Source of the DNA: Promethearchaeota archaeon
Lineage (GTDB): Archaea > Asgardarchaeota > Lokiarchaeia > Sigyniarchaeales > SOKP01
Reading direction: 5' to 3'
DNA length: 64,000 bases
NCBI GenBank assembly: GCA_030606485.1
Contig: JAUWGH010000008.1
Coordinates: 62,001-126,000, forward strand
Both the position numbers and the translations under genes were made by a program. Positions 1 through 64,000 of the stretch are shown piece by piece (within the stretch, counting starts at the first letter, position 1; each line of letters opens with the position of its first letter). The notes under the pieces were generated by a model. That model had not been told where the DNA came from. It saw only the letters and a list, made by a program, of their open reading frames with translations, and did no database searches.

Positions 1-513
1 GGAATATTCATAAAATGTAAATTCTTCAGGAAGAGAGCTGTTTGAATAAAAATCTTTAACTTTTTTAAAAAATTCAGCGTCTTTTAACCCCCACTTTTTA
101 AGAAAGCTTGATAAAGCAAATATTCTTAGCTCATCAGGACCACTCCACCATTCTTGAAATGGATAATTATACATATTTTTAGGAGGATATCTAATATATC
201 CTTCTTCATTCTGTTCTTTAATAATCCAGTTAAATAATTGATTTGTGATTTCATTATCTATATATTCCAAGAGATCAAGAATATACATTGCAGTTTCAGC
301 ACCAATCGCAGTACTATCTGGACATAATAAATCTGGTTCAATTCCATTACCAAAGCCTCCATCCAAATTCTGATATGCCACTAAAGCCTTAATCACGTCA
401 TCTTTATTTCCGTTTTCAAAAAAAAATGAAAATAATTTTCTTTCAAGAAGTCTTCCATTTTTAAAAATGAACTCTTTTATCTTTTTAATCTGTTTTTCAT
501 CAATAGTTCTCAT
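1..513 (-). CDS. Prenyltransferase/terpenoid-cyclase-like alpha-alpha toroid protein, 3' truncated
   Basis: An open frame begins with ATG at 513 and runs without a stop for 171 codons to the window edge, so the C-terminus is missing. Residues around 50-65 read NLDGGFGNGIEPD, and a second helical unit follows with YPFQEWWSGPDELR. The QxxDGGFG-type repeat is typical of the alpha-alpha toroid seen in protein prenyltransferases and squalene/terpene cyclases. Stand-alone proteins of this kind in prokaryotes mostly have unknown substrates. No catalytic DxDD or zinc motif lies in the visible part, so the enzymatic role is open. Fold assignment is moderately sure; function is not assigned. Confidence 0.6.
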   Translation of the reverse strand, partial: MRTIDEKQIKKIKEFIFKNGRLLERKLFSFFFENGNKDDVIKALVAYQNLDGGFGNGIEPDLLCPDSTAIGAETAMYILDLLEYIDNEITNQLFNWIIKEQNEEGYIRYPPKNMYNYPFQEWWSGPDELRIFALSSFLKKWGLKDAEFFKKVKDFYSNSSLPEEFTFYEYS

Positions 514-832
514 AAAAAACACCATATCAAATATGTAAAAAAATTAAAAGGGACTAATTAATTATTAATTTTTATTTACAATTCCAATTAAGTTTTTTTA
601 CTTTTTTTTCTTATTTTTATTATAAAAAATTGGTATTTTTTCTGAGTATTTTCAATCATTAAATTTAGATTTTCGATAAAAAAAGAGATTAAAAGTTTTG
701 TTTTTTGATCACAATTTAACGAAAAAAGATATACCAAGATTAGTGATAAATAAACAGAAAAAAATACCATAAAAATGGTAATTAAATACAATAATCTTTT
801 TTAAAAATAATTTTATAATTATTATCATCAAA
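514..832. other. Divergent intergenic region
   Basis: This AT-rich spacer separates the leftward toroid gene from the rightward radical SAM gene and should hold both promoters. A leftward 67-codon frame (588-791) starts with a hydrophobic stretch and ends in a Lys-rich tail. It has no recognisable family and low complexity, so I do not call it a gene. No clear repeat or structured element was seen. Confidence 0.4.
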
Positions 833-1870
833 ATGAACTCAGAATTCATTAAAATAGGCAAATTTCAGAAGACAATAAATAATAGCATTACTCAATGTTT
901 GACATGTGAACATCGATGTAAAATATCTGATGGAAATGTAGGTATATGTAGAACAAGAAAAAATATCAATGGTGAAATTTTCACCACCGTATATGGAAAG
1001 ATTTCATCCCTTTCTTATAACCCAATTGAAAAGAAACCATTTTTCCATTTTCATCCGGGAACCACTGCAATAACTATTGGAACCTTTAGTTGCAACTTTG
1101 ATTGTTTTTGGTGTCAAAATTGGGATATTTCAAAACAAAATCCTGACAATTTTAATTCAAAAAATCTCTTTATTTCTCCTGAGGAATTAATTAAATTAGC
1201 AAAATCACGATTAAGTGAAGGCACTTCAATTTCCTTTAATGAACCAACGTTATTATTTGAGTATTCTTTAGAAGTCTTTAAATTGGCTAAAAAAGAAGGT
1301 CTCTATAATACATATGTTACTAATGGATACATGACCGAAAAGGTTCTTAGATCACTTGCTGAAAATGGTTTAGACGCATTAAATATCGATATTAAGGGAA
1401 ATCAGGAATTTGTTAAGAAATATTGTAAAGTTGATGTTGAGAAAGTGTGGAGAAATGCAAAGTTAGCAAAAGATTTAGGAATGCATATAGAAATTACAAC
1501 ATTAGTTATTCCAGGGATGAATTCTGACCATAACACCTTCAAAGAGATTGCTGAAAGAATAAACAGAGATTTAGGTAATGAAACTCCTTGGCATATAAAT
1601 CGGTTCCTTCCTGCTTATAAATCACTCGAATATGGGGCAAGTAAAAAAACCCCATTGAAAGTGCTCGAAAGTGCATATGAAATAGGAAAAAAAGTCGGAT
1701 TAAATTATGTTTATGTTGGAAATGTTCCTAGTCATAAATATGAAAATACTTATTGTCCAAATTGCGGGAAAATGGTCATTAAAAGATATATATTTGATAT
1801 AAATAAGTTAAATTTAACGAAAGATGGAAAATGTGCTAATTGTAATTATGATCTAAAAATTAAATTATGA
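833..1870 (+). CDS. amrS: AmmeMemoRadiSam-system radical SAM enzyme (AmrS-like)
   Basis: This 345-residue radical SAM protein resembles the pyruvate formate-lyase activase-like enzymes of the AmmeMemoRadiSam system. An N-terminal Cys cluster (C22, C25, C29, C39) precedes the SAM-cluster motif CNFDCFWC (C87, C91, C94), where three cysteines hold a [4Fe-4S] cluster that cleaves S-adenosylmethionine. A C-terminal zinc ribbon has CPNC at 308-311 and CANC at 334-337. The partner AMMECR1 and Memo genes are not in this window, so the system name rests on sequence resemblance alone. The gene ends with TGA (1868-1870), showing that UGA is a functional stop here despite selenocysteine use elsewhere. 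The substrate is unknown. Confidence 0.8.
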   Translation: MNSEFIKIGKFQKTINNSITQCLTCEHRCKISDGNVGICRTRKNINGEIFTTVYGKISSLSYNPIEKKPFFHFHPGTTAITIGTFSCNFDCFWCQNWDISKQNPDNFNSKNLFISPEELIKLAKSRLSEGTSISFNEPTLLFEYSLEVFKLAKKEGLYNTYVTNGYMTEKVLRSLAENGLDALNIDIKGNQEFVKKYCKVDVEKVWRNAKLAKDLGMHIEITTLVIPGMNSDHNTFKEIAERINRDLGNETPWHINRFLPAYKSLEYGASKKTPLKVLESAYEIGKKVGLNYVYVGNVPSHKYENTYCPNCGKMVIKRYIFDINKLNLTKDGKCANCNYDLKIKL

Positions 1871-1977
1871 AAAATTAGAGAAAATTTAATTAACCCTTTT
1901 TGTGAATAAAGAATAGATTTATTTTAACGTAGGATGTAAGTCTCTATTTTTCTTAAATGAAAAGACTTAATTTAATA

Positions 1978-4173
1978 TTACACATTTTCAGGTTTTTTTC
2001 TCTTATTGTCTTTTAATAGTGTATCAGCTGAGATAAATGAAGTGCTAGTATCATAATACCTTTTCCCCTTTTTTTTCCTTGTTTCATATTCAATTGGAGT
2101 TGATTTAAACCGAACTTTTGATTTTAAATAATATTTGGGATTTAACTCAGATACAAATTGTGATAATCCTGCTGTTTTTTTTCCCTTGAACCCTGAAATA
2201 ACAGAAGGAGATATTAAAAATAACTGATCTTTTGCTCTAGTCATTGCTACATAAAATACTCTACGTTCTTCCTCTAAAGCATCCTCATCACCCACTACTC
2301 TATGAGACGGAAAATAATCTTCGGAGAGCATTGGAATAAAGACAATCCGCCATTCTAGACCTTTTGCACGATGAATAGTTGAAAGAATTAATTTTTTTTC
2401 GATAGTTTTTTTAGAACCCAATAATGTAGTTCTTGAATCTAATTCGGATACATTCAAACTCATTTGTTCCAAAAATTGTTGGATTGTTTTAAAATCAGTA
2501 ACATATAAACTAAGTTGTTTTAAATCATCTAAACGATCATACCAATCAGTATATTTAGATTTTAATGGATCTTCAAGTAATTCAGTAAGATTCAAGATTA
2601 CTTCAGAAGGTTTATCTTCGCGGGAAAGGGCGATTAACTGTTTTATATGAACTCTAAGGTTTCTTAGACCATCTTTTGGAATTCTTTGTCCTTTCAATTT
2701 TCCGGAAAAAAATGTTTTATTTAATATGGCTTCGATGGGACGCTCAGTCTGTGATATGGCACCAAAAATTTTTGAACCAGAGGTTGTGCCAAATCCTGGG
2801 ATCATAGAAAAAATTCGAGACCATGATAACTCATCATAAGGATTCTCAATTATTCTTAGGTGAGCAATCAAATCTTTAATATGCGCCCTTTCAAAAAATG
2901 ATACACCTGATCGTACTTCATACGGTATATTTTTTGCTTGGAGTTCTAATTCAATCTTCATAGAATGAAACCCAGCACGATAAAGGACAGCCATTTCATG
3001 TAATTTAAAACTTTTTGAACGCAATGTTAAAATTTGGTTGGCGATGAATTTTGCTTGATCTTCATCGTCTCCTACATTAACTTGATAAGGCTTTACTCCA
3101 TTACGTCGAGTGGCTCTCATATCTTTATTATATTGCTTTTTATTGTATTGAATTGAATTATTTGCTAGATCAAGAATTTCAGGAATGCTGCGATAATTAT
3201 AAGTGATTTTATAAACTTTACAATTACTTATCTTTTTTGAAAAATTTAAAATATTCTGAAAATTTGCTCCTCGGAATGCGTAAATACTTTGTGCATCATC
3301 TCCAACAGCCATAATATTATGTTCAGAATTTTGTGAAGCTATTTTGTGAATGATATCATCTTGGATATGATTTGTGTCTTGATATTCGTCAACTAAAATA
3401 TATTTTATATTTTTTGCAATTCGTTGAGCAAATGATCTTTCATTTAATAATAGATTCCAATAGACTAATAAATCATCGAAATCAACCAAATTATCTTTTG
3501 CTTTTTTCTTTTTGTATATCTCAAATGTATCATTTAATTTCGTGAGTATTTTATTACTATCAAATTGCTGATATTTCCAGAGTATAACTTCTTGAATAGA
3601 TTTATTACAATTAATCGAATATGATAAGATATTCTTACACATTTTTGAAGTTGGAAAACGTTTTTCAATTTCTTTCACATTTATTTCATCAATTGCCAAC
3701 TTCATAAGTGCATTTGCATCGGATTCATCCATTATTGTATAATTTGGTTTCAAGCTGAGTGTTTTGGTATATATTCGTATAAATCGATTAGCCATGGAAT
3801 GAAAAGTTCCAGCCCATATTCCTTTCGGTTTTTTGCCAAGTAATTTTTCCACACGTTTAATCATTTCTTTAGCTGCTTTATTAGTAAAGGTAACAAGCAT
3901 TATTTCAGAGGGGCGAACTCCATTTAATAATAATCTAGCTACAGAATAAACAATAGTTCTTGTCTTACCTGAACCCGCTCCAGCGATTACTAGCATTGGA
4001 CCTTTAATATTATTTACTATCTCAAGCTGTTCCTCATTTAGCTCTTGTTCAAAATTTATTGTATTGTATTTTTTTATTAGTTCCTTACCATTTACAGAAG
4101 TATCTTCAACCTCCTCGTAAAATTCAAATATGAATTCTTCTGAAAGATCTTTAGATTCCTTGTTTTTACTCAT
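1978..4173 (-). CDS. UvrD/PcrA/Rep-type superfamily 1 DNA helicase
   Basis: A 731-residue SF1A helicase, expected to translocate 3' to 5' on single-stranded DNA during repair or replication restart. Motif I (Walker A) GAGSGKT lies at 65-71, motif Ia is LVTFTNKAA, and motif II DEYQD is at 262-266. Motif III GDDAQSIYAFRG is at 291-302, motif V is IHRAKGLEW, and motif VI is YVAMTRAK. The length matches PcrA/UvrD. An acidic N-terminal extension of about 45 residues precedes the helicase core, and the C-terminal tail is basic. It starts with ATG and stands alone as a leftward gene, convergent with the radical SAM gene. Bacterial-type UvrD proteins occur in archaea, so horizontal origin is possible but not shown here. 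Which of Rep, PcrA or UvrD it is closest to cannot be settled from sequence reading. Confidence 0.9.
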   Translation of the reverse strand: MSKNKESKDLSEEFIFEFYEEVEDTSVNGKELIKKYNTINFEQELNEEQLEIVNNIKGPMLVIAGAGSGKTRTIVYSVARLLLNGVRPSEIMLVTFTNKAAKEMIKRVEKLLGKKPKGIWAGTFHSMANRFIRIYTKTLSLKPNYTIMDESDANALMKLAIDEINVKEIEKRFPTSKMCKNILSYSINCNKSIQEVILWKYQQFDSNKILTKLNDTFEIYKKKKAKDNLVDFDDLLVYWNLLLNERSFAQRIAKNIKYILVDEYQDTNHIQDDIIHKIASQNSEHNIMAVGDDAQSIYAFRGANFQNILNFSKKISNCKVYKITYNYRSIPEILDLANNSIQYNKKQYNKDMRATRRNGVKPYQVNVGDDEDQAKFIANQILTLRSKSFKLHEMAVLYRAGFHSMKIELELQAKNIPYEVRSGVSFFERAHIKDLIAHLRIIENPYDELSWSRIFSMIPGFGTTSGSKIFGAISQTERPIEAILNKTFFSGKLKGQRIPKDGLRNLRVHIKQLIALSREDKPSEVILNLTELLEDPLKSKYTDWYDRLDDLKQLSLYVTDFKTIQQFLEQMSLNVSELDSRTTLLGSKKTIEKKLILSTIHRAKGLEWRIVFIPMLSEDYFPSHRVVGDEDALEEERRVFYVAMTRAKDQLFLISPSVISGFKGKKTAGLSQFVSELNPKYYLKSKVRFKSTPIEYETRKKKGKRYYDTSTSFISADTLLKDNKRKKPENV

Positions 4174-4299
4174 TTTTATTTTTAATTAATGCGAAATTTT
4201 TTAATAAATTATTAGTCTGTGAAGATTTGTTAATCATATAATGTTTAATTTAATAAATAATTGGGTTTTATAAATATATTTGATAAGAGGTATTTAAAG

Positions 4300-6378
4300 A
4301 TGACAACAATTTCATTTTGGGGAGGTGTTGGGAAAATTGGAGGCAACAAAATTCTTGTTTCTTCTGAGAATATAAATAAAAAGTCTATTCTACTTGATTT
4401 TGGGAAAGATTTTAGTAAGGAATATCTTGATACATTCTTATCCCCTCGAAAATTCAATCTTATTGAGGATTATATAACTTTAGGGTTTATCCCGGAACCT
4501 AAACCAGGGTCACCGTTTCATGGTCTTTATAGAGAAGATTTATATTATTTTAAGCAAAAAGTAAGAGCTGCTAAAAAAGTAACGAAACTAGGAATAATTG
4601 AATCAGATAATAATAAATTTTTAAATATTCATATTCCTTGTAAAAATATAGAAGTTCTTGAGGCAAAATATTATGGAAATCCACAATTTGGCTACAATAT
4701 TAGTATAGTATTCAGTATTGAGTATGGAGGGATACGAGAAAAAATAAATCTAACACAAAAACATTTAGATAAATTTATTACATTTTTTAAAATTGATGAA
4801 GACAATTTATTTACTCTTATAAAGAAAGCGGGACTTGATGGTGCGGAGGAAATTAAGGAATCATTGAATACAATTATTAAAGCATTTGGAGATAAATTAA
4901 CCAAAATAGACTGTAGTTTTTTTAATGAAAAATGGTATATTTTCAATATTTCAGGTGAAGTTAATAAACAAAAATATGATTATAAGCAAAATTATCAGCG
5001 CAATTATGAAATTTGGAATAAAAGATTTGGTTATGATCCTATAGGTGAGCCCCAAATTAGTCATGTGTTAATAACTCACTCTCACTCTGATCATGTTTCG
5101 GACATAAAGATATTAGATCCCCGAGTGATTAATGTTAGTAGTAAAATCTCTAAGGAATTTCTCGATCATTTTGAATTTATTCAAAGTGATACTTTTACTG
5201 GAATTACTCAATATATGGAGAATTTTATTTTGGTTCCATATAGAGCAGATCTTACTAAACTTAGGAGAGGATATAAAAGAGATATCGAAATAAAAGAGAG
5301 GAGCTTTATTACTTTAAATTCAAATGAAGAATTAACTTTGGATTATTTTTTAGGTGAAAAAAAGGTTTTAGGGGCATTTAAAATAAAGTTTCATGAAGTA
5401 GATCATTCAACCTCTGGAGCTGGAGCATATTTAATTGAAGATATTGAAAATAATAAACGTATAATATATACAGGAGATATTAGAATACATGGGCCATCGA
5501 ATCTAAAACAAAAAACATTAAATTTTATAGAGATTGGAAGAAAATTCGAGTCAGATGTTCTAATATGTGAAGGAACTAATATTAGTAGCTCAAGAGAGAA
5601 GGGAGAGGTTGAAAGTGAGGATATATTAGAAGAGAAAATAACCAAAATAATTGAAGAAACAAATGGTTTAGTTATGTTTGCTTGTTCCTTAAGAGATTTA
5701 AGTCGAATTAATTCATTTTCTAAAGCAGCTAAAAATAATAGAAGAAAATTAGCAATTATGCCAAATACTTATAAATTAATTGAAAGATTAAATTTCGCCT
5801 TAAAAGATAAAAAATATAACATAAAGGGAGATTATTCGAATATTCCACCTTTAGATAAGGATTTAGTTCCTTACATCTCAAGGAAAGGTTGGGGACTATA
5901 TGAGAAAGAAGATTATACATATTCTCCTGCAAGTAAAAATATGTTTGAAGAGGAAACAAAACAAGATTTTGAAATAAATAATCAAGTTAAGCCAATTACC
6001 ATCGACGAAATCGCAAACAATCAAGGATTATACGTAATTTATTTACCTTTCTGGTCGCTTTTTAGTTTGATAGATTTACATCCCGTTCCAGGAAGTGTTT
6101 TCATTCACTCAAAATCGGAACCTTTTGAACCAGAAATGGAATTAGAACATGAAAAGCTAATGAACTGGTTGAAATTGGTCAAAATCGAAGAGAGAAACTT
6201 TTATCAAGTACATTGCTCCGGACATGCAAGAAAAAAAGATTTAGAATATATTATTAATCAAATTAATCCAAAAGTTGTTTTTCCAATTCACACACAATTT
6301 CCTAATTTATTTTTAACATTGAGACTAAATGATATAAAAATTATAATTCCAGAATATGGAAAAAAATATATTATATAA
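4300..6378 (+). CDS. RNase J-like metallo-beta-lactamase/beta-CASP nuclease with large insertion
   Basis: A metallo-beta-lactamase-fold protein of 692 residues, predicted to be an RNase J-type nuclease acting on RNA. I chose the ATG at 4300, with AGAGG about 10 bases upstream, over an in-frame TTG at 4261. The first strands (GGVGKIGGNKILV, then LLDFGKDFS) are normal. The metal motif HSHSDH falls at about 260-265 instead of near residue 75, so roughly 150 residues are inserted between an FHGLYREDL segment and the motif. Later motifs fit the fold: EVDHSTSGAGAYLIE, YTGDIRIHG, a C-terminal HCSGHA and FPIHTQFP. Strand 1 and the metal residues are intact, so the enzyme is probably active. It lies divergent to the helicase. 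Confidence 0.75.
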   Translation: MTTISFWGGVGKIGGNKILVSSENINKKSILLDFGKDFSKEYLDTFLSPRKFNLIEDYITLGFIPEPKPGSPFHGLYREDLYYFKQKVRAAKKVTKLGIIESDNNKFLNIHIPCKNIEVLEAKYYGNPQFGYNISIVFSIEYGGIREKINLTQKHLDKFITFFKIDEDNLFTLIKKAGLDGAEEIKESLNTIIKAFGDKLTKIDCSFFNEKWYIFNISGEVNKQKYDYKQNYQRNYEIWNKRFGYDPIGEPQISHVLITHSHSDHVSDIKILDPRVINVSSKISKEFLDHFEFIQSDTFTGITQYMENFILVPYRADLTKLRRGYKRDIEIKERSFITLNSNEELTLDYFLGEKKVLGAFKIKFHEVDHSTSGAGAYLIEDIENNKRIIYTGDIRIHGPSNLKQKTLNFIEIGRKFESDVLICEGTNISSSREKGEVESEDILEEKITKIIEETNGLVMFACSLRDLSRINSFSKAAKNNRRKLAIMPNTYKLIERLNFALKDKKYNIKGDYSNIPPLDKDLVPYISRKGWGLYEKEDYTYSPASKNMFEEETKQDFEINNQVKPITIDEIANNQGLYVIYLPFWSLFSLIDLHPVPGSVFIHSKSEPFEPEMELEHEKLMNWLKLVKIEERNFYQVHCSGHARKKDLEYIINQINPKVVFPIHTQFPNLFLTLRLNDIKIIIPEYGKKYII

Positions 6379-6392
6379 TGAAATTTTTATTT

Positions 6393-7361
6393 CTATTCCT
6401 TTTCTATTTCGAGTGTTTCAATTTTTTCGATTTTTGCTTGAAATCTTGATAAAATAATTGTCGCAATCATAATTGAGATTACTCCTAGAAAGAATAATAT
6501 GTAATTTTGAAAAGTTTGCTGAAATATAAATAATCCTGCAACTAAAGGGATAATCAGATTTATTGTATTTGATATGGGAAATACTAAAACTGCTTTACCT
6601 CTCTGTAATCCTGCTTGAACAAATGTAAATCCAATTATATTAAAAATAATTAATCCCCACCAGCCAATAAACGCCCATATATGGTAAACTTCAAACCAAA
6701 AGATGCCAAAAAAAATTTCAAGGATCCCTAATAGAGGAATTGTAAAAAATACGCCACTATTTAATGTTAATATTAAAGCACCCGAGAGTATTGAACCAAT
6801 TGCAGTTATCATCCCGCCAATTATCATAATTAAAACACTTTCGATACCTTTACCTTTATACTTTAAAGCAACAATGTATAAACATATTGAAATCCCAATT
6901 AATAGTAAGTTAAAAAGAATTAACGATAATGCTATGTTTAAAATCTCAATAAAAATATCAGAAACTTGCGCAAAAGCAATAAGAATTGTGCCCCCAATCA
7001 TTAAAGCAATTGAAGCGATTTCAGTATAACCAATTTTTTCATTCAACTTTTTATAAGCAAAATAAACTAATACAACTAAACCAACGCTTGTTACTGGTTG
7101 TGTAACAACAATTCCCACTAAATTCATAGAAATGAGATATGGTAAATATCCAATGACCCCTAAAAAAAACCCAATTGTCCAATCTCTATTTTTAAAAAAT
7201 GAAATAAATGATTTTACAACACTTTTTACTCCTTGATCAAAGTTGATATCAGGTAATCCTTGTAAAAGTCCTTTCTTATTTAAAATAATAGAATAATTAA
7301 AACAAAAAGCTGCTATAATTGACAAAGTAATTCCTGAAAATATGGTCAAAGGGTCGATCAT
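6393..7361 (-). CDS. DMT-superfamily (EamA/NIPA-like) membrane transporter
   Basis: A 322-residue integral membrane protein with about nine or ten hydrophobic segments spread over its whole length. It has the two-halves layout of the drug/metabolite transporter superfamily. The N-terminal helix followed by NKKGLLQGLP and a VVTQPVTSVGLVVL-type helix recall EamA or NIPA-like carriers. Substrate cannot be inferred: NIPA proteins move magnesium, whereas other DMT proteins move metabolites. It ends 15 bases from the convergent nuclease gene. The C-terminal tail is charged and cytoplasmic-looking. Confidence 0.65.
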   Translation of the reverse strand: MIDPLTIFSGITLSIIAAFCFNYSIILNKKGLLQGLPDINFDQGVKSVVKSFISFFKNRDWTIGFFLGVIGYLPYLISMNLVGIVVTQPVTSVGLVVLVYFAYKKLNEKIGYTEIASIALMIGGTILIAFAQVSDIFIEILNIALSLILFNLLLIGISICLYIVALKYKGKGIESVLIMIIGGMITAIGSILSGALILTLNSGVFFTIPLLGILEIFFGIFWFEVYHIWAFIGWWGLIIFNIIGFTFVQAGLQRGKAVLVFPISNTINLIIPLVAGLFIFQQTFQNYILFFLGVISIMIATIILSRFQAKIEKIETLEIEKE

Positions 7362-7466
7362 GATAATTGATAGGGTTGGAATGTTTAAAATATTTTATAA
7401 AAACTCTGAATTGAATAAAATAAAAAAATAGAAAATATTTTAAAATTGGTAAACAAAATATATTCA

Positions 7467-8270
7467 ATGGAAAACATAAGCGAAGAAAGAAAGGAAGCTG
7501 AACAAAAAGAACAAACAGTAGAATTACCAGTTTTAACATATTTTGGGTTAAATATGCTTAGTTTTGTAATTCCACTTTATCCTTGTATGGGGCTCTTTCT
7601 TTTATACCTCTTCATAACGAATATATTATCTGTAGAAATAATATGGATGTTTCTATTTATTCCTTCATTGTTTTTGTTGCTTCTTTATATTTATATCATT
7701 TTATTAATTGAATTTGCTGCAATTTTAGTTAGGAGATGGAATAAAAAAAGTCCCGCTCAAGAAGGAGTTTTTCCAAGAATGTTTATAGATAAAGAAACTC
7801 CTGAAACTCGTTTAATTAAATATTATCATTTAAGAGGATTTATAATTAAATTTCCTGTTTGGCTATCCGGGAAATCTCCATTTCCTTGGTTACTCAATAG
7901 GGCTTTAAGAAGAATCGGCCATAATAAAATTGGTAAAAATGTTATAATGGAAGATGTCTTTGTGGGATTAGAATTTACTGATATTCAAGATAATGTTTTT
8001 ATGTATCCTTCAACGGCAGTGTCGTCTCATTCAGTCAATTCAATTTTTGGCTGGCTTAATATGTTTGTAGTTAAAATCAATGAAAATTCAGTAATTTATC
8101 CAGGAAATATTTCAGGATGTGGAGCTTTAATTGATAAAAATTATGTAATTTTTCCAAATACGGTAATTCACAAGCATTGGAAAGGGAGACCGAATGAGCT
8201 CTTTTATCAAGGATCCCCCGGGAAGCCACTTACTGGAACCTATAAGGGAATAGAAGAAATAGAAAACTAA
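7467..8270 (+). CDS. Membrane-anchored left-handed beta-helix (hexapeptide-like) protein
   Basis: About 267 residues starting at ATG 7467; an in-frame TTG at 7446 is the alternative. After a charged N-terminus come two hydrophobic segments (roughly residues 25-80), then a soluble domain. That domain has spaced hydrophobic turns such as IGKNVIMEDVFVGLEF, VFMYPSTAVSSHS and NSVIYPGNISGCGALIDKN, ending with GSPGKPLTG. This pattern is typical of left-handed beta-helix acyltransferases and of the C-terminal region of amino-acid adenylation (Pls-type) proteins. A role in modifying a membrane-associated or exported molecule is an inference. The catalytic residue and the acyl donor are not evident. 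Confidence 0.55.
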   Translation: MENISEERKEAEQKEQTVELPVLTYFGLNMLSFVIPLYPCMGLFLLYLFITNILSVEIIWMFLFIPSLFLLLLYIYIILLIEFAAILVRRWNKKSPAQEGVFPRMFIDKETPETRLIKYYHLRGFIIKFPVWLSGKSPFPWLLNRALRRIGHNKIGKNVIMEDVFVGLEFTDIQDNVFMYPSTAVSSHSVNSIFGWLNMFVVKINENSVIYPGNISGCGALIDKNYVIFPNTVIHKHWKGRPNELFYQGSPGKPLTGTYKGIEEIEN

Positions 8271-8299
8271 TGATTTTTTTTATGATATTTCGCAATAAT

Positions 8300-8674
8300 T
8301 CAATTTAAGTTAAGTTTATCTTTCACATAAGTTATTAATTGATTCCCAGAAAATGGTTTGACTAAATATCCGCAAGCACCTAATTTTTTAGCTTTTTGAA
8401 TATCCTCATTAAAATTTTTTATTGTAAAACAAATAACAGGGATGTTTTTAAATCGTTCATCATTTTTTAAATCCTCCAACACAGAAAAACCAGATTTTTC
8501 TGGCATCATAATATCTAAGAGGATCAAATCAATATCATTATATTTCTGTTCGATTATCTCTAGTGCTTCATTCCCATCATAGGAGGGTATAACATCGAAA
8601 TCCTCATCCTCGAGAATCTTTTTTGTCAGTCTTACGGTATCGCGTTCATCATCTACAACAAGTATTCTTTTCAT
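8300..8674 (-). CDS. Stand-alone CheY-like response regulator receiver
   Basis: A single receiver domain of 124 residues. Using the frame that begins at the alternative TTG (8683), the acidic pair is D11-D12, the phospho-acceptor D57 lies in LLDIMMPEKSG, a Thr is at 87 and the conserved Lys is K109 in YLVKPFSG. I prefer the ATG at 8674, which gives MKRILVVDDE. No output domain follows, so it probably acts by phosphorylation-dependent protein binding. No histidine kinase is in the window, so its partner is unknown. The gene ends in TGA. Confidence 0.85.
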   Translation of the reverse strand: MKRILVVDDERDTVRLTKKILEDEDFDVIPSYDGNEALEIIEQKYNDIDLILLDIMMPEKSGFSVLEDLKNDERFKNIPVICFTIKNFNEDIQKAKKLGACGYLVKPFSGNQLITYVKDKLNLN

Positions 8675-8816
8675 ATTGATCAATAAACCTACTTAAATTT
8701 GAGTAATAATACATAAAAATTTAGTTACTTACGTTTATCTTAGCAGTATAAAATATTTAAATATATTAGAAAATCTGATTTTCCGTCTCAGTGTTTCAAT
8801 GAAATTATTTATCATT

Positions 8817-9596
8817 TTAAATTTCTTTTAATAATTTTATTAGGAGTCTAGGATTATCTGTAATAATTCCATCTACTCCCATTTTAATATACTTTTTAAA
8901 TGATTTTTTTCTATTTACTGTCCATATGCTGAATAAAATATTATTTTCATGAGCATAGTTAATCATTTCCTCATCAGCAAAAAAAAAATAAGGATGAATC
9001 GCATAAAATTTATGTCTAACTGCAAAATCAACTATTGCTTTCCGATATTTGGAGTCCAAAACCCAACCAGGCTTAGTTATTTGAAGTGGTTCGGATTTTA
9101 AATTAGGATTTAATTGTTCGAATAACCCTGGTTGCGGCGTATGAAGTGAAGCTAATTTAATATCAGTGTTTAAACGTTGTAATTTAATTAATTCTTCCAA
9201 TCTAAATGAACTTACAAATACTAAATCCATTAAATCATACTTTTTTAGAAGACTATATAATGGCTCAATCAATCCAAGGGAACATATTTCTATTTGCAGC
9301 TTTGTATTTCCCCTCTTGAGATTGATAACTTCTTCCAGTGTAGGAATTTCAGCATCTATTACTTCATTACCACAATTTAATTTTTTTAATTCACTGAGTG
9401 TCATATCTTTAATTAATCCATCATAACCTGTTGTTCTTTCAGTATTCTCATCATGCATTATGATAATTTCATTATCTTTGGTTAAACGAATATCAAATTC
9501 GATATAATCAGCCCCAATCTCCACAGCTTTAGAAAACGCAATTAAAGTATTTTCAGGTGCTTCACGACTTGCTCCTCTATGTGCAAATACCAACAT
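8817..9596 (-). CDS. Glycerophosphodiester phosphodiesterase (GDPD family)
   Basis: A 259-residue TIM-barrel enzyme expected to split glycerophosphodiesters into glycerol phosphate and an alcohol. The family signature is clear: AHRGASREAPENT at the N-terminus with catalytic H6, then E33 and D35 in YIEFDIRLTKD, and H48 in IIMHDENTERTTG. The C-terminal barrel strands FSIWTVN and GVDGIITDNP are also standard. No signal peptide is visible, so it is cytosolic. In an archaeon it may act on phospholipid headgroups or their breakdown products. It reads leftward away from the neighbouring TFS-like gene, with an inverted repeat in the shared upstream region. Confidence 0.88.
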   Translation of the reverse strand: MLVFAHRGASREAPENTLIAFSKAVEIGADYIEFDIRLTKDNEIIIMHDENTERTTGYDGLIKDMTLSELKKLNCGNEVIDAEIPTLEEVINLKRGNTKLQIEICSLGLIEPLYSLLKKYDLMDLVFVSSFRLEELIKLQRLNTDIKLASLHTPQPGLFEQLNPNLKSEPLQITKPGWVLDSKYRKAIVDFAVRHKFYAIHPYFFFADEEMINYAHENNILFSIWTVNRKKSFKKYIKMGVDGIITDNPRLLIKLLKEI

Positions 9597-9674
9597 ATTT
9601 AATAATAATGAAAATTGAACTAAAAAACATTTTTAATATAGAATAAAGATTGATCGTTCATTAATAATAAAAAA

Positions 9675-9702
9675 TAGCAAATTTTATATACCGGATTTGC
9701 TA
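9675..9702. repeat. Perfect 8-bp inverted repeat between divergent genes
   Basis: TAGCAAAT (9675-9682) and its exact reverse complement ATTTGCTA (9695-9702) flank a 12-base spacer, which contains TATATACCGG. The site lies about 80 bases upstream of the glycerophosphodiesterase start and 140 bases upstream of the TFS-like gene. It could be an operator or promoter-associated hairpin, but only one copy was seen. Confidence 0.45.
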
Positions 9703-9843
9703 TAGAAATTTTTTAGGTTATAAATTTTATGGTTAGTATAGGATAAATTTAAAAACAATTATTTATATAAAAAGTAAGTTAATTAAAATATTAACTGTGG
9801 ATAAAAAAAAGAATTCAAAATAGAAGACGTTAGGTGGAGACAA

Positions 9844-10098
9844 GTGCAGTTTTGTCAAAAGTGTAATAATATTTTGATTCCAATAAAAGGGAAAAAGATA
9901 TTATACTGTAGAGCCTGTGATTATGAATATAAATTTAAAAGCAAGGAAGAATATAAAATAATTAAAAAAATCCATCATTCAGAGAGTGAAATGGCTCCAA
10001 TTGTCGTGGAGAAATCTGAAATGCATAAAAAAATTTCTGAAGATGATAGAAAAGCCTATGAAGAATTCTTTGGTAAACCAGAGAACCCATCATACTAA
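9844..10098 (+). CDS. TFS/RPB9-type zinc-ribbon protein lacking the C-terminal ribbon
   Basis: An 84-residue protein starting at GTG, preceded by the strong site GGTGGAGACAA. The N-terminus, FCQKCNNILIPIKGKK followed by YCRACDYEY, matches the N-terminal zinc ribbon of archaeal TFS and eukaryotic RPB9/RPC11 subunits. This is the domain that docks on the RNA polymerase lobe. The rest is a charged helix-rich tail ending FFGKPENPSY. The second ribbon with the catalytic Asp-Glu pair needed for transcript cleavage is absent. It may be a polymerase-binding paralogue without cleavage activity, or a truncated copy. Assignment to the family is fairly sure; the role is inferred. Confidence 0.6.
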   Translation: MQFCQKCNNILIPIKGKKILYCRACDYEYKFKSKEEYKIIKKIHHSESEMAPIVVEKSEMHKKISEDDRKAYEEFFGKPENPSY

Positions 10099-10255
10099 AA
10101 ATTAATCTCCAAGTTGGATATTGCTATTAATTTACTTTTTCTTCATTTATTTTGTATAATTTTATTTCAATCTGAAATAAAAAGATTATTAAAATTATAA
10201 AATTTAATTCAAATAATTAATTATTAATATCTATTCATTTTATTTGTGATTTGAA

Positions 10256-10639
10256 ATGTCTGAGGAAAAACCTAAAAGAAAAAAAGGCTTTGCAGGAATA
10301 TTATGGAAAGAAGTTGAACCTTTAAATTCCAACGAAAAATTTAAAAAAGAATTTGCTGAGACTACGGTTAATGTATTAATTAATCCTAAAGATCAAAAAC
10401 GGGCAGCTTTATTAAAAATATATAAGGGCACTATAGACGTAGATGATGTTAAAAATGATAAAGAAACACTGAAAAGTTTGAAATATGATGCTTTATTCGA
10501 AGCTTCTACCGAACTTTTTTTAAAAATCTTTACCGAAGGATTATCTACAGGTGCATTATTAAAAAAATGGATAACTCGTAAGATTAAATTACGTGGAATA
10601 AGGAAATTAGCCATTTTTGGAAAACTTATGGCATTGTAG
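10256..10639 (+). CDS. Conserved-looking hypothetical protein, 127 aa
   Basis: I do not recognise this protein. It starts at an ATG, has a Lys-rich N-terminus (SEEKPKRKKGF) followed by an amphipathic middle section, and ends in a basic helical tail (KKWITRKIKLRGIRK). There are no cysteines and no clear membrane segments. The composition and an in-frame length of 128 codons in an AT-rich region favour a real gene. It follows the TFS-like gene after 157 bases on the same strand but probably has its own promoter. Confidence 0.5.
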   Translation: MSEEKPKRKKGFAGILWKEVEPLNSNEKFKKEFAETTVNVLINPKDQKRAALLKIYKGTIDVDDVKNDKETLKSLKYDALFEASTELFLKIFTEGLSTGALLKKWITRKIKLRGIRKLAIFGKLMAL

Positions 10640-10716
10640 AAATTATAATCTCATCAATTTTTTTTTGTAAGTTTTTTATAAATTTTTTAATATCAAAAAT
10701 AATTTACAAGTGAAAT

Positions 10717-11136
10717 TTAAGCTTTAAATTTAAAAATTGACATCAAACTAGTCATTTGATCTCTAAGACTTTGCTCATTTAATTTTAAAAAAGATTGGAT
10801 CATCACTTTTTTATCTTGAGGGGATATATCTTCAAATGAATCTAAAAATTGTTGGATATAAATGGTTTTTTTATCAGGATTACTTTTAATTTGAGAAATG
10901 ATTCTCTCAAAAAGTTGGTCTTTTTCAAGTTTCATTATTGTTTTATTACTAATTTGAGTAAACTCTGAAAAAAAGTCGTTTTTCAATAGGATATTATTAT
11001 AAATATCTTCAATCAACGAATCTTTAGAAGGAATTACTAACTCATCTAAGGAAGTAAAAAAATCAGAATATTGACTATTGATATTCTTAATTTTAGAAAG
11101 AATTAATTTGATTTTTTTCGAAATATTATTTTCCAT
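10717..11136 (-). CDS. Hypothetical helical protein, 139 aa
   Basis: No family is recognised. The sequence is almost entirely alpha-helical in character, rich in Lys, Ser and Ile, with no cysteine and no membrane segment. Segments such as KKTIYIQQFLDSFEDISPQ and the following MIQSFLKLNEQSLRDQM look like packed amphipathic helices. It starts at ATG and lies upstream of nothing obvious; the next leftward gene (CCG protein) lies on its 5' side and ends 107 bases away. It could be cotranscribed with it. Confidence 0.5.
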   Translation of the reverse strand: MENNISKKIKLILSKIKNINSQYSDFFTSLDELVIPSKDSLIEDIYNNILLKNDFFSEFTQISNKTIMKLEKDQLFERIISQIKSNPDKKTIYIQQFLDSFEDISPQDKKVMIQSFLKLNEQSLRDQMTSLMSIFKFKA

Positions 11137-11243
11137 TTGCTTAGAAATATAGTATTTTTCTAATATAATTTTTACTTAATATAGAAATTTAACTATTGAA
11201 CAATTAAAAAAATAGAAAAAACGAGAAAAAAATTAGAAATTTC

Positions 11244-12266
11244 TTATTTAAGGTAATCTAATGTTTCACCTAGGGCAAGCCTACATAAATCACTTAATAG
11301 ATATAATTTCAAGCCATTTCTCTCAGCTAATGAGCCAATCATATTTTTACACATGGGGCAATTAAATACACAAGCTTCTGCTCCATAATCTACCATATCT
11401 TGGACATTTTTCTTTTGAGTTTCTCTACGTAATTTTTTCTTGTCTGGTATCGCCTCCATGCCGCCTCCACAACATAAAGCGTTTTCTCTATCGTATTTTC
11501 TTGCAACCCTCTCAACACCAATTAATTCGCATATTTTATCAACCCATTGATCGGTTTCAGGTATGAATCTATTTGAACAATTACGTAGGTAAGCAATTTT
11601 CATATTTAATTTATTTATTTCTGACTCATGATCCTTAAGATAATTATAGAGATATTCAAAAAGATGAATTGCTTTAAATGGTACTTCAATACCATTTCTT
11701 GGACAATACGATACAAAAAACCCATAACATTCATCATGCCAACAAATTAATTCTTTTACTCCGTGTCTTTTGAAATTATTAATAATAAGAGGAGCTCTCT
11801 CTTTAACTACGGAATCTCTTGCCATATGATGAAACATTAAATTACAGAAAAAGTCAGTACCGCTTAAGTATTGAAGATTATCGAACATTTGCCCTTGCAT
11901 CTCGTTTTTACTCATATTCCTAAAGGTACATTTGTCTAAAACTGGCTTCTCTGGGTCTATTTCTTTCATTCTTAATTCAGAGTGAGGAGCATATTGATTT
12001 ACTCCCCTTTCAATCATAGCGAGAGGTATATTCAATGAATTATATTTTTCTTGCAATTCTACAATCCTATCAAATGGTCTTGCGTTTAATTCACAGTATT
12101 CTTGACACGCAAAACATGTTATACATTCACTTAAAATACGTGAATTCTCTCCATTAACCATTTTCATGATCTCAACTTTTGCGTCTTCCTTACTTATATC
12201 AATATATTGACATTTAATTAAACAGCTCTGTGTATCACAACTTTCACATTTATCTCCTTCTAACAT
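11244..12266 (-). CDS. Heterodisulfide reductase HdrC/HdrB-like Fe-S protein with CCG domains
   Basis: A 340-residue iron-sulfur protein combining a ferredoxin-like N-terminus with a cysteine-rich C-terminus. Cys groups at 7, 10, 15, 19 and at 48, 51, 54, 58 can bind two [4Fe-4S] clusters. Two CCG-type motifs follow: one has WHDECYGFFVSYCP, and the second has CCGGGMEAIPDKK followed by FNCPMCKNMI. In HdrB and HdrD such motifs hold the non-cubane clusters that reduce disulfides. No HdrA lies next to it, so its electron partner is unknown. Candidate roles are a stand-alone disulfide or quinone-type oxidoreductase subunit. The gene ends in TAA. Confidence 0.75.
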   Translation of the reverse strand: MLEGDKCESCDTQSCLIKCQYIDISKEDAKVEIMKMVNGENSRILSECITCFACQEYCELNARPFDRIVELQEKYNSLNIPLAMIERGVNQYAPHSELRMKEIDPEKPVLDKCTFRNMSKNEMQGQMFDNLQYLSGTDFFCNLMFHHMARDSVVKERAPLIINNFKRHGVKELICWHDECYGFFVSYCPRNGIEVPFKAIHLFEYLYNYLKDHESEINKLNMKIAYLRNCSNRFIPETDQWVDKICELIGVERVARKYDRENALCCGGGMEAIPDKKKLRRETQKKNVQDMVDYGAEACVFNCPMCKNMIGSLAERNGLKLYLLSDLCRLALGETLDYLK

Positions 12267-12457
12267 TTCCTAAATCACGCTACATTTCAATTTTTATAAT
12301 TTTTATTTTGAATTTTTATTAATTTTAATTAATTTTAATTTAACTTAACTATTATTTAATAATTTGTACATTATATTAACTAAAAATAAATATAAATTAA
12401 AGGTAATAAGCAAAAATAATAAATAGTAATTATATTATTATCCTTTTGTGATTTATT

Positions 12458-13312
12458 ATGAGTCTAAAAAATCCATTTACCGGTTTTAAAATTCGAATGG
12501 AAAAAATGCTATTTAAAGGAGAATTAGGAGAAAAAGCTCTATTTCTTGCGGTCGATCAAGGGTTTGAACATCGCTCGGATTTTACCATTCCAGAAGCGGC
12601 AAACCCAGATTATGTTATGACAGTTGCAGATAAAGCTGGAATTCCACTCATCTTACATAAAGGGTTATATATTAGATATGCAGATCGTCATCCAAATCTC
12701 CCAATGGTAATAAAAATCAATGGAAAAACTGAATTATATAGTGATAATCGTGCTCCAAGAGGAGGACTTGATTGTTCTGTTGATGAGGCTTTAGCCTTAT
12801 GTCCAACTTTATGTGCTGTAGGATATAGTCTTTATGTTGGAGGACAGGATGAGACTTCCCAATTAACTGAACTCGCGGATATCATAAGAGAAGCTAGGAT
12901 ATTTCAGGTTCCAGTAATTGTATGGGCTTATATAAGGCAACATCCCCGGAAAAAAGATGAGGAAGGTTATTGGGAAAATGTAAGATATGGTGCAAGAGTT
13001 GCGTTTGAACTTGGAGCAGATATGGTAAAACTTTACTATCCAAGAGGAGAGGATGGTCTTAAAAAAATAAAAGAATATGCTCAGGGGATGTATTGCTTGA
13101 TCGCTGGAGGAGCCAAATTGGATACTGTTGAACAGGCATATAAAACTGCAAGTGAAATTGTTCATGTTCTTGATGGAATGGCAATAGGTAGAAATATATT
13201 TCAAGATTCTAAGCCAATAAACAAAGCTCTGGGATATAAAGCCATATTTGAAGGAAAATCAGTAGAAGAAGCTCTCAGAATATATAATTCAGATAAAATT
13301 CCTGTTCTTTAA
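12458..13312 (+). CDS. Class I fructose-bisphosphate aldolase, archaeal DhnA/FbaB type
   Basis: A 284-residue TIM-barrel aldolase. The N-terminal motif LFLAVDQGFEHRSDF and the barrel strands VPVIVWAYIRQ, GADMVKLYYPRG and CLIAGGAK match the archaeal-type class I (Schiff base) aldolase family. K191 in MVKLYYP is the likely Schiff-base lysine. The enzyme interconverts fructose 1,6-bisphosphate with DHAP and glyceraldehyde 3-phosphate. The related 2-amino-3,7-dideoxy-D-threo-hept-6-ulosonate synthase of aromatic biosynthesis shares this fold, so substrate assignment is not final. With the GAPDH at 49.4 kb it supports a glycolytic or gluconeogenic trunk. It stands alone with its own AT-rich upstream region. 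Confidence 0.8.
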   Translation: MSLKNPFTGFKIRMEKMLFKGELGEKALFLAVDQGFEHRSDFTIPEAANPDYVMTVADKAGIPLILHKGLYIRYADRHPNLPMVIKINGKTELYSDNRAPRGGLDCSVDEALALCPTLCAVGYSLYVGGQDETSQLTELADIIREARIFQVPVIVWAYIRQHPRKKDEEGYWENVRYGARVAFELGADMVKLYYPRGEDGLKKIKEYAQGMYCLIAGGAKLDTVEQAYKTASEIVHVLDGMAIGRNIFQDSKPINKALGYKAIFEGKSVEEALRIYNSDKIPVL

Positions 13313-13519
13313 AAAAATTAATTATTACTTTTTCTTTTTTATCTTTTAAGCAAATTTTACTTCATTATTTGATTATTTATTTGCATAATTTTTATCAAAA
13401 AAAAATTCTAATTCTAATAGAATTATTAGAGATTTTAAAATAAAAATAAAATAAAAAAACTTTATAATAACAATTATTTTCATATTTTTAATAATTAAAG
13501 GGCTTTCATAAAGCAATTA

Positions 13520-13927
13520 CTATTTAACTGCTTGTTCTTTTTCAATTTCTTTAATTTCAGCATAAAGTTCCTTTACTTTGATATTTAGATATTTCAATTT
13601 CGCTTTTCTGTCATTTTGAATTTCTCTATGTTTATTTTTTAATACAGTGGCTTTTTCTTTTTCAATCATTTTTATGTCATTAGATATTTTTTTAACATTT
13701 TCTTTAGCATTTCCAAATTTAGTTCTTACCTCATCTAATAGTTTTTGAGTATTTTCAGCCTCTTCTTGTGCTATACTTAGTTGTCCCTTTAATTCTGAGA
13801 TTTTTGGATCAAAAGTAGAATTGATTTCAGACTCTGCAGCTGTAGTTTTAGTTAATACCTCAGCTTCAACCTTACCTTTTTCACTTTCTCTTTCTGCTAT
13901 TTTAGTTCTTAAATCTTCAATTGACAT
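13520..13927 (-). CDS. Coiled-coil protein, 135 aa
   Basis: The whole protein is a predicted coiled coil: charged heptad-like segments rich in Lys and Glu run from IEDLRTKIAERESEKGK to the end at EIKEIEKEQAVK. Only one central Pro breaks the helix, in STFDPKISEL. No enzyme motif, cysteine or membrane segment is present. The shape suggests a structural or scaffolding protein, but no family is recognised. It ends in TAG and is convergent with the aldolase gene. Confidence 0.55.
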   Translation of the reverse strand: MSIEDLRTKIAERESEKGKVEAEVLTKTTAAESEINSTFDPKISELKGQLSIAQEEAENTQKLLDEVRTKFGNAKENVKKISNDIKMIEKEKATVLKNKHREIQNDRKAKLKYLNIKVKELYAEIKEIEKEQAVK

Positions 13928-14123
13928 GGAATTCTAACCTGCATTTATAATTTTCATAATATCATTTTATAATTTATATTAAAATGTTATGATTAAGGAA
14001 TTTATTGTTTAATTTATATAAAATTATTTTGATTTAGGAGTATTCAAATATTTGGAAAAAATGCATTTTATATATGAAAAATAAGATAGAAAATAAAGAA
14101 TATAATTTTAGGAAGATCATTTT

Positions 14124-15611
14124 ATGAATGCTAATCAATATGAAAAAACTCCAATTAAATTTGTAATGATAATTCCAAGTTTCTTCAATATTGATGAAGA
14201 TTATCAAAAACCAATTTATTATTATAATTTTCCTCTCGGACCATTGCAAATAATCGCTTTATTATTGAAGAGGAAATTAATAAAAGAAAAGATGCCAATG
14301 ATTATTGACATCCGACGCGAAGAAGAATTAAATCCTGATGGATATAAAATCTCCGAATATAAAAAAGAAGAATTTGAAAAGTTTTTCAATAAAATTATAA
14401 GTAAATATGGACTTCTTGAATATGATTTAATTGCACTAAGTTGCTATACTTCTGCCGCATATTTACAAACAAGATTGATAGCCTCTATTTTAAAGGAACT
14501 AAAACCAGGCATCAAAATAATTGTTGGTGGATATCATCCTTCTGCAGTTCCAAATGATTTTTTATTCCAAAATTCACCGTTTGATTTTGTAATAAGAGGT
14601 GAAGGAGAAAGATTTTTTTTAGATTTATTAAGGAATGGTAATATAATTAAAACTCCAAAGACGAGAGTTGTAATACCTGAACCAATAGACCTTAACTCCT
14701 TGCCATTCCCAGACTATCTTGGATATTTAGATATATATCCCGATTTTAGCTCAAAAATGAATTTTGAACTTTTTGTATCAAGAGGTTGTCCTGGAAATTG
14801 TTATTTCTGTGGTAGTAATTTTAGATTTAGAAATTTAGAATATATTAAAGCAAAATTGTTTTTTACGGAACTATATAATATTGCTCAAAAAAATGATGTA
14901 AAAAGATTTAATTTCTCAGATCAATGTTTTAATGCGCTAAAGTATAAATATAAATGGCTTGAATTAATAAAAAAGAACAAATTAAATGAGGATATGGAGT
15001 TCTCTTGTCAAGCAAGAATCGATTACTTTAGTAAAAAGATGTTAAAAAAATTTCAGGAAGCAAATATGGTTGTAGGATATGGACTTGAGTCTATTTCCAA
15101 AGAAATGTTGGTTGGAATGAATAAAATATCCATAAAAGATGTTAATTCTTATATAAAAAAAACTCATGAGATAATTGAATTTTACAAACAGCACGCTAAG
15201 GTAAGATGTAGATTGAATTTATTAATAGGTTATCCAGGAGAGACGAGAGAGACATTTTTTGAAACTGTGAATTATATAAATAATGATTCAATTCATAGTT
15301 TGATTGATATGGGGCCAACGCTTTATTCAATATACCCAAACTCATTTGTATATCAACATAAAGATGAATATGTTCAAAATTATGGAATTGAATTTATAGA
15401 TGAATATTGGAAAATTAAAGATTTGAACCCATTAAAGAGTTCAGTGATAAGACCTTCAAGAGATTACTCTAAAGAAGATATGATCCTAGATTATTTCACT
15501 GAATATAATAAAATTCTATATTTAAATGAGAGAGGGGGTAAGTTACTTAATAAAATTCAAAATCAAAAATGGAGAACTTTCTTTAAATCATGGTGTGATG
15601 AACTTCATTAA
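14124..15611 (+). CDS. Cobalamin-binding-domain radical SAM protein
   Basis: A 495-residue protein with a B12-binding-like N-terminal Rossmann domain (SCYTSAAYLQTR, then VGGYHPSAVPNDF and RGEGERFF) followed by a radical SAM core. The SAM-cluster motif GCPGNCYFCGS has C222, C226 and C229. Such B12-dependent radical SAM enzymes typically methylate or rearrange unactivated carbons. A canonical DxHxxG cobalamin motif is not clearly visible, so the cobalamin might be absent or bound differently. The ATG has TAGGAAG upstream. It is isolated from neighbours, so the substrate is unknown. Confidence 0.8.
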   Translation: MNANQYEKTPIKFVMIIPSFFNIDEDYQKPIYYYNFPLGPLQIIALLLKRKLIKEKMPMIIDIRREEELNPDGYKISEYKKEEFEKFFNKIISKYGLLEYDLIALSCYTSAAYLQTRLIASILKELKPGIKIIVGGYHPSAVPNDFLFQNSPFDFVIRGEGERFFLDLLRNGNIIKTPKTRVVIPEPIDLNSLPFPDYLGYLDIYPDFSSKMNFELFVSRGCPGNCYFCGSNFRFRNLEYIKAKLFFTELYNIAQKNDVKRFNFSDQCFNALKYKYKWLELIKKNKLNEDMEFSCQARIDYFSKKMLKKFQEANMVVGYGLESISKEMLVGMNKISIKDVNSYIKKTHEIIEFYKQHAKVRCRLNLLIGYPGETRETFFETVNYINNDSIHSLIDMGPTLYSIYPNSFVYQHKDEYVQNYGIEFIDEYWKIKDLNPLKSSVIRPSRDYSKEDMILDYFTEYNKILYLNERGGKLLNKIQNQKWRTFFKSWCDELH

Positions 15612-15831
15612 ATTTGTAAGGGTAAAATAAAATATTCTTGGATTTCAATCTTCAAGGTAATTCTATAATTCATTTTATTTATTCAATAAAAGCAGTTAGA
15701 TGGTTATAGAAAATAATAATAAACATTAAAAATTGAAAATTCATTTACAATATTGATTAACACAAATAATGCATATCAGTAAATAAACTCCTCAAATTTA
15801 ATCAAAATTAAAAGCAAAATAGTTATTTAAA

Positions 15832-18597
15832 ATGAAAGCAAAAGAGGAAATTTCATCAGAAAGAAGTTTAAAAATTGAAAGTAAAGATCTTGAAAGAATT
15901 GCAGAATTAGTTAAATCCGCAAATTATTGTTATGATTGCAATCGTTGTGTAAATGTGTGTCCAGTTTCTATATATGGACTTTTTTATCCAAGACAACTCG
16001 TTAGCGACTTTGCAAATTTTTCAATTGAAGAAACAATTAATAATTCTAATATTTGGAGTTGTTTAACTTGTGGACAATGTATCGAATACTGTCCAATGTC
16101 TAAAGAAAATATCGGAGTAAATTTTTTTGATATTATTTTGAATCTTCGGAAGATCGCTACGGAATCAGAAAAATTGAAAGAGGAGAAATTGGAATATACA
16201 ACACATGGTAGGTTATATGCAAATTTACCTTATTTAATGGCAAATAATCAAATAGAATTCGAGAACAAACTTGGCTATTTGGATGATACAAATTTAAAAA
16301 TTGCTGATAAGGGAGATATTGCATATTTCGTTGGTTGTATTCCATATATTGATAAAATATCTCCATGTAGAAGAGCGTGTCCAGCAGGTGTAGACATACA
16401 AGGTTATATCTCATTTATTAGAGAAGGAAAATTTCAAGAGTCACTTGATTTAATAAGAAAAAGGATTCCCTTTCCAGGGGTATGTGGTCGAATATGCCCT
16501 GCTCTTTGTGAAGATGTTTGTAATCGTGGGACTATAGATAAACCCGTTGCTATTAAAGCATTAAAAAGATTTGTTGCTGACTGGGAAATAAAAAATGCCC
16601 CTTTAAAGAATATTACACCAACTAAACAAACTAAAGAAAAGGTAGCAATTATTGGTTCAGGACCATCTGGTATGTCCGCAGCATATTATCTAGCAAAAAA
16701 GGGATATAAACCAACAGTATTTGAAGCATCACCATTTAAAGGTGGAATGTTAAGATTTGGTGTTCCAGAATACCGTTTGCCCCAAAGAATCTTAGATTAT
16801 GAAATTGAATATATTGAGAAGAGCGGTGTTGAAATTAAAACAAATACACCAATAGGACCAAAACTAACGTTTAAAGATTTAAAAAAAATGGGCTATGAAG
16901 CTATTTTTATTTCAATAGGACTTCAACATAGCAGAAGAATGAGTATAGAGGGAGATGATCTTAAAAATGTTATCGGAGGTATAGAATATCTTAAAAATTA
17001 TAAATTATCAGATAAAACCTCAAAAAAATTTGAAGTAAAAGTTAAAGATAAAATAGTTGGAGTTGTAGGTGGCGGAAATGTTGCTATGGATGCTGCAAGA
17101 ACATCTGTAAGATTAGGTGCAAAACAAGTAATCATAATTTATCGACGATCAGAAAAAGAAATGCCCGCATCAAAAGAAGAGATTGAGATGGCAAAAGAAG
17201 AAAATATTGAATTTCAATTTTTAACTAATCCAGTAAGAATTTTAGGGGATAAAAATAGTAATATTTCTGAAGTTGAATGCATCCGGATGAAACTTGGAGA
17301 ACCAGATAGTTCAGGTAGAAGAAGACCGATTCCTATTGAAGGTTCTGAAATCAAAATGAAAGTTAATGTTTTAATACTTGGAATAGGTCAGGCAGCTGAC
17401 CATGAACCTGTATTAGCTGCTGAACATAAATTAGCAATTGATAAAAGAGGTAGTATTCAAACTGATAAATTAATTTTAGAAACAAATATTCCTGGTGTTT
17501 TTGCTGGAGGAGATATAATAGGTGGTGAGGGAATAGTCATTAGAGCAATAGCGAATGGATATGAAGCAGCAATTTCAATTGATCGATATATCAGAGGTGT
17601 CGACCTAGAAGAAGATAGGTTCTTTAGAGAAGATTTAAGACCTGCTGCAATACCTAAAAAACAAATTGAAGTCACCCAAAGAAGAGAGATGCCAATAATT
17701 CCCGTAGAAGAAAGGATAAAATCTTTTAATGAATGTGAAATTGGACTTTCGGAAGAAGACGCAATTCAAGAAGCTCATAGATGTGTTTTATGTAATATGT
17801 GTTCTAATTGTGATTTACCTCATGAATTATTACAAGAAACAATTGAAAAAGGGCAAAAATTTAAATGTGTATATGGAAAACAATCTTTTTACGATTCTGC
17901 TGATAAAATAGATTATTTAAGAGTTCCAAAAACTGCAATAGGTATTTTAAATCAAAATGGAATAATTCCTGTAGTTTTAGAGGATGAAAAATGTTGTGGG
18001 CATGATAACTATTGGACAGGAGATATGGATACTTTTGAAAAACTTGCAAAATATAATATCCAATTGTTCAAAAATGCCGGAGTTAAAACAATAATTTGTA
18101 ATTGCGCAGAAGGATATTACATGTGGAAATTTGTATATAAAGATCTTCTTGAAGATAACAATGATTTTAATTTTGAAGTATATCATATTAGTGAATATAT
18201 CCAAAAAGAAGGATTATTAGATAATTTAAAACTCCCTAATTCTGATAAAATTTTAGTTACTTACCATGATCCTTGTAGACTTGGCAGAATGAGTAAAGTA
18301 TATGATGCTCCCCGTGAAATATTGAATAAAATTCCATTTGTCGAATTAATAGAAATGAAAAATAATAAAGAGGATGCTCTTTGTTGTGGTGTCGCTGCTA
18401 ATTTGTCTTGTAATATTTACTCAAAAATGATTCAAGGCGATAGAATTAATCAAGCTATTGAAACTGGAGCAAAATATATGATTCTTAATTGCCCAAAATG
18501 TTTAACTCACTTTAATTGCTATTTACATGAAAATCCAGCAATAGATCTTAAAGTTATGTGTTTAATCACTTTCCTTGGTATGTTATACCGTTATTAA
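15832..18597 (+). CDS. HdrD-like CCG iron-sulfur protein with an inserted GltD-type NAD(P)H/FAD module
   Basis: A 921-residue chimera. Residues 33-43 and 77-87 hold two ferredoxin motifs (CYDCNRCVNVCP and CLTCGQCIEYCP). The first CCG domain begins at about 163 with IAYFVGCIPY, but is cut at about 177 by a GltD module. That module has PCRRACPAG at 178-185, the FAD motif IIGSGPSG at 273-280, the NAD(P)H motif VVGGGNVAMDAA at 411-422, and IPGVFAGGDIIGG at 553-565. The Hdr part resumes near 690 (RVPKTAIGILNQNG, then EKCCGHDNYWTGD), and ends with a second CCG motif at 805-890. The expected job is to pass electrons between NAD(P)H and a disulfide-type centre or ferredoxin. The AOR gene starts 242 bases downstream. 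Confidence 0.82.
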   Translation: MKAKEEISSERSLKIESKDLERIAELVKSANYCYDCNRCVNVCPVSIYGLFYPRQLVSDFANFSIEETINNSNIWSCLTCGQCIEYCPMSKENIGVNFFDIILNLRKIATESEKLKEEKLEYTTHGRLYANLPYLMANNQIEFENKLGYLDDTNLKIADKGDIAYFVGCIPYIDKISPCRRACPAGVDIQGYISFIREGKFQESLDLIRKRIPFPGVCGRICPALCEDVCNRGTIDKPVAIKALKRFVADWEIKNAPLKNITPTKQTKEKVAIIGSGPSGMSAAYYLAKKGYKPTVFEASPFKGGMLRFGVPEYRLPQRILDYEIEYIEKSGVEIKTNTPIGPKLTFKDLKKMGYEAIFISIGLQHSRRMSIEGDDLKNVIGGIEYLKNYKLSDKTSKKFEVKVKDKIVGVVGGGNVAMDAARTSVRLGAKQVIIIYRRSEKEMPASKEEIEMAKEENIEFQFLTNPVRILGDKNSNISEVECIRMKLGEPDSSGRRRPIPIEGSEIKMKVNVLILGIGQAADHEPVLAAEHKLAIDKRGSIQTDKLILETNIPGVFAGGDIIGGEGIVIRAIANGYEAAISIDRYIRGVDLEEDRFFREDLRPAAIPKKQIEVTQRREMPIIPVEERIKSFNECEIGLSEEDAIQEAHRCVLCNMCSNCDLPHELLQETIEKGQKFKCVYGKQSFYDSADKIDYLRVPKTAIGILNQNGIIPVVLEDEKCCGHDNYWTGDMDTFEKLAKYNIQLFKNAGVKTIICNCAEGYYMWKFVYKDLLEDNNDFNFEVYHISEYIQKEGLLDNLKLPNSDKILVTYHDPCRLGRMSKVYDAPREILNKIPFVELIEMKNNKEDALCCGVAANLSCNIYSKMIQGDRINQAIETGAKYMILNCPKCLTHFNCYLHENPAIDLKVMCLITFLGMLYRY

Positions 18598-18839
18598 TTA
18601 TTTCTCTATTTTCCTTTCTTAATATTTCCTATTAATCAATAATTTGCAAGGAAAAACCTTTTTTTACCATATAATTAACAAATTAGTCTTTTGTAAAAAT
18701 TAATTTAATTTAATAATGATTAACAATAAATCTTAATTATTATATATTTCAAATGTAAATTATTATCATACGACATTCTTCTATAGAGAAATGTCTAAGT
18801 TAATAACATTTGTTAAGAACATAAAAAAAGTGTAGAAAT

Positions 18840-20711
18840 ATGACTTTAGAAGGATATACACAAGAAAGAGTTAATATTCATTTAGATACTGGTAAAATTG
18901 AAAAAGGCTCGATTACGGAAGAATTTTGTACCAACTGGATTGGTGGATATGGTTTTGGCGCAAAGGTATTATGGGATGAATTAAAACCTGGAACTGACCC
19001 ATTAAGTCCTGATAATATTTTAGTATGGGCAATTGGACCATATCCCGGAACTTTTCTGCCCACAAGTTCAAAATATGGACTTTTTGCTAAATCGCCCCTT
19101 ACTGGATTGTTCGGATTATCAATATCTTCTGGAAGCATTGCCCAACAAGCAAGAAGAGCCGGTCATAATCTGATTGTATTTTATGGTAAAGCAGAAGAAC
19201 CTGTATATATCATGTTTGATGATGGAGATATCCAAATTCTCCCCTGTAAGGAGATTGATCTATGGGGAAAGGGTGCTTGGACATCTGATGAGATATTGAA
19301 GGAACATTTTCACGATTCAAGACTCTCCGTGGCTGCAATTGGGCCCGCAGGAGAAAAACTTTCCAAGATCGGATGCGTCACAAATGATAGAAACAGACAA
19401 GCAGGAAGAACCGGAATGGGTTGCGTGATGGGGTCAAAAAATCTTAAAGCCTTATGTTTTAGAGGAACAAAAAGCATTAAAGTTGCAGATCCAAAAAAAT
19501 TCTATGTATTAGGAAAAGATTTCGTTAAACGCGCTATTGGAACAGCTACTGCTAAATATAGAGATTATGGTACACCTAGTGGTTTGGCATCATATAACGA
19601 TATGGGAATGCTTGGAAATTATAACTTTAGAGAAGGCTATTTTGATAAAATGGATAAATTCACAGGACAATGGCTTGATGAAAATTTGGTTGTTAAAAAA
19701 GTAGCGTGTAGTCAATGTCCAATTGCATGTGATCATTTAGCAAAGGTTCCTAAGGATCATCCCTTATGGGCAGGAGCAGTTGGAAGTATGGATATCGAAA
19801 ATATATACTCATTAGGGTCAAATTGTGGTCATGATGATTGGTATGCGATAATTAAGGCTATAACGCTTTGTGATGACTTGGGAATGGATACTATTTCAGC
19901 TGGAACAACCGTAGCTTTTGCCATGGAATGTTTTGAAAAAGGAATCATCAAAAAAGAAGATGTTGGATACGATCTATCATTTGGAGATGGAGAAGCAGTA
20001 GTAAAAATGATTGAAGAAATGGGAAATAGAAGTAGCAAAATCGGGGATATCCTTTCCGATGGAAGTCGTGCTGCCGCTAAAAAACTTGGAGGAGATGCAA
20101 TGAAATATTCTATGCAAGTTAAAGGTCTTGAATTCCCGATGTTCGATATTCGTGGTATGTCATGTTTTGCTGTAGGAGCGAGCGTCTCTATAAGAGGAGC
20201 ATGCCACTTACGAAATGGTGCATATGGCTTGGACGCTAAAGGTAAATTCGATCGTTTTACATATGATAAACCATTAGAACGAGGCAAAGCAATTAAAGTT
20301 GTTGAAGATGAATATGGCGTAATCGATTCTCTTATAATCTGTAAATTCACCAGAGGCATTTATGCAGATAAACAGGACCATTGTGATATTTATAAAGCCG
20401 TAACTGGATATGATATGACTCCAAAAAAATTAATGCTTGATGGCGAAGCAATCCATAATTTGGCAAAGTGTTTCAACATTAGAGAAGGTGCAACTAAAGC
20501 GGATGATTACCCACCCGAAAGATTCTTTACTGAAGCACCAACAAGAGGTCCAGCAAAAGGTGTTACACTTAAAAAAGCAGGATATACTAAGGTTTTGGAA
20601 GGATATTATGAAGCAAGGGGTTGGGATAAGGAAGGAGTTCCTACTGATGAAACACTAAAACGATTGGGGTTAGATTTTGTAATTGGAAAACTCAAAGGAG
20701 GTAAAAAATAA
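18840..20711 (+). CDS. Tungsten-dependent aldehyde ferredoxin oxidoreductase family protein
   Basis: A 623-residue AOR-family protein, the length expected for the family. It contains an N-terminal GGYGFGAKVLWDEL segment, the AxGPxG motif AAIGPAGE, and TGMGCVMGSKNLKA for the pterin cofactor. The [4Fe-4S] ligands are CSQCPIAC near 290 and a later Cys in LIICKFTRG. The IHNLAKCFNIREG element is the usual NLxRxFNxREG variant. It oxidises an aldehyde, or reduces an acid or acyl group in related enzymes, with ferredoxin as partner. Its stop codon overlaps the ferredoxin start by one base (TAATG), so the two are translationally coupled. Substrate is not determinable. Confidence 0.88.
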   Translation: MTLEGYTQERVNIHLDTGKIEKGSITEEFCTNWIGGYGFGAKVLWDELKPGTDPLSPDNILVWAIGPYPGTFLPTSSKYGLFAKSPLTGLFGLSISSGSIAQQARRAGHNLIVFYGKAEEPVYIMFDDGDIQILPCKEIDLWGKGAWTSDEILKEHFHDSRLSVAAIGPAGEKLSKIGCVTNDRNRQAGRTGMGCVMGSKNLKALCFRGTKSIKVADPKKFYVLGKDFVKRAIGTATAKYRDYGTPSGLASYNDMGMLGNYNFREGYFDKMDKFTGQWLDENLVVKKVACSQCPIACDHLAKVPKDHPLWAGAVGSMDIENIYSLGSNCGHDDWYAIIKAITLCDDLGMDTISAGTTVAFAMECFEKGIIKKEDVGYDLSFGDGEAVVKMIEEMGNRSSKIGDILSDGSRAAAKKLGGDAMKYSMQVKGLEFPMFDIRGMSCFAVGASVSIRGACHLRNGAYGLDAKGKFDRFTYDKPLERGKAIKVVEDEYGVIDSLIICKFTRGIYADKQDHCDIYKAVTGYDMTPKKLMLDGEAIHNLAKCFNIREGATKADDYPPERFFTEAPTRGPAKGVTLKKAGYTKVLEGYYEARGWDKEGVPTDETLKRLGLDFVIGKLKGGKK

Positions 20712-21208
20712 TGCCAAGACATGAATTTATTGTTGTTGATCCAGATAAATGTATTGGTTGCGAACTTTGCGAAACCGTTTGTTCATTTGTGCACGATGGA
20801 GAATTCAATCCACTTCATTCCAGAATTAAAAGAGTACGCATCGAACCGTTAATTAACATCGCTTTATCTTGCCAGAAATGCGAAGACCCTGATTGCGTTA
20901 ATGCTTGCCCACAAAAAGCACTGGAAAAGAGTGAAAAAGATGGATCAATTTTAGTTGATGAGGATAAATGCTCTGGCTGTGCTTTTTGTATTCGAGCTTG
21001 TCCTTTTGGAGCAATATCCATGAGTACTGAAACTGGGAAAGTTTTAATTTGTGATTTATGTGAATCTACTGAATATGAAGAGCCACAATGTATAGAGTTT
21101 TGCCCTAGAGAAGCAATTTCCTTAAGAACAGTTGATCAAGTGGGAGATGAAAAACGTATCGATGCAGTTAAGAGACTTTTAACAGAACTACTAGCAGGGT
21201 CAAAATAA
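20711..21208 (+). CDS. Four-cluster ferredoxin partner of AOR
   Basis: A 165-residue electron-transfer protein with four Cys motifs: CIGCELCETVC, CQKCEDPDCVNACP, CSGCAFCIRACP and CDLCE followed by PQCIEFCP. This HycB/DmsB-like arrangement binds up to four [4Fe-4S] clusters. The one-base overlap with the AOR gene shows it is the dedicated redox partner. It may connect AOR to the upstream NAD(P)H/CCG chimera. The product is soluble, with no signal peptide. Poly-T tracts begin directly after the stop. Confidence 0.9.
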   Translation: MPRHEFIVVDPDKCIGCELCETVCSFVHDGEFNPLHSRIKRVRIEPLINIALSCQKCEDPDCVNACPQKALEKSEKDGSILVDEDKCSGCAFCIRACPFGAISMSTETGKVLICDLCESTEYEEPQCIEFCPREAISLRTVDQVGDEKRIDAVKRLLTELLAGSK

Positions 21209-21240
21209 TTTTTTTTTTTTCCTTTTATTTTTTTTATTTT
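21209..21240 (+). terminator. T-rich archaeal terminator after AOR-ferredoxin genes
   Basis: A run of twelve T follows the stop codon, and a second T-rich block follows after two C. Archaeal polymerase terminates at such runs without a hairpin, so this probably ends the AOR transcript. Confidence 0.6.
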
Positions 21241-21380
21241 GAAATTAATTAGATTTGAATTCTTTTAAATAAAAAAGATCGATATCAAAATCTTTGTTTA
21301 TTATAAATTAAATTTAAAAAAAATTAAATTAAAAGTTATGAATTTTAGAAAAATTTCAAATTATAATTTTTTAGTGAAAT

Positions 21381-23072
21381 TTAATAAATTTCATCTTCTC
21401 CTCTCTTTTTGGCTTCCTCATCCTTTAAATCCTTTCGAAGTACCTTTCCTACTAATGTTTCAGGCAGTTCTTTTCTAAATTGGATGATTTTAGGGACTTT
21501 ATACGGAGATAGACTTTGTCTGCAGAATTCTCTTATGTCATTCACTAATTCATCACTTTCCTTGTAACCATCTTTTAATACAACATAGGCTTTTACCTTT
21601 TCACTACCAGGAATGTCTGGATTGGGTATTCCTATTGTAGCGGCGTTTGCAATGGCTTCATGTTCAAATAGGATATCTTCAACTTCTCTTGGATAAACTT
21701 TAAATCCACTAACGATAATCATATCTTTCTTTCTGTCTACTATATAAAAGTATCCCTCCTCGTCCATTTTTCCTATGTCTCCAGTTAAAAGCCAATCACC
21801 TTTTTTTTGATTAGCCGTTTCCTCGGGTTTATTCCAATATCCTTTCATAATTTGAGGTCCTTTCATCATTATCTCTCCCGATTCACCTATAGGTATAATC
21901 TTAGTATAATCATCAACATCTACAATTTTAACTTCAGTATCAGGAATTGGAAGTCCAACGGAACCAATTTTTCTTGTTCCCTGTATCGGATTAACATGCG
22001 TTACAGGCGAGGTTTCAGTCAATCCGTATCCTTCAATTATTTTACCTCCCGTTCTTTCTTCAAACTCTTTAAGAACTTCGGGTGGCATAGGTGCAGCACC
22101 TGTATTGCAGATTTTGATAGATTTTAGATCTTTAGCATAATCTTCTAGATCATCTCGTTCTAATAAGCGCATGTACATTGTTGGAACGCCAGGAAACATT
22201 GCTGGTTTAGTTAATCGAATTATTTCAAATAAAGATTTCTCATCACGAGGGTCAGGATTTAAAGCGATGGTACTTGCATTATATATTAAAGAATTCATAC
22301 AAACAGTCATTCCATAGACATGGAATAATGGCAAATTGGTGAGTGCCGTTCCTTTCCCCCTCTCTAGTTCTGAAATATTCCATCTATTGATAGCAACACA
22401 ATTTGATATTAGATTGTAGTGTGTAAGCATTGCACCTTTAGGTAAGCCAGTTGTTCCTCCAGTATATTGGAGCACACAAATATCCTCTTTAGCATTAGTC
22501 TCAAATTTTGGAAGGTTTGGTTTTGTATTATTTACTAATCTTACAAATTGTATAGTTCCAGCTATTTCTGGAGGGTTCCTCGGAGCGTTTGGAATATAAT
22601 CCATTGCATTAGTAATAATTACATGCCTAAGTCGTGTTCTATCTCTAATTTTATTAATTTTATCAAGTTGTCCATCCCATGCAATAATTATTTCTGCACC
22701 AGAATCATTTAATTGGTATGCCAATTCAGGTTCTGTATGGAGAACGCTACATGCTGTGACGATTCCACCTGCTTTTTTGATACCATAAAAACTAAAGAGA
22801 AATTGAGGAAAATTTGGAATCATAATTGCAACAACATCACCTTTCTTTACACCTAAATCAACCAGAGCAGTAGCAAGTCTATCAGCAATATCTTTAAACT
22901 CATTATATGTTATTTTTCTCTTCATGAACCAAATCGCAGTTTTTCGTCCGAAATCTTTAGCGGCATCATCAAGAAATTTATAAATATTATGCTCCGGGTA
23001 ATCTATATGGGAAGGGACATCTTTATCGTAAGATTTCAACCAGGGCTTCTCAGCATAAGGGTTTTCACTCAT
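21381..23072 (-). CDS. AMP-forming acyl-CoA synthetase (long-chain fatty acid-CoA ligase type)
   Basis: A 563-residue adenylate-forming ligase that activates a carboxylic acid with ATP and CoA. The phosphate-binding motif YTGGTTGLPKGAML and the GYGLTETSPVTH motif are intact, followed by LLTGDIGKMDEEGYFYI. The C-terminal domain has DRKKDMIIVSGFKVYPREVE and the catalytic Lys in VGKVLRKDL. Length and motifs fit medium- or long-chain acyl-CoA ligases. With enoyl-CoA hydratase and CoA-transferase genes elsewhere in the window it fits acyl-CoA metabolism. A ten-base A run (a T run on the coding strand) separates it from the HEAT gene upstream, so it is probably a separate transcript. Confidence 0.88.
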   Translation of the reverse strand: MSENPYAEKPWLKSYDKDVPSHIDYPEHNIYKFLDDAAKDFGRKTAIWFMKRKITYNEFKDIADRLATALVDLGVKKGDVVAIMIPNFPQFLFSFYGIKKAGGIVTACSVLHTEPELAYQLNDSGAEIIIAWDGQLDKINKIRDRTRLRHVIITNAMDYIPNAPRNPPEIAGTIQFVRLVNNTKPNLPKFETNAKEDICVLQYTGGTTGLPKGAMLTHYNLISNCVAINRWNISELERGKGTALTNLPLFHVYGMTVCMNSLIYNASTIALNPDPRDEKSLFEIIRLTKPAMFPGVPTMYMRLLERDDLEDYAKDLKSIKICNTGAAPMPPEVLKEFEERTGGKIIEGYGLTETSPVTHVNPIQGTRKIGSVGLPIPDTEVKIVDVDDYTKIIPIGESGEIMMKGPQIMKGYWNKPEETANQKKGDWLLTGDIGKMDEEGYFYIVDRKKDMIIVSGFKVYPREVEDILFEHEAIANAATIGIPNPDIPGSEKVKAYVVLKDGYKESDELVNDIREFCRQSLSPYKVPKIIQFRKELPETLVGKVLRKDLKDEEAKKRGEDEIY

Positions 23073-23174
23073 TTTTCTATTTATACCTCTTATATTGTTA
23101 TTTTATTTAAATGATAGATATTAATTTAATATTTAATTAAAAACACATAAATAGTTTTACTTAAATCAAAACAC

Positions 23175-23184
23175 AAAAAAAAAA
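23175..23184 (-). terminator. Poly-T terminator at the end of the liv-HEAT operon
   Basis: Ten A on the + strand, read as ten T by the leftward transcript, start about 40 bases after the HEAT gene stop. This fits an archaeal terminator ending livHMGF-HEAT. Confidence 0.55.
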
Positions 23185-23223
23185 TGAATACATTTATATT
23201 TTATTTAAAATCAATAATTTTTT

Positions 23224-24564
23224 TTATTTTTCTGTAATATTATCAAGCGCATTTAAAGCAGATTCACTCACATAGTCGTATTTATCATGTTCTAAATTTT
23301 TTAATCCGGTGATGACTTCTGGATTATCAACACCAATTTTTCCTAAGGCTTCAGAAGCTCTCCATCTAACATCAGGTTTCTTATCTTTTAATGACTCAAT
23401 TAAAGCTGGAATTATTTTAGCAGCAGATGGACCAATATTCCCCAGAGAAAGTGCCGCTTCTCGTTTTACTATACTTTTTGAATCATTTAAAGCTTCTTGT
23501 AGAGCAATTATAGCATCTTCTGAATTTGTACCCACTTTTCCCAACGCTCTTGAAGCTTCTACCCGAACTGAACTTTTTGAATCCTTTAATGATTCAATCA
23601 GACTTGGGATTGCAGCTGTTGCATCAATACCTATTCCCCCAATTGCAGAAATAATAAGAATTCTCATTTCCTTATTTGTTACTTTAAGTTCTTTGATTAA
23701 AGCAGGAATTGCTTCTTTACCGATACTACGAAGTGCATCAGCAGCTTTTCCGCGAACATGTTCAACCTTGTCATATAGTAAAAATGATAATTTTTCAAGT
23801 ATTTCAGGATTAGCAAGTTTTAATTCTCCTAAAGCCTCAATTGCGCCCTTTCTAACGATAGGGTTTTTAGAATTTATAACTTCCAAAATGGATGGGACTG
23901 ATTCTTGACCTATCATTGCAAGAGAATCAATAACTCTATATCGTACCCTCCAATCTGGATCTTCAAGTGCCACTATAAGAGATGGAATTGCTCTTGTAGA
24001 ACCTTCACCAATTCTACTTATTGCTTGAGCAGATGCATTTCTAACAGTCCAACCTATATCTTTAAGGCTATTCATTAAGTCGGGAATAGCATTATAGGCA
24101 TCAGGACCTATTTTTCCAAGTGATTTAGCGGCTTCTGTTCGAATTTCTTCATTTTCATCATTTAGACTATTAATTAAATTAGATATTGATTCTTGACTTG
24201 CGAAACCTATTTTTCCAAGAGAAATCACAATTTCTTTTCGAATCGACATTTCTTTATTATTAATATACCTACATAACTCGGGGATGGCATCTTTTGCTGG
24301 AGCTCCTATTTTTCCTAATGATCGCGCAACTTCACGACATATACTCCAATCGTCATCTGCTAAACATTCCGCTAGATTGGATACTCCCAAGGTGGCTTTT
24401 GGACCAACTTCACCTAGTGCTAATACAGCGTTAAATCGAATTGATCTAATCTCACTTTTTAAATATCTGATTATATCATTTATAACTGATGGATCTTTTT
24501 CAACCCGTGCAACCACCAAATCAACTTTAGCATCTCTTAACAAGTTTTCTATAGGTGCTGACAT
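23224..24564 (-). CDS. HEAT-repeat protein, last gene of the liv operon
   Basis: A 446-residue all-helical solenoid built from about thirteen repeats of roughly 31 residues. The repeated core reads like AAKSLGKIGPDAYNAIPDL and ASRALGKVGTNSEDAI. It resembles PBS-lyase-type HEAT repeats, which form protein-binding surfaces and have no conserved catalytic residue. It starts 11 bases after the livF stop and precedes a poly-T tract, so it is very likely cotranscribed with the transporter. A scaffold or regulator bound to the transporter is an inference; HEAT proteins are common in this kind of genome and may act elsewhere. Confidence 0.85.
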   Translation of the reverse strand: MSAPIENLLRDAKVDLVVARVEKDPSVINDIIRYLKSEIRSIRFNAVLALGEVGPKATLGVSNLAECLADDDWSICREVARSLGKIGAPAKDAIPELCRYINNKEMSIRKEIVISLGKIGFASQESISNLINSLNDENEEIRTEAAKSLGKIGPDAYNAIPDLMNSLKDIGWTVRNASAQAISRIGEGSTRAIPSLIVALEDPDWRVRYRVIDSLAMIGQESVPSILEVINSKNPIVRKGAIEALGELKLANPEILEKLSFLLYDKVEHVRGKAADALRSIGKEAIPALIKELKVTNKEMRILIISAIGGIGIDATAAIPSLIESLKDSKSSVRVEASRALGKVGTNSEDAIIALQEALNDSKSIVKREAALSLGNIGPSAAKIIPALIESLKDKKPDVRWRASEALGKIGVDNPEVITGLKNLEHDKYDYVSESALNALDNITEK

Positions 24565-24575
24565 TTTTAACCTCC

Positions 24576-25280
24576 TTATATTCCCAAATAAACCTTTTTT
24601 ATTCGTGGTTCTCTTTCAAGTTCTTCTTTAGTACCTCTAATTTCGATTTTTCCTTCTTCAAGAACATGAATATTATCGCTTACAGCCATAGCTAATACTG
24701 CGTCTTGTTCAACTAATAAAGTGGTTGTACCTTCATGTTTTATTTTTTCAATAGCTTCGAAAATCTTTGTTTTTACTTTTGGAGCCAATCCTAAAGAAGG
24801 TTCATCCATTAAAAGAAGCTTTGGATTAGCCATCAATGCGCGACCTATTGCAAGCATTTGTTGTTCTCCCCCACTGAGGGTTCCTGCTCGCTGTTTCTGG
24901 CGTTCTTTAAGAAGTGGGAATATTTCGAATATAAAATTTAGTAGTTCATGATATTTTTTCTTATCTTTAAGTGAAAGAGCCCCCATTTCAAGGTTTTCAA
25001 GAACGGACATATCATAAAATAATCTTCGACGCTCTGGACAATGTGCTATGCCCTTTCTAGCAATCTGATAAGCTTCCAACTCATCAATCCTTTCACCCAG
25101 AAATATAACTTTCCCCCTATCAGGTTCCTCCAAACGGGATATAACTCGGAGCAGAGTTGATTTTCCTGCACCATTTGGACCAATAACAGCATCTAATGAT
25201 CCTTCTTCAACTGTTAAGTTAATCTCTTCAAGGGCTTTTGCTTTATCATAATAATGGTAAATTTTTCTGATCTCAAGCAA
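24576..25280 (-). CDS. livF: Branched-chain amino-acid ABC transporter ATPase LivF
   Basis: A 234-residue ATPase with Walker A GPNGAGKST, the Q-loop region before HCPERRRLF, signature LSGGEQQ and Walker B LLLMDEPSLGLAP. The HCPERRRLFYDMSVLENL segment is typical of LivF. The start is TTG at 25280, which overlaps the livG stop by 8 bases and is preceded by GAGGTGG-like purines. It powers uptake together with LivG. Amino-acid specificity follows from the family, although related systems import amides, urea and other organic acids. Confidence 0.88.
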   Translation of the reverse strand: MLEIRKIYHYYDKAKALEEINLTVEEGSLDAVIGPNGAGKSTLLRVISRLEEPDRGKVIFLGERIDELEAYQIARKGIAHCPERRRLFYDMSVLENLEMGALSLKDKKKYHELLNFIFEIFPLLKERQKQRAGTLSGGEQQMLAIGRALMANPKLLLMDEPSLGLAPKVKTKIFEAIEKIKHEGTTTLLVEQDAVLAMAVSDNIHVLEEGKIEIRGTKEELEREPRIKKVYLGI

Positions 25281-26013
25281 TTACACCACCTCTACCTAAA
25301 TATGCTTCCAGTACAAGTTTATGATTGGCAACCTCCTGAGGGGTGCCATCAGTGATGAATTTACCTTGATGCATAGCAATCACTCTCGGAACTAAATTCA
25401 TTAATTCGCGTAATACATGCCCTGTAATAAAAATTGTAACACCTTCATTACTTAATCGTCTTATTAACGCATGTATATGTTCCTGTTCTTCATAAGAGAG
25501 ACCACTAAATGGTTCATCAAGAAGAAGTATCTGGGGATTAGTACCAGCAGCTTTACCAATCTCAAGTCTTCTCAAATCACCGTGAGGTAATATAACTGGT
25601 GGGAACCTAGCTTTATCTATAAGTCCCACTTCGGAAAGAATTCTACTCGCGTACTGGTCAATTCCTACTTTCTCAGCAGCCTTCTTACCTCTTGGTGAAA
25701 GACATGCAACAGAAACATTATCAAGCACTGACATATAATGAAATGATCTAACTAACTGAAATGTTCTCACAAGACCCAAATTTACAATTTGAAAAGGTTT
25801 TAACCCAGTAATATCCATCCCATCAAATCTGATTGAGCCCGAGTTAGGTTTTTCAAATCCAGAAATTAAATTAAAAACAGTAGTTTTGCCAGCACCATTT
25901 GGACCAATAAGCCCTACAAATTCTCCTCTTTGTATTTCAAAACTGAAGTCGTTAACAGCTGTTAATCCTCCAAACTTTTTCGTTAAATTTTTTATTTCCA
26001 AAATTACTCCCAT
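25273..26013 (-). CDS. livG: Branched-chain amino-acid ABC transporter ATPase LivG
   Basis: A 246-residue ATPase with Walker A GPNGAGKTT, then a LivG-type GLVRTFQLVRSF Q-loop. The signature loop is variant (LPHGDLRRLEIG), and Walker B is LLLDEPFSGLS. The C-terminal VLEAYLGRG ending is characteristic of LivG. It ends with TGA, an ordinary termination use of UGA in this genome. It lies 44 bases after the livM stop and overlaps livF, confirming one transcript. Confidence 0.88.
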   Translation of the reverse strand: MGVILEIKNLTKKFGGLTAVNDFSFEIQRGEFVGLIGPNGAGKTTVFNLISGFEKPNSGSIRFDGMDITGLKPFQIVNLGLVRTFQLVRSFHYMSVLDNVSVACLSPRGKKAAEKVGIDQYASRILSEVGLIDKARFPPVILPHGDLRRLEIGKAAGTNPQILLLDEPFSGLSYEEQEHIHALIRRLSNEGVTIFITGHVLRELMNLVPRVIAMHQGKFITDGTPQEVANHKLVLEAYLGRGGVIA

Positions 26014-26057
26014 TTTCTAAATCAACTTTTTCTTTTTTTTTTTTATATAATACCTTT

Positions 26058-27155
26058 TTATCTTCCTAATAAGAAATCATAAAATTCTCTTAGATGCTCT
26101 AAAGCTGGTTTTAATATTCCTTGTTCAGCAAAACGGATCATAATTATTAAGATGATAGCGGAAATTAATGTTGGAAAAAACAGAAAAACTGTACCAAACA
26201 TTCCCAAAGGTTTAAATAATTCATTAAATATAACCCAATAGACAAAAGCTCCTAAAACAGAACCAGATATTGTAGCGAGCCCACCTAGTGCTACCATAAC
26301 AATTGCATAAAATGAGTAGAGGGCTAGAAAAACCGAAGGATTTACAGCTCTTGAATTCATCGAAAAAAGTGAGCCTGCAATCCCTGCAAAAAAACCACTA
26401 ATCATAAATGCAATTAATTTATATTTCGTTGTATTAATACCTGAGGCATCCGCAGCCGATTCATCATCACGGATTGCTTTAAATATAGTTCCAACATTTG
26501 ATTTAATAATAATGATTAAAATAACAAAAGAGATTATCATAATAATCAAAATATAGAGGAAAGTTATAATAAGGTCTTCTGACATTGCGGGAAGTCCTGA
26601 GATTCCTTCTGTGCTTCCAAGAATGTCCTTTAATTCCCCCGACATAAATAAATTAAACATAATTAAACTAAATGCCATGGTTCCTAATGCCAAATATGGT
26701 CCTTTTAACCTAAGACAGGGAATGCCAACAAGCAAACCAACTAATACAGCCACAACAGCCCCAATGATCATAGAAAAAAACCAAGGTAATCCAGCCATTT
26801 TAACAAAAGCTGCTGCGACATAAGCCCCTACTCCGAAAAAAACGGAATGCCCAAAACTGACCTGTCCCGTAAATCCCGCCAAGAGATCCCAACTGGCAGC
26901 AAAAATTGAAAAAATCAAGAAAGAAATTAAAATAGTTGTAATGTAATCATCCATAGTAATAAGTGGAATAAGAATCGTGCCAATTATACATAATATAGTT
27001 AAGCTTCCTCTGAAAGTAAAAATCCACGCTTTAAAACTTTTTACTTGATGAGGAATTTCTTTATAAAAATTTCTAGTCGCTCTTGGTATCCCTAGAAAAA
27101 AATTTTTAGAACCCGCTACAGCATTAGAAAGTTTCCTTCTAATTTTTTTAGGCAA
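26058..27155 (-). CDS. livM: Branched-chain amino-acid ABC permease LivM
   Basis: A permease of about 365 residues with an unusually basic N-terminal extension of about 40 residues before the first helix (FRGSLTILCIIGTILIPLI). The fold has about ten hydrophobic segments. The family motif GQVSFGHSVFFGVGAY and the cytoplasmic loop RDDESAADASGINTTKYK are intact. I chose the TTG at 27155: AAGGAGGTG lies about 10 bases upstream, inside the livH 3' end, and the start follows the livH stop by 7 bases. An in-frame TTG at 27182 would overlap livH. Confidence 0.85.
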   Translation of the reverse strand: MPKKIRRKLSNAVAGSKNFFLGIPRATRNFYKEIPHQVKSFKAWIFTFRGSLTILCIIGTILIPLITMDDYITTILISFLIFSIFAASWDLLAGFTGQVSFGHSVFFGVGAYVAAAFVKMAGLPWFFSMIIGAVVAVLVGLLVGIPCLRLKGPYLALGTMAFSLIMFNLFMSGELKDILGSTEGISGLPAMSEDLIITFLYILIIMIISFVILIIIIKSNVGTIFKAIRDDESAADASGINTTKYKLIAFMISGFFAGIAGSLFSMNSRAVNPSVFLALYSFYAIVMVALGGLATISGSVLGAFVYWVIFNELFKPLGMFGTVFLFFPTLISAIILIIMIRFAEQGILKPALEHLREFYDFLLGR

Positions 27156-27162
27156 TTTTTTA

Positions 27163-28026
27163 TTACACCTCCTTCTTTCCAAGCAAACCTTGAGGTCTAA
27201 CTAAAAGCATAACTACGATAACTAAAAGTGGAAATACTGTAGCTAAAGTTGGACTAATAAAAACACTGCAAAAAGTTTTTGCATATCCCATAATAAAGGC
27301 TCCAAGGACACATCCTGAGGTACTTCCCATACCTCCAAAAACAGTAACTGCAAAAGCGCTTAATAGAAAACTCCATCCCATATCAACTGTTATAGCAGAA
27401 GTGGGAGCATATAAAATTGCAGCCATACCCGCTAGAAAAGCAGAGATCATAACAGTTATCATAAGGATTCTATCTGCATTAACGCCCATAAGCAACGCTG
27501 CCTCACGATCTTGGGAAACTGCACGAATTGATTTACCAATCTTTGTTTTGCTAATAAATAATCCAACTAGAAATACAAGAATTAAAGATCCAATTATTAC
27601 AAAAATGAACTGAATTGGGAATGTAACTCCTAAAAACTCTACGCTACCGAAAATAAAAGGAGAAATATAATGTGGTTTAATTCCAGCTATTACTTTTACA
27701 AACTCCTGCATGAAAACGGCAAATGCAAATGTAACAATCACAACTCCTATGTGAGAGTCTTGTAAAGGTTTTATCAAAGCTAGATATACAACACCTCCTA
27801 TACTTATTGCAATAATTAATGAGAGTATTATACTAATTATAAGATTAATATATAAAACCCTAGAGGTTATGTAAAATACATAACAAGTAATTAAATAAAA
27901 AGCACCGTGACCTAAATTTAAAACACCCCCTACACCATACACCAGAGAAAAACCTAAAGCAAGCAGTGCTAATACTGACCCTTGCACTGTTCCAAAAATT
28001 AATACATTCTCAATTTGAAATATCAT
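27163..28026 (-). CDS. livH: Branched-chain amino-acid ABC permease LivH
   Basis: A 287-residue permease with about eight membrane helices. The family pattern includes GVGGVLNLGHGAFYL near residue 35 and SQDREAALLMGVNADRI in the cytoplasmic loop; VTVFGGMGSTSGCVLGAF follows. It pairs with LivM to form the membrane channel. The first gene of the livH-M-G-F-HEAT operon, it is separated from livK by 423 bases, so it should have its own promoter. It starts with ATG at 28026. Confidence 0.88.
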   Translation of the reverse strand: MIFQIENVLIFGTVQGSVLALLALGFSLVYGVGGVLNLGHGAFYLITCYVFYITSRVLYINLIISIILSLIIAISIGGVVYLALIKPLQDSHIGVVIVTFAFAVFMQEFVKVIAGIKPHYISPFIFGSVEFLGVTFPIQFIFVIIGSLILVFLVGLFISKTKIGKSIRAVSQDREAALLMGVNADRILMITVMISAFLAGMAAILYAPTSAITVDMGWSFLLSAFAVTVFGGMGSTSGCVLGAFIMGYAKTFCSVFISPTLATVFPLLVIVVMLLVRPQGLLGKKEV

Positions 28027-28449
28027 ATCAATTCATGCTCATTTAATCGTTATCTATGGTAAAATTTGATATTATTTTTATTACTTTTTATTCAACTTAA
28101 TTCTTTAAAAACGTTTTCTTTTTCTAATTCGATTATTAAGTTATTAATTTATTAACTTTATAAGCTAATTCTTTTAGAGGTTTGTTTATTTTTCTTAATA
28201 ACACTCTTACTTTTCATAAAAATTATTTTAAATCGTTAAATAAATAATTTTAAGGATATAAAAAAGTTAAACAATAAATTCTAATAAGATAATGAAATTT
28301 CATTTCTTTTGAGATCATCTAATTTTTTTAAAAATTTGAACCTAAATTCTGATTTTAAGATAGATAAATTAATAAAAATGGGTAAAAAGAATAGTTGATA
28401 TTATTAATTTAAAAAAAAAATAGAGTTAAATTTGTTTTTCTTGTTAAAT
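28027..28449. promoter_or_regulatory. Spacer between livK and livH, likely livH promoter region
   Basis: A 423-base AT-rich gap with no open frame. On the leftward strand a TTATAAAG-like TATA element occurs near 28156-28163, about 130 bases before livH. A run of ten A at 28411-28420 is best read as the livK terminator. No other repeat or structured element was seen. Confidence 0.3.
28411..28420 (-). terminator. Poly-T terminator after livK
   Basis: Ten A on the + strand give a ten-base T run on the livK transcript, 30 bases past its stop. It suggests the binding protein gene is transcribed separately from the permeases, a common way to make it in excess. Confidence 0.5.
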
Positions 28450-29835
28450 TTAATCGTTTATACCCCAAGATGGAAATGTAATTGGTGCTGTTACAATAGT
28501 GTCTGGATAAAGAGCACCACCAGTTGTTATGCACTCTTTTGCTCCGCCCGCTTGCCATTGCACGAATAAGGTGACTCCATATGGCCAACCTGCCATTACA
28601 TCATGAGATTTTGTCCATCCAAATTCTAGTGTCGATACTGAAGTTAGACTTGGGTTTTCAGGAGTGATTGTCTCCATTTGAGCCACAAGGTCATCAGAAT
28701 CAATGGAATCACATGCTTCAATCACGTCTCTCATCATATATACGGTGTCATAGGAACCTACAGCCGTATAAAGGGGTGATTCACCGAAATTATCTATCCA
28801 TCTATCCCAAAATGCAATTGATTTTGGTGTTTTAGCGGTACGACATAATGTTTGCATTATAATTTCGTGTTCGCAACCTCCATTCGTATCAAACCAGTAA
28901 GAATCCAACTGTGCTTGAACATCAATTCCAGCAATAAGACATTTTGCTTGAATTTGTGCATATTGAGTGGTAAAAGTAATCCCTGTCGTTCCGGATATTA
29001 CGGGAATAACTAATTGGGCTCCAAGATCTTGTATGCTTTGCCATATTGTAGCGAAATCTTCGGATGTAGCAGTGATTGGATAGGCTATATCATCCAAGAT
29101 CTCATAACCGAATAAAGGTAAGTAAGCGTTTAGAGCAGCGTCCATTGGAAGTGTCCAGTCAAGATCCTCTCTTACAATCACAACTTTATTAACTGGTTTA
29201 TCTAACATTACTGGCAAAACCGCTGCAAATGCGGCAAAAAGAGTAATACATTGTCCTCCTAAGCTTGTAGAGTTGATAGGCATCGTTCTGAACATATATT
29301 TATATGTGTCGTAGTCATCAAGAACCTGTTGGGCGAAACAATCTGTAGACGCACCTGTATTAATAAAGACAATTTCTTCATCCATTACAATTTCTTGGTA
29401 TGCTAATAACGATTCCGTTCTGAATCCACCAATGATAAAGTGGGGTGTATGTTGTGTCATCATTTTCGTTGCGGCAGTCGTTCCCTTGGTTATATCGAGC
29501 TGGGCATCGGATTCAAAGGTATCCTCACCTACGATTCCAAAATAATACGTGTCAGTGCCGATTTTAAAGCCACCTGCAGTATTTATCTCATCTGCTGCCA
29601 TATATACTCCATTCCATTGACCTTCACCTTGTATATCAGTTAATGAGCCAAGAACTCCGATTTTAATTATTCGATTGCTTGCAACATCTTCTGGAGCTCC
29701 GGGAGTAAGAAGGATGCCTGGTTGAACTGCTCCATATTTAGGTACCAAAAAAATGATTCCGAGTGGAATACCTACTCCGGCAATTATAGCAATTATCACA
29801 ACGACAATAATTATATTTCTAGTTTTTGTTTCCAT
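28450..29835 (-). CDS. Membrane-tethered amino-acid-binding protein LivK-like
   Basis: A 461-residue substrate-binding protein of the periplasmic-binding-protein type I (leucine-binding) family. An N-terminal membrane helix (residues 7-30, NIIIVVVIIAIIAGVGIPLG) is followed by an extracellular linker rich in Pro and Gly. The domain starts at IIKIGVLGSLTDIQGEGQWNG and includes AADEINTAGGFKI. In archaea such proteins stay anchored to the cell membrane. It delivers ligand to the LivHM channel. No lipobox is visible, so the helix itself is probably the anchor. Substrate may be a branched-chain amino acid or another small amphipathic compound. Confidence 0.83.
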   Translation of the reverse strand: METKTRNIIIVVVIIAIIAGVGIPLGIIFLVPKYGAVQPGILLTPGAPEDVASNRIIKIGVLGSLTDIQGEGQWNGVYMAADEINTAGGFKIGTDTYYFGIVGEDTFESDAQLDITKGTTAATKMMTQHTPHFIIGGFRTESLLAYQEIVMDEEIVFINTGASTDCFAQQVLDDYDTYKYMFRTMPINSTSLGGQCITLFAAFAAVLPVMLDKPVNKVVIVREDLDWTLPMDAALNAYLPLFGYEILDDIAYPITATSEDFATIWQSIQDLGAQLVIPVISGTTGITFTTQYAQIQAKCLIAGIDVQAQLDSYWFDTNGGCEHEIIMQTLCRTAKTPKSIAFWDRWIDNFGESPLYTAVGSYDTVYMMRDVIEACDSIDSDDLVAQMETITPENPSLTSVSTLEFGWTKSHDVMAGWPYGVTLFVQWQAGGAKECITTGGALYPDTIVTAPITFPSWGIND

Positions 29836-30140
29836 ATTTCATATCACTTTTTAAAAAAATTTTTATTGTTATATCGATTTAATATTCATTTTATCTCTAT
29901 TTAAATATTATTACATTTTAATCAAAAAACCATATTTTTGTCTAAAAATCGTCAAAAATTTTTAACATTTATGAGAATATAAAAAAGTTTAATTAAATTT
30001 TTGTAAAAATAAAGAGAGATTTAGGAAATTGATATATTTTATGAAAGAAATCCCATAAAGTTCCCAATATTAATTATCATTTGTTAAGAAGATAGATTTC
30101 CTAAAATTGATGAAAATATAAAAAGAAAAATTTTAATAAA
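29836..30140. promoter_or_regulatory. livK upstream region with inverted repeat
   Basis: A 305-base AT-rich gap. A TATTTAAATA box at 29899-29908 lies about 64 bases before livK on its strand and is a plausible TATA element. An imperfect inverted repeat, ATTTAGGAAAT (30019-30029) and ATTTCCTAAAAT (30096-30107), sits nearer the peptidase gene end. No gene was found. Confidence 0.3.
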
Positions 30141-31418
30141 TTAATTATTCGATTCATCAATCAAATAGCCGATACAAATCTTTAGTGCATTTGTGAGTGC
30201 AATCTTATTTACTATTTCTATATTATCTGTTGGTTGATGATAGAAAGACAAAAATTTGCTGAAATCCATTGATGCAAAAGTTGCTGCCTTAATTTTAACT
30301 TTTGAAAATGCAGTTGCGTCAGTTCCCCCACTAATTTGTCCTATGAGTTTCTCTATAAAACCAGAACCAAATGGTTTAATATTAAGATCAACCAGATCTG
30401 CGGATTTATTTATTTTTTGCACTACTTCTGGTGAATGTCTCGTTCTTGTTGTAGGTTCGTATTCTATTATATAAAATTTTTCATCATTCTGAATGCCATC
30501 CATATTTATTATTTCTGCTTTTTTTTTTTTTAATTCTTCAAGATGACGTGTTACATAGCGATAAGCACCTCTTAAGCCAGCTTCCTCGCATCCAAAGGAG
30601 ATTAAACGAATTTCTATGTTATTCGGAATAATTTGTTTAAGAGTTTTGAGATATTTTCCGAGACCCAATATAACAGCAACAGCACTAAGATTATCAATAG
30701 CACCTGGTACTTTATTCGCTTTTTCGCCATTTGATACGAAGAAAAATAAACCAATAAAAGCAGGGATGCCAATTATAAAGAGAATAATTATAAAATTATA
30801 AAATAACAAATATTCTAAGTTAAAAAATACAAAAATAAATATAATTATTGAAACTATCATCCATATAAACAATACACCTAATCCTAAAAAAATAATAACC
30901 ACATATCCAAACTTTAAATATCGTAAAAGGTTAAATTGTAGAGCACTATCGTGGTGTCCTGAAAAAATGATAATTTTTTTCAATTCTCCTTTTGCTTTAA
31001 TCTTACCTATGACGTTTTGCGAATCTCTTTCTTTAAATAATTTATCTATAAACTCTCGATAATTAAAAAATTCGTTCCAAAGTATCAAGAATGCAAAGAT
31101 ATTAAGAATCACAGCGATAGTAATTAATAATATACGTGAGAACAAATTTGGTGCAATAAATGGCATTAATAAAAAGTTTAAAATTGAGATGCTAATTAGT
31201 AAAATGTCAATCCTTATCCACCCCAAAAAAGCCCGTGGGTGACATTTAAATGGTTCAACATTAACTTCATCACAAGTCTTTTCAAGTTCTTTTTTAATAT
31301 AATCGGCTGCTTGTGCTTCTGCAGGACTACATGGCATTCTTGGTCCAAATTTATCTATAATATCTTTTATAACATTATACATATATTCAGAATCATCATT
31401 TGAAATTTCAACTTTCAT
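30141..31418 (-). CDS. Membrane M28-family zinc aminopeptidase with transmembrane insertion
   Basis: A 425-residue peptidase of the M28 family. Metal and catalytic residues are visible: GHHDSA (155-160), GAIDNLSA with D242, FGCEEAG with E278-E279, NMDG with D307, and a late YHQPTDN His. Two hydrophobic segments (about 68-115) come before the first motif. Three more (about 168-227) lie between the HD motif and D242, splitting the catalytic domain. The enzyme is thus embedded in the membrane. It would release amino acids from peptides, fitting the neighbouring amino-acid uptake genes, although they are not in one operon. The side on which the active site faces is unclear. Confidence 0.8.
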   Translation of the reverse strand: MKVEISNDDSEYMYNVIKDIIDKFGPRMPCSPAEAQAADYIKKELEKTCDEVNVEPFKCHPRAFLGWIRIDILLISISILNFLLMPFIAPNLFSRILLITIAVILNIFAFLILWNEFFNYREFIDKLFKERDSQNVIGKIKAKGELKKIIIFSGHHDSALQFNLLRYLKFGYVVIIFLGLGVLFIWMIVSIIIFIFVFFNLEYLLFYNFIIILFIIGIPAFIGLFFFVSNGEKANKVPGAIDNLSAVAVILGLGKYLKTLKQIIPNNIEIRLISFGCEEAGLRGAYRYVTRHLEELKKKKAEIINMDGIQNDEKFYIIEYEPTTRTRHSPEVVQKINKSADLVDLNIKPFGSGFIEKLIGQISGGTDATAFSKVKIKAATFASMDFSKFLSFYHQPTDNIEIVNKIALTNALKICIGYLIDESNN

Positions 31419-31512
31419 TATTATCGCAATAATTATGATTGTTAAAAGATAATTAGATTTTCTTTAATAAAAGAGTTTAATAAAAAAAGAATTAAAATTG
31501 ATTTAGTTTTTA

Positions 31513-33033
31513 CTAATTAACAACATCTTTCAAAGCAGATTCAGTTGCTCTAATGAAAAGATGTTTGGAAGTATTAAGTGAACCATTGTATACAATCTTA
31601 GAGATCACCATCTCAGAAGGATAATATTTTATTCCAGGAGGATATGAACTATCTTTCCAACCCCCTAAAGCTGTACTAATATTAGCCTGCATCGGTTCAT
31701 TATTAATATATATGCTTCCTGCCTGCAATTCATTGACAAATCTTTCAATATTTTCTGGAGGAGTGTAGACTACAGCACGCATTCCATAGTTAGAATGATT
31801 TGCGAGAAAAATAGCATCATCAATATTTTTGGCTTTAGTTACACTTCTTACGGGACCAAAAGCTTCTTCACGCCAGAGAAAAGGAGCTTTATCAAAATCA
31901 AGTATATTTTCGCGAGGAATCTCTACTAAAGTTGGTTTATAAAAAAGGCCATAGCTTTTCCCGGTATCTATTTTTTCAGCACCACATAAGATTTTCACAC
32001 CCTTATGTTTTGTGGCTTCACCAACCATTACTTCCATCATCATCAAGATTCTCCGAGATCCAAGAGGTCCAATATCTGTGGACATATCTCTGGGGTCTCC
32101 CATCTTTAATTTTTCAATCCCTTTTAGCAATAATTCAATATATTCATCATATATATCCTGATGTACAATTATTCGCTTCATTGAAAAACATTGTTGTCCT
32201 GAATTTGTATAGGAAGCAATTACATTCCATTTAGCTACTAATTCTAAATTTACTCCGGGCATTACGATTCCTGCATCATTTCCAGCACTTTCGAATATAA
32301 ATTTTTTGAATGGAAAATTTATCATATTAACTCCAAGAAACTTCTGGGTATATTTTTTTAAAATTTCAGCGTAATCGATTAGAATCTGTTTTGCTGTATG
32401 CGAAGCGGCTACGCAAACAATATTTTTAATTAATTTTGATTCAATAAATATTTTGATAGCAAAGTTGCCGGGACTAATAACTAAATCATATGCTTCATTA
32501 AATGGAAAATCACTCTCATTAATTCTTTCTATACAATATTTCATTGTCAAGGGACAAGCTGTGGAAGGCTTTATAATAGCAGGGTTTCCTGTCATAAAGC
32601 TTGATCCCCAAAAGTACATTGGTAGACTCATAGGAGTATTACGGGGAGTTATACCTATAGTTAATCCCATAGGTTGATATTTTATGAGTGAAACTTGTCC
32701 ACTTTCAAGATCACGTTGTGTTTTGTCTTTTACCAAATCGATAAACCAGTCAACATAAGAATATCCCTTTTCAATCATAGCAAATTCCCATTCTGAATAG
32801 CGAATGGGTAATCCTCCTTCAGCAACTATGATATCTTTAATTTTTTTCTTTTCTTTAAATAACACTTTAGCTATATCTTTGATTACATCAATTCTTTCTT
32901 CTAATGTGGTGTTTAAAAGTCTCTTTTCCCACTGAACTGTTCTTCTAATCTTATTTTGAATTGTCTCTTCAGTATCTGCTTCAATAGATTCTATTACCTC
33001 CCCCGTATATTTATTTAAAACATCTAATTTCAT
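31513..33033 (-). CDS. NAD(P)-dependent aldehyde dehydrogenase family protein
   Basis: A 506-residue member of the ALDH superfamily. The nucleophile is C282 in NSGQQCFS, the general-base region has E248 in FIFESAGND, and K155 lies in PAIIKPS. The usual GGK part of the ELGGK motif is replaced by SAGND, so the substrate site is atypical. The C-terminal element EEAFGPV occurs as REEAFGPVRS. It oxidises an aldehyde to an acid. It overlaps no neighbour but starts 22 bases after the epimerase stop, so the two are probably cotranscribed. Confidence 0.85.
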   Translation of the reverse strand: MKLDVLNKYTGEVIESIEADTEETIQNKIRRTVQWEKRLLNTTLEERIDVIKDIAKVLFKEKKKIKDIIVAEGGLPIRYSEWEFAMIEKGYSYVDWFIDLVKDKTQRDLESGQVSLIKYQPMGLTIGITPRNTPMSLPMYFWGSSFMTGNPAIIKPSTACPLTMKYCIERINESDFPFNEAYDLVISPGNFAIKIFIESKLIKNIVCVAASHTAKQILIDYAEILKKYTQKFLGVNMINFPFKKFIFESAGNDAGIVMPGVNLELVAKWNVIASYTNSGQQCFSMKRIIVHQDIYDEYIELLLKGIEKLKMGDPRDMSTDIGPLGSRRILMMMEVMVGEATKHKGVKILCGAEKIDTGKSYGLFYKPTLVEIPRENILDFDKAPFLWREEAFGPVRSVTKAKNIDDAIFLANHSNYGMRAVVYTPPENIERFVNELQAGSIYINNEPMQANISTALGGWKDSSYPPGIKYYPSEMVISKIVYNGSLNTSKHLFIRATESALKDVVN

Positions 33034-33055
33034 ATAAAAACCTCATTTCTTTTTT

Positions 33056-34054
33056 TTATTCTTTTTTCTCCTTAATTAATTCAATATATTCCTTATACCA
33101 TACAATAGTATCTCGAAGACCTTCTCTTAAAGGTGTTATTTTATAATTTAACTTTTCTATTGCTTTTTTTGATGAATAAGATCTATTATATTTTATACTT
33201 TTAAGAGTAGCTCGAGTAATATATGGTATTTTTTTAGTTATTTTAGATTTAATCTCACATAACCAGGCATAAAAACTAGCTGCCCACATTGGAAAATGTC
33301 TAGGTTTTTTCACTTCTGCAATCTCGGCAATTAAATTAAGATATTCTCCTAACTCTACATTTTCTCCGCCAAGGATAAAGTCTTCACCTATTAGATCATC
33401 CCGATTAATTATTGATGTTAAAATATTAATCAAATCTCCTACATATGAAAAGCAAGCGACTGAATCCCCCTTTCCTGGACAGCCTAAAAATTTCCCCCTT
33501 ACTATATCAAAAAGCGTTTGACCGAAATAATTAAAATCACCCGGACCATAAACGACTCCAGGATAAAAAATTGTTGCATTAAGTCCCTTTTCTATATATT
33601 CTTTAATTTTTTTTTTCCCATAAAACTTAGTTCTCTCATAATCCATATAAAAAAGTTCATTTTCAAAAGTTTCATCAACGGGTTCTTCAGGAGTTGGTCC
33701 AATGGCAACAAATGAACTCATATAATAAAGCTTTTTATTCTTTTCTAATGCAATTTTAGCAATATTTTCTACACCGCCTACATTAATGTCTTCATAAATA
33801 GATTTATCAGGAGCCCACATCCCGGTGTATGCAGCAAGGTGATAAATTATATCGACACTATCAACAGCTTGATATAAACTATCAATATCTCGAACATCAC
33901 CAATAATATATTTAATGTTTTTTAGATCATTAAATGGTTCAATATTACTATTTTCTCTTATAAGAAGTTTTAAATTGTGTCCTAATTCATATAAACGTTT
34001 AACCAAATGAACACCAATAAATCCAGTGCCACCAGTTATTAAGACATTAGTCAT
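33056..34054 (-). CDS. NAD-dependent epimerase/dehydratase (extended SDR)
   Basis: A 332-residue extended short-chain dehydrogenase. The NAD-binding motif GGTGFIG is at 8-14, a D follows in GDVRD, and the catalytic pair is Y139 and K143 in YERTK. The C-terminal half carries YPGVVYGPGDF, typical of sugar epimerases, dihydroflavonol reductases and 3-beta-hydroxysteroid dehydrogenase-like enzymes. Substrate is unknown. It lies between the lipid gene cluster and the aldehyde dehydrogenase, and is probably cotranscribed with the latter. Cytosolic. Confidence 0.82.
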   Translation of the reverse strand: MTNVLITGGTGFIGVHLVKRLYELGHNLKLLIRENSNIEPFNDLKNIKYIIGDVRDIDSLYQAVDSVDIIYHLAAYTGMWAPDKSIYEDINVGGVENIAKIALEKNKKLYYMSSFVAIGPTPEEPVDETFENELFYMDYERTKFYGKKKIKEYIEKGLNATIFYPGVVYGPGDFNYFGQTLFDIVRGKFLGCPGKGDSVACFSYVGDLINILTSIINRDDLIGEDFILGGENVELGEYLNLIAEIAEVKKPRHFPMWAASFYAWLCEIKSKITKKIPYITRATLKSIKYNRSYSSKKAIEKLNYKITPLREGLRDTIVWYKEYIELIKEKKE

Positions 34055-34212
34055 TTTAGTTAATATCTAAAATTTCATTCAAGAAAATTAAGAGGGTTAT
34101 TTTCAGATTATTAAAATCTCGTTATTATTTTATTAAAAAGGTTTTCCGAAGTTTCATAATATTAAAGATTAAAATTTATTCTAATTTCTCTTGTATGAAT
34201 TATTTTAAAATG

Positions 34213-35085
34213 TTATATACTCGCAAAAATAAAAGCAATTAAGCCGAGAAAAGCCCCTAATTTTAAGAATAAGCTTATTTTTTTAAAATCAGCGGTCTGT
34301 AGATCACTTTTAAGAGACAATATTAACGCATAAATAACGATAATTATTCCAAAAATCATTGAAATAAAAAACAAAACGGGATTTATAATTGGTGTAAATA
34401 TTGGTAAACTAAAAAAGATTATAGCTAAAATATCACAGACTACAGAGAATTTAGCGGTTTTTTCAATTCCAATCTGAATTGCTAAAGTCTTTATTCCATA
34501 TTGTTTATCTCCTTCAATATCTTCACATCCTTTTATAATCTCGCGAGAAAGCAAAAGAAAAAAACAGGTTAAAAAGAAATAATAAATGTATAGTGGAATT
34601 ATTGAACTATTCAAAATCGCGCCATATATTAATCCTATTGAAAATGATAAACTAACAACTAAATTTCCTAGAAAACCTTGTTTCTTACCCCATTTAGCAT
34701 ACACCCATCCTAAAAAACCGAAAAACATTGCAAATACTATATTGAGAAAACCCAAATTAAAAATTATACTATGAATGATTGATAGTGCTACTCCAATGGT
34801 TAAAATAATCAAGAAAAGTATTTTTGCTTGCTTTAGAGTTATTGATCCTCTTGGAATAGGACGTTCTGGGCGATTAATTTTATCAATTTCGATATCATAT
34901 ATGTCATTAATAACCATCCCTGAGCCTGCAATAAAGAAATAGGTCAATATACCTAATATTAAATTAATGAGTAATATTTCAATTAATATTCCTGTTCGAG
35001 TATTTAAAATACCTATTATTACTGTAAGTGATCCCATAATACAATTTATGGGTCTTATAATTTCTATAGCATCCTTGAATTTCAT
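34213..35085 (-). CDS. Digeranylgeranylglyceryl phosphate synthase (UbiA family)
   Basis: A 290-residue UbiA-type prenyltransferase with about nine membrane helices. The first Asp-rich motif is NDIYDIEIDKINRPERPIP, and the second is EDIEGDKQYGIKT. The protein sits directly downstream of the GGGP synthase gene, 25 bases away. It therefore most likely adds the second geranylgeranyl chain to GGGP, giving the archaeal diether core. The ATG at 35085 (GAGTG upstream) is preferred over GTG at 35094. Related UbiA enzymes make menaquinone, but the neighbouring lipid genes favour the ether-lipid role. Confidence 0.87.
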   Translation of the reverse strand: MKFKDAIEIIRPINCIMGSLTVIIGILNTRTGILIEILLINLILGILTYFFIAGSGMVINDIYDIEIDKINRPERPIPRGSITLKQAKILFLIILTIGVALSIIHSIIFNLGFLNIVFAMFFGFLGWVYAKWGKKQGFLGNLVVSLSFSIGLIYGAILNSSIIPLYIYYFFLTCFFLLLSREIIKGCEDIEGDKQYGIKTLAIQIGIEKTAKFSVVCDILAIIFFSLPIFTPIINPVLFFISMIFGIIIVIYALILSLKSDLQTADFKKISLFLKLGAFLGLIAFIFASI

Positions 35086-35110
35086 GACTAGCACTCTACA
35101 CTTGTTTTAA

Positions 35111-35926
35111 CTATTTTTTTTCATATTTTTTATCGTAAAGCTTACCACAAGTTTTAATCTCATCAATGATCTCTTTCAGTGAGGTTCCTTTATCATTTAG
35201 TGTATTATTCTCGAGAAATGTGCCCATAACAACGATATCTGCTCCATTTTCAATGTAACTTCTTGCATCCTCTTTATTATTAATTCCCCCACCAACAATT
35301 ATGGGAATTTTTAAATAATTAGATGTCATTTTGATAATTTTAACCGGAATTCTTTCAGAACCAGAACCAGATTCTAAATAGATTAACTTGAATCCAAACA
35401 TCTCCGCGGCAAATGCATAAGCTGTTGTTAATTCTGGTTTGTTTCTTGGTAATAATTTTGCATTTCCAATCCATCCTGCAGTTGAACCTGGTTCGATTAT
35501 TAAATATGCCATAGATATGCTCTCTAAATTAGCCATTTTAATTGGAAAACATGCGAGTGCCTGTTGACCAATAATAAAATAAGGATCTGTTGAATTCAAT
35601 AAAGACATAAATAAAATTGCATCTGCCTTAGGAGAAATATTACTAATTCCACCCGGAAATATAATAACGGGCAAATCTACCTTATTCTTTATTGATTCAA
35701 TTGTTTTATCAATAAACGCTTGGTCAAATGCAGTGGATCCTCCAACTAAAATTGCATCAGTTCCAGCGTCTTCAGCATATTTAGCAATTTTTGCTGCCCG
35801 AGAAGGACTTTGACGAATAGGGTCAGGATCTATAAGAGAGAAATGAAGGGCTCCATCTTCATTAATTTTATTAATGATATATCCGTAAGTCGTTTGCTTT
35901 TCAGATTCGTTTAGAATGATGTCCAT
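35111..35926 (-). CDS. Geranylgeranylglyceryl phosphate synthase
   Basis: A 271-residue TIM-barrel prenyltransferase that joins geranylgeranyl diphosphate to sn-glycerol 1-phosphate, the first committed archaeal lipid step. Diagnostic segments are HFSLIDPDPIRQS, AILVGGSTAFD, VIIFPGGISNISPKADAIL, YLIIEPGSTAGWIG and IPIIVGGGI. The YLESGSGS strand binds phosphate. The ATG at 35926 is taken rather than TTG at 35932. It shares a 137-base divergent region with the geranylgeranyl reductase gene, so the three lipid genes are probably controlled together. Confidence 0.92.
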   Translation of the reverse strand: MDIILNESEKQTTYGYIINKINEDGALHFSLIDPDPIRQSPSRAAKIAKYAEDAGTDAILVGGSTAFDQAFIDKTIESIKNKVDLPVIIFPGGISNISPKADAILFMSLLNSTDPYFIIGQQALACFPIKMANLESISMAYLIIEPGSTAGWIGNAKLLPRNKPELTTAYAFAAEMFGFKLIYLESGSGSERIPVKIIKMTSNYLKIPIIVGGGINNKEDARSYIENGADIVVMGTFLENNTLNDKGTSLKEIIDEIKTCGKLYDKKYEKK

Positions 35927-36063
35927 TATCAATCATATTGTAAAACAATTAAAGATTTTAAAAGCTTTTAAAATCAATACGAATATTATTTTTGTGAAAT
36001 ATATTAAGAGGAGTGATATAATTAATATTTTAACAAATATAATTACTTTTAATTGATGTAAAA

Positions 36064-37455
36064 ATGGAAAGTCTACCAAAATCATATGATGTAATAGTTG
36101 TTGGTGCAGGAACCGGTGGAAGTACTGCAGCCCGATTTGCAGCACAATACGGACTCGACGTGTGTTTGATTGACAGCAAAAAAAGGGATCAAATTGGAGA
36201 TAAGATCTGTGGGGATGGAATTGGAACTGAAATTTTTGAATTTCTGAACATCAATCCACCAAAAGGAAAAGAATTAGCATGCCACATAAAAGGTGCTAAA
36301 TTGTATTCTCCAAATTTAAAAAAATGCATAATAATGCTTGACCCAAAGCAAGCAGGATATGTTATCAATCGATTAGAATTCGGTCAACGATTATTAAATG
36401 AAGCAATTGATGCAGGAGTAAGGCAATTTTTAGATAATACTATGGCGTTAGATTTATTATATAAAAGTGGAGCAGTAAATGGAATAAAAGTTAAATTAAG
36501 CAATGGAGAAAAAGCCGATCTGCATTCAAAAATAATAATTGATGCAAGTGGATTTTATTCTCCATTGAGAAGAAATATAAAAAGTTCTATAATTGAGAAG
36601 GAAATTTCTAAAAAGGACTCAATTTTATGTTATAGAGAAATTGTAGATTTTGGTCCTGAAAATCCAAGAGTTAATGATCCAGATTATATAACAATTATTC
36701 TTGATCAAGAAAAAGCACCTGGCGGGTATATCTGGTATTTCCCGAAAAATGAACACTCAGTCAATATAGGATTAGGTGTATTTATGGATTTTAAAGGTAA
36801 AGTTAAAGAATTATATCGAAAAAATGTATTTGAGAATTACGTGAAGACTTCTGAATATAAGATAATATCTTCAGGAGGAGGGGTTGCGCCTGTGAGAAGA
36901 CCAATTTGGTCTTGTGCAGACAATGGGATTATGTTTATTGGAGATGCTGCATGTCAAGTCAGTCCACTTCATGGAGGAGGGATTGACCCTTCAATGCGAG
37001 GTGGATATTTTTCAGCACTTAGTGCAAAAGATGCAATTGAAAGCGAAGACTATTCTATAAATGCTTTATGGAATTATAATTATAATGTAATGACTACTTT
37101 TGGTGCAGAATTTGCCGCTCTTGACCTGTTAAGAATTACTTTACAAAATCTTTCTAATGAAGATTTAAATTTTGGTTTAGAACGTGATTTATTAACTGGG
37201 AAGGAAATATTAGAGATAGCCTCAACGGGAAAAGTTGAATTATCTCTGTTTGATTTAATCTCTAAGGCGATTAAAGGTATATCTCAACCTAAGCTGCTAT
37301 TGGATTTAAATTATATGAGAATTAATATGAATAATATCTCAAGGCATTATAAAAAATTTCCAAAAACAATGGAAAAATTTGAAGATTGGAAAGAAAAAAC
37401 ACAACAAATTTATGGGAAAATAAGAAAACCTAACCACCATAATAGTTCCACATAA
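36064..37455 (+). CDS. Geranylgeranyl reductase family flavoprotein
   Basis: A 463-residue FAD-dependent reductase of the archaeal digeranylgeranylglycerophospholipid reductase type, which saturates isoprenoid chains. The FAD motif VVGAGTGGSTAARFA is at 12-26, followed by DKICGDGIG. The mid motif MFIGDAACQVSPLHGGGI is a family hallmark. Downstream residues lie in a helical C-terminal region with few cysteines. The start is ATG, with an AT-rich upstream shared with the GGGP synthase. Its last 26 bases overlap the convergent GG-ending protein. Confidence 0.88.
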   Translation: MESLPKSYDVIVVGAGTGGSTAARFAAQYGLDVCLIDSKKRDQIGDKICGDGIGTEIFEFLNINPPKGKELACHIKGAKLYSPNLKKCIIMLDPKQAGYVINRLEFGQRLLNEAIDAGVRQFLDNTMALDLLYKSGAVNGIKVKLSNGEKADLHSKIIIDASGFYSPLRRNIKSSIIEKEISKKDSILCYREIVDFGPENPRVNDPDYITIILDQEKAPGGYIWYFPKNEHSVNIGLGVFMDFKGKVKELYRKNVFENYVKTSEYKIISSGGGVAPVRRPIWSCADNGIMFIGDAACQVSPLHGGGIDPSMRGGYFSALSAKDAIESEDYSINALWNYNYNVMTTFGAEFAALDLLRITLQNLSNEDLNFGLERDLLTGKEILEIASTGKVELSLFDLISKAIKGISQPKLLLDLNYMRINMNNISRHYKKFPKTMEKFEDWKEKTQQIYGKIRKPNHHNSST

Positions 37456-37717
37456 AGTTCAGGCGGTCGCCATCTTTTAATCCAGCATCAAGCCCTCCTT
37501 GAAACCTAAAGTGGATGCCATTGATTGTTAAGACTAAGTCTTCTACCATTTCTTCCATATTTTCTTTAAAAAGTACTTCTCTTAAAGGTTCTCCGTTTCT
37601 TTCAATCAAATCTAGAAGTAATTCTCTTAGAGTTATGGGTCTATCTAATTTGATCTCCATATCCCATCGTTGCATAATTGTAATAAATGGAGCTGAAAAT
37701 ATTAAAGTAACACTCAA
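37430..37717 (-). CDS. MoaD/ThiS/SAMP-like ubiquitin-fold protein ending in GG
   Basis: A 95-residue beta-grasp protein. The N-terminal strand VTLIFSAPF, the segment PITLRELLLDLIERNGE, and a C-terminal DGDRLNFMWNYYGG match the MoaD/ThiS/SAMP pattern. The terminal di-glycine can be adenylated for sulfur transfer or conjugated to proteins. The start is TTG at 37717, supported by the beta-strand it encodes. The gene overlaps the 3' end of the reductase gene by 26 bases, tail to tail. No E1, MoaE or ThiF gene is in the window, so sulfur carrier and protein modifier both remain possible. Confidence 0.72.
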   Translation of the reverse strand: MSVTLIFSAPFITIMQRWDMEIKLDRPITLRELLLDLIERNGEPLREVLFKENMEEMVEDLVLTINGIHFRFQGGLDAGLKDGDRLNFMWNYYGG

Positions 37718-37873
37718 TATATTTCACATGTCTGAAATTCAAACTCTATGAAATCAATATTCACTTCTCTTTTAATATTTTTATTTTATAAAATATAAAT
37801 ATTCAAGAATAAATTCTTCTGACTTATCTATTGAATAATTATTAAAAATTTAGATTTAAAAAAGGGTTTCATA

Positions 37874-38551
37874 TTATTTTTGCAATGCATTTAAAGCAAT
37901 TTTTGTAGAAATCTCTGCTTGCTCAACACTAACCATACCTATTGCCACAGAACAGATATTATGTTTAGAAATATAATCAAAAGCTTTTTGTGGCTCTATT
38001 TTTCCTGCCGCTAAAGTTTTCATTCCTAAAAAAGAGTAATTTTTATTTTGGTTAATAAGTGCTTCCAGCTTTTTTTGATCATTCATGAAGATCCCATTTG
38101 TGTTAAAGGGAATTAAAAATGCTTTAACATTTAATGATTTTTCAAAAGCATATGTTAGAGTGGAAATTGGGTTATGAGCAGCTATTCCTGGAATCACACC
38201 TCGGGAGGAGATCTCATCCAATAAATTAATTAATTTAATATTTTTATTATCAGCCACCATTCCGTGTACAAAAATTAGTTTTGCACCAACATCAATCAAA
38301 TCTTCAATTAAGGGATCAGGTCCTGGAAATGTAGAACCGGTAATTACATAATCATTGTGTGTTTCTTTCATTATTTTAGCAGCTTCACAAATTTTTCCAG
38401 CGGGTATTGCTTCAATACCACGACCTCCAGCTTTATAACACGCTTCTAAAATTTCAAGCATAGCATCTATATGATTTAAAAATTTTCTACGCCAAATCCG
38501 AGCATTAGTTCCGAATTGACCTGCACCTATAAATGGAGAAGTTCCCGTCAT
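37874..38551 (-). CDS. TIM-barrel-like protein of unknown function, N-terminus uncertain
   Basis: At least 225 residues from ATG 38551. Strands such as YVITGSTFPGPDPL, IFVHGM and GVIPGIAAHNP suggest a TIM-barrel. The repeated MTGTSPFIGAGQFG N-terminus recalls a conserved archaeal family without known function. The frame stays open 13 codons upstream, adding a FCKIDGENIPLV-type strand, to an ATT at 38590. AGGAGGGG lies 5 bases before that ATT, so translation may begin there with a rare codon, giving 238 residues. No cofactor motif was identified. Confidence 0.55.
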   Translation of the reverse strand: MTGTSPFIGAGQFGTNARIWRRKFLNHIDAMLEILEACYKAGGRGIEAIPAGKICEAAKIMKETHNDYVITGSTFPGPDPLIEDLIDVGAKLIFVHGMVADNKNIKLINLLDEISSRGVIPGIAAHNPISTLTYAFEKSLNVKAFLIPFNTNGIFMNDQKKLEALINQNKNYSFLGMKTLAAGKIEPQKAFDYISKHNICSVAIGMVSVEQAEISTKIALNALQK

Positions 38552-38678
38552 AACAAGTGGAATATTTTCTCCATCAATTTTACAAAAAATACAATCCCCT
38601 CCTAAACCCTTTTATTTTAATTATAAGAAAACAAGTAAAAATTAGTATAGAATTTAAACCCATTTTTTATTAAATTAT

Positions 38679-39524
38679 TTAATGTCCTTCAAATATTGAA
38701 TCTCGTTTTTCTTTTAAAGCTTGCATTGATTCCTTAAGATCATAAGAAGTCATGGCTTTTCTCAATCCTCTATTTTCTAAATCCAAAGTTCTTTCTAAGA
38801 TATCCTTAAAATAAGAATGCATAGTTTTTTTCATCAATTTTATTGATAGGCTTGGACCTTTTGGAGGTATCAATCTCAAGGCAATGTCTCTAGTGTATGG
38901 CATTAATTCATCCGGTGGAAGAACTTTATTAATACCTAAACCCATTTCATATGCTTGTTTAGCTGTTATTTTATCTCCAAAATAGATAATTTCTTTAGTC
39001 TTTTGAAATCCTAAATAAAAAGGCAAAATAAAATTCATTCCAAATTCAGGTATAGCAGCTCTTTTTACAAAATAAAAACCTAACCAAGCATCTTCCGACA
39101 TATAAATCAAATCTGCCCCAACTAATGACATTGTTATGCCTGCCCCTACAGCTAGACCATTAATAGCTGCAATAACTGGCTTAGTAAAATTCCAAAATTT
39201 CATGCACAGTTTTTTTTGGGCAATATCCATTATATTAAGTTCCTTTTTAATTTCTGGAGGAATTTCATCAAGAAATTTCAAATTAAAATAGCCACCTGAG
39301 GAGTAGGCATTGGCTTCTTTACATCCAGTCATTATTAAGACTTTTGTATTGCGATCTTTTTCCATATCATCCAATACAGTGTAAATTTCTAAAAAAGTTA
39401 AAAAAGATAAAGCGTTCTTTCTTTCAGGTCTGTTGAAAGTAAGTGTACAAATACCATTTTCTTCTTTTTCATAAGTAATATCTCTAAAATCCTCAATCTT
39501 CAATTCGAAAACACCATTTTTCAT
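38679..39524 (-). CDS. Enoyl-CoA hydratase/isomerase family protein
   Basis: A 281-residue crotonase-fold enzyme. The oxyanion-hole regions FNRPERKNALS and NGLAVGAGITMSL are recognisable. A catalytic Glu is likely in RAAIPEFGMNFILP, although an exact two-Glu pair is not obvious. It hydrates 2-enoyl-CoA, or acts as isomerase or related enzyme. The C-terminal helices are typical. It lies 52 bases after the convergent-strand enolase-superfamily gene and shares its orientation, so they could form an operon. Confidence 0.82.
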   Translation of the reverse strand: MKNGVFELKIEDFRDITYEKEENGICTLTFNRPERKNALSFLTFLEIYTVLDDMEKDRNTKVLIMTGCKEANAYSSGGYFNLKFLDEIPPEIKKELNIMDIAQKKLCMKFWNFTKPVIAAINGLAVGAGITMSLVGADLIYMSEDAWLGFYFVKRAAIPEFGMNFILPFYLGFQKTKEIIYFGDKITAKQAYEMGLGINKVLPPDELMPYTRDIALRLIPPKGPSLSIKLMKKTMHSYFKDILERTLDLENRGLRKAMTSYDLKESMQALKEKRDSIFEGH

Positions 39525-39576
39525 TTAAGATTTTTTAATGTTAATTTAGTATCATCTTTTTGATTTTTAAATATAA

Positions 39577-40662
39577 TTATTCGATTACATTTTCCTCGAA
39601 CATTTTTTTGTTTATTTCAACGCCTAAACCTGGTTTTTCCAACGCTTTTACGATTCCTTTTTCAACCTTTATTGGTTCTTCAAGTATTTGATATTCATCT
39701 GGAATGAATGGATATTCTAACCATGGACATCTTGATGCCATTACAAAATGGATATTAGCAGCTAAAATATGCCCCATACCAAAAACATGGGGGATACAGC
39801 GGATTCCTTTAACTTCAGCCATCGCATCAATTTTTTTCAATTGCAAATAACCTCCACTACGAGTTACATCAGGTTGAATTATGTCATACGCTCCTTTAGT
39901 AAGAATTTCATCGAATCGATACATTCCGAAATCATTTTCTCCACCAGCAATCTCCACAGGTGATTTCCTCCTTAGTTCAGCAAGTCCATTAAGATTATCA
40001 GAAGTTAATGGTTCTTCGAGCCATGTGATGTTATATTTTTCACAAATTTTCGCGATTTTTAGGGCTTCATTAACGGTTTCATAACCTGAATTTGCATCAA
40101 CCATTATTTCAATATCTGGAAAAACATCTCTTACCGTCTTTATAAGTGCCTCATCCTTTTCAGGAGTTTTTCCAATCCTTAACTTAACTGCATTAAATCC
40201 CCCCAAATCTAATGCAGCTTGAATTGCGCCTACAGCAGCCCTAGGATTTTTGTATGGTCTAAACAATGATGCATAAGCCCTTACCTTTTTCTTCATCCCT
40301 CCTAGAAGACGATAAATAGGAGTCTTTACAGCTTTTCCCACTAAATCCCAGAGAGCTACTTGTATGACCGATGTAGCCATAGGAATACCAAATAGAATTC
40401 TGTTACTTGTATGGTAAATTGTATGAAAGATATCCTCAATCATAAAAGGATCTTTTTTTAATAATAGAGGTTTTAAAGCCTCATCAATAAAGCGCTTTTG
40501 GGCACTATTTGACAAGTTCCAATGAGATAACCCCCATCCTTCAATACCCTCATCGGTCTTGATATTTACATATAAACCAGTAGCTTTTAGGGATGGCATT
40601 GCACCAATTTTAATCTTAAAATCTAATTGTAATACATGCGTTTGAACATCTGTTATTATCAT
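39577..40662 (-). CDS. Mandelate racemase/muconate lactonising enzyme family protein
   Basis: A 361-residue enolase-superfamily protein. Active-site elements are K160-x-R162 (KLR), metal ligands D189 (VDANSGY), E216 (LEEPL) and E242 (GGEND), plus D265 in QPDVTRSGG and H292 in IPHVFG. This KxR plus His combination is nearer to mandelate-racemase-type dehydratases than to muconate enzymes with KxK. Substrate is probably a hydroxy acid or sugar acid. It is in the same direction as, and between, the acyl-CoA synthetase and enoyl-CoA hydratase genes, which hints at acid degradation but does not prove it. Confidence 0.82.
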   Translation of the reverse strand: MIITDVQTHVLQLDFKIKIGAMPSLKATGLYVNIKTDEGIEGWGLSHWNLSNSAQKRFIDEALKPLLLKKDPFMIEDIFHTIYHTSNRILFGIPMATSVIQVALWDLVGKAVKTPIYRLLGGMKKKVRAYASLFRPYKNPRAAVGAIQAALDLGGFNAVKLRIGKTPEKDEALIKTVRDVFPDIEIMVDANSGYETVNEALKIAKICEKYNITWLEEPLTSDNLNGLAELRRKSPVEIAGGENDFGMYRFDEILTKGAYDIIQPDVTRSGGYLQLKKIDAMAEVKGIRCIPHVFGMGHILAANIHFVMASRCPWLEYPFIPDEYQILEEPIKVEKGIVKALEKPGLGVEINKKMFEENVIE

Positions 40663-40693
40663 ATTTTTTCTAAATCAACGGGAATTATTTAAT

Positions 40694-42115
40694 TTATTGT
40701 GATGAAATAAATTGATTATATTCATACATCATTTTTAAGGCCGTAATAGCTTCTTTTACTCGGTTCATTACTGGAATTTGAAATCTCAATGCTGGTTTTA
40801 ATATATAATCAAACACCCACCGAGAACCAAAAACACAAATAATGCAAGGCTTTTTAAATTTAGAGGAAAGATTTTTTATAATTCTTAATGATGGCATAAT
40901 GCTTACACCTAGCAATTCTAAGGGTAATCTTGGTACAGTAAAAAGGAACAATACACTATCAACATTATTGTCGTTGAAAATTGCCTTTAATGTAGGATTA
41001 AGAGTAATCATTTGAGATGGTCCTAGATCTACCGGATTTTTTAATGACACCCAATCGGGAGCCACTGCTCTCATCGATTGAATTGTATTTTCCCCAAGTT
41101 CAGCAAGAATAAGTCCTTGTTTTTCTAACTCATCGCATGCCAAAATTCCGATACTACCAGAGCCGGTTATAATGGCTACATTTTTTCCCCTAGGTAAAGG
41201 TTGTATAGCAAAAACTTGAGCAATATTAAACATCTCATAAAAATTATCTACTCGAAAAATACATGGATATTGCTTAAAGATAGCGTCAAATATCCGATCA
41301 TTACCAGCTAATGACCCAGTATGACTTTTAATTGCGTTAGAACCCAATTCACTTCTCCCATTTTTAAGAATTATAATTGGTTTTGTTATTTTTTTCAAGA
41401 CTTCGATAAAAGCATCACCTCTCTTTACTCCTTCTAGGTAAATGGTTATCACTTTAGTATCTGGATCATTTTCAAAATATTCTATCATATCAATTTCATC
41501 GACATCAATCTTGTTCCCTAGCGTTACAACCTTTGAGAAACCAATTTTCTGACCTACACTAGCCCAATCAATAAATACATTTCCTAAAACACCAGATTGA
41601 GCAATGATTGCAATATTACCTTTCACCGTTTTTGAAAAATCTACATCAGAACTAGTGAATTCATTATAAAAATTCGTAACACCTACACAATTAGGACCAA
41701 TTATACGAATATTAGAACTTTTAACGATTTCCTCTAATTCCTCTTGATATTTAATGTATTTCTTAATACCTGTTTCTGCAAAACCAGCTGTTTCTATTAT
41801 TATTCCTTTTACATGCTTATCTACGCAATCTCTTACAGCTTGAACTACACTCTCATTTCCTACTAAAATTATTGCTAAATCAATATTATCAGGAATATCC
41901 TTTATGTTTTTATATGCTTTATGTCCAAAAATTTTATCTTTATATAAATGAACTGGGTATGTCTTAAATTTTGAATTTAATAGATATTTTGTATTCCAAA
42001 ATCCAAATCTTGGAGAATCCGAAGCTCCAATTATTGCAATCGAGTTGGGAGCAAAAAATAAATTTAAGTTATTACATTCTGAATTATCGTTATTATGTTT
42101 AATTTCCTTCTCCAT
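40694..42115 (-). CDS. ADP-forming acyl-CoA synthetase, alpha-type subunit
   Basis: A 473-residue CoA-binding/ligase-CoA protein resembling the alpha part of ADP-forming acetyl-CoA synthetase. The CoA-binding domain begins IAIIGASDSPRFGFWN. The phosphohistidine is H265 in KSHTGSLAG, and GNIAIIAQSGVLGN belongs to the ligase-CoA domain. The ATP-grasp beta part is not encoded here, so the partner subunit is elsewhere. It makes ATP from acyl-CoA, an energy-saving route typical of archaea fermenting amino acids. It lies 31 bases upstream of the enolase-superfamily gene, in the same direction. Confidence 0.84.
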   Translation of the reverse strand: MEKEIKHNNDNSECNNLNLFFAPNSIAIIGASDSPRFGFWNTKYLLNSKFKTYPVHLYKDKIFGHKAYKNIKDIPDNIDLAIILVGNESVVQAVRDCVDKHVKGIIIETAGFAETGIKKYIKYQEELEEIVKSSNIRIIGPNCVGVTNFYNEFTSSDVDFSKTVKGNIAIIAQSGVLGNVFIDWASVGQKIGFSKVVTLGNKIDVDEIDMIEYFENDPDTKVITIYLEGVKRGDAFIEVLKKITKPIIILKNGRSELGSNAIKSHTGSLAGNDRIFDAIFKQYPCIFRVDNFYEMFNIAQVFAIQPLPRGKNVAIITGSGSIGILACDELEKQGLILAELGENTIQSMRAVAPDWVSLKNPVDLGPSQMITLNPTLKAIFNDNNVDSVLFLFTVPRLPLELLGVSIMPSLRIIKNLSSKFKKPCIICVFGSRWVFDYILKPALRFQIPVMNRVKEAITALKMMYEYNQFISSQ

Positions 42116-42332
42116 ACTTTTTTTAATATTTTCACGTTTAATAATTAATTGATATATCGATTAAATTCAGATATTTTATTTTCCATTAAATTTTTAAAAA
42201 CTTTTAAACAATATACCTTTTTAATCCATAACAAATAATAATTTATTATTTAAATCTGAAAGCTAATTAGAAATTATTAAATTAAAATAATTATAGAGAA
42301 TAATGGAGGTATTTTACAAAAAGGTGTAAAAA

Positions 42333-44261
42333 ATGTCTGAAATTCGCATTGGAGTATTTGTTTGCAGATGAGGAATAAATATTGCGGGGATATTAGATGT
42401 TCCAAAAATTGTCGATGAAATAGGTAAAATGGAGAATGTTTGGTCTTGGGAGTATTTAAATATATGTACAGATCCAGGAGCGACCTTTATTATTGAAAAG
42501 ATTAAAGATCTCGAGTTAGATCGGGTTGTAGTTTCAGCTTGAACACCAATAACACATCAACCGGTTTTTCATAGTGTCTTAGAGGATGCAGATTTACCAC
42601 CACGATTTCTTCAATTTGTTAATATTAGAGAACACTGCAGCTATGTCCATCAACAAGAACCAGAAATGGCTACACAAAAAGCGATTGAATTAATTAAGGC
42701 AGGCATTGCAAGAGCTGAGGTTTTAGAAGATATACCAACTAAAACAGTTCCAGTAGAGAAAGCAGCATTAGTAGTTGGTGGAGGAATAGCGGGATTGACA
42801 GCCAGTATTGATTTAGCAAATGAAGGGTTCAAGGTATACCTTGTTGAGAAAAAATCCACCACTGGTGGAAGAATGGCTCAATTGGATCGAACCTTTCCAA
42901 CCGATGATTGTTCCATATGAATTCTCGGACCTAAAATGTTGGCAGCCAATAGAAATCCAAATATTACGACAATGACAATGGCCGAAGTTTTAGAAGTGGA
43001 TGGCTATATTGGTAATTTTTCCGTTAAGGTGCGTAAGAATCCAAGATATGTTTACGAAGATATCTGTACTGGTTGTGGTGCATGTTCAGATGTATGTCCC
43101 ATATATATGCCAAATTATTTTGATGAAAATCTCTCGGCTAGAAAATGTATAGATGTAGCTTTTGCACAAGCAGTTCCTGCAGTTTGGGATCTTCAAACTG
43201 ATTGGTGTGTAGAATGTTACGCTTGTGTTGATTCTTGTGATGTTCATTGTATTGATTTAAGTCAAGAACCCGAAATTGTTGAATTTGAAGTAGGAACAAT
43301 TATTATTGCTACTGGTTGGGATATATATGAACCAGAAGAATATGGCTACGGAAAATATGATAATGTTATTACACAAATTCAACTTGAAAGAATTATCGCT
43401 CCGAATGGTCCAACTCTTGGACACTTAAAGCGGCCATCTGATGGAAAGAGACCAAAAAATATTTTGTTCATAAATTGTGTTGGGTCTAGAAATGAAGAGC
43501 ATCCATGGTGCAGTAATGTGTGTTGTTTATTGTCGATTAAAAATTCGAAATTAATCAAATCAGAATATCCAGATTCTAATATTGTAGTATCATATATCGA
43601 TATGAGATGTGCTGGAAAAGCATATGAAGAGTACTACAAACGCTCTAGAGACGCTGGAATCATGTTTATAAATGGGAAAGTGGGAACTTTACGAGAAAAT
43701 CCAGAAACAAAAAATCTCATTGCTACTATGGAGTCAATCGGAACTGGGGGTATTATTGAATATGAAGCCGATTTAGTGGTATTATCTTCGGCATCGCTAC
43801 CCTCAGCAGGTACAAATGAAATTGCAAATATTTTAAAGGTAGAAAAAAGTCCGAGTGGATTTTTAAAAGAATTCCACTCAAGACTTGATCCAATTGAGAC
43901 AAAAATAACTGGGATTTATATTTGTGGTTCGTGTCAAGGACAAAAAGATATCGGTGCAACTGTTAATCAAGCAAGAGGTGCAGCACAAGCTGCCTCAATC
44001 CCAATGACTGCTGGAGAATATACAATAGAATTAATTCGTGCACAAGCAAATGATGAACGTTGTGCCAAATGTTATAAATGTATTGAAACATGTCCTTATA
44101 GCGCTATATCAGTTGATGAAGCAGGGAAAATCGTAGTTGACCTTATTAATTGTAAAGGTTGTGGTATGTGTGCAGCAGTTTGTCCATCGATTGCTATAGA
44201 ATTACGTTATTATAGAGATTATCAATATAACGCAATTATTGATACATTATTTGAAGCGTAA
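42333..44261 (+). CDS. hdrA: Heterodisulfide reductase subunit A, selenoprotein with three in-frame UGA
   Basis: A 642-residue HdrA if three UGA codons are read as selenocysteine: U13 (42369-42371) in FVCRUGINI, U70 (42540-42542) in VVSAUTPITH, U196 (42918-42920) in DDCSIUILGPKM. Family cysteines occur at all three places. The FAD motif VVGGGIAGLTASIDLA is near residue 148, and the ferredoxin motifs are CTGCGACSDVC (245-255), CVECYACVDSC and, at the C-terminus, CAKCYKCIETC and CKGCGMCAAVC. HdrA carries the bifurcating flavin and passes electrons to ferredoxin and HdrBC. GGAGGT and AAGGTG lie before the ATG, and mvhD follows 18 bases after the stop. Without recoding the gene would break into fragments of 12 to 69 residues before the FAD domain. 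Confidence 0.93.
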
Positions 44262-44279
44262 ACATAAAGAGGTAAAAAA

Positions 44280-44708
44280 ATGAGTTCTGATATAAAAATT
44301 GCGTCTTTTATGTGTTGGAAATGAGGGTATGGGGCGGGTGACATGGCGGGTACAATTCGAGCGCAATATCCGACTACAATTAGAGCAATATTAGTACCTT
44401 GCGCAGGAAGAGTTGGCTCTGAATTAATAATGAGAGCTATTGGTCAAGGTGCGGATGGTATTTTAATAGTTGGATGACACCCAGGTGAATGTGACTATGA
44501 AATCGGTAATAAACTGGCATACAGAGAAGTTGAATATATTAATCAAGTTCTAAATGTACTGGGTCTCTCAGATAAAAGAGTAAAGATGGAATATTGTAGT
44601 TCTGCAGAAGGGCAAAAATTTCAGCAAGTAGCAATTAATTTCGACAAGCTTATACGAAATCTTGGGAAAAATCCCCTTAATAAGAAAAGTTCCGACAAGA
44701 ATGAATAA
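44280..44708 (+). CDS. mvhD: MvhD/VhuD family electron-transfer subunit, selenoprotein with two in-frame UGA
   Basis: A 142-residue [2Fe-2S] protein that carries electrons from a hydrogenase or other donor to HdrA. It is not visible as one normal frame because UGA interrupts it twice: U15 (44322-44324) in MCWKUGYGAGD and U66 (44475-44477) in VGUHPGECDY. The family normally has Cys at both places (CxxC and GCHPGDC), which bind the cluster. The remaining sequence continues normally to AEGQKFQQVAINF. AGAGG precedes the ATG, and it is 18 bases after hdrA, so they are cotranscribed. No MvhA or MvhG hydrogenase genes are adjacent, so the electron donor is unknown. Confidence 0.92.
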
Positions 44709-44775
44709 TACGAGAAAATTTTAGTCGTGTTATGACTACCTGTTGCAGAGGTGTTGGAAATAAAAAGTTTTTTAA
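44709..44775 (+). ncRNA. Candidate SECIS element after mvhD
   Basis: Directly after the mvhD stop lies a foldable segment. TACCT (44737-44741) pairs with AGGTG (44749-44753) around the loop GTTGCAG. ATGA (44732-44735) stands opposite a TTGGA tract (44754-44758), like a kink-turn. Lower AAAATTTT (44715-44722) can pair with AAAAGTTTT (44763-44771). An alternative hairpin TAGTC/GACTA exists at 44722-44738. Archaeal SECIS elements normally lie in the 3' untranslated region, and both hdrA and mvhD need one. The exact fold is not settled by eye. Confidence 0.5.
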
Positions 44776-44889
44776 AAAATATATAGAAATTTGTTCAAAA
44801 ATTAAATTGGAAAAAATAACGTTAAAAGATTCATAAAATTAAAAGTTAGGTTAATATTTATCTAAAGAAATATAAAATTCGTGATATTC

Positions 44890-46017
44890 ATGGAGCCAAT
44901 GGAAGAATTACTGATAAAATATGATGATGTTAAGAGTATAATGGCAACGTTATTAAAAGAGAAAATAGTTTCTAAAATCATTAGTGGAGAAATTAAAAAA
45001 GGACATTTTAATGTATCCCCGAAATTGGTTTCAAAACTTGAAGAATTAGAAGATTTGCCACTTTCTCAACTCATTTCTTATGGTTATGCTCGAACCGATA
45101 GTGCATCTAAATTTTTACATAAAAATGCAAATGGCGCATTAGACGAAAAAGTTGGACTTATTGCTCGTCCTTGCGATACAAGAGCGATAATTGAACTTAT
45201 TAAATTACATCAAATCAATCCTGATAATTTATTTATTATTGCAATTGAAGATATGGGGATGATCCCGTCTTCAATGATTACAAGGATATTTAACAAAAGA
45301 AAGGAGTTTGATCAGAGTAAAATTATTCGGGATAAATTAACCGCTGAAAATCTTACCCTTATTTTAGATGGTGGGAGTTTAGAGGTTTTAGAGTTTAATG
45401 AAAATTTAAAAATAGCAGATAACTGTTTGAGATGCCTAAGAAAAGTTCCTGTTATGGGTGATTTATCGATAAGTGATATCGGAATCTCTGTAAAATCAGA
45501 TGATTTGATATTGCGTGTTTATTCTGAGAAGGGAAAGTCTGCTGTTGAGAAAGCTGGAATCAAAACCAGAAAAATTCCCGATGACCTAAAAAATCACAAT
45601 TCTGAAAGAGTAGAGACTATTTTAAAAAATGCTGAAGAAAAACGCACTAAAGATTTGGAAGAATGGAAAACTATGAATCAAGATGAAAAATTGGAAATGT
45701 TAAACAAATGCACTATGTGTGGTCTCTGCATTCGAGGTTGCCCCGTATGTTACTGCATTGATTGTATTTTAATGCAAAAACGAAAGGAAAAAACAATTAA
45801 TAATATTACATTTCAATTAACCCGCGTTGCACATGTCGCTGACAGATGTGTAGAATGTGGTAATTGTGCCAATAATTGTCCAATGAACTTACCATTATCT
45901 GAATACTTCCAATCATTAATTGAAACATTTAAAGAGAAATTTAATTATATTGCTGGAGAATCAGTTGATGATATTCCATTCCGTTCAGGAAAAGCAATTA
46001 AGGAAATGGAATTATAA
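44890..46017 (+). CDS. FrhB/FdhB-like iron-sulfur flavoprotein subunit
   Basis: About 375 residues from ATG 44890; the GTG at 44881 is an alternative. The N-terminal domain resembles the beta subunits of F420-reducing hydrogenase and formate dehydrogenase (IARPCDTRAIIELIKLHQ and IAIEDMGMIP). A C-terminal pair of ferredoxin motifs follows: CTMCGLCIRGCPVCYCIDC and CVECGNCANNCP. Such subunits bind FAD and connect F420, NAD(P)H or formate to Hdr. Its place after hdrA-mvhD (182 bases) suggests it supplies electrons to that module. The actual cofactor is unknown. Confidence 0.75.
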   Translation: MEPMEELLIKYDDVKSIMATLLKEKIVSKIISGEIKKGHFNVSPKLVSKLEELEDLPLSQLISYGYARTDSASKFLHKNANGALDEKVGLIARPCDTRAIIELIKLHQINPDNLFIIAIEDMGMIPSSMITRIFNKRKEFDQSKIIRDKLTAENLTLILDGGSLEVLEFNENLKIADNCLRCLRKVPVMGDLSISDIGISVKSDDLILRVYSEKGKSAVEKAGIKTRKIPDDLKNHNSERVETILKNAEEKRTKDLEEWKTMNQDEKLEMLNKCTMCGLCIRGCPVCYCIDCILMQKRKEKTINNITFQLTRVAHVADRCVECGNCANNCPMNLPLSEYFQSLIETFKEKFNYIAGESVDDIPFRSGKAIKEMEL

Positions 46018-46095
46018 AAACTGCATAAAAAAATGATTTTTTTATTAAATTCTTATCTATTATATATCCAGACAGTGAGATAAAGTTGCACCCTG

Positions 46096-48150
46096 ATGCT
46101 GGATGATGTTAAGATGATTACAAACAAAAGAATGATTAAGCATAAAATAATTGGTTTAACATTTATTTTTAGTGTTATTTTGTCTTCCTTTATTATTTTA
46201 AAATGTATTGATTTAAACAATAATTGTACCCGATATAATTCTACAAAGATTCTGACTTCTAATTCTAATAATTTTAACATATTGACATTTTGGGATCAAG
46301 AAATTGAACGCGTAAATAATACTTTATCAAATATTGAACTAGGAGAAAATTCTACTTTAAAATATACTAATCCTAATACAAAAGAAGAATATGATTTTAT
46401 TGTTCAAGAAATTCACTTTGATTCTCCAAATTGGGTCGATGCTACTCCCACAATTATAAAACTGCATGGATATCTTCTATACCCAGAAGAATTAAAAAAT
46501 AAAAATCCTGGATGTTTATGTATGCACGGTTTGGGTGGTAATGCTAACAAGTCTTTTGAGTTTGCTGCGCCTTATTTAGAAAATGGTTTTATGGTTTTAT
46601 GCCATTCTCATCCTGGGCATGGAAAATCCGAAGGGACAAACCCTACGCCAAATAATTTTTATTATGAAGGAGAATATAACAAATCATCACATCATTATTT
46701 GACTCTTTGCGGGGCTATTCAAGGGTTAAGAGTCTTGGAAAGTCTTAATCTTGTTAACAACTCAGAAATTATGGTTACTGGAAGTTCATATGGTGGATTA
46801 AATACCATGTATTTATCTGGTGTTTGTGGAGAGAGAATTGCGGGGGCAATACCATATATTGCTGTAGGTGATTATGAAAAGAATAATGAAGATCCTACGA
46901 AGCTTTTATTTTGGGTATGGAATAAAAATATTAATGAAATCCCTGATTCTTATTGGAATGAACAAAATCTAAGAACCGATCCAATATATTATTTAGCATC
47001 AGATAAGGTACCGCCAATTTTTTGGGAATTTGGCACTACAGATGAATTTTTTTATCATCATTGTATTATTAATACCTACGAAAAGGTTAATCATACTGAT
47101 AAATATCTTCAAATTCATCCTAATGGACACCATGGATTATTTGATTATGAAAATACGACAAAATTTTTTATTGATTATATTATTAGTAAGGGTTCAGCTC
47201 CTCCTAAAATTGATATTAAGGATCACATAAAAGGAAACAATATATTGGGTGATTATTTAGAAATTGAAGTGCATGTAGATTCGGATGTAAATATAGAATC
47301 AGTTCAAGTTGTATATAAATATCTTGATATTATAGGAACTTGTTGGGAAAAAGTTAATCTTGAAGAATCTGAAGAAGATATTTGGATAGGTATTTTAAAT
47401 CCAGGAGTTATTACATCAGATGTTGATTATTATATAATTGTTAATTTAGAAGGCGAAAATAATGTATGGTTCAGTTCGAAAATTTATACTGTAGGAAAAC
47501 TTATTAGTAATTTAACTATTCCATTTTATATTTTATTCATTGTTTTCATATCTTTTCCAGCAATTTTGTTAATTTGGAGGAGATATAAAAAAAATGTTAA
47601 AGAATTAGAGGAAAAATTTCAACGTGGAGCTAAAAAAAATTTAATCTTAGAAGTTTCTTTTTTGGGAATAACCGAAATGCTTTTTTTTATATCATTAATT
47701 TTACCAATAGCAGAATTTGGAAACAGTGGAGTATCATGGTCTTCAATATTTGTCTTTAACAAGTTATATACTTGGAAAGCGGTTTTTGGAAGTATGGCTC
47801 CATTTTTAACATCCATATTCCTTATTATATTTATATTATTTTTCCATATAAGCCTAATGAAACCAATAATTGCAGGTTTTTTCAAAATTGCTTATTTTTT
47901 ATACGCATTACTATTATATTCTGTCATTTCAGGTGTTATAGGGGGCTCGTCTGAGTTGGATAATTTTGGAATAATTAATTTAGGAATAGGCTTTTATTTA
48001 ATATTAATCGTGGCATTGATGTATATTAGTATAGGCGTTTGGAAACGATATTATCAAATAAATTTTAGAATAAGAGAACCTAAAAGGAAATTTTATAATA
48101 TTGACAGATGGTTTAGATTAAAAAGCTCAAGTAAGAAAAGGACTGATTAA
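46096..48150 (+). CDS. Secreted or membrane alpha/beta hydrolase with C-terminal membrane domain
   Basis: A 684-residue protein. An N-terminal hydrophobic helix (about 17-38) acts as signal or anchor. An alpha/beta-hydrolase domain follows: CMHGLGGNANKS for the oxyanion region, the nucleophile S231 in TGSSYGG, and a HHGLFD C-terminal His region near 355. After a beta-rich linker, about five hydrophobic segments (from ~470) form a membrane domain. It resembles dipeptidyl-peptidase or acetyl-esterase type hydrolases. Starts at 46096, 46114 or 46132 are all possible. Facing outside the cell is likely. Substrate is unknown. Confidence 0.7.
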   Translation: MLDDVKMITNKRMIKHKIIGLTFIFSVILSSFIILKCIDLNNNCTRYNSTKILTSNSNNFNILTFWDQEIERVNNTLSNIELGENSTLKYTNPNTKEEYDFIVQEIHFDSPNWVDATPTIIKLHGYLLYPEELKNKNPGCLCMHGLGGNANKSFEFAAPYLENGFMVLCHSHPGHGKSEGTNPTPNNFYYEGEYNKSSHHYLTLCGAIQGLRVLESLNLVNNSEIMVTGSSYGGLNTMYLSGVCGERIAGAIPYIAVGDYEKNNEDPTKLLFWVWNKNINEIPDSYWNEQNLRTDPIYYLASDKVPPIFWEFGTTDEFFYHHCIINTYEKVNHTDKYLQIHPNGHHGLFDYENTTKFFIDYIISKGSAPPKIDIKDHIKGNNILGDYLEIEVHVDSDVNIESVQVVYKYLDIIGTCWEKVNLEESEEDIWIGILNPGVITSDVDYYIIVNLEGENNVWFSSKIYTVGKLISNLTIPFYILFIVFISFPAILLIWRRYKKNVKELEEKFQRGAKKNLILEVSFLGITEMLFFISLILPIAEFGNSGVSWSSIFVFNKLYTWKAVFGSMAPFLTSIFLIIFILFFHISLMKPIIAGFFKIAYFLYALLLYSVISGVIGGSSELDNFGIINLGIGFYLILIVALMYISIGVWKRYYQINFRIREPKRKFYNIDRWFRLKSSSKKRTD

Positions 48151-48508
48151 ATTTCTTTGAAGTGTAAAAAAAAAATTTAATTTCAATATTATCAGACAAG
48201 AACTACGAGAAAAGAGACTGCTTATAAATATAGATTAAGGTAAATTTGAAAAAATGTTATGGGTTTTTATTTTTTATAGTTCATTAGTGAGTAGATCGGT
48301 GGGATCAGACCGTCCGTCGTAAATCATCCATTAGATAGATGTCATTAACTTGTTAAGTCATCATTTCCCAAATTTATATTGAATTTGATATTTAAAAAAA
48401 ATATGTGAAAAGTAGAATAATTATAAAATATTTTTTAATATAGAATTATTTAAGTAATTATTCTAAAACAGATAATAATTATATAAAAAAAATATAGTGT
48501 GAAGAAAA
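48151..48508. other. Intergenic region with GC-rich structured core
   Basis: A 358-base gap. Most is AT-rich, but 48286-48345 is roughly half GC, unlike the surroundings. Within it GATCGGT pairs with ACCGTC (48294-48314). Downstream, GATG (48338-48341) can pair with either CATC 48325-48328 or CATC 48359-48362, the latter extended by TTAAC/GTTAA. This suggests a small RNA or an RNA leader of the ferredoxin gene. A kink-turn or tRNA is not evident. Confidence 0.4.
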
Positions 48509-49237
48509 ATGTCTTTACCGTCCAAGAAAATTATTGAAATTCAAGATAATGTTTACTCTCACGAGTTCAAAATGTTAAATCATGTGAGTGAATTAATTTT
48601 TAATAATGATAAATGCATTGAATGTGATTTTTGTGCAAAAGTATGTCCTAAAGAATGCATTGGCTCTCCAGAAGATATGGGAGTTGAATCAGATTTAAAA
48701 AGATATGTCGATATTGATAAATGTATATTTTGTGGTATATGCGCTTTCACTTGCTCAGGATTTGCATTAAATTTACGAATTAATGGTGAGCCCAAACTTC
48801 TTCTTATAGAGAATGGATCTCTTCCTGAATTAAAACCAAAAGAACTTAAAATTAAGGAAACAGGTCAGAAAATTCAAAAATTGGTAGAAGGAACTACGAA
48901 GATTGAAAGCACAGAAAAGAAAGTTAAAACTGTTGAGGATTTTGTAAAAGAATGCGTAGTTGGAGCACTCTCAAATAAAGGAACCGAAATTATCATAGAT
49001 AAAGATCAGTGTATTAACTGTTTTAAATGTCAAAAGGCATCTGAAAAGAGTTATCCAAAAATAAATGTTGATATTACCCGTGCTCGTATCCCAAATGAAG
49101 GTGAAGTCTCATCTGTATGGAAAAGAATTACTGAAGCATTATTAGGCTTGCCAGCAGCTATTACAGATCTTCAAGGTCCAACAAAAAAGAAAATGACCGA
49201 GCAAGTACTTAATTTATTAGGAAAACAAGCAAAATAA
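48509..49237 (+). CDS. Ferredoxin-like [4Fe-4S] protein with C-terminal extension
   Basis: A 242-residue protein. Two ferredoxin motifs sit at the N-terminal third: CIECDFCAKVCPKEC and CIFCGICAFTCSG. A charged linker of about 80 residues follows, then a third, incomplete cluster with only CINCFKC. The last 60 residues are helical (SSVWKRITEALLGLPAAI). It is probably an electron carrier for a partner enzyme that is not adjacent. Linker composition suggests a flexible link. It starts with ATG at 48509, with GTGAAGA just before. Confidence 0.7.
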   Translation: MSLPSKKIIEIQDNVYSHEFKMLNHVSELIFNNDKCIECDFCAKVCPKECIGSPEDMGVESDLKRYVDIDKCIFCGICAFTCSGFALNLRINGEPKLLLIENGSLPELKPKELKIKETGQKIQKLVEGTTKIESTEKKVKTVEDFVKECVVGALSNKGTEIIIDKDQCINCFKCQKASEKSYPKINVDITRARIPNEGEVSSVWKRITEALLGLPAAITDLQGPTKKKMTEQVLNLLGKQAK

Positions 49238-49406
49238 ATTTTTATTTAACTCTTTTTCAAACTTTTCCTGATTTTTAATCCTAAATAAATAAGATCTTTT
49301 TTTAAAAAGATTAAATATTAAGTGAAATTAAATACAATTATCTTACATTAAAATTAATTAAAATAATCTGATAAAAATTAAATAAAATAAAGTAGGTTGA
49401 AAAAAT

Positions 49407-50408
49407 ATGGTAAAGCGTGTAGCTATTAATGGCTTCGGGCGAATCGGCAGAAATTTTTTCAGAGCTGCTTGGGGAAATCCCGGTCTTGAGATTGTTAGTA
49501 TTAACGATCTCTTTGCCCCAGAATATCTAGCATATGTGTTAAAATATGACACTGTATTTGGCCGATTTAAAGGAGATATCAAACACACTGAGAATAGCCT
49601 AATAATTGATGGACGCGAGATACCCATAACGGCAGAACGAGATCCTGCAAATCTTCCTCACGCAAGTAATAATATTGACGTCGTATTAGAATCTACGGGA
49701 TTTTTCACTAAGCGAGATGGAGCTGCAAAACATCTTGCTGCTGGAGCAAAAAGAGTCCTAATTAGTGCTCCTGCCACAGATCCTGATGTCACTGTAGTCA
49801 TTGGAGTAAATGATGATATAATAAAAGATGAACATAAAATTATCAGCCTTGCGAGTTGTACAACTAACTGTTTGGGGCCAGTCGCCAAAGTGTTACATGA
49901 TAATTTTACTATTACTAGCGGATTTATGACAACAATTCACTCTTATACCGGAGATCAAAGAACAGTAGACACAGCTCGAAAAGATTCTCCAATTAAAATG
50001 ACTCGTGGAAGAGGTGCGGCTGCAAATATGATACCAACCAGTACAGGTGCTGCAAAAGCAATTGGTGTAGTAATTCCTGATTTACAAGGGAAGATAGATG
50101 GTGTAGCGGTTCGTGTACCAACTCCAGATGGTAGTGTTGTAGATTTAACGGTTGTAGTTGAGAAGGATGTAAGCGTAGATGCTGTAAATTCTGCCATGAA
50201 AGTGGCAGCAGAAGGTCCACTAAAAGATATTCTCGAATATACTGAAGACCCAATTGTTTCAAGTGATGTTATTGGTAACCCTCACAGTTCTGTCTTTAGC
50301 GCTATGATGACTAAAGTTATTGGTAAAACTGTTAAAATATTTTCATGGTATGACAATGAATGGGGCTATTCCATGAGATGTGTTGAACTAATTGTAAATA
50401 AATTATAG
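49407..50408 (+). CDS. gap: Glyceraldehyde-3-phosphate dehydrogenase, bacterial/eukaryotic type I
   Basis: A 333-residue GAPDH of type I. The Rossmann motif INGFGRIGR starts the protein, NDL at 33-35 suggests NAD preference, and the catalytic C151 lies in SLASCTTNCLGP with H178 in TTIHSYTGDQ. WYDNEWGYS near the end is the classic C-terminal signature. Most archaea use a different, type II GAPDH or the ferredoxin-dependent GAPOR, so this type probably came by transfer from bacteria. It interconverts glyceraldehyde 3-phosphate and 1,3-bisphosphoglycerate. It is followed by a T-rich terminator. Confidence 0.93.
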   Translation: MVKRVAINGFGRIGRNFFRAAWGNPGLEIVSINDLFAPEYLAYVLKYDTVFGRFKGDIKHTENSLIIDGREIPITAERDPANLPHASNNIDVVLESTGFFTKRDGAAKHLAAGAKRVLISAPATDPDVTVVIGVNDDIIKDEHKIISLASCTTNCLGPVAKVLHDNFTITSGFMTTIHSYTGDQRTVDTARKDSPIKMTRGRGAAANMIPTSTGAAKAIGVVIPDLQGKIDGVAVRVPTPDGSVVDLTVVVEKDVSVDAVNSAMKVAAEGPLKDILEYTEDPIVSSDVIGNPHSSVFSAMMTKVIGKTVKIFSWYDNEWGYSMRCVELIVNKL

Positions 50409-50419
50409 AAAAAATCTAA

Positions 50420-50446
50420 TTTCTTTTCTTTTTATTTTTTCTTTTT
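50420..50446 (+). terminator. T-rich terminator after gap
   Basis: Runs of T separated by single C or A start about 12 bases past the gap stop. This fits archaeal intrinsic termination. Confidence 0.5.
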
Positions 50447-50591
50447 AAATTATTTAATTTAATTAATGAGCTATGAGTCTATTAAAAATAGAAGAATTTT
50501 CTTTTATATTGATACTCAAGAATATGAAATAATGATTAAGGAGATTATTAATAGGATATTTTTACAAGGCAATATATTAATTAGGTTTTTA

Positions 50592-50605
50592 AGTATATAT
50601 ATAAG
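50592..50605 (+). promoter_or_regulatory. Candidate TATA box upstream of the 4-TM protein gene
   Basis: AGTATATATATAAG stands about 70 bases before the ATG at 50676. It is the strongest TATA-like stretch in the spacer, but no transcription start is known. Confidence 0.3.
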
Positions 50606-50675
50606 TGAAACTTAATATTACAATAACTAAATTTTAATAAATAAAAAATCAAAATTTTAAAAGAAGTGAAATTAT

Positions 50676-51065
50676 ATGGCAGAAAAGGAAGTATCAAAAG
50701 TGTTAAAAATAACATTCCTCGTCCATTTTGTTGTAGCTGTTCTCTTGGGTTTTTTCTACTTGTTTTTACCAGATGAATTTGTGGCTTTGTTTAGTTGGCC
50801 TTATTCTGACCCAGTCGCAATTAGGTTGCTTGGTGCAGCTTTTCTGGGTCTTGGAATTAGTTCCGCATTGGGTTCAAGAGAATCTGATTGGGAGAAAGTT
50901 AAGATTGTAGTAGTAATGGAAATAGTTTGGCTCGCTGTGGCTTTTGTGGTTATGCTTTTGAGTGTAATTATAGCTGGCACAGGATTGGGAGGCTTATTAT
51001 TTGTTTTCATAAGTGTTGCATTTTTAGGATTATTTATATTCTCCTATTTCCAGACTACATGGTAA
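50676..51065 (+). CDS. Small four-helix membrane protein, 129 aa
   Basis: A short integral membrane protein. Hydrophobic segments are LVHFVVAVLLGFFYLFLP, VAIRLLGAAFLGLGISSAL, IVVVMEIVWLAVAFVVMLLS and LGGLLFVFISVAFLGLFIF. A conserved-looking SRESDWEKVK loop joins helices two and three, a layout known from uncharacterised four-helix membrane proteins. Function is unknown. It has its own spacer upstream and is convergent with the oxidoreductase gene that follows. Confidence 0.6.
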   Translation: MAEKEVSKVLKITFLVHFVVAVLLGFFYLFLPDEFVALFSWPYSDPVAIRLLGAAFLGLGISSALGSRESDWEKVKIVVVMEIVWLAVAFVVMLLSVIIAGTGLGGLLFVFISVAFLGLFIFSYFQTTW

Positions 51066-51114
51066 AACAAATTAAAAACATATAAATAAATTTTTTATTA
51101 CTCTTTTCTTTTTT

Positions 51115-52527
51115 TTAAAGATTCATAACTTCTCGTCGATATTCTGCCATATTAATAACTTCTCCTTCAAGTCTTGACTTTTCCGCGGCAAATGCCATTA
51201 TATGGCTTTCAAGGGAAGCTTGGACATCTGTAAGAGGTTTTGAAATATTATGTTTCATTAAATCTACAAATGCATTCATAAGTCCGGTATCCCCTCCGCC
51301 ATGTCCAGTCAGTTCCAGATGTCCTTCAAATATTTTTTCTTTCTTTCCAGATAATTTATCATAGAGCCAGATTTGTTCTCCAGAAAATAAAAATTCTCCA
51401 ATTAATGTTGCCTTAGTCCCATCAATTCGAATACTTCTTCCTTCGAAGGCTGAATGACCATGAACAGTGAGATTTGCTGTTATACCATTTTCAAATTCTA
51501 TATTAACTGTTTGGTGATCAACTACATTATTATCGCAATGATACACACATCTCCCATAAGGACCTTCTTTAAGTGCTTTCATTTTTCCCTCATAGGTTAA
51601 ATCATCTGTAATCACACTTACTGGCCATCCATTCCATTCAACGGCATCTTTAAGCGGTGGAATTATTTTACTTAAGATTTTTGCTGTAGTTCTGTGTTTA
51701 ATTGCAAGCCATGCAAAAAATTTTATGATTTTAATGTCACAATCCAAACCCACCCGAAATAAAGGCGTATTATCAATATAAATAAAGGGAGCATAAAAAA
51801 TACATTTATCGGCATAAGGACAACCATCTAGGCAACGCTTAGGTGCACCTTCAGGAGCATTTTCTTTTTTATAATATAATAGATTTCCAAATGAACTAAT
51901 TTTTTTTGGTGGGACTCCAACCATCCAATACAATAAATCCAAATCATGACAGCATTTAGCAAGGATCATTGGGGAAGATATTTCAGAATTTCTCCAGTTT
52001 CCTCGTATGTAAGAGTGACTATAATGAAAATAAGATACATTTTCTTTACATTCAATATTAATTACTTTGCCTAATTTTCCATTTTGTATAGTATCATAAA
52101 TTGTAGAGTAAAAATCGGTATATCTCAACACATGACAGATTTGGAGGTGCTTACCGGTTTCTTGGGCTTTATTAACAAGTTGAACACACTCATCTAATTT
52201 ATTTGCCATAGGTTTTTCTAATAAAACATCATACCCTTGTTCCATAGCTAGTAATGCAGGTTGGGTATGCATATTATCTTGTGTAGTAATAATAGCAGCA
52301 TCCGCAAATTTATCCTCTGCTAAAATATCTTTCCATAAATTATAGCTTCTATTTTCCGGAATTTTATGGATTTTCATAAAATTATTGCGTTTAATAGGAT
52401 TTGGTTCTGCGACACCAATTATTTGTATTTTATCCTTATTACTTTCCGCATATCTTCCATATGCATCACGACCACGCTGTCCAGCACCACAAACTATGGC
52501 AGTAATTGGTTTTTCCATTTTTCTCAT
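51115..52527 (-). CDS. Gfo/Idh/MocA-family oxidoreductase with Cys cluster
   Basis: A 470-residue NAD(P)-dependent oxidoreductase. The N-terminal Rossmann motif is IVCGAGQRGRDAYGRYA, followed by the substrate-domain signature LLEKPMANKLDEC. The central part has a cysteine group, CLDGCPYADKCIFYAP, seen in a subgroup of these enzymes, probably binding a metal or cluster. Substrates in the family are mostly sugars or inositol derivatives. A start at 52518 is also possible (second Met). No partner gene is adjacent. Confidence 0.82.
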   Translation of the reverse strand: MRKMEKPITAIVCGAGQRGRDAYGRYAESNKDKIQIIGVAEPNPIKRNNFMKIHKIPENRSYNLWKDILAEDKFADAAIITTQDNMHTQPALLAMEQGYDVLLEKPMANKLDECVQLVNKAQETGKHLQICHVLRYTDFYSTIYDTIQNGKLGKVINIECKENVSYFHYSHSYIRGNWRNSEISSPMILAKCCHDLDLLYWMVGVPPKKISSFGNLLYYKKENAPEGAPKRCLDGCPYADKCIFYAPFIYIDNTPLFRVGLDCDIKIIKFFAWLAIKHRTTAKILSKIIPPLKDAVEWNGWPVSVITDDLTYEGKMKALKEGPYGRCVYHCDNNVVDHQTVNIEFENGITANLTVHGHSAFEGRSIRIDGTKATLIGEFLFSGEQIWLYDKLSGKKEKIFEGHLELTGHGGGDTGLMNAFVDLMKHNISKPLTDVQASLESHIMAFAAEKSRLEGEVINMAEYRREVMNL

Positions 52528-52705
52528 CTTGATTTTAATTATAAAAACAATTAATTAGAATTTATAATTTTTGTTAAGATTTATCACTTTCATTCACTAA
52601 TTACTTAAAAGAATTTGAACTTATAGAAATCAGAAAAAAATAATTTAAATAATAGTAAATTAGAATAAAAAATAAGAAAAAGTAATTGATTTTAAGGATA
52701 AAAAT

Positions 52706-53014
52706 ATGAAAATATCAGCAATATTATGGGGTATTGTTTTTTTATTTGCAGCAGCGTTTTTTTTTGTTGTATCTACATGGTTTCTTGTTTTTTTATATCC
52801 CATTATTCAAGAGGAGATGGCATTAACATTGTTCTTAATTTTATTATATATTGTTGCAATATTAATTGGACTTATTTTTGTAGCGGCAATGGGTAGATGT
52901 TTCTATAACGCTAAAACAGGAGATATTGGGATTGCCAATTGGATTAAGATTTTTGGTCTAATTTCACTTGCCTTTTTCGCTTTATTTATTTTACTTTGGT
53001 TATTTCTTCCCTAA
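52706..53014 (+). CDS. Small membrane protein, 102 aa, three helices
   Basis: A hydrophobic protein with three segments: an N-terminal ILWGIVFLFAAAFFFVVST, then LFLILLYIVAILIGLIFVA and FGLISLAFFALFILLWLFL. A polar RCFYNAKTGDIGIANW loop separates the second and third helices. No family is recognised. Its neighbours do not reveal a role. The composition and ATG start with AAGGATAAAAAT upstream support a real gene. Confidence 0.5.
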   Translation: MKISAILWGIVFLFAAAFFFVVSTWFLVFLYPIIQEEMALTLFLILLYIVAILIGLIFVAAMGRCFYNAKTGDIGIANWIKIFGLISLAFFALFILLWLFLP

Positions 53015-53086
53015 GATGGAAGAAAATAGAAAAAAATAATTGAAATAAAAAATTTTTTAAATTAAAGACTAGTTTTTTATTTTTTT

Positions 53087-53893
53087 TTATCCTCGAAATC
53101 TTTTTTGTAATGTTTTTCCGTGTAGTTTGAATGACAAAAATAGAAATCCAAAGCCAAAAAGCAATAAAATACCAAAATCAAGTAGTAATCCAAACGATCC
53201 GAACGCACTATTTCCTGATAACCCGAAATTTATAATGTCTATAAAATAAGTCAGCGGAGATATCATTGCACCGGGCACAGATTCAATTGGCATAAAAAGT
53301 GGGCTTATAAAGATTAGTGGAAACTTGATTATTACTGTTAAAATCATAGTATTCGCAGGTGTGTCTGATGGTGGGACTGATAAAATGATGCTAATACAGG
53401 AAAATGAAAATGATGACACAAGAATTCCAATTATAATAATTACCAAATTTAATGAATTCCAAAATGAAAAAACCACAAGACCAAATATTAAAGGAACAAT
53501 TGAAATAATCGAACCAAATATAAATGAAGCCCAAACATCTCCTAATATAATTGTTTTTATTGAAATTGGACAAGTTATTAATCTTTCGAGGGTTTTTTGT
53601 CTTGTTTCCCATGGAAAAGCTATAGGTCCAATAGATGTTGCAGATAAAAAGAGAACCATCGCCATTAATCCTGAAATAATATAAATAGGAAGAATCTCTC
53701 GTCCAATTGTCATTGCAACAAATAATACCACCGGAAATAAAAATCCTTGAATTACTACTGGTCCTTTATTATAATAAATCCTTAAATTTTTTTTCGCAAT
53801 AGCAATAGATCTTTTCATTTGGGAACTAAATTGTTCAATCTTTGATTTTTTAGGAAATAATGATTCTTCTTTAATTTTAACCACCTCTTTCAA
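53087..53893 (-). CDS. ABC-2 type transporter permease
   Basis: A 268-residue permease with about six membrane helices (from residue 43, AFLFPVVLFVAMTIG-like, to the last helix LLLFGFGFLFLSFK). It forms a pair with the downstream-encoded ATPase, whose 3' end it overlaps by 17 bases. The start is uncertain: TTG at 53893, and GTG or later codons are possible. The family exports drugs, polysaccharides or lipids. The Cys-rich peptide and the broken HxlR gene lie next to it but in other orientations, so the substrate is unknown. Confidence 0.78.
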   Translation of the reverse strand: MKEVVKIKEESLFPKKSKIEQFSSQMKRSIAIAKKNLRIYYNKGPVVIQGFLFPVVLFVAMTIGREILPIYIISGLMAMVLFLSATSIGPIAFPWETRQKTLERLITCPISIKTIILGDVWASFIFGSIISIVPLIFGLVVFSFWNSLNLVIIIIGILVSSFSFSCISIILSVPPSDTPANTMILTVIIKFPLIFISPLFMPIESVPGAMISPLTYFIDIINFGLSGNSAFGSFGLLLDFGILLLFGFGFLFLSFKLHGKTLQKRFRG

Positions 53894-54800
53894 TTATCTT
53901 TAAAAATACTTCTTCTAAACGTGGTTGATGAGTATTTAATCGTTTTATTTCTAATTTATTTGTTTTAGCAAAATCTGTAATTTGTATAATAGCTTGATTC
54001 ACTTCATGAACAATAACGGAAAAACCATCTTTAACTTTCTGTACTTTTTTTATTGAACTTAATTTTTCGAATTCTTCTTTATTAATATCTTGATTGAAAG
54101 AGATATCAATTTCTTGAAATTCTTGAAATAATTTCTTGAGATTCTCTGGAGTATCTAAACTTACAATTTTTCCTTTATTTATTATTGCGATTCGATCGCA
54201 TAATTCATTGGCAACTTCCATATCATGAGTTGTTAAAAAAATCGTCGTTCCATTTTGGTTATATTCTTTTAATAATTGCTTTATTATTTTAGCACTTTGA
54301 ACATCTAATCCAACAATGGGTTCATCAAGAAATAATATTATAGGATCATTCATAAGCGCCATACATAATAATAATCGTTGTTTCATGCCTTTTGAATATT
54401 TTCTCGTTTTGAAATTTCGTTTTTCAAATAGTTCAAATTGTTTTAACAATTTTTCAGCGCGTTCTTTATTGATTTTTTTAGGTACACCATACAATTCACC
54501 TATTAACGTTAAGTTTTGCATACCTGTAAGATCTGGATAAACATTTGCCATTTCAGGGACATTTCCAATAATTTGCTTAATAGGAATAGGATCTTTCCAT
54601 ACATTTTTTTCAAATATTTGAATTTGCCCATTTGTTGGTTTTAATACTCCAGTCATCATTCTAATTGTAGTTGTTTTACCTGCTCCATTTGGACCTAAAA
54701 AACCAAATATTTCACCTTTATTTACGGAAAAATTAACTTTATCTACAGCATGGACCTGACCAAAATATTTCGAAAGATTTTCAACTTTTATAACATTCAT
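53877..54800 (-). CDS. ABC transporter ATP-binding protein (ABC-2 exporter type)
   Basis: A 307-residue ATPase with Walker A GPNGAGKTT, the signature YSKGMKQRLLLCMAL and Walker B ILFLDEPIVGLD. The H-loop is LTTHDMEVANEL. A C-terminal extension of about 90 residues (after DTPENLKKLF) is common in drug-type exporters. The ATG at 54800 starts the transcript; the permease gene overlaps its stop. It provides energy for the exporter. Confidence 0.85.
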   Translation of the reverse strand: MNVIKVENLSKYFGQVHAVDKVNFSVNKGEIFGFLGPNGAGKTTTIRMMTGVLKPTNGQIQIFEKNVWKDPIPIKQIIGNVPEMANVYPDLTGMQNLTLIGELYGVPKKINKERAEKLLKQFELFEKRNFKTRKYSKGMKQRLLLCMALMNDPIILFLDEPIVGLDVQSAKIIKQLLKEYNQNGTTIFLTTHDMEVANELCDRIAIINKGKIVSLDTPENLKKLFQEFQEIDISFNQDINKEEFEKLSSIKKVQKVKDGFSVIVHEVNQAIIQITDFAKTNKLEIKRLNTHQPRLEEVFLKIIERGG

Positions 54801-54879
54801 TTTCGATGTTCTCCTTTTAAATTCTTATATTTTTTATTTTAATCTATGCTTTAAGTTTTTCTATAAATCATCAAAGATT

Positions 54880-55038
54880 CTATATGTTCCCTTCTTTTTT
54901 CAATTTCTCAAAGAATTCTTGTCCATGACATTTTATAATTTGATCTTCTGAGCATTGCCCATCTTCGAAGCCATCCCGAATTTCGGGTTTATCGCAATCA
55001 CAATCATCAGCATGTGATTTTTCTTTTTTATCAACCAT
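54880..55038 (-). CDS. Small Cys-rich protein, 52 aa
   Basis: A short frame of 52 codons beginning with ATG and ending with TAG. Cysteines occur at positions 13, 15, 29 and 37 (DDCDCDKPE, GQCSEDQIIKCHG), which could bind zinc or an iron-sulfur cluster. The sequence is acidic and charged. Its start codon lies 150 bases from the divergent HxlR start. It is too short to identify firmly, but the composition and cysteine spacing argue against a random frame. It may be a redox-sensor partner of HxlR or of the exporter. Confidence 0.5.
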   Translation of the reverse strand: MVDKKEKSHADDCDCDKPEIRDGFEDGQCSEDQIIKCHGQEFFEKLKKEGNI

Positions 55039-55187
55039 TTTTTATTTTCTCCAAAAATTTTTTAAGATTACCTATACTGTATTAATTGAAGTATTTAAAC
55101 TTCAAAGAGTGAAGTATTGAAGTAGATGTTAATTATGGAAGTAACTATCTAAAAATAAAGTGTTAAAAAGAAAGGAGTTATTTTAAA

Positions 55188-55586
55188 ATGGATCAAAATA
55201 TTAAAGATAAAACACAGGAAGAGTCACTCCGTTGGCATTGTATTCAGCATAAGGACACACAATATTGTCAAGATGAGTGTTATTTTCAAACTGCATTAAC
55301 TTTATTTGGAAAAAAGCATACATAAAGCATTATTCGATTGTTATTAATTCATGATAAATTACGTTTTAATGAGATATTAAAGGAATTATCTGCAAGTCCT
55401 AAAACACTTACTGAACGTCTAAAAGATCTTAAAAAACATGGCTTAATTGATAGAAAAGTATTTAATGAAATACCAATTAGGGTTGAATATTCTTTAACTA
55501 AGCATGGAAGATCGCTTGAAGATATATTTGAGCGAATTTCTATATGGTCAAAGAATGTTATGATGGAATCAAGGGCACAAAAATAA
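55188..55586 (+). pseudogene. HxlR-family transcriptional regulator interrupted by in-frame TAA
   Basis: The frame starts with ATG 55188 after AAAGGAGTT and reads 45 residues (WHCIQHKDTQYCQDECYF, then LTLFGKKHT) before a TAA at 55323-55325. Translation then continues in the same frame as SIIRLLLIHDKLRFNEIL through to 55586. The two parts together form a full winged-helix HxlR protein of 132 residues, with the stop at one variable position next to the GKK(H)T element. HxlR proteins normally have W or Y there, then L. A fragment from TTG 55338 would lack the first helix and has no ribosome site. It could be a point mutation, a sequencing error, or read-through. Confidence 0.65.
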
Positions 55587-55741
55587 ATCTTTTTTTTCTA
55601 AGTTAATCGTGATTTTTTCATTCAGTAAAATAAAATATTATATATTTTCCAAATCTCATATTTTAACAAACAAATTTATTTGAAAATAATGAATATTATA
55701 ATGTAGAATATGAATTTAAAATAAAAAATAAGAGGAATAAT

Positions 55742-56449
55742 TTGAGCTTATCAAATATTGGTTGGTTAAATGGTATAACAGCATCTGGAGTATTTATTTT
55801 TTCCTGTTTATTTGGATTATTTTTCATTTACAAATCTAGAAGATTAAAATTAAAATTGTTGTTATCTTTAGGTTTTGTTTATTTTTTTGCTGGACTCGTA
55901 TATTCAGGTGATGTACTTGATTTTATAACAATTCTCATAACTGGAAATAACGTAGATAATACGCATGGAATAATAGGATTAATCAATTGGATTTGGTTTC
56001 CCGGAGCAGTTGTATTTGCTATGTATATCGGTGCAGAATTAATCACGCCAAAGAAAAAATGGTTAATTTTTTCAATTTATCTTGCCTTGGGAATTATATT
56101 TGAGGTTTTTTTTCTATTAAATCCATCAGGAACGGTTACTTATGACAATCCAACATCTCCTGGAGAAGATCTCATAAATGATAATTTAGTGTTTGAATCA
56201 ATTCCTTCGATTATTGCATTAATTTTTCTTCTCTCAATAATATTATTTTTAGGCGTGGGATTTTTACATAAGTCATTCCAATCAACTGGTATAATAAGAA
56301 GAAAATTTTTATATTTATCCTTAGGATCTTTTGTATATGCCATCGGTGCCGTCTTGGATGGGTTATTTTCTCCGGGAATTATTTTAATTTTTATAAGATC
56401 TGCTATGATTGGAAGTTCTTGGTTATTCTATTACGGTTTAAAGGGTTAA
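55742..56449 (+). CDS. Seven-helix membrane protein, unknown function
   Basis: A 235-residue protein with about seven hydrophobic segments and the start TTG 55742, preceded by AGAGGA. Short conserved-looking charged loops occur, such as YKSRRLKLKL and TPKKKW. No family is recognised with certainty. The topology is compatible with a 7TM sensor-like or lipid-related membrane protein. It follows the broken HxlR gene after 155 bases. Confidence 0.5.
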   Translation: MSLSNIGWLNGITASGVFIFSCLFGLFFIYKSRRLKLKLLLSLGFVYFFAGLVYSGDVLDFITILITGNNVDNTHGIIGLINWIWFPGAVVFAMYIGAELITPKKKWLIFSIYLALGIIFEVFFLLNPSGTVTYDNPTSPGEDLINDNLVFESIPSIIALIFLLSIILFLGVGFLHKSFQSTGIIRRKFLYLSLGSFVYAIGAVLDGLFSPGIILIFIRSAMIGSSWLFYYGLKG

Positions 56450-56711
56450 TTGATGATTTTAAAGCAAGGGAATTCAATTTTCTAAATATGGTATTACCTA
56501 ACAAATAATAGCAATTGAAAGAATCTAAAATTAGATTTGAGAAAAAAATTGAAAGAATTTTTAAAATTAGAAAGAATGAACGATTGGGAATCAATTGCCA
56601 TAAATTATAAGACAAGACAATATTACTAATTTTAATTTGAAAAACCATTATAAATTTTAAATATTAATTTTATACATACGATTACAATTCAATATAATTT
56701 CGTGATAATTG

Positions 56712-57572
56712 ATGGTTAATAGCAAATTAATGACATTGAAAGAAGCAATATCAATATATGTTCATGATGGCGATTTAATCGGGATTGGTGGTCTTTCTTT
56801 TTGGAGGAAACCAGCAAGTGCTTGTAGAGAAATAATTAGGCAAGAGAAAAAAGATCTTTCAATTTGCACTTTTGTTGGAGGGATTGAAGTTGATATGCTT
56901 ATAGGTGCCGAATGTGTTTCAGAAGTTAGAGCCTCATTTGTAGGAATGGAAGTTTTTGGAATGGCACCTCATTATAGAAAGGCTGTTGAGACGGGAAAAG
57001 TTAATATATCCGAAGAAAGTGAAGCCTCACTCGCCCTAGGGCTTAAATGCTCTTATTTAAAGGTACCCTTTATGCCCTTAAAAGGGATAATTGGAACGGA
57101 TTTTCCTAAAGTAAGAAAAGACATAAAACAATTTGAAGACCCTTTAGGTTCAGGCACCCAATTAATGGCATTACCTAAAATCGATCTAGATGTCGCTATT
57201 TTACATGTGCCATATGCTGATGAATTTGGAAATGGAAATATTGCTGGAGCTGTTTGGCTTGATGATGATATGGCAAAAACTGCTAAAAAAACAATCATAA
57301 TATGTGAAAATTTGGTCGAAACCGAAGATATTCGATATCTTCCCGGAAAAGCTCAATTACCCATGCAAACAACAGACGCTGTTGTGAAAATTCCATTTGG
57401 TGCTCATCCCACTTCGTGCTACAATCGCTACACATTCGATGCTCTACATATTCAAGAATATCTCAAAATGGAATTTGATGAATATAAACGCAAATTTATT
57501 GATGTTAAATCTCACGCGCAATACTTAGAAAATGCAGGGGGGGCACAGATGATTTTAAATATATTATTATAA
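56712..57572 (+). CDS. CoA-transferase subunit A (glutaconate/acyl-CoA transferase type)
   Basis: A subunit of 286 residues of a two-subunit CoA transferase. The N-terminal phosphate/CoA-binding region is DGDLIGIGGLSFWRKPASA, and strands such as ICTFVGGIEVDMLIGAE and VRASFVGME follow. The ATG at 56712 is used; the TTG at 56709 is adjacent. It pairs with the subunit B gene at 58444, but a nitroreductase gene is between them. The likely reaction is transfer of CoA between short- or medium-chain acyl groups. Substrate is unknown. Confidence 0.8.
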   Translation: MVNSKLMTLKEAISIYVHDGDLIGIGGLSFWRKPASACREIIRQEKKDLSICTFVGGIEVDMLIGAECVSEVRASFVGMEVFGMAPHYRKAVETGKVNISEESEASLALGLKCSYLKVPFMPLKGIIGTDFPKVRKDIKQFEDPLGSGTQLMALPKIDLDVAILHVPYADEFGNGNIAGAVWLDDDMAKTAKKTIIICENLVETEDIRYLPGKAQLPMQTTDAVVKIPFGAHPTSCYNRYTFDALHIQEYLKMEFDEYKRKFIDVKSHAQYLENAGGAQMILNILL

Positions 57573-57604
57573 TAAAATAAAAATAGAATAAATGGTGTAT
57601 ATGA

Positions 57605-58402
57605 TTGAATAAAACTGGTAAAAACAATAACACTTTAGAATTGATTAAGAACAGAAGGACTATTCGAACATATGATCCTAAACCACTTACTCAAGAAGAA
57701 ATTAATATGATTATATATGGAGCAATGAGAGCTCCTACAGCAGGTAACATGATGTTCTATTCCATTATTCAAGTAACTGATCAAAAAATGAAAGATAAAT
57801 TGGCAATAACATGTGATAATCAGCCCCATATCGCAAAAGCTCCCTTGGTTTTGATTTTTCTAGCTGATATGCAACGATGGTGGGATTATTTCAAAATCTG
57901 TAAAACACGAGAATTATGCGATGAAATTGGCGTAGAATTTCAAACACCACAGGAATCTGATCTACTACTTGCCTGTTGTGATGCATTAATAGCAGCTCAA
58001 AATGCTGTTATAACAGCGGAGGCTTTAGGAATCGGTTCATGTTATATTGGAGATATTGTTGAAAATATTGAAATTCATCGTAAAATGTTTAATCTTACTC
58101 GATGGGTATTTCCTATAATAATGGTCTGTTTTGGGTACCCAAAAGGCAATAAGGAAAAGATTCCTTTAACACCCAGATTTTCTCAAAAATTTATCCATTT
58201 TACCAACAAGTACAATAGATTAAATGAGCAAGATTTTACTGAAATGTTTCAAAATGTGAAGAGAAGTTATGATGTAAAACAAGCTAAGAATTTAGGCCAA
58301 AAATTTTATTTTGCAAAGTTAGCGGCGGATTATTCTATGGAAATGCGACGATCAGTTAAAGTAGCCATTAAAGATTGGAGTATGAAAAATAATAATATAT
58401 AA
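57605..58402 (+). CDS. Nitroreductase-family flavoprotein
   Basis: A 265-residue nitroreductase-like protein with an FMN-binding N-terminal motif (NRRTIRTYDPKPLTQEE, then APTAGNMMFYS) and GIGSCYIGDIVENIE later on. The C-terminal extension of about 70 residues is helical, rich in Lys. Such enzymes reduce nitro groups, enones or flavins with NAD(P)H. The TTG start at 57605 overlaps no coding, and the gene sits between the two CoA-transferase subunits. It may reduce the acyl-CoA or act in maturation. Function is inferred only. Confidence 0.78.
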   Translation: MNKTGKNNNTLELIKNRRTIRTYDPKPLTQEEINMIIYGAMRAPTAGNMMFYSIIQVTDQKMKDKLAITCDNQPHIAKAPLVLIFLADMQRWWDYFKICKTRELCDEIGVEFQTPQESDLLLACCDALIAAQNAVITAEALGIGSCYIGDIVENIEIHRKMFNLTRWVFPIIMVCFGYPKGNKEKIPLTPRFSQKFIHFTNKYNRLNEQDFTEMFQNVKRSYDVKQAKNLGQKFYFAKLAADYSMEMRRSVKVAIKDWSMKNNNI

Positions 58403-58443
58403 ATTAAATTTCTGAAAATATTTAATAAAAGAGGGATAAAAGA

Positions 58444-59325
58444 ATGAGTGAATATTCAAAAGATTATACGATTGGTGAGATGATAACTGTTTTAATGGCA
58501 AGGGAAGTTAGAAATGATGATGTTATGATTGTTGGAGTTGCTACACCTTGTGTATGGGCAGCATTTACACTGGCAAAATTAACACATGCTCCAGATGCTA
58601 TTTATCATTATATCATGGGAAATACTTTTGTTTTTGAACCTCGTCAAGTTTCATTACTTTATTTAGAGATGAATACAGCAAGAGCATATAGATTTCAAAA
58701 TACAGGTGAATGTACTCTGGAAAGCTTACCTTCTGATAAACTTACTACAATAGAGTTCTTTAGACCTGCTCAAATTGACCAATATGGAAATACAAACAAT
58801 GTTTGCATTGGTGATTGGAATAGACCAAAGATTAGACTTCCTGGATGCGCAGGCATAGCTGACTTTAGCATGTTTTATTCTCGTGGCTCTTTCCTCTACA
58901 CACCAAGACATGATACGCGAACTTTCGTTCCAATAGAGAAACTTTACTTTATCTCGGGAGTTGGTTTCCCTAACGGAAAGCCAAGCATTTGTGGTGGTGC
59001 TGGACCCCAATGTGTAATAACTAATTTAGCGTATTTAAATTTTGATGGAAAGGTTAAGCGGATGAAAATCGCATCAATTCATCCTGGCATAGACATTGAG
59101 ACCATAAAAAATTCTACTGGTTTTGATTTAATCATTCCTGATAATTTGAAAGAAACGAAACCGCCTACTGTAAAAGAAATAAAACTTTTGAGAGAAAAAG
59201 TAGATCCATTAGGCATAAGGAAGTTAGAAATTTTCTCAGGTAAGGAACGAGAAGAATTGTTAGATGTGATTATAGAAAAAGAATTAGCAATGAAAAAAAG
59301 GTTTCCAAAATTACTTAATAATTAA
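58444..59325 (+). CDS. CoA-transferase subunit B
   Basis: A 293-residue protein of the CoA-transferase beta-subunit type. Recognisable parts are MIVGVATPCVWAAFTLAK and later CGGAGPQCVITNLAYLNFDGKVK and IHPGIDIETIKNSTGFD. The GGAGPQCVITNLAYLNF segment is a CoA-transferase beta hallmark. A catalytic Glu is expected in the N-terminal half but cannot be placed confidently. AGAGGGA precedes the ATG by 10 bases. It is the partner of the subunit at 56712. Confidence 0.8.
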   Translation: MSEYSKDYTIGEMITVLMAREVRNDDVMIVGVATPCVWAAFTLAKLTHAPDAIYHYIMGNTFVFEPRQVSLLYLEMNTARAYRFQNTGECTLESLPSDKLTTIEFFRPAQIDQYGNTNNVCIGDWNRPKIRLPGCAGIADFSMFYSRGSFLYTPRHDTRTFVPIEKLYFISGVGFPNGKPSICGGAGPQCVITNLAYLNFDGKVKRMKIASIHPGIDIETIKNSTGFDLIIPDNLKETKPPTVKEIKLLREKVDPLGIRKLEIFSGKEREELLDVIIEKELAMKKRFPKLLNN

Positions 59326-59625
59326 TTTTAATATCTCCACTATTTAGAGGATAAATTCATTTTTCCAGCACTTAAATAAATCAAGTTCGAAATTTTGAGT
59401 GGGATATAAAAATGGTTTTTTTTTAGCGCGTTTAATTTTGTCTCCACAAAAAAGCATAGTATGCATTTGAGAAGGGGGGTATGAATGGGAAAGAAAGGAG
59501 GAGAAAAAACCCATAATGAGGTTGTCTTTAATGAATGTCAAATATGTCTTATATTTGAAAAAAAAATCCAAAAAAAAAAAGGTAATTTAAAGAAAGTATA
59601 AGTTAAAAAAAACGCAATTTTTCAC
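59326..59625. other. Spacer after CoA-transferase genes
   Basis: A 300-base AT-rich stretch. The frame 59344-59571 (leftward, 75 codons) has no known family and no plausible function, and is not called. The end of the region carries a T-rich terminator for the leftward membrane gene. Confidence 0.35.
59558..59580 (-). terminator. Poly-T terminator after the duplicated membrane protein gene
   Basis: Two A runs separated by TCC on the + strand read as T runs on the leftward transcript, about 45 bases beyond the stop of the gene at 59626. Confidence 0.45.
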
Positions 59626-59976
59626 TTATTTTTTTCTTTTGAATATCAAAAGGCCTATAGCCATGATACCGCCAATTATAATCCAGATTATAACAACCCA
59701 GATCCAGGCTAATTTATCACCTGGGATGTAAGGATAAAAAATCCATATAATTACCAGAATAACTGCCCAAATAACTCCAATTATTATTGTATTTTTTTTA
59801 CTTTCGCTCATGAATAATATTGTCCCCATGACACCGCCAATTATGCTCCAAATTATTGCCAACCACATCCAAAAAAATATATCCCCAGGAAAGAAAGGAA
59901 AGGAAACCCACAAAAATACTAAAATGACTACCCAAATAATTTCGATTATTTTTTTTGTTTTTTCTGTATCTCCCAT
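59626..59976 (-). CDS. Four-helix membrane protein with internal tandem duplication
   Basis: A 116-residue membrane protein made of two copies of one unit. The first copy reads IIWVVILVFLWVSFPFFPGD, then MWLAIIWSIIGGVMG. The second reads VIWAVILVIIWIFYPYIPGD, then IWVVIIWIIIGGIMA. Each copy has two helices joined by a PGD turn. The ATG at 59976 (GGTGAT upstream) is preferred to TTG 59991. Function unknown; the duplication suggests a two-fold symmetric channel or lipid-binding unit. Confidence 0.6.
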   Translation of the reverse strand: MGDTEKTKKIIEIIWVVILVFLWVSFPFFPGDIFFWMWLAIIWSIIGGVMGTILFMSESKKNTIIIGVIWAVILVIIWIFYPYIPGDKLAWIWVVIIWIIIGGIMAIGLLIFKRKK

Positions 59977-60154
59977 TATATGTATCACCAAATGAATAAT
60001 ATTATTATATTGAATTTCTTTCTATTAAAATATATCCAAAATCGTTAATAATAGAATAAGAGAAGAATGAAGAATATTTCAATTTGATTTTTTCATTTCA
60101 AATCTCATATTACAATAATATTAAGATCAATAACCCTATTTCCTATAATAATTT

Positions 60155-60886
60155 TCAATTTAGAAAACTATTTTGATTTGCACATAAAGATATTTTACGA
60201 CCTATTTTTTTAAAGGAAATTAAATTTTTTTCAAATAATTTATCGATATGATATTTTACAGAACTCCTTCTTAAATTTACTTGACGAGCAATTTTGCTAG
60301 AAAAAATTCCTGGATTCTTTTCGATAATATCTAAAATTATTAAAGAAGTTTTTGATTTCATGAGAAATATACGGGAATCATCATTCTCTTTTAGATTTAC
60401 AATATTAGGAAAAAAAACAACATATTGACCAATTTTTTCCTTTCTAATTATTCCGTATCGCATTAATACATGTAAATGCCATTGTAATTGTCCTTTTTGT
60501 AAATTACATTGTCGAAGAAGTTCATTATTATGAATACCCGGTTTTTCAAGGATTTGATTTATAATTTTTTTGCGATTTTCATTTTCAAATATATCATTAA
60601 ACGAAAGATAATAGTTAAATTGTAATGGAACTGTTTTCTTTTTAAAATAATCTCTAAATTGATTAAAAGATATTGAGATAGAAATTGAAATTAAGAATAT
60701 TATTGGAATTAATAAGAATATGATAAATAACCAATCAAAAATAGTTATTTCAATACCAAATATATCGAGAATTGATGTAATTTTGATGGATAATAAGAGA
60801 GATAGTAGAATTATTATTGAGATTATTACTATAATTTTAAAAAGGTATAATTTGCGGGAATTTTCCTTTATATTTAATTCTTTCAT
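60155..60886 (-). CDS. Membrane-anchored double winged-helix transcriptional regulator
   Basis: About 243 residues from ATG 60886; the upstream TTG at 60937 is a weaker choice. Two N-terminal membrane helices (IIVIISIIILLSLLL and WLFIIFLLIPIIFLISI) are followed by two winged-helix domains: KPGIHNNELLRQCNLQKGQLQWHL and KNPGIFSSKIARQVNLRRSS, which share the NLxxxxxxxHxxxL pattern. Each ends in a wing element (GQYVVFFPN, GRKISLCAN). Membrane tethering of a DNA-binding protein would let membrane signals reach the promoter. The gene ends in TGA. Confidence 0.68.
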   Translation of the reverse strand: MKELNIKENSRKLYLFKIIVIISIIILLSLLLSIKITSILDIFGIEITIFDWLFIIFLLIPIIFLISISISISFNQFRDYFKKKTVPLQFNYYLSFNDIFENENRKKIINQILEKPGIHNNELLRQCNLQKGQLQWHLHVLMRYGIIRKEKIGQYVVFFPNIVNLKENDDSRIFLMKSKTSLIILDIIEKNPGIFSSKIARQVNLRRSSVKYHIDKLFEKNLISFKKIGRKISLCANQNSFLN

Positions 60887-60982
60887 ACTTTTTAAATAAA
60901 TATCTTTTTTTTTAATATCAATGAGAAAAAATTTCAAAACTTTAAATATATTTTTCTTAATATATTTAATGTTTAGCTAAGT

Positions 60983-61576
60983 TTACTTTGCTGTTCTTGC
61001 TTTAAATATATTTAAGAATGGAAGCATAAATGAAACATTTTTTGCATATTCTAAAAATTCTCCTTCAAATTTTGCTTTTAACGATAGGTCTTCAATCTTA
61101 CCTAACATAATATAAAGAACTACCTCTGCAACCCATATGAATATTATCCATGAATAATCTACCATGATTCCAGGTACTATACTAATCGGTGATGTTGTTC
61201 GAAGGCAAAATAAAGTAAGTCCTAATGTCATAATTATTATTCCAAGGTATTGAGGATGTCGTATGTATTTATAAAGTCCCGTTATAATTAATCCATTTTT
61301 TCTATTTCGAATTAAATGAATCAAAGAATAAAGAAAAACAACTGTACCTAAGATAGTTAAGTATGATTCAGGTGAAAAAAGAAAAAAGAGAAAATCTTTC
61401 CATGCTATGCTAGGATTTATGAAGAAAAACGTCAAATATCCTATTAGTGGCAAACTCATGATTCCAAACCAAATTGTAGTATTTGGGACATATTGCAAGA
61501 TTGGAATAAAATAACCTGAGAATTTCAAAATAAAATCTTTTATTTTTTTTTCTTTATTGCATTTTTCTTCTTCCAA
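60983..61576 (-). CDS. Isoprenylcysteine carboxyl methyltransferase-like membrane protein
   Basis: A 197-residue membrane protein with about four or five helices. The signature TGLYKYIRHPQYLGIIIMTLG, typical of ICMT and phospholipid methyltransferases, lies near residue 102, and a C-terminal EDLSLKAKFEGEFLEYAKNV follows, matching the ExxL and E-x-Y part of the SAM site. It probably methylates a lipid or an exposed cysteine. The start is TTG at 61576. It lies 97 bases before the double winged-helix gene on the same strand. Confidence 0.72.
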   Translation of the reverse strand: MEEEKCNKEKKIKDFILKFSGYFIPILQYVPNTTIWFGIMSLPLIGYLTFFFINPSIAWKDFLFFLFSPESYLTILGTVVFLYSLIHLIRNRKNGLIITGLYKYIRHPQYLGIIIMTLGLTLFCLRTTSPISIVPGIMVDYSWIIFIWVAEVVLYIMLGKIEDLSLKAKFEGEFLEYAKNVSFMLPFLNIFKARTAK

Positions 61577-61882
61577 TTAAACCACACTATTTTTTTAATG
61601 AAAATTCCTTGATAATCTACAATTGATTCACCTTATAAAGTTTTAAGGTGCACTTTTTAAACATTTTATATTTACGTCTAATAAAATAAATAAAACATAT
61701 TTAGATATTGATGAAAAAAGTAAACGGATGAGAGTCACAAATAGCAATGGAAAAAAGATTTCTAAAATTATTAATCTAACTCCTGAATAATAAGAAAATC
61801 TTTCGCGTGTTTTTTATTTAAAAATTTACATTTATAAAAAGATCCTAACTTAACAAATAATTAATGAATCAGATACTATAAA
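61577..61882. other. Spacer with hairpin and gene remnant
   Basis: A CACCTTA/TAAGGTG inverted repeat with an 8-base loop sits at 61630-61651. A rightward open stretch from 61647 to 61790 encodes about 47 residues with FTSNKINKTYLDIDEKS and MRVTNSNGKKISKI, ending in TAA, with no good start codon. It could be a decayed gene end. Confidence 0.3.
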
Positions 61883-62245
61883 TTATTTTTCCAATGGTTT
61901 TTTAAAGATATAAGTATCACTTTTTATTATAATTTTTCCAGGTTTGGATAATATATTAATACATTCGTTTAGATTTTTCTCGATAAGTTCTCGTGCGACT
62001 TTTGGATTTCTTGGATGGAGATCAATATATATAATTCTACTTTTTAACAGGATATCGTTTTTTAAACTTAAAAAATCTGAATCAAAAGTAATTATTATGG
62101 CATTCTCATTTAATGCTATTTCAGCAACTTCTCCATTGGTTATTCCAAGTTTGTTTAGATCTTTTAAAGTTTTTACGTCATATCCAATATTAAGAATTAT
62201 ATTTTTAATTGAATGAGGTACATTTTCATCAAGTAAGAATTTCAA
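61883..62245 (-). CDS. DUF5615 PIN-like toxin candidate
   Basis: A 120-residue protein of the DUF5615 family of PIN-domain-like nucleases. The N-terminal FLLDENVPHSIKNI with D6 and E7 and the later IITFDSDFLSL with acidic residues fit the metal-binding site. The TTG start at 62245 lies 3 bases after the DUF433 stop, so they form an operon. The nearby DUF433 protein should neutralise it. Activity has not been shown for this pair. Confidence 0.75.
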   Translation of the reverse strand: MKFLLDENVPHSIKNIILNIGYDVKTLKDLNKLGITNGEVAEIALNENAIIITFDSDFLSLKNDILLKSRIIYIDLHPRNPKVARELIEKNLNECINILSKPGKIIIKSDTYIFKKPLEK

Positions 62246-62248
62246 GTC

Positions 62249-62494
62249 TTAATGAACCTCTTCTCTAAATTTCTCTTTTAGATCAATTTGAGAAAGGTAT
62301 TTTTGAGCATCTTGGCCTAGTTTAATTATTTTAAGAAGAATTTTTCGATTTAAAGTAGGATATTCTTCTAATATTTCTTCTATTGAATAATTGAGTCCAA
62401 TTAATTCGAAAATTAAATCAACTGGAATTCGAGTTCCTTTTATTACAAGTTTTCCTCCAAGAATTTGAGGATTGTATTCAATAATATCTGACAT
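62249..62494 (-). CDS. DUF433 antitoxin candidate
   Basis: An 81-residue DUF433 protein with a helix-turn-helix-like fold. The N-terminal NPQILGGKLVIKGTRIPVDLI is the family hallmark, followed by EEILEEYPTLNRK. It is encoded directly before the DUF5615 toxin, with three bases between the genes. It probably binds both its operator and the toxin. The gene starts with ATG. Confidence 0.78.
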   Translation of the reverse strand: MSDIIEYNPQILGGKLVIKGTRIPVDLIFELIGLNYSIEEILEEYPTLNRKILLKIIKLGQDAQKYLSQIDLKEKFREEVH

Positions 62495-62621
62495 CTTTTA
62501 TCTAAGAATAATAATCAAATTCAATAATAAATATTTTCACTCCAATAATATTGAATACTAATTTTATTATTAATATATCCAGAATTGTGAATAATAGAAT
62601 AAAAGAAGAATAAAGAATTTT

Positions 62622-63599
62622 TTAATCCGATTTTTTCATTTCAAATTTAACATTACTAAATAAATCGTGAACCATATCGTAGATTTTAAATTTCTTACCT
62701 TGTAAAACAGAATTAGAAATTTTATTTAGATCATCTTCACTTATTAGACTTTCTAGAACCTTTCCTATTTTAGATGATAGTAATTCTTCTATTTTATATG
62801 CAAATCTATGTTTTTTCTTTTCTTTCAGCAATTCAGATAGCTCAAGGTGTTCTTTATGATCCATTATCTTTTCTATTAAAGAATTAACTCCTTCTCCGGT
62901 AATAGAATTTGTCATTATAACTGGTGCCCTCCAGCCACTCTGGGTAATAGTTGCATCGTCAAGCATCATTTCCATTTGCACAACAATATCTTCCCCCCCT
63001 AAATCCTTTTTATTTACAACATAAACATCTCCAACTTCAATTATTCCGGCTTTTTGTATCTGTATCGAATCTCCATACCCAGGAACCATTATTACAACTG
63101 TAGTATAAGCTAAATTATAAATATCAAATTCGGATTGACCTACACCTACAGTTTCAATTATGATAAAATCCATTCCAAAAGCTTCATACAATAAAGTTAT
63201 ATCAAAAACAGCTCGTGAAATACCACCTTTATAACCTCTTGATGCAAGGCTCCGTATAAATATATTTGGATGTAAAGAAATATCTGTCATCCTTACTCTA
63301 TCTCCTAGAAAAGCTCCTCCAGTAAAAGGTGAGGTTGGATCTACAGAAATAATTCCGATTGACTTTCCATTTTCTAATAAAATCTTTGAAAAAGCATTAA
63401 CTAAAGTGCTTTTTCCTACGCCTGGAGACCCAGTTATCCCAATAATATAAGAATCGTTTTCTGAACTATCAAAATTATTAAATATGTTAGTAGTGGTTTC
63501 AGGATTATTTTCAACAAGAGTTATAAGCCTTGCTAAGGCAATTTTATCCTTTTTTTTAAATTTCTCAATTAAAAGATCAATGTCATAATTTCGTTTCAA
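62622..63599 (-). CDS. meaB: Methylmalonyl-CoA mutase-associated GTPase MeaB
   Basis: A 325-residue G3E-type GTPase that protects and loads methylmalonyl-CoA mutase with B12. The P-loop GITGSPGVGKSTLVNAF is followed by VDPTSPFTGGAFLGDRVRM, the switch ETVGVGQSEFDI and the NKKD base-recognition motif. The start is TTG at 63599 with GGTG about 10 bases upstream. It lies 75 bases after the mutase B12-binding subunit gene, in the same direction, so they form an operon. Confidence 0.92.
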   Translation of the reverse strand: MKRNYDIDLLIEKFKKKDKIALARLITLVENNPETTTNIFNNFDSSENDSYIIGITGSPGVGKSTLVNAFSKILLENGKSIGIISVDPTSPFTGGAFLGDRVRMTDISLHPNIFIRSLASRGYKGGISRAVFDITLLYEAFGMDFIIIETVGVGQSEFDIYNLAYTTVVIMVPGYGDSIQIQKAGIIEVGDVYVVNKKDLGGEDIVVQMEMMLDDATITQSGWRAPVIMTNSITGEGVNSLIEKIMDHKEHLELSELLKEKKKHRFAYKIEELLSSKIGKVLESLISEDDLNKISNSVLQGKKFKIYDMVHDLFSNVKFEMKKSD

Positions 63600-63674
63600 A
63601 TAAAAATAACACCAAATATATCGTTTATTCTTTTTTAATTAGAGTAAGATTTAATTATTCTTAATTATTAATAA

Positions 63675-64000
63675 TTATTTTTTAGTATTTTCTACAATAA
63701 AATTAACAACATCTGCAACGACAGTTCCAGGACCATAGACATTTGCTACACCCATTTTTTTTAATGTGGGAAAATCCATCACCGGAATTACACCACCAAC
63801 AAGTATTAAAAAGTGATCTTTTACGCCTTTTTCTTTTAGGAGATTTATGACTCTTTCAGTATATACTAAGTGAGCCCCTGAATGCATACTTAAACCAATA
63901 ACATCAACATCTTCGCTAATTGCAGACTCAACGATCTGTTCGACATTTTGAAACCCTCCAAATATAACTTCCATACCAGCGTCTCTTAAGCCTCTTGAAA
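63675..64000 (-). CDS. Methylmalonyl-CoA mutase B12-binding subunit, 5' truncated
   Basis: The frame continues to the window edge upstream of an internal ATG at 63974: SRGLRDAG precedes MEVIFGGFQNV without a stop. Visible strands, DVDVIGLSMHSGAHL and LVGGVIPVMDF followed by GVANVYGPGTVV, match the cobalamin-binding C-terminal subunit of the two-subunit archaeal enzyme. The DxHxxG motif should lie beyond the edge. The mutase catalytic subunit is outside the window. The gene is followed by meaB. Confidence 0.88.
   Translation of the reverse strand, partial: SRGLRDAGMEVIFGGFQNVEQIVESAISEDVDVIGLSMHSGAHLVYTERVINLLKEKGVKDHFLILVGGVIPVMDFPTLKKMGVANVYGPGTVVADVVNFIVENTKK

Follow-up and report, generated by a model that had tools for sequence, protein, structure and literature searches.

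The adjacent genes hdrA and mvhD in the window (the whole stretch of 64,000 nucleotides analysed, from an Asgard genome of a lokiarchaeal order) appear to form a selenoprotein gene pair, in which a single eukaryote-like SECIS, located where mvhD ends, would direct archaeal/eukaryal-type insertion of selenocysteine (Sec) at five UGA codons: the three of hdrA and the two of mvhD. The [2Fe-2S] connector MvhD would receive electrons, probably from the FdhB-like subunit encoded downstream, and pass them to the bifurcating flavin of HdrA, with Sec15 and Sec66 most likely replacing two Cys ligands of its cluster. The N-terminal domain of HdrA (HdrA-N), a distant MvhD homologue that may hold the next cluster in the electron path, would carry the same alteration at its corresponding positions, 13 and 70. 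We consider this explanation, taken as a whole, to be probable. The features concerned are as follows.

42333..44261, plus strand: hdrA, predicted selenoprotein gene with three in-frame UGA codons, 18 nt upstream of mvhD (profile and PDB match)
42369..42371, plus strand: hdrA UGA codon 13, N-terminal Fe-S domain (UGA in 51/60 loci, otherwise Cys)
42540..42542, plus strand: hdrA UGA codon 70, N-terminal Fe-S domain (UGA in 20/60 loci, otherwise Cys)
42918..42920, plus strand: hdrA UGA codon 196, C-x-x-U in D-C-S-I-U-I-L-G-P-K-M (UGA in 61/61 loci)
44267..44273, plus strand: putative mvhD ribosome-binding site, AAGAGGT (from sequence)
44280..44708, plus strand: mvhD/vhuD (FlpD family), predicted selenoprotein gene of 142 codons (PF02662, PDB homologues, AlphaFold model)
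44322..44324, plus strand: mvhD UGA codon 15, predicted Sec of C-x-x-U (UGA in 64/64 loci)
44475..44477, plus strand: mvhD UGA codon 66, predicted Sec of G-U-H-P-G-E-C (UGA in 63/64 loci, Cys in the remaining one)
44690..44759, plus strand: eukaryote-like SECIS element (MFE fold, pattern search, covariation, model match)
44881..46017, plus strand: FdhB/FrhB-like Fe-S subunit (PF04432; PDB 9t1s_M at E 1.9e-35, 7bkb_E and 8rvu_E)

Identity of mvhD and conservation of its UGA codons

The mvhD frame runs from an ATG at 44280 to a TAA at 44706-44708 and reads MSSDIKIASFMCWKUGYGAGDMAG...VPCAGRV...ILIVGUHPGECDYE..., with the motifs C12-W-K-U15 and G-U66-H-P-G-E-C71. The original prediction, which had named the gene as mvhD with in-frame UGA codons at residues 15 and 66, was borne out on both points: both codons are present, in columns that are otherwise invariant Cys, and the product with Cys at the UGAs matched the FlpD profile PF02662 in a profile search (135.3 bits, E 1.5e-39, cut-off 22.3, positions 1-123) as well as MvhD/VhuD chains in the PDB, with E values down to 1.6e-33. 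Modelling agreed with this identity, an AlphaFold model (pLDDT 80.5) overlaying 5odc_D, the MvhD of the Mvh-Hdr complex, at TM 0.83/0.86 and rmsd 2.0. The exception-level NCBIfam model NF045873 (VhuD) gave 126 bits, below its curated cut-off of 215; judged by its sequence, the window MvhD is of the same family but outside that methanogen group. The second motif had been described as GCHPGDC, whereas the sequence has GEC rather than GDC at residues 69-71, and the three UGA codons of the adjacent hdrA had been overlooked. The expectation that standard gene callers would omit mvhD was correct, since none of the table-11 ORFs of at least 80 aa covers it.

The occurrence of the two UGAs is far beyond chance. 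Across a set of 64 related Asgard loci that includes the window, every in-frame UGA that aligned to MvhD or HdrA of the window lay in a column that is Cys/Sec in the window. Other Asgard MvhD sequences gave the same picture: when 228 Asgard genomes were scanned, the 130 best matches comprised, by a count made by eye, about 126 with two in-frame TGA codons and four with one. On these sequences, the two-UGA state is a fixed, near-universal trait of the Asgard MvhD subfamily, suggesting strong selection. A contig scan for named relatives yielded only six, because Cys-codon patterns miss TGA; in two of the six, L076 (Lokiarchaeota) and L077 (Jordarchaeum), U15 was combined with Cys66. Eleven FlpD genes are present in the genome to which the window belongs, on contigs C1, C4, C7, C8, C10 and C12, four with two TGA codons and seven without UGA; some of the latter sit in long open frames, suggesting fusions. 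In the C1 copy of mvhD (L042:4545-5093), UGA apparently serves twice as Sec and then as the stop just before the SECIS AUGA.

The UGA codons of hdrA and the probable ligands of the MvhD cluster

The hdrA product scored 742 bits with the NCBIfam HdrA2 profile, below the cut-off of 1100, and matched the PDB HdrA chain 9sfi_A at E 2e-210. HdrA of the relatives contains one to four UGA codons, including one at codon 45 in 10 of the 60 complete loci, which otherwise have Cys there. Two Sec codons among positions 13, 45 and 70 were found in 26/60 loci and three in none, a hint that a single cluster does not admit a third Sec (0/60 against roughly 3 expected, without tree correction). On the HdrA tree, the seven Sec patterns over these positions need at least 17 changes; therefore, Sec and Cys have been exchanged many times, and this natural variation offers a ready comparison series. 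Single extra UGAs were also seen at ferredoxin-domain Cys columns, at column 295 in L042 HdrA and column 587 in L149 HdrA.

MvhD is predicted from its five Cys/Sec positions to bind a [2Fe-2S] cluster. The invariant Cys/Sec columns are 12, 15, 41, 66 and 71, one more than the four ligand places. An hhalign comparison aligned 125 columns of HdrA-N and MvhD (E 0.0014), with HdrA 11/13, 45 and 70 falling on MvhD 12/15, 41 and 66; these equivalents are Cys/Sec in every complete relative, and Cys71 has no counterpart. Because the homologous HdrA-N retains just the equivalents of 12, 15, 41 and 66, a ligand set including both Sec is favoured, and it is plausible that both ligate the same [2Fe-2S] cluster, as originally proposed. 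Clusters doubly ligated by selenium would be chemically unusual. The surplus column could also accommodate an arrangement in which both UGAs encode Sec but only one of the two ligates, the other (or Cys71) being redox-active or gating nearby, for example as a selenenylsulfide switch; Sec196 of HdrA (C-x-x-U) is likewise beyond the 24 Cys needed by the six [4Fe-4S] clusters of that protein (PMC5861303). As the HdrA-N homologue points to 12, 15, 41 and 66 as the ligands, however, we regard a single Sec ligand as rather unlikely. Preferring Sec15 and Sec66 both as ligands, we infer Se-Fe ligation, and the presumed benefit of Sec may lie, e.g., in tuning of the redox potential or in faster transfer of electrons.

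MvhD is known as a [2Fe-2S] connector fed via the HdrA clusters, with electrons passing on to the bifurcating FAD (PMC12350162). The FdhB-like subunit encoded downstream of mvhD is, by its sequence matches, the likely electron-input partner and would be the electron donor. Its match to 9t1s_M, together with the presence in the same PDB entry, 9T1S, of HdrA and VhuD chains matched by window proteins, makes assembly of an FdhB-HdrA-MvhD electron-input arm likely by analogy.

Probable reading of UGA as selenocysteine

By its gene content the genome is Sec-decoding: it carries tRNA-Sec (C2:189906-190018; 47.1 bits, just reaching the gathering score of 47) with SepSecS beside it (C2:188523-189821; 487 bits), SelB (C2:193372; 264 bits), a SelD gene that itself holds one TGA, and a candidate PSTK whose 141 bits fall short of the curated cut-off. 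ARAGORN made no tRNA-Sec call, probably owing to the extra bases seen in the tRNA-Sec of L082 (about 1501-1613, minus strand), which look like an intron placed in its anticodon loop. The machinery, the SECIS and the conservation together support the original assignment of Sec to both MvhD positions, and we infer actual Sec insertion at the UGAs of MvhD and HdrA.

UGA ends 3 of the 44 long ORFs in the window, so that it is a rare stop but can be one. Termination at the UGAs discussed here, which would make mvhD and hdrA broken genes or products of sequencing errors, is nevertheless very improbable, since the same two codons recur in most of the relatives scanned, aligned UGAs are confined to Cys columns, nothing else interrupts the frame, and it is followed by a SECIS with covarying pairs. 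The rarity of UGA as a stop might also suggest its genome-wide reassignment to another amino acid, which we consider still more remote because UGA does end some ORFs, Sec machinery is present, and the in-frame UGAs of these genes are limited to Cys columns and accompanied by a SECIS. We rejected both the pseudogene and the recoding readings.

A single SECIS element with a second hairpin

The SECIS comprises the AUGA at 44701-44704, a 9-bp stem (44705-44713/44725-44733), a loop at 44714-44724 and the GA at 44734-44735, enclosed by a lower stem (44690-44696 with 44753-44759), with a second hairpin at about 44738-44753; the mvhD stop codon falls within it. The MFE fold of 44688-44762 (z -2.6) contains the AUGA, AUAAUACGA paired with UCGUGUUAU, an 11-nt A-rich loop and the GA. 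Type I eSECIS elements of Asgard archaea are defined by an AUGA_GA core, an upper stem of 7-15 bp, an A-rich apical loop and a location in the 3' region, and the element has this core, a 9-bp upper stem, the apical loop GAAAAUUUUAG and this location.

The AUGA-stem-loop-GA pattern was found in 38/64 loci compared with 1.25% of shuffles. All nine pairs of the stem were changed on both sides among 30 loci (covariation 1.076, against 0.232 when shuffled and at most 0.231 when slid). The second hairpin, which RNAalifold predicted, follows the 3' GA and precedes the lower stem, its loop often containing GCA. Its support comes from covariation rather than from the single-sequence shuffle score: all five pairs showed compensatory changes among 21 loci (0.613, with 0.273 for shuffles and no more than 0.254 for slid partners), whereas simple shuffles of single sequences gave no significance (0.19). 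A SECIS covariance model scored the window element, itself a training sequence, at 69.8 bits and found six held-out relatives (L149, L139, L145, L158, L153 and L155) at E 3e-13 to 5.5e-6. In the genome of the window it matched the four mvhD loci with two UGAs, of which three had been used in training, and a fifth site at C5:254769, following the large-subunit gene of a [NiFe]-hydrogenase. A small ORF at the C5 site (L169, about 1365-1540) reads YDCULSCAAH, a split hydrogenase small subunit that resembles VhuU; its apparent UGA stop belongs to the AUGA core of its own SECIS, and HdrC- and HdrB-like genes lie downstream. An Rfam scan of 40000-50000 found no SECIS family, the hits being snoRNA-like chance matches.

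The distances from UGA to AUGA are 223 and 376 nt for mvhD, and 1780, 2158 and 2329 nt for hdrA; the latter exceed the 70-1500 nt quoted for archaea (PMC9499178). A separate SECIS for hdrA would not fit into the 18 nt between the two genes, so that from the layout of the locus all five UGAs of hdrA and mvhD, the farthest 2.3 kb away, must depend on one SECIS. A SECIS shared by hdrA and mvhD agrees with PMC11227280. A SECIS of lokiarchaeal origin proved non-functional in Methanococcus maripaludis (PMC11881835), and the in vivo function of elements of this type is putative. According to a review (PMC9499178), the number of Sec per archaeal gene is one or two and the lokiarchaeal SECIS contains a single apical loop; in contrast, HdrA reaches four Sec codons among the loci examined here, and their SECIS has a second hairpin. 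The element is relevant to the transition from archaeal to eukaryal Sec decoding.

Comparison with known systems

The original prediction implied that a two-Sec MvhD is rare, but such proteins are already known from methanogens, in addition to being near-universal in the Asgard subfamily. For example, vhuD of M. maripaludis has two UGAs (PMC9622424); Table 1 of a 2026 inventory (PMC13188914) gives VhuD (WP_012980414) as CxxU with 2 Sec and HdrA as CxxU with 1 Sec; and the VhuD chain 9sfi_K (PDB 9SFI/9T1S) has X at exactly both MvhD Sec positions, which we read as Sec. No publication was found under PDB code 9SFI.

Asgard MvhD and HdrA selenoproteins have likewise been described (PMC9723677 and PMC11227280). 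In the literature examined, which was that other than Mariotti et al. 2016 (Lokiarchaeota selenoproteins) and the 2013 VhuD paper, we found no HdrA with three or four Sec codons, no exchange of Sec among equivalent cluster positions, no five UGAs on one SECIS and no second hairpin. A broader proposal is that HdrA-N and MvhD each have two Sec ligands at equivalent positions, giving two successive doubly Se-ligated clusters, that Sec moves among HdrA-N 13, 45 and 70 without ever occupying all three, and that one two-hairpin SECIS decodes five UGAs over more than 2 kb; we advance this combination tentatively, as having slightly less than an even chance of being right.

The window pair resembles the Methanococcus VhuD system in that its MvhD is of the FlpD family, both predicted Sec aligning with those of VhuD (C-x-x-U and G-U-x-P-x-E-C), and its HdrA partner is predicted to have Sec at D-C-x-x-U, but differs in its Asgard host and its eukaryote-like SECIS, that of Methanococcus being of the GAA_A type. 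In the 9SFI complex, HdrA (9sfi_A) has a non-standard X at the 196 site and Cys at both N-terminal sites, whereas the window HdrA is predicted to have Sec at the latter. The MvhD/ElpC connectors of the Mvh-Hdr, Fdh-Hdr and Elp-Hdr complexes (5ODC, 7BKB and 8RVU) share with the window MvhD the fold, the five Cys positions and the accompanying HdrA and FdhB-type partners, but have Cys throughout where the window MvhD would have Sec. The window pair also resembles the Asgard hdrA-frhD(mvhD) pairs of PMC11227280, adjacent selenoprotein genes with one shared type I eSECIS, for which the main text of that paper gives neither the Sec count per protein nor the second covarying hairpin found here. Compared with these systems, the fresher points are the neighbouring HdrA with its three UGAs and the one RNA signal that would serve all five.

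Follow-up and report, generated by a model that had tools for sequence, protein, structure and literature searches.

One SECIS element with a predicted three-way-junction fold probably serves two selenoprotein genes and five UGA codons in an Asgard archaeon

All five UGA codons of the genes hdrA and mvhD of a Promethearchaeota archaeon are very probably decoded as selenocysteine (Sec) under the direction of a single SECIS element, which is located at the 3' end of their predicted common message and whose RNA is predicted to fold as a three-way junction. Both genes lie in the window, i.e., the whole stretch of 64,000 nucleotides that was analyzed. Comparison of sequences among relatives revealed the predicted structure of the element, its conservation, its place and the absence of rival elements, and one SECIS per hdrA-mvhD pair, which would act over up to 2.3-2.4 kb, is well supported.

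Results

Two neighboring genes contain five in-frame UGA codons

The gene hdrA (42333-44261, plus strand) has 642 codons with UGA at positions 42369, 42540, and 42918. The gene mvhD, also named frhD or vhuD (44280-44708, plus strand), has 142 codons with UGA at 44322 and 44475, and it ends with the stop codon TAA at 44706-44708. Both frames stay open only with UGA readthrough, at three codons of hdrA and two of mvhD. In profile searches the HdrA product matched an NCBIfam HdrA-type model, albeit below the curated cut-off, and the MvhD product matched PF02662 (FlpD) with an E value of 1.5e-39. Alignments revealed that the three UGA sites of hdrA are cysteine positions in three Cys-type hdrA paralogues of the same genome, and the two sites of mvhD are cysteine positions in its Cys-type mvhD paralogues L006 and L008. 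The genome has four hdrA copies with UGA (contigs C12, C1, C8, and C10), and an mvhD that contains two UGA codons lies 3' of each of them. The initial annotation had proposed two selenoprotein genes with five UGA codons, a spacing of 18 bases between the genes, and distances to the SECIS of up to about 2.3 kb. All three claims were borne out, and the distances between the UGA codons and the AUGA motif of the downstream SECIS are 2332, 2161, and 1783 nt for hdrA and 379 and 226 nt for mvhD. The gene 3' of the SECIS begins 184 nt after the mvhD stop codon and encodes an FrhB/FdhB-like Fe-S protein without UGA (44893-46017, plus strand; PF04432, E value 2e-8).

The host genome (3.75 Mb, completeness 100, contamination 4.65) encodes Sec machinery, i.e., tRNA-Sec, SepSecS, SelB/EFSec, and a selD gene that contains a single UGA. 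The tRNA-Sec scored 47.1 bits, barely above the gathering score of 47. Its gene (L140, contig C2, 189906-190018, minus strand) has a length of 113 nt, while the model has 91 positions, and it fits the intron-bearing lokiarchaeal tRNA-Sec that is named in a review (PMC9499178). The named relatives found via the mvhD search were all metagenome-assembled genomes labelled Lokiarchaeota or Lokiarchaeia.

The sequences of the host and of its relatives are largely draft metagenome assemblies, and the UGA codons might thus be ordinary stops or sequencing errors, with the structure after mvhD being a chance fold or a terminator hairpin. This is highly improbable, because the same UGA codons occur in many independent assemblies and at sites that are cysteine in paralogues, the genome encodes the Sec machinery, and no terminator-like site was listed at the element in the scan for such sites. 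A reading of the site as a terminator or a sigma-70 promoter was rejected; the promoter-like sites numbered 18, compared to 13.8 in shuffles (sd 3.5), and the sigma-70 model is unsuited to archaea.

The SECIS core spans the stop codon of mvhD

The core of the element was assigned to 44701-44735, and it starts 5 nt upstream of the mvhD stop codon, which it spans. It consists of AUGA as the 5' side of the SECIS quartet (44701-44704), the upper stem P2 with 9 bp and no mismatch, an apical loop of 11 nt, and GA as the 3' side of the quartet (44734-44735). The 5' strand of P2, AUAAUACGA (44705-44713), includes the UAA stop codon of mvhD, and the 3' strand is UCGUGUUAU (44725-44733). The A-rich apical loop between them, GAAAAUUUUAG (44714-44724), contains unpaired adenines. 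The side hairpin P3, ACCU-GUUGCAG-AGGU (44738-44752), lies 3' of the core. The basal stem P1 is formed by UUCCGAC (44690-44696), which is located inside mvhD, and GUUGGAA (44753-44759). All these parts are on the plus strand. The region 44700-44745 has a folding energy of -8.0 kcal/mol. The element did not match any of the Rfam SECIS families at the gathering score or up to an E value of 10.

The initial annotation had also recognized a structured element after mvhD, with an ATGA opposite a GGA tract, but had placed it at 44709-44775. The existence of a SECIS was confirmed, while its start and register had to be corrected. Both ATGA (44732-44735) and GGA are present; nevertheless, there is next to no chance that 44709-44775 is the SECIS. 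RNA folding yielded a z value of -0.49 for this stretch, and 62 of 200 shuffles were as good, whereas the stretch 44685-44765, which is shifted upstream, folded with -17.9 kcal/mol and a z value of -3.03, and 2 of 200 shuffles were as good. In addition, the alignments refute that this ATGA forms the quartet, as the relatives keep another register, in which it belongs to the 3' side of the core and of P2. The GGA facing it is part of the basal stem P1. In contrast, the proposal of a eukaryote-like element, putatively of the kink-turn type, gained support: AUGA and GA are invariant or nearly so in the alignment of the relatives, and their sequence is compatible with a kink-turn.

The element is conserved after mvhD in relatives

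A genome scan retained 80 loci out of 103 stretches encoding a relative, and together with eight loci of the host genome and the window they made up 89 records. The strict core pattern was found at the expected place in 72 of the 89 records, and it occurred only seven more times in the 1,270,044 bases of strand sequence that were scanned. Of these seven off-place matches, three (L009-L011) sit after another UGA-containing gene. Several of the records that were missed by the strict pattern carry a one-base bulge. The copy of the window, L001, was left out of all further counts. The Sec-type set comprised 83 records, with the Cys-type loci L003-L006 and L008 left out.

The elements split into two sequence groups. 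Covariance model R1 was trained with 13 sequences of group 2, which did not include the window, and model R2 with 37 sequences of group 1, and the searches with both models covered both strands. R1 detected 42 records at an E value of 1.6e-10 or better, all after mvhD, and the window was among them (44686-44765, E value 2.4e-11). R2 detected 38 records at an E value of 1.2e-16 or better, again after mvhD. Each of these loci had exactly one strong match. Weaker R1 matches at the same place were found for L083 (E value 9e-4), L007 (1.9e-3), and L073 (0.17). The element was thus present 3' of mvhD in 83 of 83 Sec-type records, in 80 cases as a strong and in three cases as a weaker match. The five Cys-type loci of the host genome had no convincing R1 match (best E value 0.48, on the minus strand). 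The rarity of the pattern at other places and the detection of the window by a model that had not been trained with it show that the element is more than chance.

The initial annotation had suggested covariation across related loci as a check, and this was positive for both groups. In group 1 (37 sequences) 95.7% of the cells were paired, and changes on both sides of a pair were found in 42 cells, compared to 7.0 in shuffles. In group 2 (40 distinct sequences) the respective values were 94.7% and 87, compared to 24.8 in shuffles. Alignment A5 was fitted to the structure model, and, therefore, its counts lean towards the model, while A1-A3 are plain alignments.

No further SECIS candidate was found for hdrA

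UGA was present at the DCSIUILGP site of hdrA in 78 of the 83 Sec-type records; the other five are four cut contigs and L053, for which no intact hdrA frame was found. The 69 full-length hdrA genes contain one (18 genes), two (40), three (10), or four (1) UGA codons, whereby the first ATG of the frame was taken as the start, and some N-terminal UGA codons may be missed or added. The gap between hdrA and mvhD was 10-43 nt in all 69 cases, and the farthest hdrA UGA was 1784-2407 nt upstream of the SECIS.

If hdrA had a SECIS of its own, in the coding region, the intergenic region, or the 5' UTR, the element after mvhD would serve mvhD only. There are precedents, as the SECIS directly follows the UGA in bacteria and, in one archaeal case, that of the M. 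jannaschii gene fdhA is located in the 5' UTR (PMC9499178). Nevertheless, this explanation is improbable. Neither R1 nor R2, which represent this SECIS type and are blind to a wholly different type of element in hdrA, had a match on the coding strand within hdrA, in the gap of 10-43 nt, or upstream of hdrA. The fold test covered the RNA directly 3' of the hdrA UGA codons and revealed no excess structure, i.e., no hairpin of the bacterial type; the mean z values were 0.10 (n=69) and 0.06 (n=34), compared to -0.08 in windows chosen at random from hdrA, while the SECIS reached -1.86. Furthermore, Sec-type hdrA and Sec-type mvhD go together in four of four cases in the host genome.

One SECIS for the two genes is therefore favored by the co-occurrence of the UGA codons, the short gaps, the lack of other matches, and the lack of structure after the hdrA UGA codons. 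The comparison thus supports the initial proposal that the element after mvhD serves both frames, and neither a lack of conserved structure nor a better SECIS within or before hdrA, each of which had been named as a potential refutation, was seen in the records examined. In the proposed mechanism, hdrA and mvhD would be cotranscribed, and an Asgard-type (eukaryote-like, type I) SECIS at the 3' end of the message would enable Sec recoding over 0.2 to 2.3 kb from a single element. The element would adopt a kink-turn geometry and would be recognized by a binding protein. The 5' part of the element includes the last codons and the stop codon of mvhD, and, therefore, a ribosome that completes mvhD would have to unfold it.

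The AUGA motif can overlap the stop codon

In 8 of the 83 records mvhD ends in frame with the UGA that is contained in AUGA (offset -1), and this UGA is likewise in frame in the vhuU-like gene of the host genome. Such an overlap is already known, as UGA stops have been reported to overlap AUGA often (Mariotti et al., as cited by Huang et al., PMC11227280). It is plausible that a ribosome that reaches the overlapping UGA has unfolded the element and, therefore, terminates. In L124-L127 of the Asgard family f6 the mvhD frame crosses the AUGA/GA arm and stops about 47 nt after the start of the SECIS. The stop codon lies at P3, and thus most of the SECIS is coding in these loci.

A third arm, P3, completes a three-way junction

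The parse into a three-way junction of P1, P2, and P3 worked in 81 of 81 elements; L006, L007, L008, and L073 were left out, and L003-L005 did not yield a candidate. In 79 cases no more than five of 100 shuffles were as good, the exceptions being L062 (10) and L079 (8). P3 follows the GA of the core, and the junction is closed by the basal stem P1. The P3 loop contains GC in 73 of 80 elements (the 81 without L083) and GU or GUG in the other seven. The P3 stems comprise 33 distinct sequences among the 81 elements. In group 2 changes on both sides were found for two of the three P3 pairs tested; in group 1 three of four pairs never vary and are thus uninformative.

P3 was also found in other Asgard families and in the selD and vhuU elements of the host genome. 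For 22 of 28 parsed elements, which include two other mvhD copies of the host genome, no more than three of 60 shuffles were as good. The test was not passed by L120, L123, L126, L127, L128, and L133, and no core was found by pattern in L108 and L122; P3 is visible by eye, though not by the test, in these six elements and in L122. The automatic and the visual assignment of P3 disagree for L111.

The methanococcal eaSECIS is also located at the 3' end of hdrA/vhuD-type genes, and one such element can serve two UGA codons of one gene (PMC9499178). It differs in its GAA_A bulge, which is located beneath a G+C upper stem. At P3 this bulge was detected in 22 of the 39 elements of group 1, but in none of the 42 elements of group 2, to which the element of the window belongs. 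An interpretation of P3 as a relict of the methanococcal GAA_A hairpin is therefore not general and was rejected.

In the Asgard SECIS literature covered P3 is not described; Mariotti et al. 2016 lies outside of that comparison. A literature search on SECIS and three-way junctions retrieved nothing on such an arm, and no mention was found in the text available of a 2026 review (PMC13188914). Thus, the third arm is possibly a new part of the element.

Further selenoprotein loci

Several other loci with UGA codons were observed. L009 (5356-5709, minus strand) encodes a protein of 117 aa with two adjacent UGA codons in the motif GCUUEKVKQR and has its own downstream SECIS with P3. The protein had no Pfam or NCBIfam match at an E value of 0.1, and relatives, among them L142, L143, L144, and L146, occur in 33 of the 41 family genomes and in most cases contain two TGA codons. 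It possibly represents a Sec-Sec selenoprotein family. A degraded remnant of this small protein (IYPDSEIKLHPDAG...), with stops, is located in the window at 46062-46142 (plus strand) and is the sole match in the host genome. The next example is L092 (1348-1508, contig C5 of the host genome), which encodes a split VhuU-like selenoprotein peptide (NCBIfam VhuU, E value 1.3e-13, below the curated cut-off). The peptide has one Sec UGA, the UGA that comes next in frame is part of the AUGA motif of the SECIS, and the core is the variant AUGA...AA. The last example is L099 (contig C1 of the host genome, about 2505-2590), where a longer SECIS with P1 and P3, which was read as type II, lies 3' of the selD gene with its single UGA.

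Discussion

The element was compared with the known SECIS types. The model of Huang et al. 2024 (PMC11227280) comprises a core 5'-GA_[G/A]A-3', an upper stem of 7-15 bp with at most two mismatches, an apical loop of 8-20 nt with adenine-rich first nucleotides, a location between 30 nt upstream and 600 nt downstream of the selenoprotein gene's 3' end, and a free energy below -5 kcal/mol. The core AUGA_GA as well as the stem, the loop, the start, and the folding energy given above all lie within these bounds. The element shares with the Asgard eSECIS-like type I of that study the AUGA/GA core, the upper stem, the A-rich apical loop, the location after frhD, and the probable service to both genes. 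For almost all neighboring hdrA and frhD genes of Asgard archaea, Huang et al. reported a common eSECIS-like structure, and, thus, the sharing of one eukaryote-like SECIS by hdrA and frhD is already published and not new. Their model is confined to the core, the upper stem, and the apical loop. They found the internal loop and the lower stem to lack highly conserved nucleotides, whereas this region contains P1 and the conserved hairpin P3 in the element described here.

The eukaryote-like SECIS of Lokiarchaeota has been credited to Mariotti et al. 2016 (PMC13188914, PMC9499178, PMC11881835), and, according to these citing texts, the core is eukaryote-like as well. It has been described with one apical loop (PMC9499178), in contrast to the two loops, of P2 and P3, found here. 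Eukaryotic type I SECIS elements have the same AUGA opposite GA below an upper stem and an A-rich apical loop, and act long-range from the 3' end; both the quartet and the apical-loop adenines are present in the element. The differences are the side hairpin P3 and the two genes on one predicted message. No homologue of SBP2 has been reported in archaea (PMC13188914, PMC9723677, PMC9499178), including Asgard archaea (PMC11227280, PMC9723677).

Two published observations stand against the proposed mechanism, as does the absence of a match to the Rfam families. First, at 2332 nt the distance is beyond the range of 70-1500 nt that a review gives for archaeal SECIS elements (PMC9499178); however, reporter work with Methanococcus argues against strict distance limits (PMC9622424). 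Second, a lokiarchaeal SECIS was reported to be without function in Methanococcus maripaludis (PMC11881835).

A further, rather doubtful idea concerns the function of the third arm. Asgard SECIS elements might generally be three-way junctions, in which P3 might be a constant second recognition site, either for docking on the AUGA/GA arm or for an archaeal SECIS-binding factor, and might let one element serve several UGA codons across more than 2 kb of a polycistronic message. If this were true, eukaryotic SECIS elements would have lost P3, and P3 could also explain the failure of the lokiarchaeal SECIS in Methanococcus. The identity of the archaeal SECIS-binding factor is described as open (PMC11881835), and P3 would offer a defined target for finding it. 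If one SECIS indeed serves two genes and five UGA codons, archaeal recoding would be less limited by distance than the range of 70-1500 nt (PMC9499178) implies. The element represents a clean model for the origin of the eukaryotic SECIS.
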